The notes below the pieces were generated by a model. That model made no database searches. It saw nothing but the letters and a program-made list of their open reading frames with translations, and was not told where the DNA came from. Positions 1-38,245 of a stretch of DNA of 38,245 nucleotides are shown piece by piece. Source of the DNA: a virus; the IMG/VR virus record IMGVR_UViG_3300025435_000045, positions 1 through 38,245 of that record; one strand, written 5' to 3'. Positions within the stretch are counted from its first letter, which is position 1. The number at the start of each line of letters is the position of its first letter. A program made the position numbers and the translations under genes.

Positions 1-379
1 TCATTTCAAGTTGAAGGTAACCCGTCAGAATGTTAATATGGGTGGTCGTAACGTATCATTCCCTAACTATGACGAGTCCGTGTTCCTCGCACCAGGTCCT
101 CTATCAAAGGACGATGATGAGATGGAAGCAATCTGGAAGCGTGAACATTCTCTCAAGGAGATTGTTGACCGTAAGAACTTCAAAACCTATGCTGAACTCA
201 AGGCCCGCCTTGATGAGGTGAATGGTTACACAGGTTCAGCACCAGCACCACGGGCACCTGCTCCTGTAGAAGAGGAAGCACCTTGGGTAGAGACACCAAA
301 GCCTGTCGCCAAGGCACCAGTTGTGGAAGATGAAGAGGATGAAGACCTCGCAATGTTTCGCAAGTTGGCTGAGGACTGA
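1..379 (+). CDS. gp32: ssDNA-binding protein gp32, C-terminal part (5' truncated)
   Basis: The reading frame is already open at base 2, so the gene starts left of the window and ends with TGA at 377-379. gp32 coats single-stranded DNA in T4 replication, recombination and repair. The visible part contains FPNYDES followed by V-F-L, matching the FPNYDESKFL stretch of T4 gp32, and then KNFKTYAELKARLDEVNG, parallel to the FKSFEELNTKFGQVMG region of T4. The tail is an Ala/Pro-rich linker followed by a strongly acidic end (EDEEDEDLAMFRKLAED), as expected for the acidic C-terminal domain by which gp32 recruits partner proteins. The core OB-fold and zinc site are outside the window. A TTG at 11 is only an internal codon. 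The identification rests on remembered family motifs, not on a search. Confidence 0.85.
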   Translation, partial: HFKLKVTRQNVNMGGRNVSFPNYDESVFLAPGPLSKDDDEMEAIWKREHSLKEIVDRKNFKTYAELKARLDEVNGYTGSAPAPRAPAPVEEEAPWVETPKPVAKAPVVEDEEDEDLAMFRKLAED

Positions 380-406
380 GACCTTACAAGATAACTATTA
401 AGATTG

Positions 407-434
407 GGGGAGCAGAAATGCTCCCCTTTTTTTT
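407..434 (+). terminator. Rho-independent terminator after gp32
   Basis: An 8-bp perfect stem (GGGGAGCA at 407-414 with TGCTCCCC at 419-426) closes a GAAA tetraloop and is followed by eight T residues (427-434). It lies 27 bases after the gp32 stop. In the reverse direction the hairpin is followed only by a weak T content, so it is mainly a plus-strand terminator. The convergent minus-strand gene ends inside its T run (stop at 435-433). Confidence 0.93.
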
Positions 435-3400
435 ATGCGTTAGTGTTACCGAATGTATAATTGTTTGTAGGATCTCTTGAAGTATCCTCACTAAACTTAG
501 ATCGGTATACCGCTCTTTGGAATGATGGACTATGGAAAGGTGCCGTTTTATTTTGTCTCACTAGATCGCCAATAAAATTAGGCATATCATTTCTAGGTTC
601 TTGTCTGGTAGTAGGTTGAATTTGAGATGCCTGGCCAGCAGCAGATAAACTATCCAACTCTTGCCTTATGGCATCAAACTCGCTTCTTATATTATCACTA
701 GTTGGGCCCATATTACCATTTACTTTTTGCGATGGTGTTACATCTATTCTCTCGCCGCCTCTAGCAGTGAATAAAGGTTGTTGTGTTTTAGTGTCAATCG
801 CCGCAACATTATCTCTTTTATCCATAGGATAGAAAGAAACATCACCATTAACTCCGAATGATCCACCATCAGAAGCACCAGGTATTCCTTGTGAACGAAG
901 GAAATTACTAGTAGAGGCCGCATCGGGTGGTGTTGCTACAGTAGGCGGTGGTGTAGGTGAAGGAGGCGTTCCAGTGACAGGTGTTGGTGTAGTTTTAGGT
1001 GTAGATGGTACTGCCGTTGGTGTTTGTACCGGTGCTGCCTGCGCCTGTTGTCCACCTCCAGGAAATAATTCTCTTTGTATATTCTGCATAGTTGAAGGAG
1101 GCTGAGGTGCTGCCTGAGGTTGTGGAATAATCACAGATGGTGGTGTAGCAGGCGAAGAAACACCAGGAGGTGTTTGTGCTTGTGCAGTTTCAATTGAAGG
1201 TTGAACTGGTTCAGCAACAGCCAATATGTCTTTTCTTTCCTGATCATATCTGTTTTTATACTTACTAAACTTTTCTGTTCTAACATCAAACAATCCATGA
1301 ACTTGTGTATCAGCATCCATACCTACGGTAGATAGTGCGTCAGGATGATTTAATATCTTATTGGCGGCCCTACGATGTTGAACCGACATACTATACAATG
1401 CCTCTTGAACTTTTGGATGTTCAACATTATATCCTAGTTTCTCTGCCTTTGCTCTTAACGGTTCATAATGCGTTCTTCTAATAAATGCGTGTTGAGCATC
1501 ATCAAATCCATATGGATCTTCTTTGGCCAATTTAGAATAGATATTATTAAATGCTTTAGAACCTGGTCTATGGGATCCAAATTTACTTTTATAATCTGCT
1601 CCTTCTGGTGATTTAAGGAATTCAGACATTGTTCCTGTTCTAGAGGATAACTGGTGAGAACCATATGAAACACCACCTTTATCACCTCTACCGGTTGAAA
1701 TAGTATGAACACCTCTGTTACCGGATTCATACTTAGCAGAGGCATGACCTAATCTTGGTGTTATATTAGCATCGGTCATTGTTCCGGTATCAATTGAGGC
1801 ATACTGTGAATATGCAGACATACTATCTTTTTTTACATCTTTGCCATATCTACTTGCTAGAAATTGTGCGGATGATAATGATGCAGTTTGATTGGAATCA
1901 GCTTGTGAAGTTTTATCACCTTTCTTGAGGAATCTATTTTGATCCAGGCCATTCTCTTTCATATCTTGCATAACTTTTTGAAAACGAGGATCGCTTTCAT
2001 TTATTTCAATTTGAGCACCACTCTTTGTTTTTTTCCATTTTACACCTTGTTCGTCCAACCCAGAAGTAATCTTATTCCATAAATCTTCTCTAGAATATAT
2101 AAAACTGGCAGAAGGATGAGCCTCTAAGATGTTATCAACAATGGACTCTCTACTAAGGTGCCATACAGGTGTTGGTGTTTGCACAGGTACAACTGTAGCA
2201 GTTGATGTGGAAACTGGAGAGGTCTGTTCGGATGTTTTACCTGTTCCTGATTTAATAAAACCACCTAGTGTTCTATCTTCCATTGATGGTGGAGGTGGAG
2301 CAGGTCCTGCTGATGGCCCAGCAGGTGTCTCTGTTGTCAAATTTTTCATTCTATTATTCATATCTTTCCAGTAGTCATCAGTTCTGAACCTTTCGGCCAT
2401 AACTCTTCCTTCTGGAGTACCACCAGGACCTAATGCATTTCTTGTAGGATCTTTACCTTGTATTTCACCATGGCCTACAGGAAAATTAGGAGTACCATCT
2501 TCATTATAAGTTGGTATACCATGTGTCTTATAAAGACCGGGCATAATACGATGGGCAGCATCAATTTGTGCTTGAGTAGGTTTTCCGCCGCCTGTTATGA
2601 ATCCTACACCTAATGCATTGTTATTTGTTAGATCAAATCTACTAGTTCTTTCGGCCGCACCGGCACCTCTAATTTGGTTTGGTCTGTCATCATGACCAGC
2701 CATTTGATATACTTTACCATCTTTATCAATAACATAATGGTAACCATATCCAGTTTTTTTCTGAAACGCCATTTGATCTTGTATTGATTGTGTGCCTGTA
2801 ACATGAAAAACCACACCTTTAAATTTTTCCGCATTTTTAGTTGCTGATGTATTTTTATATGCATACTCCATACCTTCAGCAACGTTATCAGCAATTGATC
2901 CTTTTGTTGCCTGAGAAGAAGGAGGTGTAGCAGCACCTTGACCACCTTTTTGAGGTGTTGTAGCACCCGAGGTAACACTGTCTGGAGGTGCAGTATTGAA
3001 CCTTGACCCTCCAACAACATTTCCTTGTTTCAAATAATTTGGATTGGTTCCTTTTCCATAAGCTGCTGGATCATTAGAGGTAAAATCTGTCTGACTTTTT
3101 GAAACCTTAGGTGTTATATTTTCAATTGCACCAAAAATTGATTCTGATCTTTTACCAGAACCAGGACCTTGCGTATAATTTTTACTCGGTCCTGGAGAAT
3201 ATCTTGTACCAGTTACAGCCTGAAATTGGTTAGGTTCATTTAAAACTGATGTAATACTTTTACCTTTCAATCTTGCTCGGTTAAGTATTGATGCTGAAAC
3301 CATACCAACTTCGGTTTGATTACTACCTGCTTCAGCATGAGTTGCGTTCACTAAATCATTCCATTCTTGATCTGTCATTGACCTACCAAGATAACCTTCA

Positions 3401-3807
3401 GCTGCTTTTCTTGCTTTCAAAGCATCACTGGTAAAATTTGTTTGATTTATTTCAGTTCTTGGTGCCCCGCCTGGTGTAGTAGCAGATGGTCTTACACCAC
3501 CAGTAGAACCTTGTCTTATCTGACGGCCAGCTTGTTCTGCTTGGTCTACGGTACCGCCTCCTCTATGGGCCAGTCCAGTCAATATGTCTTGCTGTTTTTG
3601 TTGAGATTTTTTGGATATAGCATCACGAAAACCACCAACATCGGGCATTCTTCTTTCCCAATATTTTGGAAATAGTTCAGCAAATTGGGTAGGTGTTAAT
3701 AGAGCAAGCATAGTAGCACCAGACGGGCCGTTGGCAACTTCCATTCGTTGCTTTAATGCTAGTTTCTTTAGTTTATTAAATACTGATTTGTTAACCCTAT
3801 TTGCCAT
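433..3807 (-). CDS. Multi-domain tail-associated peptidoglycan hydrolase (three lytic modules)
   Basis: This 1124-residue protein is the last gene of the minus operon; its ATG overlaps the preceding stop (TAATG). Three enzymatic modules can be seen. Residues about 130-235 resemble SleB/cell-wall hydrolase_2, with HAEAG (candidate catalytic E159), SILNRA and NQFQAV. Residues about 325-480 resemble Amidase_2/T7-lysozyme-type N-acetylmuramoyl-L-alanine amidase, with candidate zinc ligands H335, H446 (VGHGEIQ) and D453. Residues about 680-860 resemble a lysozyme-like domain seen in phage and VgrG-associated proteins (KYESGNRG, GRGDKGGVSYGSHQL; candidate catalytic E694). Pro/Thr/Gln-rich linkers separate them (about 262-300, 490-545, 865-965). 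The C-terminus (about 1080-1124) is a short conserved-looking tail that may anchor it to the virion. Position next to gp26/gp51/gp54/gp48 suggests a hub-mounted lysin. A tape-measure role is an alternative, but no long coiled coil or membrane segment is seen. Domain calls are motif-based. Confidence 0.75.
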   Translation of the reverse strand: MANRVNKSVFNKLKKLALKQRMEVANGPSGATMLALLTPTQFAELFPKYWERRMPDVGGFRDAISKKSQQKQQDILTGLAHRGGGTVDQAEQAGRQIRQGSTGGVRPSATTPGGAPRTEINQTNFTSDALKARKAAEGYLGRSMTDQEWNDLVNATHAEAGSNQTEVGMVSASILNRARLKGKSITSVLNEPNQFQAVTGTRYSPGPSKNYTQGPGSGKRSESIFGAIENITPKVSKSQTDFTSNDPAAYGKGTNPNYLKQGNVVGGSRFNTAPPDSVTSGATTPQKGGQGAATPPSSQATKGSIADNVAEGMEYAYKNTSATKNAEKFKGVVFHVTGTQSIQDQMAFQKKTGYGYHYVIDKDGKVYQMAGHDDRPNQIRGAGAAERTSRFDLTNNNALGVGFITGGGKPTQAQIDAAHRIMPGLYKTHGIPTYNEDGTPNFPVGHGEIQGKDPTRNALGPGGTPEGRVMAERFRTDDYWKDMNNRMKNLTTETPAGPSAGPAPPPPSMEDRTLGGFIKSGTGKTSEQTSPVSTSTATVVPVQTPTPVWHLSRESIVDNILEAHPSASFIYSREDLWNKITSGLDEQGVKWKKTKSGAQIEINESDPRFQKVMQDMKENGLDQNRFLKKGDKTSQADSNQTASLSSAQFLASRYGKDVKKDSMSAYSQYASIDTGTMTDANITPRLGHASAKYESGNRGVHTISTGRGDKGGVSYGSHQLSSRTGTMSEFLKSPEGADYKSKFGSHRPGSKAFNNIYSKLAKEDPYGFDDAQHAFIRRTHYEPLRAKAEKLGYNVEHPKVQEALYSMSVQHRRAANKILNHPDALSTVGMDADTQVHGLFDVRTEKFSKYKNRYDQERKDILAVAEPVQPSIETAQAQTPPGVSSPATPPSVIIPQPQAAPQPPSTMQNIQRELFPGGGQQAQAAPVQTPTAVPSTPKTTPTPVTGTPPSPTPPPTVATPPDAASTSNFLRSQGIPGASDGGSFGVNGDVSFYPMDKRDNVAAIDTKTQQPLFTARGGERIDVTPSQKVNGNMGPTSDNIRSEFDAIRQELDSLSAAGQASQIQPTTRQEPRNDMPNFIGDLVRQNKTAPFHSPSFQRAVYRSKFSEDTSRDPTNNYTFGNTNA

Positions 3808-4025
3808 TACATTTTTTTCCGGTTAGCGTGATTTAGTCTATTTTTCAACTCATTCTCACGGTCTTTGGCCTTTTGTTCTTCATCTTTAAGAAACTGTTGT
3901 AATAGGTCAATATAGATATATCGTTCCCAAGGCATCATTGCTTCTAATGTGTCTAGACTCCACTTGTGATGCTGTATCAAACCAAATTGAGTTTTGTAGT
4001 GGTTTTCTAGTCTATCATGTCCCAT
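3807..4025 (-). CDS. Small gp51-position protein; likely -1 frameshift extension of gp26
   Basis: This 72-residue ORF begins two bases after the gp26 stop and overlaps the next gene by one base (TAATG). It contains HHKWSLDTLEAMMPWERYIY and then a charged helical tail rich in Lys/Glu/Asn. In T4 gene 51 (hub assembly catalyst, 249 residues) follows gene 26; here the product is far shorter, so the link to gp51 is by position only. The frame of this ORF is exactly -1 relative to gp26 and is open back to the slippery run at 4040-4034, so it could be made as the C-terminal part of a 314-residue gp26 fusion. The only ribosome-binding site candidate would lie inside the gp26 end and looks poor. Compare lambda G/GT tail chaperones. 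Confidence 0.7.
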   Translation of the reverse strand: MGHDRLENHYKTQFGLIQHHKWSLDTLEAMMPWERYIYIDLLQQFLKDEEQKAKDRENELKNRLNHANRKKM

Positions 4026-4027
4026 TG

Positions 4028-4750
4028 CTACATAAAAAAATCATAGAAATCTGTATACCTCACATTATGATGATATCCACATTTATTACAATCGGCCTCC
4101 ATTTTAACCACAAATGTTGGAAAATTATCAACAAACTCCATCATCTTGTTATAGTTTTCTTCTGTCAAGGTTTCTACAAACTCTTTTAGTTCCTCTTTAC
4201 TATAATCTTTCCAAGAATACATACCTTTGGCATCGTAAATATAGTCAATAGCATTTACAATGGTGTTGGTCTTTTCATCAACTTCGTTTCCAAACTCTAC
4301 TCTTTTCATAGCAGCATAGTTTGGATACCTCATCTTAACACCTTGTTTCTCATTCAACTTAATATCATCACTGATTTTTTCTGGATAAACCACCTCACAT
4401 TTAGCAATATCCATCATAGCAGGAAAAAAATTACCGCAGGTGTTACCATCATCTAGAACGTTGTTACAGGTTAGATTTACCTCAACTGCTTCACCAATAG
4501 ACTTGGCACGTAGAAATATAAACAAAAAGTCTATATCAAAAAATGGTAGTTTATCAATCTCAACTTTACCAGTAATGATACAGTTATTAATAATCTGTTT
4601 AACCGTATTTACAATCTCATTTACGTCTTTAGACTCCATTGCCATTAACAAAAGTTTTTCTTCTTTCACGTTAAATGGTCTAACTTTAATCTTTTCTTTA
4701 TTTGATGGTATCTCAATTTCATATGTTGGTACATCAATTTTTGGTAACAT
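4028..4750 (-). CDS. gp26: Baseplate hub protein gp26 / tail-assembly chaperone-like
   Basis: A 240-residue protein resembling the T4 gp26 family (Pfam T4_baseplate), a protein needed to build the central baseplate hub; T4 gp26 is 208 residues. The sequence opens MLPKIDVPTYEIEIPS followed by KIKVRPFNVKEEK, typical of this family. Two cysteine pairs, C95/C105 and C221/C224 (CNKCGYHH), could form a zinc ribbon. It starts 15 bases after gp54 in the same operon. Its last codons are GAT TTT TTT ATG TAG, so the ribosome meets a seven-T run directly before the stop, with the next ORF open in the -1 frame. This organisation mirrors the G/GT chaperones of long-tailed phages. The family call is from motif memory; the chaperone idea is inference. 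Confidence 0.82.
   Translation of the reverse strand: MLPKIDVPTYEIEIPSNKEKIKVRPFNVKEEKLLLMAMESKDVNEIVNTVKQIINNCIITGKVEIDKLPFFDIDFLFIFLRAKSIGEAVEVNLTCNNVLDDGNTCGNFFPAMMDIAKCEVVYPEKISDDIKLNEKQGVKMRYPNYAAMKRVEFGNEVDEKTNTIVNAIDYIYDAKGMYSWKDYSKEELKEFVETLTEENYNKMMEFVDNFPTFVVKMEADCNKCGYHHNVRYTDFYDFFM
4034..4040 (-). other. Candidate programmed -1 ribosomal frameshift site
   Basis: On the minus strand the end of gp26 reads GAT TTT TTT ATG TAG. The run T TTT TTT is a perfect X XXY YYZ-type slippery heptamer in the gp26 frame. Slipping back one base gives TTT TTT TAT GTA GCA ATG GGA, which runs without a stop into the 72-residue ORF. The -1 frame has a TGA at 4043-4041 immediately upstream, so it becomes open only at the slippery run. 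No strong downstream stem-loop was recognised by eye. Confidence 0.65.
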
Positions 4751-4765
4751 AATTTATTCACTCCA

Positions 4766-5353
4766 TTATGGTGTTATATAATCTGGTCTATCCCAATACT
4801 TATATGCAAATGTAACCTGTAATCTTAAAATATCTTGATCTGCCCATGTTACTTGTTGTGGTGCTACTAATGTGGGCCAAGCTTTATTTAATGTCCATCC
4901 ATAAATTGCATTTGATGGAGTATTTCTTCCTCCAAATTCAGAAAATTGAAAAATTTGAATGTTGCAATAATAATTTACAGGATATTCAAAATTAAATGAT
5001 GTAGTCGGATTAATATACTCCATCCAATCATCAAAAAATGCTCGTTCTGTGCTGGCAGAACGACAAAGGAACTGTAGATTACAGGTGTTATACATTGTAT
5101 TGTTAGGCATCACCTGACTTGGGCCATAATATCTAATCTGAGTGACATCAAAACCACGACCTGGAAATTCTGCTGCTTCACACATATAAATTAGATCATT
5201 TTTTGGTAATGATGTTAGCATTGTTGCTGAAGGATTAATCTTGACAACAAATCGGCAACTTTTTGCAAATTGACCTAGAGCATCAGAAGCTGCTCTAAAT
5301 GCGTTTAATGACAATGACTGTGGAACATTTGTTTGTTTAAAATTATTGATCAT
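4766..5353 (-). CDS. gp54: Baseplate tail-tube initiator gp54-like
   Basis: This 195-residue protein resembles the tail-tube/gp54 family, the ring at the top of the baseplate from which the inner tail tube polymerises. Supporting features are the middle segment CEAAEFPGRGFDVTQIRYYG, comparable to the KMPENRLSYETDW region of T4 gp54, the RAFFDDWMEYIN stretch, and the final LRLQVTFAYKYWDRP, comparable to TTFDVTFAYRV of T4. It is shorter than T4 gp54 (320 residues), as commonly seen in marine relatives. Its ATG overlaps the gp48 stop by one base (TAATG), implying coupled translation. It could also be called a generic tail-tube-fold protein, but adjacency to gp48 favours gp54. Confidence 0.78.
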   Translation of the reverse strand: MINNFKQTNVPQSLSLNAFRAASDALGQFAKSCRFVVKINPSATMLTSLPKNDLIYMCEAAEFPGRGFDVTQIRYYGPSQVMPNNTMYNTCNLQFLCRSASTERAFFDDWMEYINPTTSFNFEYPVNYYCNIQIFQFSEFGGRNTPSNAIYGWTLNKAWPTLVAPQQVTWADQDILRLQVTFAYKYWDRPDYITP

Positions 5354-6090
5354 TAGTATCCGTCCAAAACGTTTTGACTATTGATAACTCTCATCTCTTG
5401 GAATGCCATTGTCAACATAGCAGATGTTGGTGCACCATCTTTAAAGGTGCTCCACTCTCCTGTTGGAGTATAATTAATATCAATACCCGTAAGAACACAA
5501 CGTCCTATTTTAGGTATATTTTCATTTGGAGTTGCTGTACCATTTTCATCCAAGTACCAAAACTGAATTAAAAATTCTGATGGAGATAAGTATAGGCCGC
5601 CAGTGCTTAGAAACTCTGCTTGATTACCTACCGACCCAATATATCCTGTTTGTGGATCACTGGTACCTTCAACAAGAGTTGGAGAAGAATATTGTCGTAA
5701 TGTTTGAACTATTAACTTTAATTGTCTTGATTCTTCTGGTGATTGTGGAGACATAATAAAACTAAATTGAAATCTACGTAGTGCGGTATCACGATATAGC
5801 ACCTCAACCTTAGAGTTTATAGCACCACCTGCGGCGCCTGCTACCGTTTGTATAAGTCCACCTATTGCACCAATAGCACCTGGAACAACATAACCCATTT
5901 TCTTGTCAACATATTCGTGAGAGGTTTCCCACACCATATTTGACCCATTAATACCTCCAGGAACAAACAATGAAATTCCTGCCTGTGGTGAATTATCATT
6001 ACCACGACCGACAGGCATTATAATCATATAATGGCCTTGTCTGGCGGATGTTAAATCTTCTGGAAACGATAAATTGAGAAAACCTGGCAT
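5353..6090 (-). CDS. gp48: Baseplate tail-tube cap gp48-like
   Basis: First gene of the minus operon, 245 residues. In T4 gp48 binds the top of the hub and starts the tail tube together with gp54. The C-terminus (IGRCVLTGIDINYTPTGEW, then SAMLTMAFQEMRVINS) aligns by eye with T4 gp48 (CQIQSIRFDKTPNGNF, FTLEITMREIITLN). A central RRFQFSFIMSPQSPEESRQL matches the KVFTWDLTPRSTEDL region. There is a hydrophobic Gly/Ala-rich stretch around residues 68-92. A good ribosome-binding site (GGAGG at 6101-6097, minus strand) precedes the ATG. It is shorter than T4 gp48 (364 residues). Confidence 0.82.
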   Translation of the reverse strand: MPGFLNLSFPEDLTSARQGHYMIIMPVGRGNDNSPQAGISLFVPGGINGSNMVWETSHEYVDKKMGYVVPGAIGAIGGLIQTVAGAAGGAINSKVEVLYRDTALRRFQFSFIMSPQSPEESRQLKLIVQTLRQYSSPTLVEGTSDPQTGYIGSVGNQAEFLSTGGLYLSPSEFLIQFWYLDENGTATPNENIPKIGRCVLTGIDINYTPTGEWSTFKDGAPTSAMLTMAFQEMRVINSQNVLDGY

Positions 6091-6115
6091 TTATTCCTCC
6101 GGTATACCTAGATAC

Positions 6116-6123
6116 TATTTATG
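6116..6123 (-). promoter_or_regulatory. T4-type late promoter candidate for the gp48 operon
   Basis: The minus strand reads CATAAATA, matching the T4 late consensus TATAAATA in seven of eight positions and the NATAAATA form. It lies 25 bases upstream of the gp48 ATG with the GGAGG ribosome-binding site between them. It overlaps the start codon of plus-strand gp4, so the two divergent genes share this sequence. Confidence 0.6.
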
Positions 6124-6564
6124 GCACACTACAAGCAAGGTTTATTTAAGCCTGTGAATCCTAAAAAATATATCGGAGACCCTACCAACATCGTATATAG
6201 GTCTGGATGGGAAAAGAGGGTAATGGATTGGTTAGACACCAACACCAATGTTGTCCGTTGGGGGTCGGAAGAGATAGTCATTCCGTATGTATCACCCATA
6301 GATAATAAACTCCACCGATACTTTACGGACTTTTATGTGGAGGCGGTTGGGAGAGACGGTGAGACACGTAAGATGCTTTTAGAGGTCAAACCAAAGGCCC
6401 AGACCCAAGAACCAAAAAGACCACAAAGGACTACTAAAAGGTATATTACCGAGGTGATGACTTACGGAGTTAATCAGGCTAAATGGAAGGCCGCAGAAGA
6501 TTATTGCCGTCACAAAGGATGGGAATTTAGAGTTATAACGGAATCAGACCTATTCAAAAAGTGA
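6121..6564 (+). CDS. gp4: Head completion protein gp4 (PD-(D/E)xK nuclease-like)
   Basis: This 147-residue protein is very close in size and motif to T4 gp4 (gp50/65, about 150 residues), which finishes the packaged head before tail joining. It opens with LFKPVNPKKYIGDPTNIVYR and contains WEKRVMDW, RWGSEEIVIPYVSP and HRYFTDFYVE. The residues E31, D70 and E88-x-K90 (LLEVKPK) fit a TnsA-like PD-(D/E)xK nuclease core, as noted for this family. No Shine-Dalgarno sequence is visible in the 30-base gap before the ATG, and the minus-strand late promoter overlaps the start codon, so its own promoter is not evident. It may be leaderless or served by a promoter that was not recognised. Confidence 0.9.
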   Translation: MAHYKQGLFKPVNPKKYIGDPTNIVYRSGWEKRVMDWLDTNTNVVRWGSEEIVIPYVSPIDNKLHRYFTDFYVEAVGRDGETRKMLLEVKPKAQTQEPKRPQRTTKRYITEVMTYGVNQAKWKAAEDYCRHKGWEFRVITESDLFKK

Positions 6565-6572
6565 TATAAATA
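6565..6572 (+). promoter_or_regulatory. TATAAATA late-promoter box between gp4 and the 169-residue gene
   Basis: A perfect T4 late consensus lies in the 14-base gap after gp4. The expected transcription start, about six bases downstream, would fall at the ATG (6579), which would make the next transcript leaderless or serve mainly the genes beyond it. The box could therefore be fortuitous. Confidence 0.4.
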
Positions 6573-6578
6573 CAGGTT

Positions 6579-7088
6579 ATGGCAGAAAAATATTCATCTA
6601 AAGACCTACAAAAGTGGTTATTTGATAAGGCCTTGGATGCTGCGTCACCAAAGGCTCGTAAACTGTTACTAGCATCCGATCAAAGAGGTCGTGATGATAC
6701 TGTTATTGGAAAGTTATTCTTTTTTAAGTATGACCCGAAAGGGAAGGCGACACTAGCAAAGTATGATAAGTTTCCAATGGCATTTCCAATTGAGATGTAT
6801 GGAGATGGTTTTCTTGGTTTAAACCTACACTATCTTAGTATAGGTGAAAGACAATCTTTATTAGGTCAATTGATGAAGTTTCAAAATAATAAATTATTTG
6901 ATGAAACGACCAAACTAAAATTGAGTTATCAGTTATTACAAGGTTCAAGAAGATTAGAGTCCTTGGCAAAACCTTGTATCAAAAGATATCTTTATACACA
7001 GGTTAGGTCTCAGTTCATCGAGATCAACGTTGATGAGTTTGATAAAGCAATACAACTCCCAGTTGAAGATTGGGTATTCAAGAGGTAA
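6579..7088 (+). CDS. Conserved phage protein of unknown function between gp4 and gp53
   Basis: A 169-residue basic, soluble protein with no signal peptide or membrane segment. Recognisable conserved-looking stretches are FFFKYDPKGKATLAKYDKFP and GFLGLNLHYLSIGERQSLL; I associate these with a family common in T4-like marine phages but cannot name a function. It sits between head completion (gp4) and baseplate wedge (gp53) genes in late orientation, which suggests a virion or assembly role. The ATG at 6579 has only AGG two bases upstream, an unusually short spacing, so initiation may depend on coupling or on a leaderless transcript from the overlapping TATAAATA box. The gene ends just before the gp53 ribosome-binding site. 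Confidence 0.8.
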   Translation: MAEKYSSKDLQKWLFDKALDAASPKARKLLLASDQRGRDDTVIGKLFFFKYDPKGKATLAKYDKFPMAFPIEMYGDGFLGLNLHYLSIGERQSLLGQLMKFQNNKLFDETTKLKLSYQLLQGSRRLESLAKPCIKRYLYTQVRSQFIEINVDEFDKAIQLPVEDWVFKR

Positions 7089-7090
7089 AA

Positions 7091-7945
7091 ATGGCAGTCG
7101 ATAATACAGTAACAGGTACTCCAGGACCTTCATATAACACACCGTTTTTTGGTGCATTTCCTACTATGGAATATGATATTAATAATACTGTTACTTATTT
7201 AATAGGTCCTCACGAAACCGTAACCGATATTTTCTTTCGTTTTGGTATTCTCAAAAAAATTATTAATAATACATCAGCATATTATGTTTATGATGTATTG
7301 GATTCCGATACACCAGAATTATTAGCAGAAAAGATTTATGGTGACGTTGGTGCTGGTTGGATTATATTATATGCCAATAAAATTTCAGATGCACAATTTG
7401 ACTGGACTTTACAATATGATGCCTTCCAAAAAATGATTAACGACAAATATGGTTCAGTAGATTGGGCACAGGCGAATATACATCATTGTGAAATGGTTAT
7501 TGAAAGAACCAATGAATTTTATGGAACAACAAGCACAACAACTTTTGTTATTGATGAAACTCGTTTAACAAATAATTTTCCAAATGTTCCTTATGCTTAT
7601 TTTACTCCTTGGACCGTTACGACACATAGAACCTCTGATAGTAATGTATTTACCGCAGATGACGATAACAGGCCATATTTGACCGCCGATTTGACTTACG
7701 ATGATCTCGTAACAGTTTCTAGATCAGGTTCTATACCTCTCATCCAAGGTACACAAACTTATCAAATTGATGGTAAAACAATAGTTGAAACAACATCAGG
7801 TCAGAGAATTTCATATTATGATTATGAATTAAAACTAAATGATGATAAAAGAATTATTAAAATTATTAAACCGGAATATTATCCGCAAATTATGGCAGAA
7901 TTCAAAAAACTTACAAATGCTACAACATCATATTTGAGGAAATAA
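7091..7945 (+). CDS. gp53: Baseplate wedge protein gp53
   Basis: A 284-residue protein related to T4 gp53 (196 residues), the last wedge component, which lets wedges join around the hub. Diagnostic is the segment TPELLAEKIYGDVGAGWIIL followed by YANKI, parallel to PEELANAIYGNPQLYWVLLM in T4 gp53, and the end region DKRIIKIIKPEYYPQIMAEF, parallel to LRQIKIIAKSDINSFMNDL. The extra 90 residues lie mainly in the middle (about 145-240). The ATG at 7091, preceded by AGAGG at 7081-7085, is chosen over an upstream TTG at 7070 that would overlap the previous gene. Confidence 0.87.
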   Translation: MAVDNTVTGTPGPSYNTPFFGAFPTMEYDINNTVTYLIGPHETVTDIFFRFGILKKIINNTSAYYVYDVLDSDTPELLAEKIYGDVGAGWIILYANKISDAQFDWTLQYDAFQKMINDKYGSVDWAQANIHHCEMVIERTNEFYGTTSTTTFVIDETRLTNNFPNVPYAYFTPWTVTTHRTSDSNVFTADDDNRPYLTADLTYDDLVTVSRSGSIPLIQGTQTYQIDGKTIVETTSGQRISYYDYELKLNDDKRIIKIIKPEYYPQIMAEFKKLTNATTSYLRK

Positions 7946-7951
7946 TATAAT

Positions 7952-9118
7952 ATGACATTTCAAGGAACTTATGAAGGCCGTTTGGTTGATGCAAGAATTG
8001 GAATAGGCGGTGTGATTTTTGCTGATATTACAGTCAAAGAAATCATACTTGGTGAAAGCTTAACAACACCTGGACTTCAAACTGCTATAACTCTACAATC
8101 TTTTATATATAGCAAAATATCTAAAAATTTAGATCAATATAAAGACCAAACAATCACCATCGATCTCCAAACAAAAGATGGTAGTAATACAATGTTTGTT
8201 AGTCAGCAAGTATATAGAATTGATAACAGACATTTTGAACCTATTAATATAGGTCAAACCGAAGAATTTACTGTCCATGCCTGTGATCAAAGTTTACTCA
8301 ATGATGCTCAATCTTTAGTTTCAAAGTCTTGGAAATGTACCACACCCGATAAAATCGTTAATTATGTTTTAAGTTCATGTGCTGGTGCTACAAGAACGGT
8401 CATTGATTCTGCTTCGCCTGCTAGAGATTATATGGCAGACAATATACATCCATTCCAGGTGGTAGCACAACAATGTAATGTCGCATTAGATGGCAATGAT
8501 CCATCATTTTTACATTATATGACTTATGAAAATGGAGGCACACATTATTTTAGATCATTAAACTATTTGAGAAACCAAGGTCCTGTTCAAACATTTTATC
8601 ACTCAGAAGGTAATAACGATCTTTCAAATCCAAATCGTGCTATTATGTTTAGTTTTCCTTGTGACTTTGACTATCTATCTGATCTTCTTAATGGTGTTGA
8701 TAAAAATGGTAATCCTATTAATACCGTCACAGCATGGAATCCAGTAAGTTATAATGTAAATCTACATGGAGGTAATGTTGGTGGATGTGGTATAGGAAGT
8801 GGTAATCATAAAACTGCAATAACCAATAAAGGCACAGCACAACAACAAGACGGTTGTGAGATAGATGTTGAAGAATGGTTATTACTTAGACAGGCTAGAA
8901 TGGGTCTATTAGAAAAAGATAAGACCGCATTAAGAATTACCGTTCCATGGAATCCAAATTTACACGTTGGTAATGTTATTGGTTTAAGTTGGACAAATAA
9001 ATATAATAATGCTCCGGTCTATGGTGCCGGTAACTATGTAATCGCAGCAATGACTCACAATATACAGTTTGGTGGTTTTGCTACGACCACGATGGATTGT
9101 ATCAAACGAGTTTATTAG
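7952..9118 (+). CDS. gp27: Baseplate central hub protein gp27-like
   Basis: A 388-residue protein, almost the same length as T4 gp27 (391), which forms the trimeric ring at the centre of the baseplate that holds the gp5 spike. N-terminal region TYEGRLVDARIGIGGV and VKEIILGESLTTPGLQ, then FTVHACDQSLLNDAQSLVSK and DNIHPFQVVAQQCN, are typical of gp27/VgrG-hub proteins, and the C-terminal half has hub-like segments (PWNPNLHVGNVIGLSW). It begins six bases after gp53 with GAGGA at 7936-7940 and is followed by the spike genes, which supports a hub role. Identification is by pattern and context rather than alignment. Confidence 0.78.
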   Translation: MTFQGTYEGRLVDARIGIGGVIFADITVKEIILGESLTTPGLQTAITLQSFIYSKISKNLDQYKDQTITIDLQTKDGSNTMFVSQQVYRIDNRHFEPINIGQTEEFTVHACDQSLLNDAQSLVSKSWKCTTPDKIVNYVLSSCAGATRTVIDSASPARDYMADNIHPFQVVAQQCNVALDGNDPSFLHYMTYENGGTHYFRSLNYLRNQGPVQTFYHSEGNNDLSNPNRAIMFSFPCDFDYLSDLLNGVDKNGNPINTVTAWNPVSYNVNLHGGNVGGCGIGSGNHKTAITNKGTAQQQDGCEIDVEEWLLLRQARMGLLEKDKTALRITVPWNPNLHVGNVIGLSWTNKYNNAPVYGAGNYVIAAMTHNIQFGGFATTTMDCIKRVY

Positions 9119-9128
9119 GGAATATAAA

Positions 9129-10520
9129 ATGTCACAGAATGATCTTCAGGGACAAATAAAAGTTGGTGTAGTTAATAGAGGTTTTAAAGGTGATACACCT
9201 GTTGATCAATCATTGAACCACGGTGTAAGAGACATAAACGCTGGCCCAGATGTGAAGGATCCAGATTGTGGTTTCTGGCCTCTAAGTATAAACCCTTCAC
9301 AAGGTAGTGCGTGTGAGTTTGGCGGCGGAATGGATCCTGCACAACTTGTATATTATATAAAAAATGCAGGTCAGACCGGTGGAATTATATTAGGTTTAGC
9401 AAATGCTATTAAAAATGGTGGATCTGGTGGTGCAGGTGGTGGTCAAAGCCTTTTAGGTGATGCTGTTCAAGAACTTATGAATACCACTATTGGTATTAAT
9501 ATTCCTCCACAAATACAAGAAACCACCGAAAGAGGTGCCAAGGTACGTACCATTAAAGAAAAAGGCCAGCAACATAGCACAGGTTTATTAGACGGTCTTC
9601 CTTTACATGGCGCTCTTTTTAATATGTCTGGATTTAGATTACCAGCAGTTAAAAAAGTACCTACTGCCAGACAAACTAATGACCAGATGATGACGATGGA
9701 TGTGTTTAATCAGTTGTCTGGTCAAATTATGTCTCTTGCTCAAATGTTCCAAGGTCTTATGCAGAATGGATCTGGTGGTGGAACTGGTGGTGCCTCTGCC
9801 GCACAGGCCGGAGGACTAGGTAACGGTCAAAGTTATTGGCAAGATATACATGATAAATTGACTCCTAATATGTCTGCTGCTCTAAACAGTCTTTCAACAC
9901 TCATACAAGGACATGAGACAGACAATGGTGTTGGTTATGTTACAGGTAATGTTGTTCATTATGGTATCTACTTAGAAAATGCAACGGCATTATTAAGTCA
10001 GGCGCAGTCAATAGACGATCTTATGAACGTCCTTAGTCAGCTACAATGGGATACCTCCATTATGGGCCACGATGCCCTAGATAATGTTGTTGTTCAAATT
10101 GAAAATGCTTGGGGTACCGCATTACAAGAAGTTGACTATAACGGAACAATTACCGTTTCATATGCTAATGCAAATGCTCAGATGAACTTTGCTAATAGTA
10201 TGAGTAACACCACATATGCCAGTGCGGCATCTTCTTCTCCTGCACCTCCTCCTTATTTTGGTGGTGGTAATCAAGGTGGTGGTAGTGGCGCCAATGTTGG
10301 TCAAATAGCAGGTCAAGTTCAAAGTCTTATGGGCCAGTTGTTTGGTAAAAGTTCCGGCACATTGCAAGATATGTGGAAAAGACTAGCACCTTCTGGCGAA
10401 CAAACCGCTAAACAAATGCACGAAAAATTAACACAACAACAAGAAGCACAAAAACAGAAACAAGTAAATGATGCTACGACAAAAAACCAAGGAGATCCTT
10501 TCTCCGTCTTTACGCAATAG
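9129..10520 (+). CDS. Hub/spike-associated protein with possible gp5 OB-fold
   Basis: A 463-residue protein between gp27 and the gp5-type spike. The N-terminal 100 residues contain VGVVNRG, GFWPLSINPSQGS and QTGGIILG, which line up by eye with VGVVEDR, LPWMSVIQPITSA and KTNGIVLG of the T4 gp5 OB-fold domain. The rest is unlike gp5: Gly-rich linkers near residues 98-110, 216-237 and 385-400, a Pro run (PAPPPYFGGG) and a Gln/Lys-rich helical end. No lysozyme motif is present. The ATG at 9129, with AGGGA at 9117-9121, is chosen over an upstream in-frame ATG at 9069 that would overlap gp27 by 50 bases. It may be the OB half of a split gp5, or simply an uncharacterised hub protein. Confidence 0.7.
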   Translation: MSQNDLQGQIKVGVVNRGFKGDTPVDQSLNHGVRDINAGPDVKDPDCGFWPLSINPSQGSACEFGGGMDPAQLVYYIKNAGQTGGIILGLANAIKNGGSGGAGGGQSLLGDAVQELMNTTIGINIPPQIQETTERGAKVRTIKEKGQQHSTGLLDGLPLHGALFNMSGFRLPAVKKVPTARQTNDQMMTMDVFNQLSGQIMSLAQMFQGLMQNGSGGGTGGASAAQAGGLGNGQSYWQDIHDKLTPNMSAALNSLSTLIQGHETDNGVGYVTGNVVHYGIYLENATALLSQAQSIDDLMNVLSQLQWDTSIMGHDALDNVVVQIENAWGTALQEVDYNGTITVSYANANAQMNFANSMSNTTYASAASSSPAPPPYFGGGNQGGGSGANVGQIAGQVQSLMGQLFGKSSGTLQDMWKRLAPSGEQTAKQMHEKLTQQQEAQKQKQVNDATTKNQGDPFSVFTQ

Positions 10521-10531
10521 GGAATTAAAAA

Positions 10532-11821
10532 ATGGCAGAATTACAAGCGAGTGTGTTTACAGCAGGAGGAGACTCCTTCAATACTAATGAAGATGGCCTA
10601 GGCACACCAAGAGCATTTGATGTTGATCAAGATGCAAATTCTCAAAAAGGTGCGGGAACTTACCCAAACTACTGGGGTCGTAAAGATCGTGCAGGAAACT
10701 GGTTTTCAATGGATGCTTCTGAAGGTAATGAGACAATAACCTTACAACACAGAAGCGGTTCATCAGTTCAGTTCCGTCCGGATGGTGGTTTGTTGATGAC
10801 AACGCACAACGGTAAATATGAGGTTGTGTTTGGTGAGAATCGTGTAACCATTTCAGGTGCCCACGACATCACAGTAAAAGGTGACACATCTATGCGTGTA
10901 TATGGAAACAATAATATGACCGTTCACGGCGATCATAATATGACCATTATGGGCGATTATAATATCACAGCAAAGAATATAAACTATTCTGTCCGTGGTA
11001 ATATAGACACAGAGGCCAAGAATATCAATACTAGAGTAGAAGGTTCTGGTACTTATAACTATCTTGGTGGTGTTTCTACGGTTTCCAAAGGTAATATGAC
11101 CACAATGTCTACTGCTGGTAATAGATATGATGGTGCTGGTAAAGACCATCATACAAAAGCAAAGAGCAATAAAACCACACAGGTTGGTAAAAATGAAACA
11201 CACATTGTAAATAATAAATTTGAATTTAGTCTAACAGGTGGTCCAGTATCGGGACCTTCACAGGCTAAACGCAAATATGGAGCAAGTTCTAATCAATCAG
11301 CAGTTTATCAACAAACTATTGATCAAAATGGTGAAAAAATCAATAATACTAAGGATTCTAAACTTAAAGTTGGTGGTGATACTGAAAATCAACATGGTGG
11401 TGATCTAAAAGAAAAGATCACTGGTAAGAAACAAACACAGGCTATGATGGGTATTGAAGCGGAATCTCAAGCAAACTATGTTATTAAAGCATTGTCTAAT
11501 TTACAGGCCACTGCTGGCGCCTCGATGGATATGAGAGCACCTTCAGGTCAGGCATCATTTGCTGGTGCATCTACGGTTGTTAATGCTTTATCTGGTGCTT
11601 TAGGTATAGCAGGCGCCGCAGGTGTTAACCTAGATTCCTTAGGTTCTTTACTCAATCTTAATGGTGGTATTGCATCAATTGTTTCCGCGTTGGGCCTTCA
11701 GTTAAGTTTTGATTTTGGTGATATAACTTCAAATATTCAATTACCAGATATCACAGGTGCCCAGGCGGATCAACCACAAGAAGAGCCTGATTTAACCAGT
11801 GAAATATCTAGTTGGTTGTAA
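10532..11821 (+). CDS. gp5: gp5-type tail spike (VXGXXXXX beta-helix), lysozyme-free
   Basis: A 429-residue protein carrying the central spike. Residues about 105-165 show consecutive octads of the V-x-G type (VKGDTSMR, VYGNNNMT, VHGDHNMT, IMGDYNIT), the signature of the triple-stranded beta-helix needle at the C-terminus of T4 gp5. The segment before it (NETITLQHRSGSSVQFRPDG) is like the entry strand of VgrG/gp5 spikes. T4 gp5 also has an OB-fold and a lysozyme domain; neither is seen here. The C-terminal 100 residues are Ala/Gly/Leu-rich and end acidic. It starts 11 bases after the 463-residue gene and may bind gp27 through that neighbour. Late expression is inferred from context. Confidence 0.82.
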   Translation: MAELQASVFTAGGDSFNTNEDGLGTPRAFDVDQDANSQKGAGTYPNYWGRKDRAGNWFSMDASEGNETITLQHRSGSSVQFRPDGGLLMTTHNGKYEVVFGENRVTISGAHDITVKGDTSMRVYGNNNMTVHGDHNMTIMGDYNITAKNINYSVRGNIDTEAKNINTRVEGSGTYNYLGGVSTVSKGNMTTMSTAGNRYDGAGKDHHTKAKSNKTTQVGKNETHIVNNKFEFSLTGGPVSGPSQAKRKYGASSNQSAVYQQTIDQNGEKINNTKDSKLKVGGDTENQHGGDLKEKITGKKQTQAMMGIEAESQANYVIKALSNLQATAGASMDMRAPSGQASFAGASTVVNALSGALGIAGAAGVNLDSLGSLLNLNGGIASIVSALGLQLSFDFGDITSNIQLPDITGAQADQPQEEPDLTSEISSWL

Positions 11822-11829
11822 GCTAAATA
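11822..11829 (+). promoter_or_regulatory. Weak late-promoter-like box before gp25
   Basis: GCTAAATA differs from NATAAATA at one position and begins at the end of the spike gene, 22 bases before the gp25 ATG. An AGGA at 11840-11843 could serve as the ribosome-binding site. Support is positional only. Confidence 0.25.
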
Positions 11830-11850
11830 AGGAAACGCTAAAGGACCGCT

Positions 11851-12258
11851 ATGGCAGTATCTCCATTTGTAAATAGGGAACCAGACTACTCAGACCTAGA
11901 CCTGGATTTTACCAGGAATCCTGCAACTGGTGATGTAAATATATTATATGGACAACAAGATATTAAAAGGTCTGTCCGCAATCTAGTATTGACCAACTAT
12001 TATGAAAGAAAGTTTCAATCTACGGTTGGTTCAGATGTTTCTTCTCTACTATTTGAGAATTTTACACCTTTAACATCAGTTTTTATACAAAATGCCATAA
12101 TAGCATTGATAAATAACTTTGAACCTAGGGTAAAATTACAAAGTGTAGCAGTATCCGAAGATATTGATAATTACGGTTTTAACGTTACAATACAATATAT
12201 TATATTAAACAGGAATTTACCTGTAACATCAACATTATTCTTAGAGAGAATCCGATAA
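11851..12258 (+). CDS. gp25: Baseplate wedge protein gp25
   Basis: A 135-residue protein matching T4 gp25 (132 residues) and the GPW_gp25 family, a wedge component that also starts sheath assembly and is homologous to a T6SS baseplate protein. Key features are DLDLDFTRNPATGDVNIL, VRNLVLTNYYERKFQSTVGS and LLFENFTPLTSVFI. It is immediately followed by gp6 (the gp6 ATG directly abuts the gp25 stop), consistent with the gp25-gp6-gp53 wedge core forming a complex. Confidence 0.92.
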   Translation: MAVSPFVNREPDYSDLDLDFTRNPATGDVNILYGQQDIKRSVRNLVLTNYYERKFQSTVGSDVSSLLFENFTPLTSVFIQNAIIALINNFEPRVKLQSVAVSEDIDNYGFNVTIQYIILNRNLPVTSTLFLERIR

Positions 12259-14337
12259 ATGGCAACCGGTAACACTTCACTTAGGGTCACGGAATTAGAT
12301 TTTAATTCTATCAAGAACAATCTGATCCAATATTTACAAAGTCAAAGCACTTTCAGTGACTATAATTTCCAAGGTTCTGGTATGTCCGTTCTATTGGACA
12401 TTTTGGCCTATAATACCTACTATAATGCTTTCTATTTAAATATGGTGGTCAATGAAGCATTTCTAGACACTGCACAAGATCGTAAAAACATTCTCTCACA
12501 CGCCAAGCTGATTAACTATGTTCCCAATTCTTCACACGGCGCCCAGTCATTATTAAATTTAAAGATCACACCATCTAACGGTGAAAATACAGATGTTAAT
12601 TATATTATTCTAGACGAATATACAAGACTTGTTGGTGCTGATATCAACGGCGTTAATTATCCATTTGCTACCGTCAATGCTAATACTTCATATAAGGTAA
12701 ATGGATCATTTACATTTGCAAACGTAGTGATTAGACAAGGCGAGGTTATTACTAACCAGTTTATTATTGATGCTAATAATGTCACAGGCCGATATCAAAT
12801 TCCTTCTTCTAATGTAGATACTGATACTTTGGTGGTTGTTGTTCAAGAATCCACATCCAATACAAAAACAACTCAATATTTCCTTGCTCAAGATTTGACA
12901 GAAATTCAAGCAAATTCAACCGTATATTTCCTGGAAGAAGATCAAGATTTGAGATATACAATTTACTTTGGTGATGATGTATTAGGTAAAAAGCCTGCTA
13001 ATGGAAATATTGTGCAAGTTACTTATCTAGATACGGTTGGTTCTGTTGCCAATGGTATTCAAAAATATGTTTTCACAGATCCTATTGCTGGATTATTTAA
13101 AAATAATGTAAAAATTACTGTTACACAAGGTTCATATGGTGGCACAGATAAAGAAGATATTGAAGCAATTCGTTTTCGTGCTCCATATTTCTATACTGCA
13201 CAAAATCGTTGTGTAACAACCAACGATTATGAGTCTATTGTTACAAAAGACTTTCCAGATATTCAGGCCGTTTCGGTCTGGGGTGGAGAATCAAATGTGC
13301 CGCCAGTTTATGGAAAAGTTTATATGTCTTTAAAAACCAGAGGATATTATAAACTAACGGCACTTGAAAAACAAAATATTAAAAATTCATTAGTGACAAA
13401 TAGAAATGTATTAACGGTTGTTCCTGAAATTGTTGATCCAGAATATATTTTTATCCTTGTAGGCGGAAATGTTTATTACAATCCATCATTAACAACTCAA
13501 ACAGAAACATACATATTAAACGAAGTTAAAAATTCTATTTTTAATTATGCTGAAAATTCATTATATAATTTTAACTCAACATTCGTTTTATCACAATTGC
13601 AGCAATATATTGAAAACTCTGATGGTTCTATTACAGCATCGGATGTTTTAATTTATTTGCAAAACAGAGTTCAATTGTTTCCTGGTACAACACAATCATA
13701 TATTATTAATTTTAACACACCTCTTAGAAAAGGTGACCAATATCAAAAAATATATACCTATCCTCAAATATCGGTTTTGGATACTACAGGTGTAACAAGA
13801 CAAGTTTTATTTGAAGAAGTTCCTAATGCTTATACGGGAGTTGAATCTGTTAATGTTGTTAATTCTGGATATGGTTATTCTAGCACCCCTATTATTACCA
13901 TTAGTGGTGATGGTACTGGTGCTACAGCCGAAGCAGTTGTTGTTAATGGAAGAATAAGATCGGTAAAAGTTACCAATTCTGGAATAAATTATTCTTTGGC
14001 CACTGTTAGCATTACCGATCCTAGTGGTGTAGAAGCATCATTAACAATATCTTTGAGTTCTAATTATGGTAAATTAAGAACATATTATTATCAGTCAAAT
14101 GGTCAAAAAGTTTATGTAAATGAAAATGCAGGAACTATTGATTATCTCAAAGGAATTGTTACTTTGTCAAGCTTAGAATTATTATCGGTAGCACTAAATC
14201 CATTTTATGATGAAAATATATTAACGTTTAACGTTGTTCCGGAACTATCAGTTATTACACCTCTAAGAAATAGATTGCTGGTAATTGATACAAATAATGG
14301 CCAGGCCATCCAATTAAATATGGTTCCACAAACATAA
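12259..14337 (+). CDS. gp6: Baseplate wedge protein gp6 (baseplate J-like)
   Basis: A 692-residue homologue of T4 gp6 (660 residues), the protein whose dimers form the continuous ring linking the six wedges. The N-terminus is diagnostic (LDFNSIKNNLIQYLQSQ, MSVLLDILAYNTYYNAFYLN, AFLDTAQDRKNIL), and the middle includes the baseplate-J-type YFGDDVLGKKPANGNIVQVT. Residues about 527-603 hold an extra beta module with G-x-G-Y type motifs (SGYGYSS) and Ala/Val strands that T4 gp6 lacks; the same module occurs in the next two proteins. Its start abuts gp25, and its stop overlaps the next ATG (TAATG), so the wedge genes look translationally coupled. Confidence 0.92.
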   Translation: MATGNTSLRVTELDFNSIKNNLIQYLQSQSTFSDYNFQGSGMSVLLDILAYNTYYNAFYLNMVVNEAFLDTAQDRKNILSHAKLINYVPNSSHGAQSLLNLKITPSNGENTDVNYIILDEYTRLVGADINGVNYPFATVNANTSYKVNGSFTFANVVIRQGEVITNQFIIDANNVTGRYQIPSSNVDTDTLVVVVQESTSNTKTTQYFLAQDLTEIQANSTVYFLEEDQDLRYTIYFGDDVLGKKPANGNIVQVTYLDTVGSVANGIQKYVFTDPIAGLFKNNVKITVTQGSYGGTDKEDIEAIRFRAPYFYTAQNRCVTTNDYESIVTKDFPDIQAVSVWGGESNVPPVYGKVYMSLKTRGYYKLTALEKQNIKNSLVTNRNVLTVVPEIVDPEYIFILVGGNVYYNPSLTTQTETYILNEVKNSIFNYAENSLYNFNSTFVLSQLQQYIENSDGSITASDVLIYLQNRVQLFPGTTQSYIINFNTPLRKGDQYQKIYTYPQISVLDTTGVTRQVLFEEVPNAYTGVESVNVVNSGYGYSSTPIITISGDGTGATAEAVVVNGRIRSVKVTNSGINYSLATVSITDPSGVEASLTISLSSNYGKLRTYYYQSNGQKVYVNENAGTIDYLKGIVTLSSLELLSVALNPFYDENILTFNVVPELSVITPLRNRLLVIDTNNGQAIQLNMVPQT

Positions 14338-16559
14338 TGGTTGACTCATCAAATAATAAAACATCATATCTAGTCAATTCACAACTACCCGAATTCGTTA
14401 GGAGAGACCACCCTAAGTTTGTAGAATTTATAGAAGCATATTACAAGTCACTAGAACAAGACGGCGGCATGATGTATACCGCCAAAAGATTTCAGGACTT
14501 CTATGACATTGACACTCTAAATGCTGATTATTTGGAAGATTTGGAAGAAGGTGGTGGTGAAAACGAAGAATACCACATTCTAAATGAAGAATTTTATAAA
14601 AACTTCATTAAATTTATTCCATCCAATTCTTTAATAGATCCAATTATAATTCTTAAACATTCTAAAGACTTTTATCGATCAAGAGGAACAGAGAAGTCTA
14701 TTAGATTTTTGGCCAGAATACTTTTTAACAAAGATGCCAAGGTTTATTATCCAAGAAATAACATATTAAAGCCTTCTGATGGAACCTGGTTTGTCCAAAA
14801 GTCTATTAATATTCAAAACGTTTTAGTTGATAATGTTGCCAATAGTATAGCGTTTTCTAGGTTTGTTAATACTTCCATTAGAGGTGTAACATCCAATTCT
14901 ACAGCCACTATAGAAAGCGTCAGTCCCTATTATCAAAATGGTTTTCTTGTAACCGAACTAATAGTTTCTGAAGTTGTTAAAGATTTCTATGATGGTGAAT
15001 CAGTTTATACAACAATTGAGGATCAAGGCGTTTCAAAAAGATTGTCGGCAAACGTTTACTCAGGTGTAATTATTAAGACAACTGTTACATCTCCTGGTTC
15101 AGGATATGTTGAGGGTTCTTCCGTTCCTATTATACCTATTGATGGTGATGGATATGTAGTCTCAAATGGTACCCTCCAATTTGGTTTTGGTGGCCAAATT
15201 ATTATTGATAAAGTTGCTAAAGGTAAACTTGAAGGAAAAATTAAATCAACTAACGTTGTATTTCCAGGAGCAGGATATAAAATTGATGACTTGTTGCTTT
15301 TTACAGGTGGTGGAGGATCCAATGCATCTGGAAGGGTTTATTCGGTACTAGATGATTTCACATATCATCCAATTTATTATGATATTGTTGGTTCTACAAT
15401 TGATCAAGTTGCAGATTTACCCATTATAAATGCTGTTGGTGATATTGTAGAAACACAGGCATATTCTAATTTAGCAACTCAATGGTCTAATACATCCAAT
15501 TTGGATATTAGCACGGAACCTGGTGGAACCATCAATGATATAACATTAAGTCAAAATTTGGCCAATTCAAATGTTTATTTTGAAACTGGTGACGTTCTTT
15601 TTGTGCAGAATACTTACCAAACCATTACAGCAAGTAATAAGTATTATTGGGAATTAACGATTCAACCAGGACTTCCTGGTGGACTTTCAAACGTTTCTTT
15701 TGTTGTTAATAAAAAACCTAATGTAAATACTTTATTAGCAAACTCTATGATTTATTGGACATATGGGCCTTGCGGGCCAATTATCTCTTGTGCTATTACT
15801 AATCCTGGTAGCGGGTACATTGAACTACCAAATGTTTCGGTTATTTCAAACACCACCATCCGTTCTATGGGTATTCTTGGAAGAATGGATATCATCGATG
15901 GTGGTATGAATTACCAGGTAGGTGATCAGATAACATTTGATAATCCATATGGAACATATGGTGTAGGAGCCAACGCACAAGTATCAGTTGTTGATGCTAA
16001 CGGAACTATTACACAAGTTAATTTCTTTGCTGAGCCTGGAAAAATACCAGGTGGTTATGGATATCGTGCAGATTTATTACCAACCGCCAATATTCAAACT
16101 TTAACAGGAAATGGTGCTAATATAGTCGTTTCTGCAACCATAGGTGATGATGCTATTGTTACTGCCAAATCAAACGTCATCGGTTCCATTGAAACCTTAA
16201 AAATAGTTTCTGGTGGATTAGGATATAAAAACCCACCAATCATAGACTTATCAACTCAAGGTGATGGTACGGCCCAGGCATATGCTAATATTATTACAGG
16301 TATTTACAGTTATCCTGGTCGTTATATAGATCAAGCAGGACAACCAAGTTCGCCATATGTAATTCAAGATAGAGATTTTTATCAAAACTATTCTTATGTG
16401 ATAAGAATTGATGAATCTTTAAACAAGTATAGAAAAGCACTTAGCGATCTTATACACCCTGCTGGCCTTAAAGTATATGGTGAATACTTGTTTGAAGATA
16501 ATAATCAGACGTTATTAAATCCTGTGCAAGTCGTAAATACAAAAATTACAATTACATAA
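14337..16559 (+). CDS. gp7-position baseplate wedge protein
   Basis: A 740-residue protein between gp6 and gp8, where T4 encodes gp7 (1032 residues), the wedge initiator. The N-terminal 150 residues are conserved-looking and helical (QLPEFVRRDHPKFVEFIEAY, SRGTEKSIRFLARILFN), followed by a beta-rich body. Two stretches (about 247-335 and 483-658) are built from G-x-G-Y beta repeats (PGSGYVEG, PGAGYKID, PGSGYIEL, GGLGYKNP), shared with gp6 and gp8. The C-terminus (IRIDESLNKYRKALSDLIHP) is again helical and probably interacts with neighbours. No clear sequence match to T4 gp7 was recognised, so the gp7 label is positional. Confidence 0.72.
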   Translation: MVDSSNNKTSYLVNSQLPEFVRRDHPKFVEFIEAYYKSLEQDGGMMYTAKRFQDFYDIDTLNADYLEDLEEGGGENEEYHILNEEFYKNFIKFIPSNSLIDPIIILKHSKDFYRSRGTEKSIRFLARILFNKDAKVYYPRNNILKPSDGTWFVQKSINIQNVLVDNVANSIAFSRFVNTSIRGVTSNSTATIESVSPYYQNGFLVTELIVSEVVKDFYDGESVYTTIEDQGVSKRLSANVYSGVIIKTTVTSPGSGYVEGSSVPIIPIDGDGYVVSNGTLQFGFGGQIIIDKVAKGKLEGKIKSTNVVFPGAGYKIDDLLLFTGGGGSNASGRVYSVLDDFTYHPIYYDIVGSTIDQVADLPIINAVGDIVETQAYSNLATQWSNTSNLDISTEPGGTINDITLSQNLANSNVYFETGDVLFVQNTYQTITASNKYYWELTIQPGLPGGLSNVSFVVNKKPNVNTLLANSMIYWTYGPCGPIISCAITNPGSGYIELPNVSVISNTTIRSMGILGRMDIIDGGMNYQVGDQITFDNPYGTYGVGANAQVSVVDANGTITQVNFFAEPGKIPGGYGYRADLLPTANIQTLTGNGANIVVSATIGDDAIVTAKSNVIGSIETLKIVSGGLGYKNPPIIDLSTQGDGTAQAYANIITGIYSYPGRYIDQAGQPSSPYVIQDRDFYQNYSYVIRIDESLNKYRKALSDLIHPAGLKVYGEYLFEDNNQTLLNPVQVVNTKITIT

Positions 16560-16567
16560 ATTTGGCA

Positions 16568-16575
16568 TATAAATA
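16568..16575 (+). promoter_or_regulatory. T4-type late promoter before gp8
   Basis: A perfect TATAAATA lies in the 39-base gap after the gp7-position gene. A transcript starting about 16581 would leave a short leader carrying AGAGAGAGA (16587-16595) before the gp8 ATG at 16599. Geometry and sequence both fit a late promoter. Confidence 0.75.
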
Positions 16576-16598
16576 GAAGGTACTCAAAGAGAGAGATC

Positions 16599-17921
16599 AT
16601 GGCATCGACATATTCAAAAGACCTTGAGGTTCATTCATCCGACCAGTTTATCAAATCTTTCAACAGCTCAAATGTCTATTTAACATTTGGATATCAGAGT
16701 CCATGGACAAATGAACTTAGTCCAGATCAAGCCAACACTTCTGTAGAGTCTTACTATGAAACATGGAAATATATGATTGGTGGTAAACTGATTACCGGCA
16801 ATGATTTACGTCATGTCATACCTAGAATAAATTGGACTTCCAACACAACATATATTGCTTATGATCACACACAAGATTCATTAACAAAAGGTGCCAATAC
16901 AGCATATTATGTGGTTACAGATGCTTTTAATGTTTATAAATGCATTGCTAATAATTATGGGTATCCATCCACATCTAAACCAACCTCAACAAATCCTACT
17001 ATTATATTTCAAACTGCCGATAAGTATTATTGGAAATATATGTATACCTTGAGTGTCGATGAACAACAAAAATTTACAACTGATAGTTTTATACCTGTTA
17101 AAACATTGAAATCTGACGATAACTCTTTGCAATGGCAAGTTCAACAAGACGCGGTTCCTGGTGCTATTAATAGTATTTTGCTCACCAATTTTGGATCAGG
17201 ATACTTATATCAAAACGTTATTTCTGTCTCCATAACAGGCGACGGCCGTTTTGCTAATGCTTATGCGGTAGTTAATACACAAACCGATACAGTTCAAAGT
17301 ATTGTTGTTGATAACTTTGGTGCTGGATATACCTATGCCAACGTTATTATCAGTTCAACCGTAGGCAGATATGCCAATGCCAGAGCAATTATTAGTCCTC
17401 CTGGAGGTCATGGGTCCGATGCATTATATGAATTGGGTGGTTCATATGTTATGATCAATGCATCTTTGAATGGTGATGAAGATGGTATTATCTCAATACA
17501 AAGTAATTATAGACAAGTTTCATTATTAAAAGATCCTTTAGTATATGGAACATCAAATGCTATGATCAATCTAGCATTTTCACAAGTAACAAATATCACA
17601 TTAAGTGAATCCAGTTCAACAACCAATTATTTATTGGATGAAATTGTTTATCAAGGATCGAGCTTATCAAATGCATCATTTACGGCATTGGTTGTAGGAT
17701 GGGATTCGGCCAATTCTGTTTTAAAATTGAATAATGTTCAAGGAACACCTGTATCTCAGCCTATCATAGGATACACAAGTTCAGCAACTAGATACATAAG
17801 TTCCGTTAAAGATCCTGATTTAAAGTTTTATTCCGGACATATCCTATATAAGGACAACATTACTGCTATCGAAAGAGCAGTTGATCAAAACGAAAATTTT
17901 AAAATAGTTCTAAGTTTCTAA
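16599..17921 (+). CDS. gp8: Baseplate wedge protein gp8
   Basis: A 440-residue homologue of T4 gp8 (334 residues), a dimeric wedge protein that binds gp7 and gp10. The N-terminal VYLTFGYQSPWTNE matches IFITFGRSEPWSSNE of T4, followed by KYMIGGKLITGNDLRHVIPR and DKYYWKYMYTLS. The C-terminus (HILYKDNITAIERAVDQNE, ending FKIVLSF) matches the T4 end (GEMIYMENRPPIIMAMDQTE, ending INILFTF). The extra 100 residues are largely a G-x-G-Y beta module at about 190-266 (FGSGYLYQ, FGAGYTYA), absent from T4 gp8. Purine-rich leader AGAGAGAGA precedes the ATG. Confidence 0.92.
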   Translation: MASTYSKDLEVHSSDQFIKSFNSSNVYLTFGYQSPWTNELSPDQANTSVESYYETWKYMIGGKLITGNDLRHVIPRINWTSNTTYIAYDHTQDSLTKGANTAYYVVTDAFNVYKCIANNYGYPSTSKPTSTNPTIIFQTADKYYWKYMYTLSVDEQQKFTTDSFIPVKTLKSDDNSLQWQVQQDAVPGAINSILLTNFGSGYLYQNVISVSITGDGRFANAYAVVNTQTDTVQSIVVDNFGAGYTYANVIISSTVGRYANARAIISPPGGHGSDALYELGGSYVMINASLNGDEDGIISIQSNYRQVSLLKDPLVYGTSNAMINLAFSQVTNITLSESSSTTNYLLDEIVYQGSSLSNASFTALVVGWDSANSVLKLNNVQGTPVSQPIIGYTSSATRYISSVKDPDLKFYSGHILYKDNITAIERAVDQNENFKIVLSF

Positions 17922-17937
17922 GAGGAAAGAATATAAA

Positions 17938-20900
17938 ATGGATGCCAACACTTCCAATAGCACATCATTAACCACAAATTTTAATGTCACACCATATTAT
18001 GACGATTATGATCCTTCAGCAGGTTATTATCGAATCCTCTTTAAACCAGGTTATTCTGTTCAGGCACGCGAACTTACCCAGATGCAGACTGCTTTACAAG
18101 AGCAGATTGCTCGTTTTGGTAAAAATATTTTTAAAGATGGTACAATTGTTTTACCAGGTCAATTTACTCTCGAAACGAACGAAGGACGTCCAGCAGGCCG
18201 CGGAATTTCGTATGTTAAAGTCAATGATCTTGATGCATCTAACAATACTGTTATTATGGATCAATGGAACACATATATCAACCAAGGTAAATCAAATGGT
18301 AACACCCGTCTAGAGGTTGTTGGATCAACATCAAATATTTATGCTAAAGTTATTCAAGTTCTAGACGGTGTTCAATCATCCCAGAACACTAAAACCCTTT
18401 ATGTTGCTTATACCTCAGGATCTAGTGCCAACGTATCATTAAAATCATTTCAGGCCGGCGAGACATTAACTGCTAATGTTAACGGAACAATCAGAACTCT
18501 TGTAGTTGCTAATACAGCAAATGCAACTGGTAAAGGTTCTCGATTCAGCATTTCATCTGGTGTTCTTTTTGCTAAAAACCATTTCGTGGCATTCCCAGAT
18601 CAGGCAGTTATTATTGATCGTTATAATGCAAACCCAACAGCAAGAGTTGGTTTCTATATCACAGAAGATATTGTAACGGCATCACAGGATTCTACACTAT
18701 TGGATCCTGCACAAGAAGCATCAAACTATTCTGCTCCAGGTGCAGACCGTTTGGCATTGAATCCAACACTTGATGTTGTTCCAATTGATGCAACACCTAG
18801 TGTTCAAGATTTCGTATCACTATTTACAATTGAAAACGGTATTGTTAAATCATATAATGCTAACACGCAATATTCATATATTAATGATGCTATGGCCCGA
18901 CGCACATTTGACAACTCCGGTGATTATGTCGTTAATGGATTAGATGTCCAACTTAAAGAACATGATGATACCGGTTCAAACTATGGACGCTATCCAAACG
19001 GAAATAATAAACTACTTTATGTAGGTGTATCACCGGGTTCTGCATACGTATCTGGTTATCAAGTTGGCATGCCGTCAACTATGGACCTTGCTACTGAAAA
19101 AGGTCTAACAACAGCAAACGTTACATCTCAATTGACAGCAATTAATATGGGTCAATATGTTACTGTTAATGAATTTGTTGGTGGTTGGCAACTTAATAAA
19201 GGTAATACAATAGGCCTTTATGATACTGCACAAAAAAGAATAACCGGAAAAGGTTGGTCTACTGCGGCCCAAACCGGCACTCTAATTGGTAATGCTATTA
19301 TTCTATCAGTTCAATATATTTCTGGTACACCAGGTTATGATGCCAAGTATAATGTTTATCTTGCTGATATTAAGATGACAGGTTCATATACATTTGGTCA
19401 GGTAAAAAGCCTCTATGCGGCCGCAGTTGGTGGATATAATTCCGCAATAGGTGCTGATAGCGTTTTAGACCTCAATGGTAATGCAGTTCTACAGAATGTT
19501 CCACAATCAACATTATTGTATTTTACAGGTTCTAATTATACTAGCACAGTTCGTGACTCAAATGACATACTTTCTTCACACACCACATTTGAATTCAACG
19601 ATACTCAAGGTATTTCATCCGCAGTTCAGGTTTCAACAAATGGTGTATTCACATTAAGTATTTCTCCTGGTATTGAACAGTTTCCTTATGGTACAACAAC
19701 TCTTCAGGGAATTTCCACAAACGGAATTTATGTAACATTTAATAAAACTTCTGGCGGCGCAACAAGCATGGCTGTTGGACTAGGTGGTGTTACATCAACA
19801 TCATCATCAAACGTTATCCTTAATGGTACAGGTACACACTTTACTAGCCTAAATGTTGGTGACAAAATCAAGTTATCCGGTAATACATTTGTTTATCAGG
19901 TAAAATCAATTGTAAGTGATACACAACTTGTAGTTGATCAGGATTTACCATCATCAAACAATGGTAATACTCTCACCAAGATTTACGAAGCAGGTGACCA
20001 AATTAATTTATTTGGTATTGGTGCAGCAGCCGGATCACAAAGAACAATTGCAACAACATCAACATCATTACAGTTCAATCTACAAGAAACATTCCCAAGC
20101 ATCTTCTATGCTACCGTAACATATCCAGTGGCAAGAACAACTGCACTTGAAATAAAAAAGACACTTAATGCTGGTCGTTATGTTATGATTGATTGTTCAA
20201 CAGCAGGTATCAATGGTCCTTATGACCTTGGTTTCTCTGATGTTTACAAAATTAAGTCTATTAGAAAAGGTACAGGTTCATATCCTTCATCTAATACTGC
20301 CGGTTTAGACGTAACAACATCATTTGTATTTGATAATGGTCAGAGAGATACACATTATGACCATGCTACAATTAAACCAAAAGTTCTGTTGGCTTCAACA
20401 GATATGTTACTTGTTGAGTTGGATTATTTCTATCCTGACTTTACTAACCGTGGTGGTTTCTTCTCTATTGACTCCTATCCAATTCAGGATGATGATACTC
20501 TGTTTAATCCTGCAAACAACATTAGAACTGAAAACATTCCTGTATTCAAATCATCAATTACAGGTCAATCATATGATTTGAGAAACCAGTTGGATTTCCG
20601 TGTTGTTAAAGATAGAACCGCAACTGACACAACAACACCAGGTTCGGCATCTGTTAATCCATCACCAACATCAACTTTGATTTATCCAGCAGCAGGTATG
20701 AAATTTCCTGTACCTTCTTCAGTAGTTGAATATGATTACTATTATTATCTTGGAAGGATTGACATTGTTGTAGTAGATAAAGATAACAGATTTCAGGTTA
20801 TTAAAGGACAACCTACAACTAATCCACAGAGTCCAGTTGTTCCTCCTGGAGTTATGGCTCTTTCACAATTGACTATTTCTCCATACCCATCATTGTCACC

Positions 20901-23900
20901 TGCATATGCTACAAAACTTAATAGATCAGAACTTGCTTCTACTCCAAAGTCTTTAGCAGTATATCGCTATACAATGAGGGATATTGGTTCTCTCAAGCAA
21001 CGTATTGTTAATCTAGAATACTATACATCTTTGTCTCTATTGGAAAAAGCGGCCACTGGCACTGTAATTCAGAATGATGCTGGATTAGATCGTTATAAAA
21101 ACGGTATCTTTACCGATTCTTTCCGCGATAACTCAAATGCGGCTGATTATGATCCAGAATTTAGAATTGTATTTGATACAACAGAAAAGACAATTCGTCC
21201 AGTTTATAAAATGGAATCTATTGTCTATAACTATCTAAGTGGTACAAACGTTAAATATAATAACCCAGTTATCACGGTTGCTTATACTGAAGTTCTTCAT
21301 CATGCGCAACAATATGTTACTATGGACATAAATGTGGAGCGCCAATCTTGGTTGTTTCTTGGTACAGTTAATTTGTTCCCATCCCAAGATATTTGGGTGG
21401 ATACAACCATTCTACCTGATGAACAATTAACTAAACAATCAATTTATATTGTAACCTACGGTTCTCAAGGCACTGCCAATGAAGCAAAAGTTGCTTATGG
21501 CACAACAGCACACTATGATTTAAACAGCGGTAATACCAATTATGGCATCTATCAAGCAAATGGTTATTTTAATCAAAATACTACAGGTGGTGTTGTTGAC
21601 GTTCTCAATACCACAAACTGGAATGCCTGGAATACACATGTTGTAGGATATAAAGTTTATACAGGTAGTGTTGGATCAGATGGTAATCCATATTCTACAA
21701 CATTTTCAACATACGATGCTGCCAGAAACTATGCCAACTCAATTAATCCTGTAGGCGGCGCCGGTGTTACAATTGAAACAGTCTACAACACTGTAAGAAC
21801 AGGTACTCAATATTGGGAAGCTGACAGCACTGACACGGTTCAAACCGATTACAAAGTTATTGATGTTCAGAATTATGCATACATCCGTCCTCAAACTATT
21901 GCAGTTCAATGCACCGGTATGAAACCTTTTACACGAATGTGGCCATACTTTGATAGTGTTGCGATGGCAAATAGCGCGAGGCCTTTGACCGCCAACCAGT
22001 TCTCATGGATTATTAACAACGGTCAATATGGACTTGCTGCAAATACTCTTAATAATATATCATTAGGAACTTCAACAAATCCTGCGGCAGGTATCGTTGC
22101 ACTACCATCTACACTTGGTCCTTGGGCCAACTATGGTGATAGTTTGATTACTGATGCTAATGGTATTGTTACTTTCCAAATGCAAATCACAACCGGACAA
22201 TTTAGAGTTGGACAGCGCCAATGTTTAGTTATTGATAGCAGAAACTATATTGATCTAAGCAGTGCTACTAGTACCGCTGATATTCCTGTTGATGTTTCAA
22301 CCGGTGGTGCCGCAGTATTTACGGCATCTGGTCAAGCAGTAACCAAACAGCGTTCTATTCTATCCACAAAAACAGTTTCTTATCATGCAGAAGCAGTTTC
22401 CCAGAATTATAACTCTGCTGGATTTGAGTATATAGCGGCGCCCCCTCCACCTGCGCCAGCTTCACACTCTTGTACCGCATACTCATTCTTGGCATCTGCA
22501 CCAAATGGTGAAGAAGGTATCTTCCTCACCTCAGTTGATCTATTTGTATCACGTATCGGCCGTGAAGGTTTTTGGTGTGAAATTCGTGAAATGGATTCTG
22601 GACAGCAGATTACACGTAATACAGTTCCATATTCTGAAGTGTTCTTTAATAATCCTGCTAGTGTTCCAATTTCAACAAACGGCAGAGATAATCCATGTAA
22701 TGTTAAGTTTGATATTCCAATCTTCTTGTATAACAATACACAATATGCGTTTGTTATTCATCCAATCAATGCTAATCCAGACCTTTATGTTTGGTGTTCT
22801 AGACTCGGTGAATTGGATATTAACGGACTTGGTACACTAAATGATCGTCGTGGTACTGGCACATTCTATCAAACAAACAATAATACAAACTGGGATATCA
22901 TCGAAGGCCTAGACTTAACCTGTAATTTCTATCGTGCAGAGTTTAACAAAAACCAAGCATCTGCTACAATTGGTAATAGACCAATTGAAAAACTTTTTGT
23001 TAGAAATGTTGGAATTGATTTCTCTAATAATCGTGGTGATATATTCATCTCTGGTGACCATATTTCATTACCAGCATTGAATAGTGGTGCTTCTGTTGCC
23101 GTGACTGACTTTGTTGTTGGTGATCGTTCATTTGTTAATAGTGCCGCAGTAAACGTTTCTACTGGTATCGCAGGAGTCATTGCTGCCGGTAATACGGGTT
23201 ATTATGTTGGCGAAGTTATACGTATTTACTCATCCAATGGTACGTTTAAAGGCCAAGCAACAAACAGTGGTATTACAAATGGCCAAGGAACACTTGATTA
23301 CTATATCAACGGCAGTGATACTTCACTTGTCCAACTTACTGGTTCAGGTGGTGGATTCGTTGTTGGTGATGCTATTATCTGCTCAACTGATTGGAGCCAG
23401 TATGGTTATTTGTATAACATCTATGCAATCTCAAACTGGAGATATTCCGCATTCCATTTTGAACCATCTGCATTGAACTTCCAATTGACAGATATGACTT
23501 ATGAAATGACTTCTGTTGGTACAACTGGTTCTAATCAATTAGTCACAAAGATTGATCCATCAACTACACAATATTTTAATACAGAAAGAGCAGTTCTTTC
23601 TAGAACAAATGAAATTAACCAACTTGCTGGTGCTAACTCACAGATTATTTCAGTCAATATGAAAACTTCATCAAATGCAGTTTCACCATTGCTTGATCTA
23701 ACAAAAACACAAACAATCATACTTGATAACATTATCAACAATGACACAACGGATGAAACATTACCAACTCATGGTGCTTTGATCAATAAGTATATTTCAA
23801 AGACAGTAACCCTTGCTGAAGGCCAGGATGCTGAAGATATGCAAGTTATTCTATCGGCATATCGCCCACCAGGAACTGATGTTAAAGTTTGGATTAAAAT

Positions 23901-24450
23901 TCTAAACGCTCAGGATGGTACATCATTCGCACAGCAACATTGGGTTGAATTGTATAAGGATGGTAATGGTGATCAAACCTACTCATCACTTGATGATAGA
24001 AGTAACTTTAAGGAATATACATATCTTGTTCCTACAAGTTCTGTTGATAGAATAACAATCGCAAACACATTAGGATTCTCAACTGGTATCAACGTTGGAT
24101 TCACACTAAACGGTCTAACATCAGGGTTCTCCGCAATGGTAGAGAGAATTGAGGGTGGTACAATCTACGTTATGTCTGATACAGGATTTGATGCTGGCGA
24201 AACTGCCAATGTTGTAGATACAACTGGTGTCGTAGTAGGCAATACTCAAGTCCTATACACCGGGCGTACCGTGGCACTCAATGGTGATTATGCTGGTGCT
24301 GCTAATGTTATCACCTACACGACTGATGCTGGTGTAACCTATAGCACATACAAATATTTCTCCATCAAGGTAGGTCTCCTAAATGATGGTGTAAACTCTG
24401 CCGTTGTTCCAAGAGTAGGTGATCTAAGAGCAATTGCTTTGCAAAAATAA
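17938..24450 (+). CDS. Giant DUF4815 baseplate/tail-fibre attachment protein
   Basis: A 2170-residue virion protein directly after gp8, where T4 has gp9/gp10 (fibre socket and tail pin). The N-terminus (FKPGYSVQARELTQMQTALQ, EQIARFGKNIFKDGTIV) is the signature of the DUF4815 family of phage baseplate/fibre proteins. Around residues 600-690 is a small beta module (GTGTHFTSLNVGDKIKLSG). Residues about 1505-1665 form a beta-sandwich-like domain (IFLTSVDLFVSRIGREGFWC, YAFVIHPINANPDLYVWCSR). The end (KYFSIKVGLLND, VPRVGDLRAIALQK) is also typical of this family. AGAGGAAAG at 17921-17929 is a good ribosome-binding site. Exact function is unknown; position and composition suggest it links the wedge to the fibres encoded downstream, replacing gp9/gp10. 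Confidence 0.82.
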   Translation: MDANTSNSTSLTTNFNVTPYYDDYDPSAGYYRILFKPGYSVQARELTQMQTALQEQIARFGKNIFKDGTIVLPGQFTLETNEGRPAGRGISYVKVNDLDASNNTVIMDQWNTYINQGKSNGNTRLEVVGSTSNIYAKVIQVLDGVQSSQNTKTLYVAYTSGSSANVSLKSFQAGETLTANVNGTIRTLVVANTANATGKGSRFSISSGVLFAKNHFVAFPDQAVIIDRYNANPTARVGFYITEDIVTASQDSTLLDPAQEASNYSAPGADRLALNPTLDVVPIDATPSVQDFVSLFTIENGIVKSYNANTQYSYINDAMARRTFDNSGDYVVNGLDVQLKEHDDTGSNYGRYPNGNNKLLYVGVSPGSAYVSGYQVGMPSTMDLATEKGLTTANVTSQLTAINMGQYVTVNEFVGGWQLNKGNTIGLYDTAQKRITGKGWSTAAQTGTLIGNAIILSVQYISGTPGYDAKYNVYLADIKMTGSYTFGQVKSLYAAAVGGYNSAIGADSVLDLNGNAVLQNVPQSTLLYFTGSNYTSTVRDSNDILSSHTTFEFNDTQGISSAVQVSTNGVFTLSISPGIEQFPYGTTTLQGISTNGIYVTFNKTSGGATSMAVGLGGVTSTSSSNVILNGTGTHFTSLNVGDKIKLSGNTFVYQVKSIVSDTQLVVDQDLPSSNNGNTLTKIYEAGDQINLFGIGAAAGSQRTIATTSTSLQFNLQETFPSIFYATVTYPVARTTALEIKKTLNAGRYVMIDCSTAGINGPYDLGFSDVYKIKSIRKGTGSYPSSNTAGLDVTTSFVFDNGQRDTHYDHATIKPKVLLASTDMLLVELDYFYPDFTNRGGFFSIDSYPIQDDDTLFNPANNIRTENIPVFKSSITGQSYDLRNQLDFRVVKDRTATDTTTPGSASVNPSPTSTLIYPAAGMKFPVPSSVVEYDYYYYLGRIDIVVVDKDNRFQVIKGQPTTNPQSPVVPPGVMALSQLTISPYPSLSPAYATKLNRSELASTPKSLAVYRYTMRDIGSLKQRIVNLEYYTSLSLLEKAATGTVIQNDAGLDRYKNGIFTDSFRDNSNAADYDPEFRIVFDTTEKTIRPVYKMESIVYNYLSGTNVKYNNPVITVAYTEVLHHAQQYVTMDINVERQSWLFLGTVNLFPSQDIWVDTTILPDEQLTKQSIYIVTYGSQGTANEAKVAYGTTAHYDLNSGNTNYGIYQANGYFNQNTTGGVVDVLNTTNWNAWNTHVVGYKVYTGSVGSDGNPYSTTFSTYDAARNYANSINPVGGAGVTIETVYNTVRTGTQYWEADSTDTVQTDYKVIDVQNYAYIRPQTIAVQCTGMKPFTRMWPYFDSVAMANSARPLTANQFSWIINNGQYGLAANTLNNISLGTSTNPAAGIVALPSTLGPWANYGDSLITDANGIVTFQMQITTGQFRVGQRQCLVIDSRNYIDLSSATSTADIPVDVSTGGAAVFTASGQAVTKQRSILSTKTVSYHAEAVSQNYNSAGFEYIAAPPPPAPASHSCTAYSFLASAPNGEEGIFLTSVDLFVSRIGREGFWCEIREMDSGQQITRNTVPYSEVFFNNPASVPISTNGRDNPCNVKFDIPIFLYNNTQYAFVIHPINANPDLYVWCSRLGELDINGLGTLNDRRGTGTFYQTNNNTNWDIIEGLDLTCNFYRAEFNKNQASATIGNRPIEKLFVRNVGIDFSNNRGDIFISGDHISLPALNSGASVAVTDFVVGDRSFVNSAAVNVSTGIAGVIAAGNTGYYVGEVIRIYSSNGTFKGQATNSGITNGQGTLDYYINGSDTSLVQLTGSGGGFVVGDAIICSTDWSQYGYLYNIYAISNWRYSAFHFEPSALNFQLTDMTYEMTSVGTTGSNQLVTKIDPSTTQYFNTERAVLSRTNEINQLAGANSQIISVNMKTSSNAVSPLLDLTKTQTIILDNIINNDTTDETLPTHGALINKYISKTVTLAEGQDAEDMQVILSAYRPPGTDVKVWIKILNAQDGTSFAQQHWVELYKDGNGDQTYSSLDDRSNFKEYTYLVPTSSVDRITIANTLGFSTGINVGFTLNGLTSGFSAMVERIEGGTIYVMSDTGFDAGETANVVDTTGVVVGNTQVLYTGRTVALNGDYAGAANVITYTTDAGVTYSTYKYFSIKVGLLNDGVNSAVVPRVGDLRAIALQK

Positions 24451-24459
24451 GAGGTTATA

Positions 24460-25236
24460 ATGGAATTTACTTTTGATATGAGTGAAATGATGACCCACAT
24501 CATAAATGTGGATTTTAAAGATGGTCGTGGTAAAGTTCCTGCTCACCAACATGTAAATGGTGGAGGATGGGTAGCAGAAACGGCACATGTTGATTCAGAA
24601 TGTTATGTTGGACCTCATGCAGTGGTTTTTGGTAATGCAAGAGTTACTGAAAAGGCCGTCATAAACGATTTTGCAAAAGTATATGGTAGTGCTAGAGTTT
24701 ATGGATCCGCAAGAGTTTATGGTGATGCTGAAGTATATGATACGGCACAGATATATGATAATGCCAGGGTATGTGGACATGCAAAAGTCTATGAAAATGC
24801 AAGAGTTGTAAATAATGCCTTGGTATATGATAATGCGGAAGTTTACGGTAATGCTATGGTTAGAAACAATGCAGAGGTTCTAAATCACGGAAAAATATTT
24901 GGTAATGCTGACATATATGACTCCATAAAGATTTATGATAATTGTGTGGTATCAAGAAAACCTATTGTTTGTTTTGGATTTGACTCAAACGTATTGATTG
25001 CTGATCATCATGTGGCATTAGGTTGTGTTGTCTTTCCTCCATATTTTGTGGCCAAGACAGGTAAAAGAATGATGAGACTTATGGGTTATAGTCCAGATAT
25101 CTCAGAAAAGTGGATTCAGGCCTTACAATTTGTTATTGAGTTTCATGGTTGTACCGATAGACCGGAAGACCTAGAACATTTTGATGAACGAAAGGCCATT
25201 ATGGATCTACTAACTGCCAAAGTAGGTATTAGATGA
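24460..25236 (+). CDS. Hexapeptide-repeat left-handed beta-helix protein
   Basis: A 258-residue protein whose residues about 37-168 are near-perfect six-residue repeats of the form A-x-V-Y-x-x (AKVYGS, ARVYGD, AQIYDN, AEVYGN), predicting a left-handed parallel beta-helix of about seven coils, usually a trimer. This fold occurs in acyltransferases and in phage structural proteins. The C-terminal 90 residues are a separate globular part with Cys/His residues (C171, H183, H184, C189, H229, C231) and a helical acidic end. No acetyl-CoA-binding signature was recognised. Context (between the DUF4815 protein and the fibre genes) favours a structural spike or fibre cap, but an enzyme that modifies the cell surface is possible. 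AGAGG at 24450-24454 precedes the ATG. Confidence 0.75.
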   Translation: MEFTFDMSEMMTHIINVDFKDGRGKVPAHQHVNGGGWVAETAHVDSECYVGPHAVVFGNARVTEKAVINDFAKVYGSARVYGSARVYGDAEVYDTAQIYDNARVCGHAKVYENARVVNNALVYDNAEVYGNAMVRNNAEVLNHGKIFGNADIYDSIKIYDNCVVSRKPIVCFGFDSNVLIADHHVALGCVVFPPYFVAKTGKRMMRLMGYSPDISEKWIQALQFVIEFHGCTDRPEDLEHFDERKAIMDLLTAKVGIR

Positions 25237-25433
25237 CGGACGCAAAAACAGATTTACCTGGTGTTTATAGAACCCCTGAGGGATTTCTTATAAATAAGGA
25301 TAATAAATCTCTAGAAGCATATAAGGCTAGAAGACAAAGAGAAAAAGAACTCGATACATTAAAAGATGATGTATCATCACTTAAAAATGATTTACAAGAA
25401 ATAAAAGATTTGTTAAAAGGACTGGTAAAGTAA
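25233..25433 (+). CDS. Small coiled-coil protein upstream of fibre genes
   Basis: A 66-residue protein whose ATG overlaps the preceding stop (ATGA), indicating coupled translation. The first 30 residues (VYRTPEGFLINKDNKSLEAY) look like a conserved motif seen in small proteins of T4-like marine phages, and residues 32-64 form a heptad-type helix (DTLKDDVSSLKNDLQEIKDL). No function known. Its position directly before the first fibre gene suggests a fibre assembly factor or connector, comparable in size to T4 gp57A (79 residues), but there is no sequence basis for equating them. The next gene's ATG abuts its stop. Confidence 0.72.
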   Translation: MTDAKTDLPGVYRTPEGFLINKDNKSLEAYKARRQREKELDTLKDDVSSLKNDLQEIKDLLKGLVK

Positions 25434-28013
25434 ATGGGAATTGCAAACGTTAACCTCACTGATACATTCCAAACCTGGGTTACTAAAACTAACCAGGTGA
25501 TCATTTATGCAAACCAGTTAGATAATACGCAAAATTTACAGTTTCAAGCTCTAAATACATCTTTCACCACTTTGAATTCTGCATATACAACGACAAATTC
25601 TAGTTATGTCGTTACTAACATTGCTTTCAATACCACAAATGCTTGTTATAACGTAACAAATGCTAATTATGATACAACAAATGCTAACTATATCCTTACC
25701 AATTCAGCATTTGTTCGTGTAAATTCGGTTTATGATCTAACAAATTCCAATTATGATACAACCAATGCAGCATGGGGTATGCTAAATTCTGCATATGTTG
25801 TTGCCAACGCAGCATATAATAATGCCAATGTTGGTTTTATTTCTACTAATAACTATGCTAATCTTGTAGGTATATCCTCTAATGCTTATGCCGTAGTGGT
25901 TGGAGCATCCGCAAATGCATATACAAATGTTGTAGGTTCATCATCCAATGCTTATACCAATGTTGCGGTAACAGCATCAAATGCATATACAAATGTTGTA
26001 GGTTCATCGGCCAATGCTTATTCAAATTTTGTAGGAATAGCAGGAAATGCTTATACCAATGTTGCGGTAACAGCATCAAATGCATATACAAATGTTGTAG
26101 GTTCATCGGCCAATGCTTATTCCGTAGTAATTGGTGCCTCTGGTAATGCTTATGCCAACGTAGTTGGTACATCAGGCAATTCTTATACGGTTGTTGTTGG
26201 TACATCAGGTAATGCATTTGCCAATGTTGTTGGTGTTAATGCTAATAACTGGAGCAATTCATATTCTAATACGGTTGGTGTTAATGCTAATAACTGGGCA
26301 AATACCGTAGTTCTTAATGCCAATACATATGCTAACTTGGTTGGTGCTAGTGCTAATGCCTATACAATGACCGTGGATTCAAAGGCACAATCGGCATTTA
26401 CCTTAGCAAATAACGTAAACGGTGCTATAACACTTATATTAGGAAATAGTGCAAACTCTCTACAAGTAGCACAAGCAAACTATAATACAACCAATGCGGC
26501 GTTTGACTCTGCTAACACAACTGCTAATAATCTCGCTAATACCGCCGTTGCTGCCAATAACTATGCTGGTTATATGGCAAATTCCGCCAACGGCCGCGCT
26601 AATACTACCGTTGCTGCTGCTTATGCATATGTAAATACTACCTCATCTTCAATAAATGCTTATGCTAACCTTGTCGGAACATCTGGCAATGCTTATATAG
26701 TTGTTGTTGGTGCTTCAGGAAATGCTTATACAAATACAGTAACAGCATCCGATAGAGCATATACCAATACATCCGTAACATCGGCTAATGCCTATTCCGT
26801 AGTAGTTGGTGCCTCTGGTAATGCCTATTCAAACGTTGTAGGAGCATCTGGTAATGCTTATGCTAACGTAGTTGGTGCCTCTGGTAATGCATACTCCAAC
26901 GTAGTTGGAACGTCAGGAAACGCCTATTCAGTAGTAGTTGGAGCATCTGGTAATGCCTATACTAACGTAGTTGGAACTAGTGCCAATAACTATGCGTCGG
27001 CCACATATTATGCTAAAGTGGGCGGAACAATTTCAGGCGATGTATTCATTACAGGCAACTTAACCATTGCTGGTAATACCACATATGCCAATACAAATAC
27101 ATTCCTTGTAGGAAATAATACTATTGTCCTTGATACAAACTTACCAAGTTCTGCATCACCATTCTTAAACGCAGGTATCATTGTTAATAGAGGCAATAAA
27201 AATTCTAATGCTGCTATTACATGGGTTGAAGTATCAAATGCTTGGGCATTTACAAGTAATACACTAAATGCTTACACAACTTTTATCGCATCAAATGGTG
27301 ATGTTCTTTCTGTAGCAACAAATACAACTGCTGCTTTCGGACATTCTAATTTAACTTATGCAGCAGTAAATAGTGCCTTTGGTGTTATCAATGCCGCCTT
27401 TGGTGTTGCTAATAATGCCTATACTTCCACTAATGGTTCTGCTGCCTTTGGTTTTGCTAATGGTGTTTCAACCAATACTACCGCAGCATTTGCCAAAGCA
27501 AATGGTGTATCAGCCGGTGCTAATGCTTATGCCTCATCGGTTGGTACTTCTACCAATAACTATACATCTGCTACTTACTCAACATTAACACAATTTGGAT
27601 CAGTGTTTGGTGTTGCTAATTCTGCTTTTACAAAAGCAAATAATGCTGCTACTTCTGCTAATCCAACATTTACAGGAACAATTGATCTTACATCTGCAAG
27701 TTTTAAAAACCAAACATTAACAGATGCAGCAACAATTTCGTGGGATACATCATTAGGCACAGTTGCAACTATCACATTAGGCGACAACAGGATTATGGGT
27801 GCTCCGACAAATCTCAAAGTTTCTACATATATACTACACGTTTATCAAGACTCAACAGGAGATAGAACTCTTGATTTTACAACCGCAGGTATATTCAAAT
27901 GGCCAGGAGGTGTTGCTCCTGTAATAACACCAGGTCCAAATGCTCATGATGTTATTTCTTTTGTCTGTGATGGTACTTATCTTTATGGATCATGGTTACC
28001 AGACGTAACTTAA
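25434..28013 (+). CDS. Tail fibre protein 1 (heptad and hendecad Asn/Ala/Tyr repeats)
   Basis: An 859-residue fibre. Residues 43-133 are 13 seven-residue units with an aromatic at position 2 and Asn at position 6 (NYDTTNA, AFNTTNA). Residues 149-269 and 407-516 are 11-residue units of the form x-N-A-Y-x-x-V-V-G-x-S, 11 and 10 copies. Residues about 523-610 carry a phage-fibre module (TGNLTIAGNTTYANTNTF, VLDTNLPSSASPF, IIVNRGN) paralogous to one in the 376-residue fibre. The C-terminal 110 residues (ISWDTSLGTVATITL, FKWPGGVAPVITP, SFVCDGTYLYGSW) are paralogous to the end of the 1665-residue fibre and are probably the distal receptor-contacting head. The ATG abuts the previous stop; AAGGA at 25417-25421. 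Confidence 0.85.
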   Translation: MGIANVNLTDTFQTWVTKTNQVIIYANQLDNTQNLQFQALNTSFTTLNSAYTTTNSSYVVTNIAFNTTNACYNVTNANYDTTNANYILTNSAFVRVNSVYDLTNSNYDTTNAAWGMLNSAYVVANAAYNNANVGFISTNNYANLVGISSNAYAVVVGASANAYTNVVGSSSNAYTNVAVTASNAYTNVVGSSANAYSNFVGIAGNAYTNVAVTASNAYTNVVGSSANAYSVVIGASGNAYANVVGTSGNSYTVVVGTSGNAFANVVGVNANNWSNSYSNTVGVNANNWANTVVLNANTYANLVGASANAYTMTVDSKAQSAFTLANNVNGAITLILGNSANSLQVAQANYNTTNAAFDSANTTANNLANTAVAANNYAGYMANSANGRANTTVAAAYAYVNTTSSSINAYANLVGTSGNAYIVVVGASGNAYTNTVTASDRAYTNTSVTSANAYSVVVGASGNAYSNVVGASGNAYANVVGASGNAYSNVVGTSGNAYSVVVGASGNAYTNVVGTSANNYASATYYAKVGGTISGDVFITGNLTIAGNTTYANTNTFLVGNNTIVLDTNLPSSASPFLNAGIIVNRGNKNSNAAITWVEVSNAWAFTSNTLNAYTTFIASNGDVLSVATNTTAAFGHSNLTYAAVNSAFGVINAAFGVANNAYTSTNGSAAFGFANGVSTNTTAAFAKANGVSAGANAYASSVGTSTNNYTSATYSTLTQFGSVFGVANSAFTKANNAATSANPTFTGTIDLTSASFKNQTLTDAATISWDTSLGTVATITLGDNRIMGAPTNLKVSTYILHVYQDSTGDRTLDFTTAGIFKWPGGVAPVITPGPNAHDVISFVCDGTYLYGSWLPDVT
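25560..25832 (+). repeat. 21-bp (7-residue) coding repeats, 13 units
   Basis: Thirteen successive 21-base units in fibre 1 encode seven-residue repeats of the pattern x-aromatic-x-x-(T/A/L)-N-(A/S). The DNA has diverged more than the protein, mostly at third codon positions. Confidence 0.85.
25878..26240 (+). repeat. 33-bp (11-residue) coding repeats, first block of 11
   Basis: Eleven successive 33-base units encode x-N-A-Y-x-x-V-V-G-x-S. A 77-base stretch (25947-26023) recurs without change at 26046-26122, an offset of exactly three units (99 bases), showing a recent duplication or gene conversion. Confidence 0.9.
26652..26981 (+). repeat. 33-bp (11-residue) coding repeats, second block of 10
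   Basis: Ten further 33-base units in fibre 1 encode the same 11-residue motif (for example GNAYSVVVGAS, GNAYSNVVGAS). They are separated from the first block by about 410 bases of less regular Asn/Ala-rich coding sequence. Confidence 0.9.
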
Positions 28014-28022
28014 GGAAAAAAA

Positions 28023-28364
28023 ATGTCCGAATACGTAGAACTTTATATGGACCAAGGTGCAGACTTTAGCACTACTATACAGATAAATAGTGAAGATAAT
28101 AATTTAGCACAAAACCTAACTGGTTATATTGTAACCAGTCAAATGAGAAAATCTTTAGTTTCTATAAATGCAACTGCCAACTTGGTTTGTACCATTCCTG
28201 ATGCCAATACAGGCGAGATTTTTGTAGAACTAGATGCTGCTAATACGGCCAATATAGAGGCTGGAACATATTTCTTTGATGTTAAAGTGAATGATACTGT
28301 TGCTGGATTAAGATCCAGACTTATTGAAGGTATTATGTTTGTTACTCCAACAATAACACAATAG
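28023..28364 (+). CDS. Small BppU-N-like beta-sandwich phage protein
   Basis: A 113-residue protein of the type common near phage tail-fibre genes: an N-terminal strand with DQGADFSTTIQI, then LTGYIVTSQMRKSL, then GEIFVELDAANTANIEAGTY and FDVKVNDTVAG, ending RLIEGIMFVTPTIT. This order of motifs is that of the BppU N-terminal-like / small tail accessory family, an immunoglobulin-like fold that docks fibres or baseplate parts. AAGGA at 28012-28016 lies close to the start. It is in a run of same-strand genes after fibre 1. The family assignment is from pattern memory; function is inferred. Confidence 0.72.
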   Translation: MSEYVELYMDQGADFSTTIQINSEDNNLAQNLTGYIVTSQMRKSLVSINATANLVCTIPDANTGEIFVELDAANTANIEAGTYFFDVKVNDTVAGLRSRLIEGIMFVTPTITQ

Positions 28365-28374
28365 GTACAACTAT

Positions 28375-28584
28375 ATGGCCAAAATAGTAGTAACAACAAC
28401 ACCTAAAAACCGAATTTTGATAAATACATTTAATGGCGCAGGTGGCGGCGGAGTCCAAGAACTTGTTCAACTTAAAGACGTTGATGCCAGCCATATAGCA
28501 AATAACGAGACAGTCGTTTATGATGAGCAAAGTGGAAAATTTGTAATCGAAGCATTGCCCATCTTAGACGGAGGAGAATTTTAA
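28375..28584 (+). CDS. Small fibre-cassette protein ending LDGGEF
   Basis: A 69-residue protein with an N-terminal strand (MAKIVVTTTPKNRILI), a Gly-rich turn (GAGGGGVQ), and a conserved-looking C-terminus (NNETVVYDEQSGKFVIEALP followed by ILDGGEF). The final LDGG-x-F also ends the next gene (LDGGSF), suggesting a shared docking or trimerisation tail. Similar short proteins occur in T4-like marine phages; no function is known. An AGG upstream at 28363-28365 is a modest ribosome-binding site. Confidence 0.68.
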   Translation: MAKIVVTTTPKNRILINTFNGAGGGGVQELVQLKDVDASHIANNETVVYDEQSGKFVIEALPILDGGEF

Positions 28585-28587
28585 GAT

Positions 28588-29718
28588 ATGACAGCAAGTA
28601 ATACAATCATCCAGATCAAACGATCTTCATCAACAGTAGTTCCAATAGACGGATCACTAAATCCAGCGGAACTTGCGTATTCCTATAATTCTGAAAAACT
28701 ATTTATAGGTAATGCAGCTGGCGATGGCGTTATAGCCATTGGCGGTCAGTTTTTCATTGATCAACAGAACAGTATTTACGATTTAGTTAATGCTGCTTAT
28801 GCACAAGCAAATACTTCTTCTGATACATCTTTTATATTTGACCTATTAAATGTAACATTTAATACCACTAATTCTGCATACACTCTTGCTAATGCTAACT
28901 TTGATGTTACCAATGCGGCATATGGATTAGCAAATTCCAATTATGATGTTACCAATGCAGCATACACTCTTGCCAATGCTAACTTTGACGTTACCAATGC
29001 TGCATATACACTGGCCAATGCTAACTTTGATGTAGCAAATGCTGCTTATGGTTATGCAAACGCATCTAATACTTGGGCAAATACAACATTTGTAAAATTG
29101 TCTTTACCTGGACAAACACAAACGATTGCAAGTGATATTGCTATTACAGGTAATCTTAATGTAACTGGTACAACCACTTATGTTAATACAACAACAGCTC
29201 AAGTAGGCACTAATCTTCTTATTTTGGATGCAGAGTTACCAAACACAGATGCACCATATATGTTGCAATCTGGTTTTCAAGTTAACCGTGGTTCATCTAC
29301 CAATACATATCTCGTTTGGGACGAATCATTTACTAAATGGGCCTTTTCAAATGACGGTTTAAATGAACTATTCATTGCTTCTAATACAGACATTGAGGCC
29401 GGTAATTCTTATGCATCAGCAGTTGGCGTTGCTGCTAACGTTTATGCTGCGGCAGTTGGTGTATCTGCTAATGTTTATGCCGATGGAGTAGGATCAGCTG
29501 CAAATACAAATGCTGCTAATGCATCCTACATTAATACAGGAACACTAGCAGTTCCTTATGGCGGTACAGGAGTAGGTACATTCACCGTAAACGGTATACT
29601 ATACGGTAATACAACAGGTCCTTTGAACGTAACTGCTGCTGGTACATCAGGTCAAGTATTACAGGCTGATACACTCGGTGTTCCATTCTTCGGTATGCTA
29701 GACGGAGGTTCTTTCTAA
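28588..29718 (+). CDS. Tail fibre protein 2 (short, 376 residues)
   Basis: The N-terminus (NTIIQIKRSSSTVVPIDGSL, NPAELAYSYNSEKLFIGN) is a typical phage-fibre start in which a short strand is followed by the L-x-x-x-E-L/I-A motif; the 607-residue fibre begins similarly (NTVIQLKSSG, ANGEIALNYADGKFYYKN). Residues about 93-155 are 14-residue double heptads (LANANFDVTNAAYT). Next comes a module paralogous to one in fibre 1 (ITGNLNVTGTTTYVNTTTAQ, LDAELPNTDAPYM, FQVNRGS). The C-terminus has VPYGGTGVGTFTVNGILYGN, a widespread phage fibre motif, and ends LDGGSF like the preceding small protein. GGAGGAG at 28569-28575 lies upstream of the ATG. Confidence 0.82.
   Translation: MTASNTIIQIKRSSSTVVPIDGSLNPAELAYSYNSEKLFIGNAAGDGVIAIGGQFFIDQQNSIYDLVNAAYAQANTSSDTSFIFDLLNVTFNTTNSAYTLANANFDVTNAAYGLANSNYDVTNAAYTLANANFDVTNAAYTLANANFDVANAAYGYANASNTWANTTFVKLSLPGQTQTIASDIAITGNLNVTGTTTYVNTTTAQVGTNLLILDAELPNTDAPYMLQSGFQVNRGSSTNTYLVWDESFTKWAFSNDGLNELFIASNTDIEAGNSYASAVGVAANVYAAAVGVSANVYADGVGSAANTNAANASYINTGTLAVPYGGTGVGTFTVNGILYGNTTGPLNVTAAGTSGQVLQADTLGVPFFGMLDGGSF
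28884..29051 (+). repeat. 42-bp (14-residue) coding repeats in fibre 2
   Basis: Four successive 42-base units encode LANANFDVTNAAY-type double heptads. Units differ mainly at synonymous positions. Confidence 0.85.
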
Positions 29719-29747
29719 TTTTTTAACTCGTAAACTGGAGATTGGTT

Positions 29748-30395
29748 ATGTCGGATTCAAGTGCTTTTGTTAATTCTTATATTGAAAATGCGATTGGAAT
29801 GTTACATGAAAATATAAGTACCATTCTACAATTAAAAACGCAGACAAAATTATCAAATGATATAGCAAAAGCAAAAGTTGAAGAAGTAATAAAACTCCAA
29901 GAAGAGTTGAATAAAGTTAAATCCGAATTGGAAATGAGTAAGTCCGACCTACAATCAAAGTTGGACTTTACTCGTTCCGATTTGGAAGGCAAATTAAGTA
30001 ATACTCGCACAGAACTGCAAAAAACTAAAACAATTGACAATGAGCAAATAAATAATGCTCGTAAAGATGCCAAAAGATGGGAAGATGAATGTAATGCATT
30101 GAAAAATAAAGTATCAGTTTTAGATACTTTGACTAATCAATTCAATGATGTAAAAAAGCAACTTATTGATAAAAATAATGAATTTAATTCTTTAAAAGAA
30201 AAATATGATAGTTTACAAAACTTAGCTACTGAATTAGATAAACTGAAAAAATTACTTGATGAAAAAGAAAAACAAATAGAAATACTTGAAAATCAAAATG
30301 TTAAAAAATCGTCTCAATCTTTTCCTAAAAAAAGTATAAATACTAAAAACATTGTTTCATCTGTAGAACCGGAAGAGAAAGCTGACGATTTTTAA
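29748..30395 (+). CDS. Coiled-coil protein within the fibre cassette
   Basis: A 215-residue, highly charged, nearly all-helical protein. From residue about 40 to 185 it shows continuous heptads (EELNKVKSELEMSKSDLQSK, ELDKLKKLLDEKEKQIEILE) with an internally repeated K-S-D-L/K-L pattern, then a Ser/Lys-rich acidic tail. The N-terminal 35 residues (SAFVNSYIENAIGMLHENIS) are less charged. ATG 29748 is preferred over an in-frame TTG six bases earlier because GGAG (29737-29740) is seven bases from it. Its Lys/Glu-rich composition differs sharply from the flanking Asn/Ala/Gly fibres. Possible roles are fibre rod, assembly chaperone or cytoplasmic scaffold; none can be shown. Its stop overlaps the next ATG (TAATG). 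Confidence 0.78.
   Translation: MSDSSAFVNSYIENAIGMLHENISTILQLKTQTKLSNDIAKAKVEEVIKLQEELNKVKSELEMSKSDLQSKLDFTRSDLEGKLSNTRTELQKTKTIDNEQINNARKDAKRWEDECNALKNKVSVLDTLTNQFNDVKKQLIDKNNEFNSLKEKYDSLQNLATELDKLKKLLDEKEKQIEILENQNVKKSSQSFPKKSINTKNIVSSVEPEEKADDF
30335..30342 (+). promoter_or_regulatory. TATAAATA box 53 bases before fibre 3
   Basis: A perfect late consensus lies within the end of the coiled-coil gene. A start near 30348 would give a 47-base leader with GGAAGAG at about 30370-30376. Because the motif is also expected by chance in AT-rich DNA, this is only a candidate. Confidence 0.35.
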
Positions 30396-32218
30396 TGTCA
30401 AACACAGTAATTCAACTTAAAAGTTCCGGTGTACCGTCTCATATTCCGACTAGTCTGGCCAATGGTGAGATTGCTCTTAACTATGCTGATGGTAAATTTT
30501 ATTATAAAAACGTTACAGGACAAATTGTAAGTTTTTCTGGTTCTGGTAATGTTTATAGTTTTGCTACTATTAATGCCAATAACTCTCTTATTACAGCACT
30601 AAGTAATAGTTCAGTTCTTTCTATAGTTCCAGGTCAAAATATTGGTATTACTTCCGATATTATCAACGACATCATAACTATTAGTGCTAATTTAAAACCA
30701 GCATTTGACATTGCCAATTCTGCATTTAACTATGCTAATACGCTTTCAGGTGGATTAAATCTTACAGACATTAGTGATAGAGCAAACCTTGCTTTAGATG
30801 AGGCAAACGCTGCCTATGATGTTGCCAATGCTGCCTATGGTGCTGCTAATGCTGCCAGTGGTGGTATTGATATTACAGCGATTTATAATGAGGCAAACGC
30901 TGCCTATGATGTTGCCAATGCTGCCTTTAATTATGCTAATGGAATTGGAACTTATGAATCCGCTTCTTATAATGTTGCTAATGCGGCATTTGACAAGGCC
31001 AATTCTGCCAACTCTCTAGCATATAATACTGGTATTGGTGCAAATAACTATGCCGGTGCAATGGCTAATAGTTCTAATGGTTATGCATATAATGTAGGTA
31101 TTTCTGGTAATGCATATGCCGATACAATTGGAACAAATGCTAATAATTATGCCAATCTATCATTTTATACCATTGCTAACGGACAATCTTTATATGATAC
31201 ATCTAATGCAGCATTTGGTGTCGCTAATTCAGCATATGATAATGCCAATGCTACATTAATACTAACACAGGCAGCATTTGATTATGCCAACTCTATAGGT
31301 ACCAGTGAAAGTGCGGCGTATCTTGTTGCTAATGATGCCTTTGATACAGCCAATGCTGCTTATGATAAAGCAAACTCTGCCAATTCTTTAGCATACAATA
31401 CTGGTATCGGTGCTAATGCTTATTCTTACATCTCAACATCTTCTGCAAATAACTATGCTGGTGTTATGGCAAATTCTGTTAATGCTTATGTTGATACATC
31501 CACCAGTGCTGCCAATAACTTTGCCGGTGCAATGGCAAATTCATCCAATGCCTATACCAGAACATTTGCTAATACAGTTGGTGTAAAAGCAAACACATGG
31601 GCCAATACCGTTGGTGCTTCTGGAAATGCTTATACTAATCTATCCACAACATCTGCCAATAACTATGCTGGATATCTATCAAATACTGTATATGGTTATG
31701 TAAACACCTCTATGACAATTGCCAATGCAGCATTTGATAATTCCAATACTTCATATAATCTGACAAATGCAACCTATACTGCGGTTAATTCAGCATTTGG
31801 TGTTATCAATGCGGCATTTACAACTGCTAATAATGCACTGGCAAACAATTCTGGTAGCGTATTTAATGGTGACCTGATAATTACAGGAAGTGTAACAGTA
31901 GGATCTTCCGAACTCACAAACTTTACATTAACAACATCTTCAAATAATGACCAAATTCTAGACCATTTCCAAACAACTTCATATCGTTCGGCTCATTATA
32001 CTATTACAATTGATGCTGGTGTTGAATGGGAAACCACACAGATTTCTCTAATTCATAATAGCACAGATACATTTATTACAGAATATGGATTGTTATATAC
32101 TTCCAACATTCTTGCTACATTTAGTGCATCTGTTACTTTAGGTGAAGTTAGATTAAATGTTGTTCCTAAGTATGCTTCTTCTACAATTAGAGTATTAAGA
32201 ACAACACTTGATGATTAA
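30395..32218 (+). CDS. Tail fibre protein 3 (607 residues)
   Basis: The N-terminus (MSNTVIQLKSSGVPSH, SLANGEIALNYADGKFYY) is a common phage tail-fibre start. The body from about residue 105 to 490 is Asn/Ala/Tyr-rich heptad and hendecad repeat (AAYDVANAAYGAANA, ANNYAGAMANSSNGYAY), including a 40-base direct repeat in the DNA. The C-terminal 110 residues (NDQILDHFQTTSYRSAHYTI, WETTQISLIHN, VRLNVVPKYASSTIRVLR) form a distinct beta-rich head seen in other T4-like marine phage fibres and in several virion proteins that end with I-R-V-L/R-T. Its ATG overlaps the upstream stop. It is unlike the heads of fibres 1 and 4, so it may recognise a different surface feature or be an inner fibre segment. 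Confidence 0.82.
   Translation: MSNTVIQLKSSGVPSHIPTSLANGEIALNYADGKFYYKNVTGQIVSFSGSGNVYSFATINANNSLITALSNSSVLSIVPGQNIGITSDIINDIITISANLKPAFDIANSAFNYANTLSGGLNLTDISDRANLALDEANAAYDVANAAYGAANAASGGIDITAIYNEANAAYDVANAAFNYANGIGTYESASYNVANAAFDKANSANSLAYNTGIGANNYAGAMANSSNGYAYNVGISGNAYADTIGTNANNYANLSFYTIANGQSLYDTSNAAFGVANSAYDNANATLILTQAAFDYANSIGTSESAAYLVANDAFDTANAAYDKANSANSLAYNTGIGANAYSYISTSSANNYAGVMANSVNAYVDTSTSAANNFAGAMANSSNAYTRTFANTVGVKANTWANTVGASGNAYTNLSTTSANNYAGYLSNTVYGYVNTSMTIANAAFDNSNTSYNLTNATYTAVNSAFGVINAAFTTANNALANNSGSVFNGDLIITGSVTVGSSELTNFTLTTSSNNDQILDHFQTTSYRSAHYTITIDAGVEWETTQISLIHNSTDTFITEYGLLYTSNILATFSASVTLGEVRLNVVPKYASSTIRVLRTTLDD
30798..30927 (+). repeat. 40-base direct repeat in fibre 3
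   Basis: A 40-base sequence encoding EANAAYDVANAA occurs at 30798-30837 and again at 30888-30927 without a mismatch seen by eye. The spacing of 90 bases keeps the reading frame. Confidence 0.85.
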
Positions 32219-32238
32219 GGTATTAAAAATAAAAATTA

Positions 32239-32246
32239 TATAAATA
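32239..32246 (+). promoter_or_regulatory. T4-type late promoter before fibre 4
   Basis: A perfect TATAAATA lies in the 61-base gap between fibre 3 and fibre 4. The expected start near 32252 leaves a leader with AGGGGAAAGGGA (32262-32273), a strong ribosome-binding site, before the GTG start at 32280. Confidence 0.78.
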
Positions 32247-32279
32247 GATAAAATAGACATTTAGGGGAAAGGGAACCAA

Positions 32280-35200
32280 GTGTCAAACAAAGAATTTATA
32301 GTCCGCAATGGGCTAGTTGTCACTGCCAATGCAAACATCACAAATCCAACACTGTTGGTTGCCGGACAAAACGTCCTAGCATCAATCATTTCTGCCAATA
32401 ACTATGCTGGTTATATGGCAAATTCCTCTAATGTCTATGTCGATACGTCTACCAATGCAGCAAACAACTATGCCGGCGTTATGGCAAACGGTGCAGGTAC
32501 CATCGCCAATGCGGCCTTTGGTCATTCCAATACAACATATGCTGCGGTCAATTCTGCTTTTGGTGTTATCAATGCCTCATTTGGTTCAGCAAATACCGTA
32601 GGTGGTTATGCCAATACAGCTGGATCACTAGCTAACCAGGCAGGTGTTATTGCAAATGCAGCATTTGGTTCATCCAATACAGCAGGATCATACGCAAACA
32701 CTGCCGGTGGTAATGCCAATCAGGCAGGTGTTATTGCTAACGCATCTTTTACTATTGCTAATGGTGCTTATGATCATTCCAATAACATATCCATTTCTGC
32801 CAATAATTGGGCAAATACAGTTGGTGCCGCAGGTAATGTTTATGTAAATACAGCGACTCAAAGTGCTAATAATTATGCCGGTGTTATGGCAAATGCATCT
32901 AATGCTTGGGCTAATACAACCGGTGTTTCTGGTAATAATTATGCTGGACTTATGGCAAATAGTTCCAATGGTTATGCTTATACCATTGGTATCTCCGGTA
33001 ATGCTTATGCTAACTTTGTAGGTGCTGCTGCCAATGCTTATTCTGGGTCAATTGGAGTAAATGCCAATGCTTATGCCAATACTGTAGCAATAGCATCCAA
33101 TAATTATACAAACGTTGCAGTTGCCGCAGTAAATGCTTATGTCAACTTATCAACCTCAGCATCTAATACCTGGTCCAATACTGTTGGTGCTTCAGGTAAT
33201 GCCTATGTAAATCTATCCACATCATCAGCAAATAACTATGCTGGTGCAATGGCAAATGCGGTCAATGCTTATACTGCATCATCTTATACAGTCAAGGGAG
33301 CATATGATGTTGCTAATGCGGCCTTTGGTATCGCTAATGCTGGATATGTTTCAGGTAATGCTAACTATGTTCTAACAAATACCGTATTTGGTATAGTCAA
33401 TACTGTTTATGGAATCTCAAATGTAGCAGCATCAACCTCTGCCAATACCACATACGATCTCCAGATGCGTGGTTTCGTCAAGGCAAGTGATACATCCATT
33501 TCAGTTGGTGGATATCAAAACAACACATTTACCCTTTCCAATACAAACAACGGTTGGGCCTACTATATGAATGGCCAGCGATATGTTTGTTATGGTGCCA
33601 GAACTGCAAATCTTGCGATATCAGCACCTGCCGCTAATGGTAATTATTGGGTTAGTATTAATAACGATACAAATGGCACACTAACAGTTTCTACAACAGC
33701 ATGGAATATGAATGACCCAACCACTGTTCCAGTTGCCTTCATTCAATATAATTCTTATACTAGCCCAATGTTCCATTTGGATGATAAAAGGTTCTTATCT
33801 TCTTCAACAACAACATTAGATTATTATTTACATACTGTTCTTGGTACAAGAGCAACAACTGTAGGTGCATTAAGCGGATATACTGTAGGTGGTACATCAA
33901 ATGCTAATAATCTTATTAGTGTTAGTACCACCATATTACAAGAAGAGTCCTTAACAAAAACTCAATCAGCATTGAACGTTACAGGTGTTGCAAGTAATAA
34001 CTATATCACATATTATAGATTATCTTCAGGTCCTGATGTATGGACCTGGGGTTATTCCGATATGCCATATTACCATGATGGTGGTATCATCCAGTGGGAT
34101 AATAATGGTACACTAACTACTGGTACCAATAACAAATATTATAACTCTTATCTATTGTTTACCACTTATCAAGGTGCCGGTCGTTTTATATTCGTCAACG
34201 GTAGAGGTTCATTCAACTCTTCTGCCGAGGCACAGTTGGAAGACATTACAACATGGGATTGGTCATCACTACAAGGTGTTGAATATGTCTTTGCGTACCA
34301 ACTTACATGGAAGGCACTAAACTCTCTAAACACATCAGGCAAGGCACAGCTTGCCGTTGCTCCTCGTGCGCTAAACATTACAACGGCACCATCTGCCAGT
34401 ATTCCTACCAATCCTGCTCATAACTCATTAGCAGGTATTCAAGGTGGGTTACCAAACACAGAGTTCTTCCATCTAACAGCGTCCGAATATGGAACTTTAC
34501 AAGCCAATATCGGAGTTGCGGCATTTAACCTTGTAAATACCGTATTTGGTGGTGCTAATGCTTTAGGTGCTCAAGATAACGTAGCATTTAATGTTACCAA
34601 TGCGGCCTTTGGTGTTGCTAACGCAGCATACAATAATGCCAATGTTGGTTTAGCAGCATCTAATGCCTATAGTAATACTGTAGGTATTTCTGGAAATGCT
34701 TATGTAAATCTATCAACATCCGCAGCAAATGCTTATGCTATAACAATTGGTGCTTCAGGCAATGCATATGCTAACTTTGTTGGTACGGCAGGAAATGCTT
34801 ACGTAAACTTTGCTACCATTGCTGCTAACGGATATTCTAATACAATAGCAATTGCTGCAAATAACTATACAAATGCATCCACAACATCAGCCAATAATTA
34901 TGCTGGTGCAATGGCAAATGCTGCCAATGGTTATACAGCAACATCTGCCGGATCTGCTAATAACTTTGCCGGTTCTATGGCCAATAGTTCCAACTCTTGG
35001 GCTAACCAGGTTGCGGTATATGCCAACTCATATGCTAATACTATTGCCGTAGCAGCAAATAATTATGCCGGATTTATGGCCAATAGTTCTAATAGCTATG
35101 CAATATCAGTTGGTGACGCGGCTAATGCTAATGCACAAGTTGGTCACGCATCTGCAAACAACTATGCTGGTGTAATGGCCAATAGTGCTAATGCTTATGC

Positions 35201-37277
35201 TACTGCCACTTATGCAACACAGACCACCGTTGCTACTAATGCAACAAGTGCTAATAACTATGCTGGTGCCATGGCCAACGCAGCAAATGCTGTTGCTGCA
35301 ACAAAGGTTGCATCTGTTACCGGTACATCTGGTCAAATCTTTAGTTCTGGTGGTACAACACCTACAATCAACCTAATTTCTACTGGCGTTACTTCCACCA
35401 CATACGGTGGTTCTACACAGATTCCAGTAATTGCTGTTGATACTTATGGTCGTTTGACATCTGCCGCAAATGTTACTGTTCAAGGTATGGATTATCCATA
35501 TGTCAATACTTCCGTTGCCGCGGCCAATAACTGGGCAAATACAAAATTATCAAATACAAGTGGTGTTGTATTTAACGGTAATATAACATACACTGGTTAT
35601 GTTACTGCTAATAACGGTCTATATTCAGGAAATAATTTCACCGGTTCATTTACAGATGGTATTGTTGTTGATTATGTAACAGGCAATGGTCGTATCAGTG
35701 TCGGTACATCCGATGGCCTACAATTCTTTGCTGGTGGTGTTGGTACAAACATTCTTATGTCTTTGACACCATCTGGTTACATTGGTCTTGGTACAGCAAA
35801 TCCTGCATATCCAGTTCAAATTATTACAGGTGGTGCTACATCAACCACACTTGCCGGTGCTATCTTTGATGCTGAAGGTACATCAAACTTTACAACTCAG
35901 TTGAATATCCGCAACGCAACAAACGGTGTTGGTTCTTCATCTGACTTGGTTGCAACTGCTGATAACGGTACAGATACTACAAACTTTATTGACGTTGGTA
36001 TCAATAGTTCCGGATATAATCAGGCAGGTTGGACAATCAACGGCGCAGGTGATGGATATGTTTATACATCCGACGGTGCTCTATCAATTGGTACCGCAAA
36101 CACTTCCGTAACGAACAAATACATTTCATTCTTCGTTCGTGGTACTTTAGCATCAAACGAAGCTATGCGTATTCAGGATTCTGTTGGTGGTGCCAATGTT
36201 GGTATTGGCACAACAAATCCACAGTATAAGTTGGATGTTGCTGGTACCGCAAACATAGCAAACGTATTGGTTGTCAATGGCGTAAATGTTGTTCCATCGT
36301 TTGCTTCAACCAATAACTGGTCTAATGTTTATTCTAATACCGTTGGTGTTAATGCAAACAACTGGTCTAATGTTTATGCTAACCAGGTTGGTACTAATGC
36401 CAATACTTACGCCTCCAGTGTTGGCGTAAATGCCAATACATGGGCCAACTCTAAAGTTTATTCAATAACAAGCAATAGCACTTCAAGAGTTTGGGCAAAT
36501 ACTATTACAACCAGCGGTTATCAAAATGTTTATATTGACCTTGCTACATCGGGTGTTACAGCAACCACATATGGTGGTGCTTCTGCAATTCCTGTTATCA
36601 CAATTGATGCCTATGGTCGTGTTACTGCGGCAGCAAACCAATCAGTTACAAGTGGTGGTGTTACTTCACTGTCACAAGGCACCGGTCTTTCATTCAGTGC
36701 CAATCCTATTACCACAACCGGTACAATTTCACTTGCGTCTGGTATTGTTACTGCACAGGCATGGACAGGTGGTATTTCTGCAATAACAACAGATACTTAT
36801 GGTCGTGTAACATCGGTTACTGCTTCTGCTGGTTATCTTACATCTGCCGTAACGTCTCTTTCACAAGGCACAGGTCTTTCATTCAGTGCCAATCCTATTA
36901 CCACAACCGGTACAATTTCTATTGATTATACCACATTCAATGCTGGAACACCTGCACAGTCAATGACAGTTACCTCATTGTCCGATTCTTCCGGTACAAT
37001 TTCGTGGGATGCCTCGACATCAAGAATGGCAACTGTTACAATGTCTGGTACCGGTAGAACTATGGCAAATCCAACCAACTTAAAGGCTGGATCCTATATA
37101 TTAATAATAAAGCAAGATGCTACAGGTTCAAGAACCATCACCACATGGGGTTCAGTATTCAAGTGGCCTGCCGCAGTAGCACCAGTATTATCAACAACCG
37201 CATCCACTACCGATGTATTCTCCTTCTGGTGTGATGGTACTAACTTGTATGGTACATACATTCCAGATTGTAGATAA
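32280..37277 (+). CDS. Giant tail fibre protein 4 (1665 residues)
   Basis: GTG start chosen because it directly follows the strong ribosome-binding site and gives the typical fibre start MSNKEFIVRNGLVVTANANI. Residues about 30-390 and 755-1010 are Asn/Ala/Tyr/Gly repeat rods (NNYAGVMANSSNGYAY, GNAYVNLSTSAAN). Between them (about 393-755) is a large globular domain with NGWAYYMNGQRYVCYGAR, MFHLDDKRF and GIQGGLPNTEFFHLTASEYG. Later modules include TYGGSTQIPVIAVDTYGRLT, duplicated as TYGGASAIPVITIDAYGRVT, GIGTTNPQYKLDVAGTANI, and a 59-base DNA repeat. The last 105 residues (ISWDASTSRMATVTM, FKWPAAVAPVLS, SFWCDGTNLYGTY) are paralogous to the end of fibre 1. It is the longest fibre in the window and probably the long host-binding fibre. 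Confidence 0.85.
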   Translation: MSNKEFIVRNGLVVTANANITNPTLLVAGQNVLASIISANNYAGYMANSSNVYVDTSTNAANNYAGVMANGAGTIANAAFGHSNTTYAAVNSAFGVINASFGSANTVGGYANTAGSLANQAGVIANAAFGSSNTAGSYANTAGGNANQAGVIANASFTIANGAYDHSNNISISANNWANTVGAAGNVYVNTATQSANNYAGVMANASNAWANTTGVSGNNYAGLMANSSNGYAYTIGISGNAYANFVGAAANAYSGSIGVNANAYANTVAIASNNYTNVAVAAVNAYVNLSTSASNTWSNTVGASGNAYVNLSTSSANNYAGAMANAVNAYTASSYTVKGAYDVANAAFGIANAGYVSGNANYVLTNTVFGIVNTVYGISNVAASTSANTTYDLQMRGFVKASDTSISVGGYQNNTFTLSNTNNGWAYYMNGQRYVCYGARTANLAISAPAANGNYWVSINNDTNGTLTVSTTAWNMNDPTTVPVAFIQYNSYTSPMFHLDDKRFLSSSTTTLDYYLHTVLGTRATTVGALSGYTVGGTSNANNLISVSTTILQEESLTKTQSALNVTGVASNNYITYYRLSSGPDVWTWGYSDMPYYHDGGIIQWDNNGTLTTGTNNKYYNSYLLFTTYQGAGRFIFVNGRGSFNSSAEAQLEDITTWDWSSLQGVEYVFAYQLTWKALNSLNTSGKAQLAVAPRALNITTAPSASIPTNPAHNSLAGIQGGLPNTEFFHLTASEYGTLQANIGVAAFNLVNTVFGGANALGAQDNVAFNVTNAAFGVANAAYNNANVGLAASNAYSNTVGISGNAYVNLSTSAANAYAITIGASGNAYANFVGTAGNAYVNFATIAANGYSNTIAIAANNYTNASTTSANNYAGAMANAANGYTATSAGSANNFAGSMANSSNSWANQVAVYANSYANTIAVAANNYAGFMANSSNSYAISVGDAANANAQVGHASANNYAGVMANSANAYATATYATQTTVATNATSANNYAGAMANAANAVAATKVASVTGTSGQIFSSGGTTPTINLISTGVTSTTYGGSTQIPVIAVDTYGRLTSAANVTVQGMDYPYVNTSVAAANNWANTKLSNTSGVVFNGNITYTGYVTANNGLYSGNNFTGSFTDGIVVDYVTGNGRISVGTSDGLQFFAGGVGTNILMSLTPSGYIGLGTANPAYPVQIITGGATSTTLAGAIFDAEGTSNFTTQLNIRNATNGVGSSSDLVATADNGTDTTNFIDVGINSSGYNQAGWTINGAGDGYVYTSDGALSIGTANTSVTNKYISFFVRGTLASNEAMRIQDSVGGANVGIGTTNPQYKLDVAGTANIANVLVVNGVNVVPSFASTNNWSNVYSNTVGVNANNWSNVYANQVGTNANTYASSVGVNANTWANSKVYSITSNSTSRVWANTITTSGYQNVYIDLATSGVTATTYGGASAIPVITIDAYGRVTAAANQSVTSGGVTSLSQGTGLSFSANPITTTGTISLASGIVTAQAWTGGISAITTDTYGRVTSVTASAGYLTSAVTSLSQGTGLSFSANPITTTGTISIDYTTFNAGTPAQSMTVTSLSDSSGTISWDASTSRMATVTMSGTGRTMANPTNLKAGSYILIIKQDATGSRTITTWGSVFKWPAAVAPVLSTTASTTDVFSFWCDGTNLYGTYIPDCR
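36672..36919 (+). repeat. 59-base direct repeat near the end of fibre 4
   Basis: The sequence at 36672-36730 recurs at 36861-36919 with a single difference (accggt versus acaggt). Both encode SQGTGLSFSANPITTTGTIS. The offset of 189 bases preserves the frame. Confidence 0.93.
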
Positions 37278-37280
37278 ATA
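37273..37280 (+). promoter_or_regulatory. Late-promoter-like GATAAATA before the collagen-like gene
   Basis: GATAAATA, fitting NATAAATA, overlaps the fibre 4 stop codon. A start near 37286 would give a short leader containing ACGAGG (37295-37300) before the ATG at 37308. Confidence 0.5.
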
Positions 37281-37307
37281 TAGAGAGAACTCCAACGAGG
37301 TAAATGA

Positions 37308-38245
37308 ATGTTTCTTGTTCCTATTTTGAGACCTACAAAGATTGTTACGCTATCAGCAGCGACTAACAATGTAAATCTCTATACGCAGGCAGGAAGTCCT
37401 GCTTATCCTCTGAATCTTCTTTGTTTCATTAATGCTAATATTGGTAGTTCATCAACAGCATCGGCAGCATTCCAAACAGGATCATCTTGGAAAGGCGGTT
37501 CACTTCTTTATATTAAAAATGCTGCGGTTATTACTGGTGGAACCGGAGCACCAGTAATAACCGCAGGCACTATAGGAACCACTGGTACGGCAGGAGCACC
37601 AGGAACTACAGGAACTACAGGCACTATAGGAACCACTGGTACGGCAGGAGCACCAGGAACCGCAGGCACTATAGGAACCACTGGTACGGCAGGAGCACCA
37701 GGAACCGCAGGCACTACAGGCACTATAGGAACCACTGGTACGGCAGGAGCACCAGGTTCAGGCGGCGCCGGTGGGAATGGCGCTGGCCTCAGCTCGCCAG
37801 GGCCCTGGGCGACGCCGATGAACAATGCAACATCAGGACAACCAGGAGGAACCGGTCAACCAGGAGGCACAGGTGGTACAGGTGGAACCGGTGGCCCAGG
37901 ATCAGCAGCACAACCAGGAGGTGCAGGTGGAACCGGTGGCCCAGGATCAGCAGCACAACCAGGAGGTGCAGGTGGTACAGGTGGAACCGGTGGCCCAGGA
38001 TCAGCAGCACAACCAGGAGGCACAGGCGGAACCGGTGGCCTAGGAGGAACCGGTCAATCAGGAGGAATTTCTATAAATTCTGACACCGTTTCAGGTATTA
38101 AAATTCTTTTAAATAATTTAGGAAGCATTATAGGCGGAACAGGAGGTCAAGGAGGAACCGGTGGCCCAGGAGGTCCAGGCGGAACAGCAGGTTCAGTAGG
38201 ATCTGGAGGAACCGGTGGCCCAGGAGGTCCAGGCGGAACAGCAGG
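37308..38245 (+). CDS. Glycine-rich collagen-like tail adhesin, 3' truncated
   Basis: The frame from ATG 37308 stays open to the window edge (312 codons and still open); an ATG at 37304 gives only 21 codons. Residues 1-85 (ILRPTKIVTLSAATNNVNLY, PLNLLCFINANIG, SSWKGGSLLYIKNAAVITGG) resemble the N-terminal domain of glycine-rich phage tail proteins. Residues about 86-150 are Gly-X-Y collagen-like triplets (GTTGTAGAPGTAGTIG), then a short odd segment (LSSPGPWATPMNN), then Gly-Gly-X repeats (GGTGGPGSAAQPGGAGGTGG), a second non-repetitive insert (ISINSDTVSGIKILLNNLG) and more GGTGGPGGPGG. This fits a trimeric collagen-like stem or a polyglycine-type receptor-binding protein such as gp38-like adhesins. 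The C-terminus, which would decide, is beyond the window. Confidence 0.83.
   Translation, partial: MFLVPILRPTKIVTLSAATNNVNLYTQAGSPAYPLNLLCFINANIGSSSTASAAFQTGSSWKGGSLLYIKNAAVITGGTGAPVITAGTIGTTGTAGAPGTTGTTGTIGTTGTAGAPGTAGTIGTTGTAGAPGTAGTTGTIGTTGTAGAPGSGGAGGNGAGLSSPGPWATPMNNATSGQPGGTGQPGGTGGTGGTGGPGSAAQPGGAGGTGGPGSAAQPGGAGGTGGTGGPGSAAQPGGTGGTGGLGGTGQSGGISINSDTVSGIKILLNNLGSIIGGTGGQGGTGGPGGPGGTAGSVGSGGTGGPGGPGGTA
37564..37755 (+). repeat. Collagen-coding tandem repeats, block A
   Basis: About four near-identical units of roughly 36-40 bases (starting near 37564, 37620, 37665 and 37719) encode Gly-X-Y triplets (GTIGTTGTAGAPG). Spacings of 45-56 bases are multiples of nine or nearly so, keeping the triplet phase. 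Confidence 0.85.
37881..38020 (+). repeat. Glycine-rich tandem repeats, block B
   Basis: A 41-base sequence encoding GGTGGPGSAAQPG occurs three times, starting at 37881, 37926 and 37980, with no difference seen by eye. Spacings are 45 and 54 bases. Confidence 0.9.

Follow-up and report, generated by a model that had tools for sequence, protein, structure and literature searches.

A gp26/gp51-type tail-assembly chaperone pair, probably expressed by -1 frameshifting, in a T4-like phage

Tail-assembly chaperone genes of T4-like phages were reportedly identified by Vladimirov, Gautam and Davidson in 2022; the abstract of that study is said to describe frameshifting as conserved in several T4-like groups, with T4 itself using genes 26 and 51 instead. 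Two later papers credit the same study with poly-T -1 signals in the TAC-N (short chaperone) genes of T4-like phages (PMC12846349) and with the finding that some T4-like phages carry a short gene and a separate fused long gene (PMC10885494). In a 2010 review, T4 gp26 and gp51 are presented as hub assembly chaperones (PMC3004832). Short and long products are likewise made from one gene, by a -1 slip near the end of the short gene, in phage lambda (gpG/gpGT) and the lambda-like chaperones (Xu, Hendrix and Duda 2004). Phage Adele, of the Vandenendeviridae/Andersonviridae, also has a T-rich -1 site and an unannotated C-terminal domain, but the motif of its group is GTTTTT and not T TTT TTN (PMC12846349).

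Here we describe the gp26 locus of a stretch of viral DNA of 38,245 nucleotides (IMG/VR record IMGVR_UViG_3300025435_000045), hereafter the window. The locus is very probably one gene with two products, a 240-residue TAC-N and a 314-residue TAC-NC made via -1 slippage. As judged by sequence comparison and structure prediction, it is a new, unannotated member of the short/long (TAC-N/TAC-NC) chaperone pairs, like lambda G/GT. The gene families are 26 and 51, the same as in the T4-like pairs of Vladimirov et al. (2022), and nothing essential differs from what the two citing papers report of them. The initial annotation was therefore mistaken in supposing that a frameshift pair had perhaps not been established for gp26 and gp51, since one had been described earlier (cited in PMC12846349 and PMC10885494). 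Because the chaperone frameshift of T4-like phages was published before, the present finding is a correct rediscovery in a new lineage.

Organization of the locus and its predicted slip site

The features of the locus are listed in Table 1.

Table 1. Features of the gp26 locus in the window.
Feature	Position	Strand	Basis
gp26 homologue, short chaperone form (TAC-N), 240 aa	4028..4750	-	PF12322, phrog_150, hhalign to T4 gp26, N-terminal fold
Slippery heptamer T TTT TTT in the gp26 frame	4034..4040	-	direct reading; kept across lineages
TGA, -1 frame stop adjoining the slippery run on its 5' side	4041..4043	-	direct reading; absent in many relatives
TAG, 0-frame stop of gp26, one codon (ATG) past the heptamer	4028..4030	-	direct reading
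Predicted -1 frame extension (TAC-C, gp51-like), via slippage	3807..4040	-	phrog_634; conserved motif; T4 gp51 C-terminus homology
ORF2 ATG, the annotation's likely choice; no Shine-Dalgarno upstream	4023..4025	-	direct reading
Downstream gene, 1124 aa, amidase and VgrG3-like domains; overlaps the ORF2 end	433..3807	-	PF01510, PF21277

The minus strand at the junction reads GAT TTC TAT GAT TTT TTT ATG TAG CA ATG GGA CAT. After a slip at the two Phe codons, reading would continue as TAT GTA GCA ATG GGA... and stay open to the stop at 3809-3807 on the minus strand, giving a long product of 314 residues (239 from gp26 plus 75). The ORF of the -1 extension (ORF2) has 72 residues, and its ATG lies two bases past the gp26 stop in the window and its nearest relatives. 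Direct reading thus bears out what the initial annotation had stated of this junction: that gp26 ends GAT TTT TTT ATG TAG with T TTT TTT in the right phase, and that the -1 frame runs into the 72-residue ORF to give a 314-residue fusion. Its further statement that a TGA directly upstream closes the -1 frame holds for the window phage (4043-4041) and some relatives but not as a general feature; in many relatives the -1 frame is open further upstream.

The heptamer is unlike the slippery sequence of lambda, which is G GGA AAG. T7 runs are common in the AT-rich window, with 12 observed versus 24 expected from shuffles, so that the T run alone proves nothing and its conservation decides. Another seven-T run lies within gp26 at 4424-4430 on the minus strand.

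The neighbouring genes are of T4 type and belong to the tail and to head completion (tail tube, tube cap, head closure, DNA end protector, gp53 and other baseplate genes). The pair is followed in Pelagibacter phage HTVC008M by a small gene and then by a tape-measure-like protein; weaker tape-measure matches were found past the pair in Caulobacter phage Cr30, Ochrobactrum phage OC and Vibrio phage QD01. No tape-measure gene was identified within the window. The gene of the 1124-residue protein occupies the place that the tape-measure gene has in several relatives, and its product shows no similarity to the HTVC008M tape measure. The first ~60-90 and last ~150 residues of this protein are kept among relatives, and the middle part, with the amidase and the VgrG3-like muramidase, is often unmatched. 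Its sequence suggests that it could be a mosaic tail-associated lysin. Elsewhere in the window, three large ORFs without a PHROG match are located on the plus strand (25434-28010, 30395-32215 and 32280-37274; 859, 607 and 1665 aa).

Relationship to the T4 proteins gp26 and gp51, and a predicted chaperone fold

The window gp26 matches PF12322 (T4_baseplate; E 9.6e-57) and phrog_150 (baseplate hub; E 1.5e-59), and is ~37% identical to the closest isolates. For ORF2, the search gave phrog_634 (baseplate hub assembly catalyst, the gp51 family; E 1.3e-23), together with a weak match to the C-terminal end of phrog_150. In T4, gene 26 (208 aa) and gene 51 (249 aa) lie on opposite strands. T4 gp26 aligns with the family over its full length (hhalign probability 99), and its gene ends in GAG TTC TTT GAG with no slippery run. 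In T4 gp51, residues 3-248 match phrog_150 and residues 147-246 match phrog_634; hhalign pairs its C-terminus with the -1 extension (E 3.3e-5, probability 72). Because gp51 joins a gp26-like and an ORF2-like domain, the long form is encoded in frame in T4, by a gene other than that of the short form. The two T4 genes are on opposite strands and gene 26 has no slippery run, whereas the window has one locus with such a run.

Sequence searches found no significant relative of solved structure for gp26 or ORF2, and Pfam and PHROG searches found no match of the window proteins to lambda-like chaperone families. The predicted structure of gp26 (mean pLDDT 88) was compared with solved tail chaperones, as the initial annotation had proposed. 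With Foldseek alone, no PDB match of gp26 reached significance, the HK97 structure 2ob9 in the second row included. When the Foldseek candidates were aligned, residues 1-94 of the model matched best 3fgx (Z 7.9), the HK97 tail assembly chaperone 2ob9 (Z 7.7) and YqbN, 3klu (Z 7.2), with an rmsd of 3.5 over 79-85 residues and Z values just below 8, a range where the alignment tool warns of common arrangements. The next candidates were the phage-satellite protein 5ir0 (Z 4.4) and then unrelated chains at Z of 3.2 or less. We take YqbN and 3fgx to represent XkdN-type phage tail chaperone families.

The N-terminal domain of the gp26 model thus has a chaperone-like fold, comparable to HK97 gp14 and YqbN; we regard this match as moderate evidence, because Foldseek alone is weak and the match rests on the second alignment. 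In contrast to the lambda-like chaperones, gp26 has extra domains with Cys pairs past the chaperone domain. The extension encoded by ORF2 is predicted to be helical, in a model of moderate quality (pLDDT 76, pTM 0.49).

Conservation of the predicted slip site and of the -1 frame

Relatives were collected in two scans, the first of which yielded 80 IMG/VR loci, and from GenBank isolates. The resulting set includes 172 loci with 147 distinct proteins in 99 lineages (<70% protein identity). Loci were gathered with gp26 peptides distant from the C-terminal end, so their choice is independent of the slip site. In every scored case among the first 80 loci, ORF2 lies in the -1 frame and a T run is in phase. 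In the complete set, ORF2 occupies the -1 frame in each of the 99 lineages; this frame stays open for at least 128 bases beyond the gp26 stop, and in the relatives it contains the conserved motif HHKYSLxEIExMxPWER. The in-phase heptamer T TTT TTN is present in 95 lineages, its last codon beginning 3 to 12 bases before the stop. The initial annotation had called for such an alignment of gp26 loci, to be judged by the T run and the -1 phase, and had held loss of the run or any other phase against the pair: an in-phase T TTT TTN is absent from 4 of the 99 lineages, and another phase occurs in none.

One could suppose that the T run merely encodes a conserved C-terminal Phe-Phe of gp26 in AT-rich genomes. 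Phe-Phe is nearly invariant at this end of the protein and, as noted above, T7 runs are common in the window; even so, we consider this reading extremely improbable. In all 95 lineages, the codon that precedes the Phe pair (for Asp, Ser, Asn, Phe, Arg or Ala) has T in its third position and the first Phe is encoded by TTT; elsewhere in the genes, T-ending codons account for ~65%. With body rates of 0.64 and 0.65, the corresponding probability products are ~1e-22 and ~1e-20.6; they overstate significance because the lineages share ancestry and the 95 were picked by motif match, but the direction of the nucleotide-level conservation is clear, since the motif fails in just four of 99 lineages. 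The last base of the second Phe codon, which is free under the slippery rule, varies (C in 61 lineages, T in 29, A in 4, G in 1). The heptamer is kept in Stenotrophomonas and Xanthomonas phages despite the G/C-rich codons around it. Finally, T4 gene 26, in a phage with a separate long gene, encodes the pair as TTC TTT. This comparison of sequences shows constraint beyond codon usage at the first two motif positions, and protein constraint on Phe-Phe is an insufficient explanation.

The start codons of ORF2 bear on whether gp26 and ORF2 could be separate genes, the second being expressed through stop-restart coupling at the ATG that lies two bases past the stop. This ATG in the window and its nearest relatives would suit such coupling, and database records either list ORF2 separately, as gp51 'baseplate hub assembly catalyst', or omit it. 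However, no ATG occurs upstream of the conserved core of ORF2 in 52 of the 95 lineages, no ATG, GTG or TTG start is found in 28, and a Shine-Dalgarno-like site before the first possible start was detected in none. Separate genes would also leave the in-phase heptamer, the constant -1 frame and the fused T4 gp51 unexplained, and we judge this arrangement very improbable. In the 28 lineages that have no usual start codon, frameshifting is therefore the only plausible expression route. The two routes might coexist in the window phage, with some free ORF2 product made by restart in addition to the frameshift fusion. This combination is compatible with the frameshift pair as such and draws on the ATG within restart distance of the stop in the close relatives of the window, but the ORF2 ATG is not conserved family-wide; we find it unlikely for the window phage, and free ORF2 is not a general requirement because that ATG is not conserved across the family.

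Possible stimulators of slippage were searched for on both sides of the site. At offsets of 0-15 past it, predicted RNA structure compared with shuffles has a mean z of -0.9 to -1.0, and 20-26% of lineages fall below -2; away from the site the mean z is about 0 to -0.4, with 5-12% of lineages below -2. This difference in predicted folding points to a potential downstream hairpin in a subset of lineages. In the window itself the predicted folds past the site are weak, with no clear hairpin. An upstream Shine-Dalgarno-like stimulator was rejected: 61 of the 95 lineages have one, versus 59.3 expected from codon choice.

The view of the initial annotation that gp26 and the next ORF form a G/GT-type -1 pair is thus supported by conservation and by the in-frame fusion in T4 gp51; its suggestion that gp26 may be a tail-assembly chaperone gains further support from the structural match to solved chaperones.

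Proposed expression, variant sites and annotation

We propose the following model for the one-gene, two-product arrangement. Most ribosomes would stop at the gp26 stop codon and release the 240-residue short chaperone (TAC-N). A fraction of them would slip back by one base while the TTT TTT Phe codons are in the P and A sites; reading on past the stop, these ribosomes would append the 75-residue helical domain and yield the 314-residue TAC-NC. By analogy with lambda gpG and gpGT, the short form could coat or stabilise the tape-measure protein during tail assembly, and the extra domain of the long form could recruit tail-tube subunits, so that tail assembly would start on the hub.

The four lineages that do not have T TTT TTN are phages Guerrero, 1.255.O, D494 and BX-1, all of Ackermannviridae type and all retaining the -1 ORF. 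The record of D494 gives no family; its gp26 and -1 ORF are closely similar to those of 1.255.O, a member of the Ackermannviridae. The junctions in these phages are CTT TTT, CTT TTC, GTT TTT or ATT TTC. Such an NTT TTT / NTT TTC junction resembles the GTTTTT motif of the Vandenendeviridae (PMC12846349). We tentatively speculate, considering it somewhat less probable than the contrary, that the frameshift is ancestral to the T4-like tail module, that it was replaced by a reduced site (NTT TTT/NTT TTC, a one-codon slip) in Ackermannviridae and by gene duplication in the T4 group, and that short and long forms would be selected for whatever the mechanism. The Ackermannviridae variant site and the family-wide downstream RNA structure may have been undescribed so far. 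Novelty is otherwise limited to the new lineage member and the breadth of the comparison, and includes the variant site only possibly.

Annotation is lagging, because none of 15 annotated non-T4 isolates shows gp26 as a joined CDS. Public records either list the -1 extension on its own, as a baseplate hub assembly catalyst or a hypothetical gene, start it inside the domain, or omit it.

The comparison of 99 lineages provides a broad, quantitative confirmation of the published proposal. In many cyanophage-type records, the small 'gp51 baseplate hub assembly catalyst' gene is most likely no independent gene and instead encodes the end of a long chaperone made by frameshifting; reassigning this gp51-type gene would correct annotation widely.
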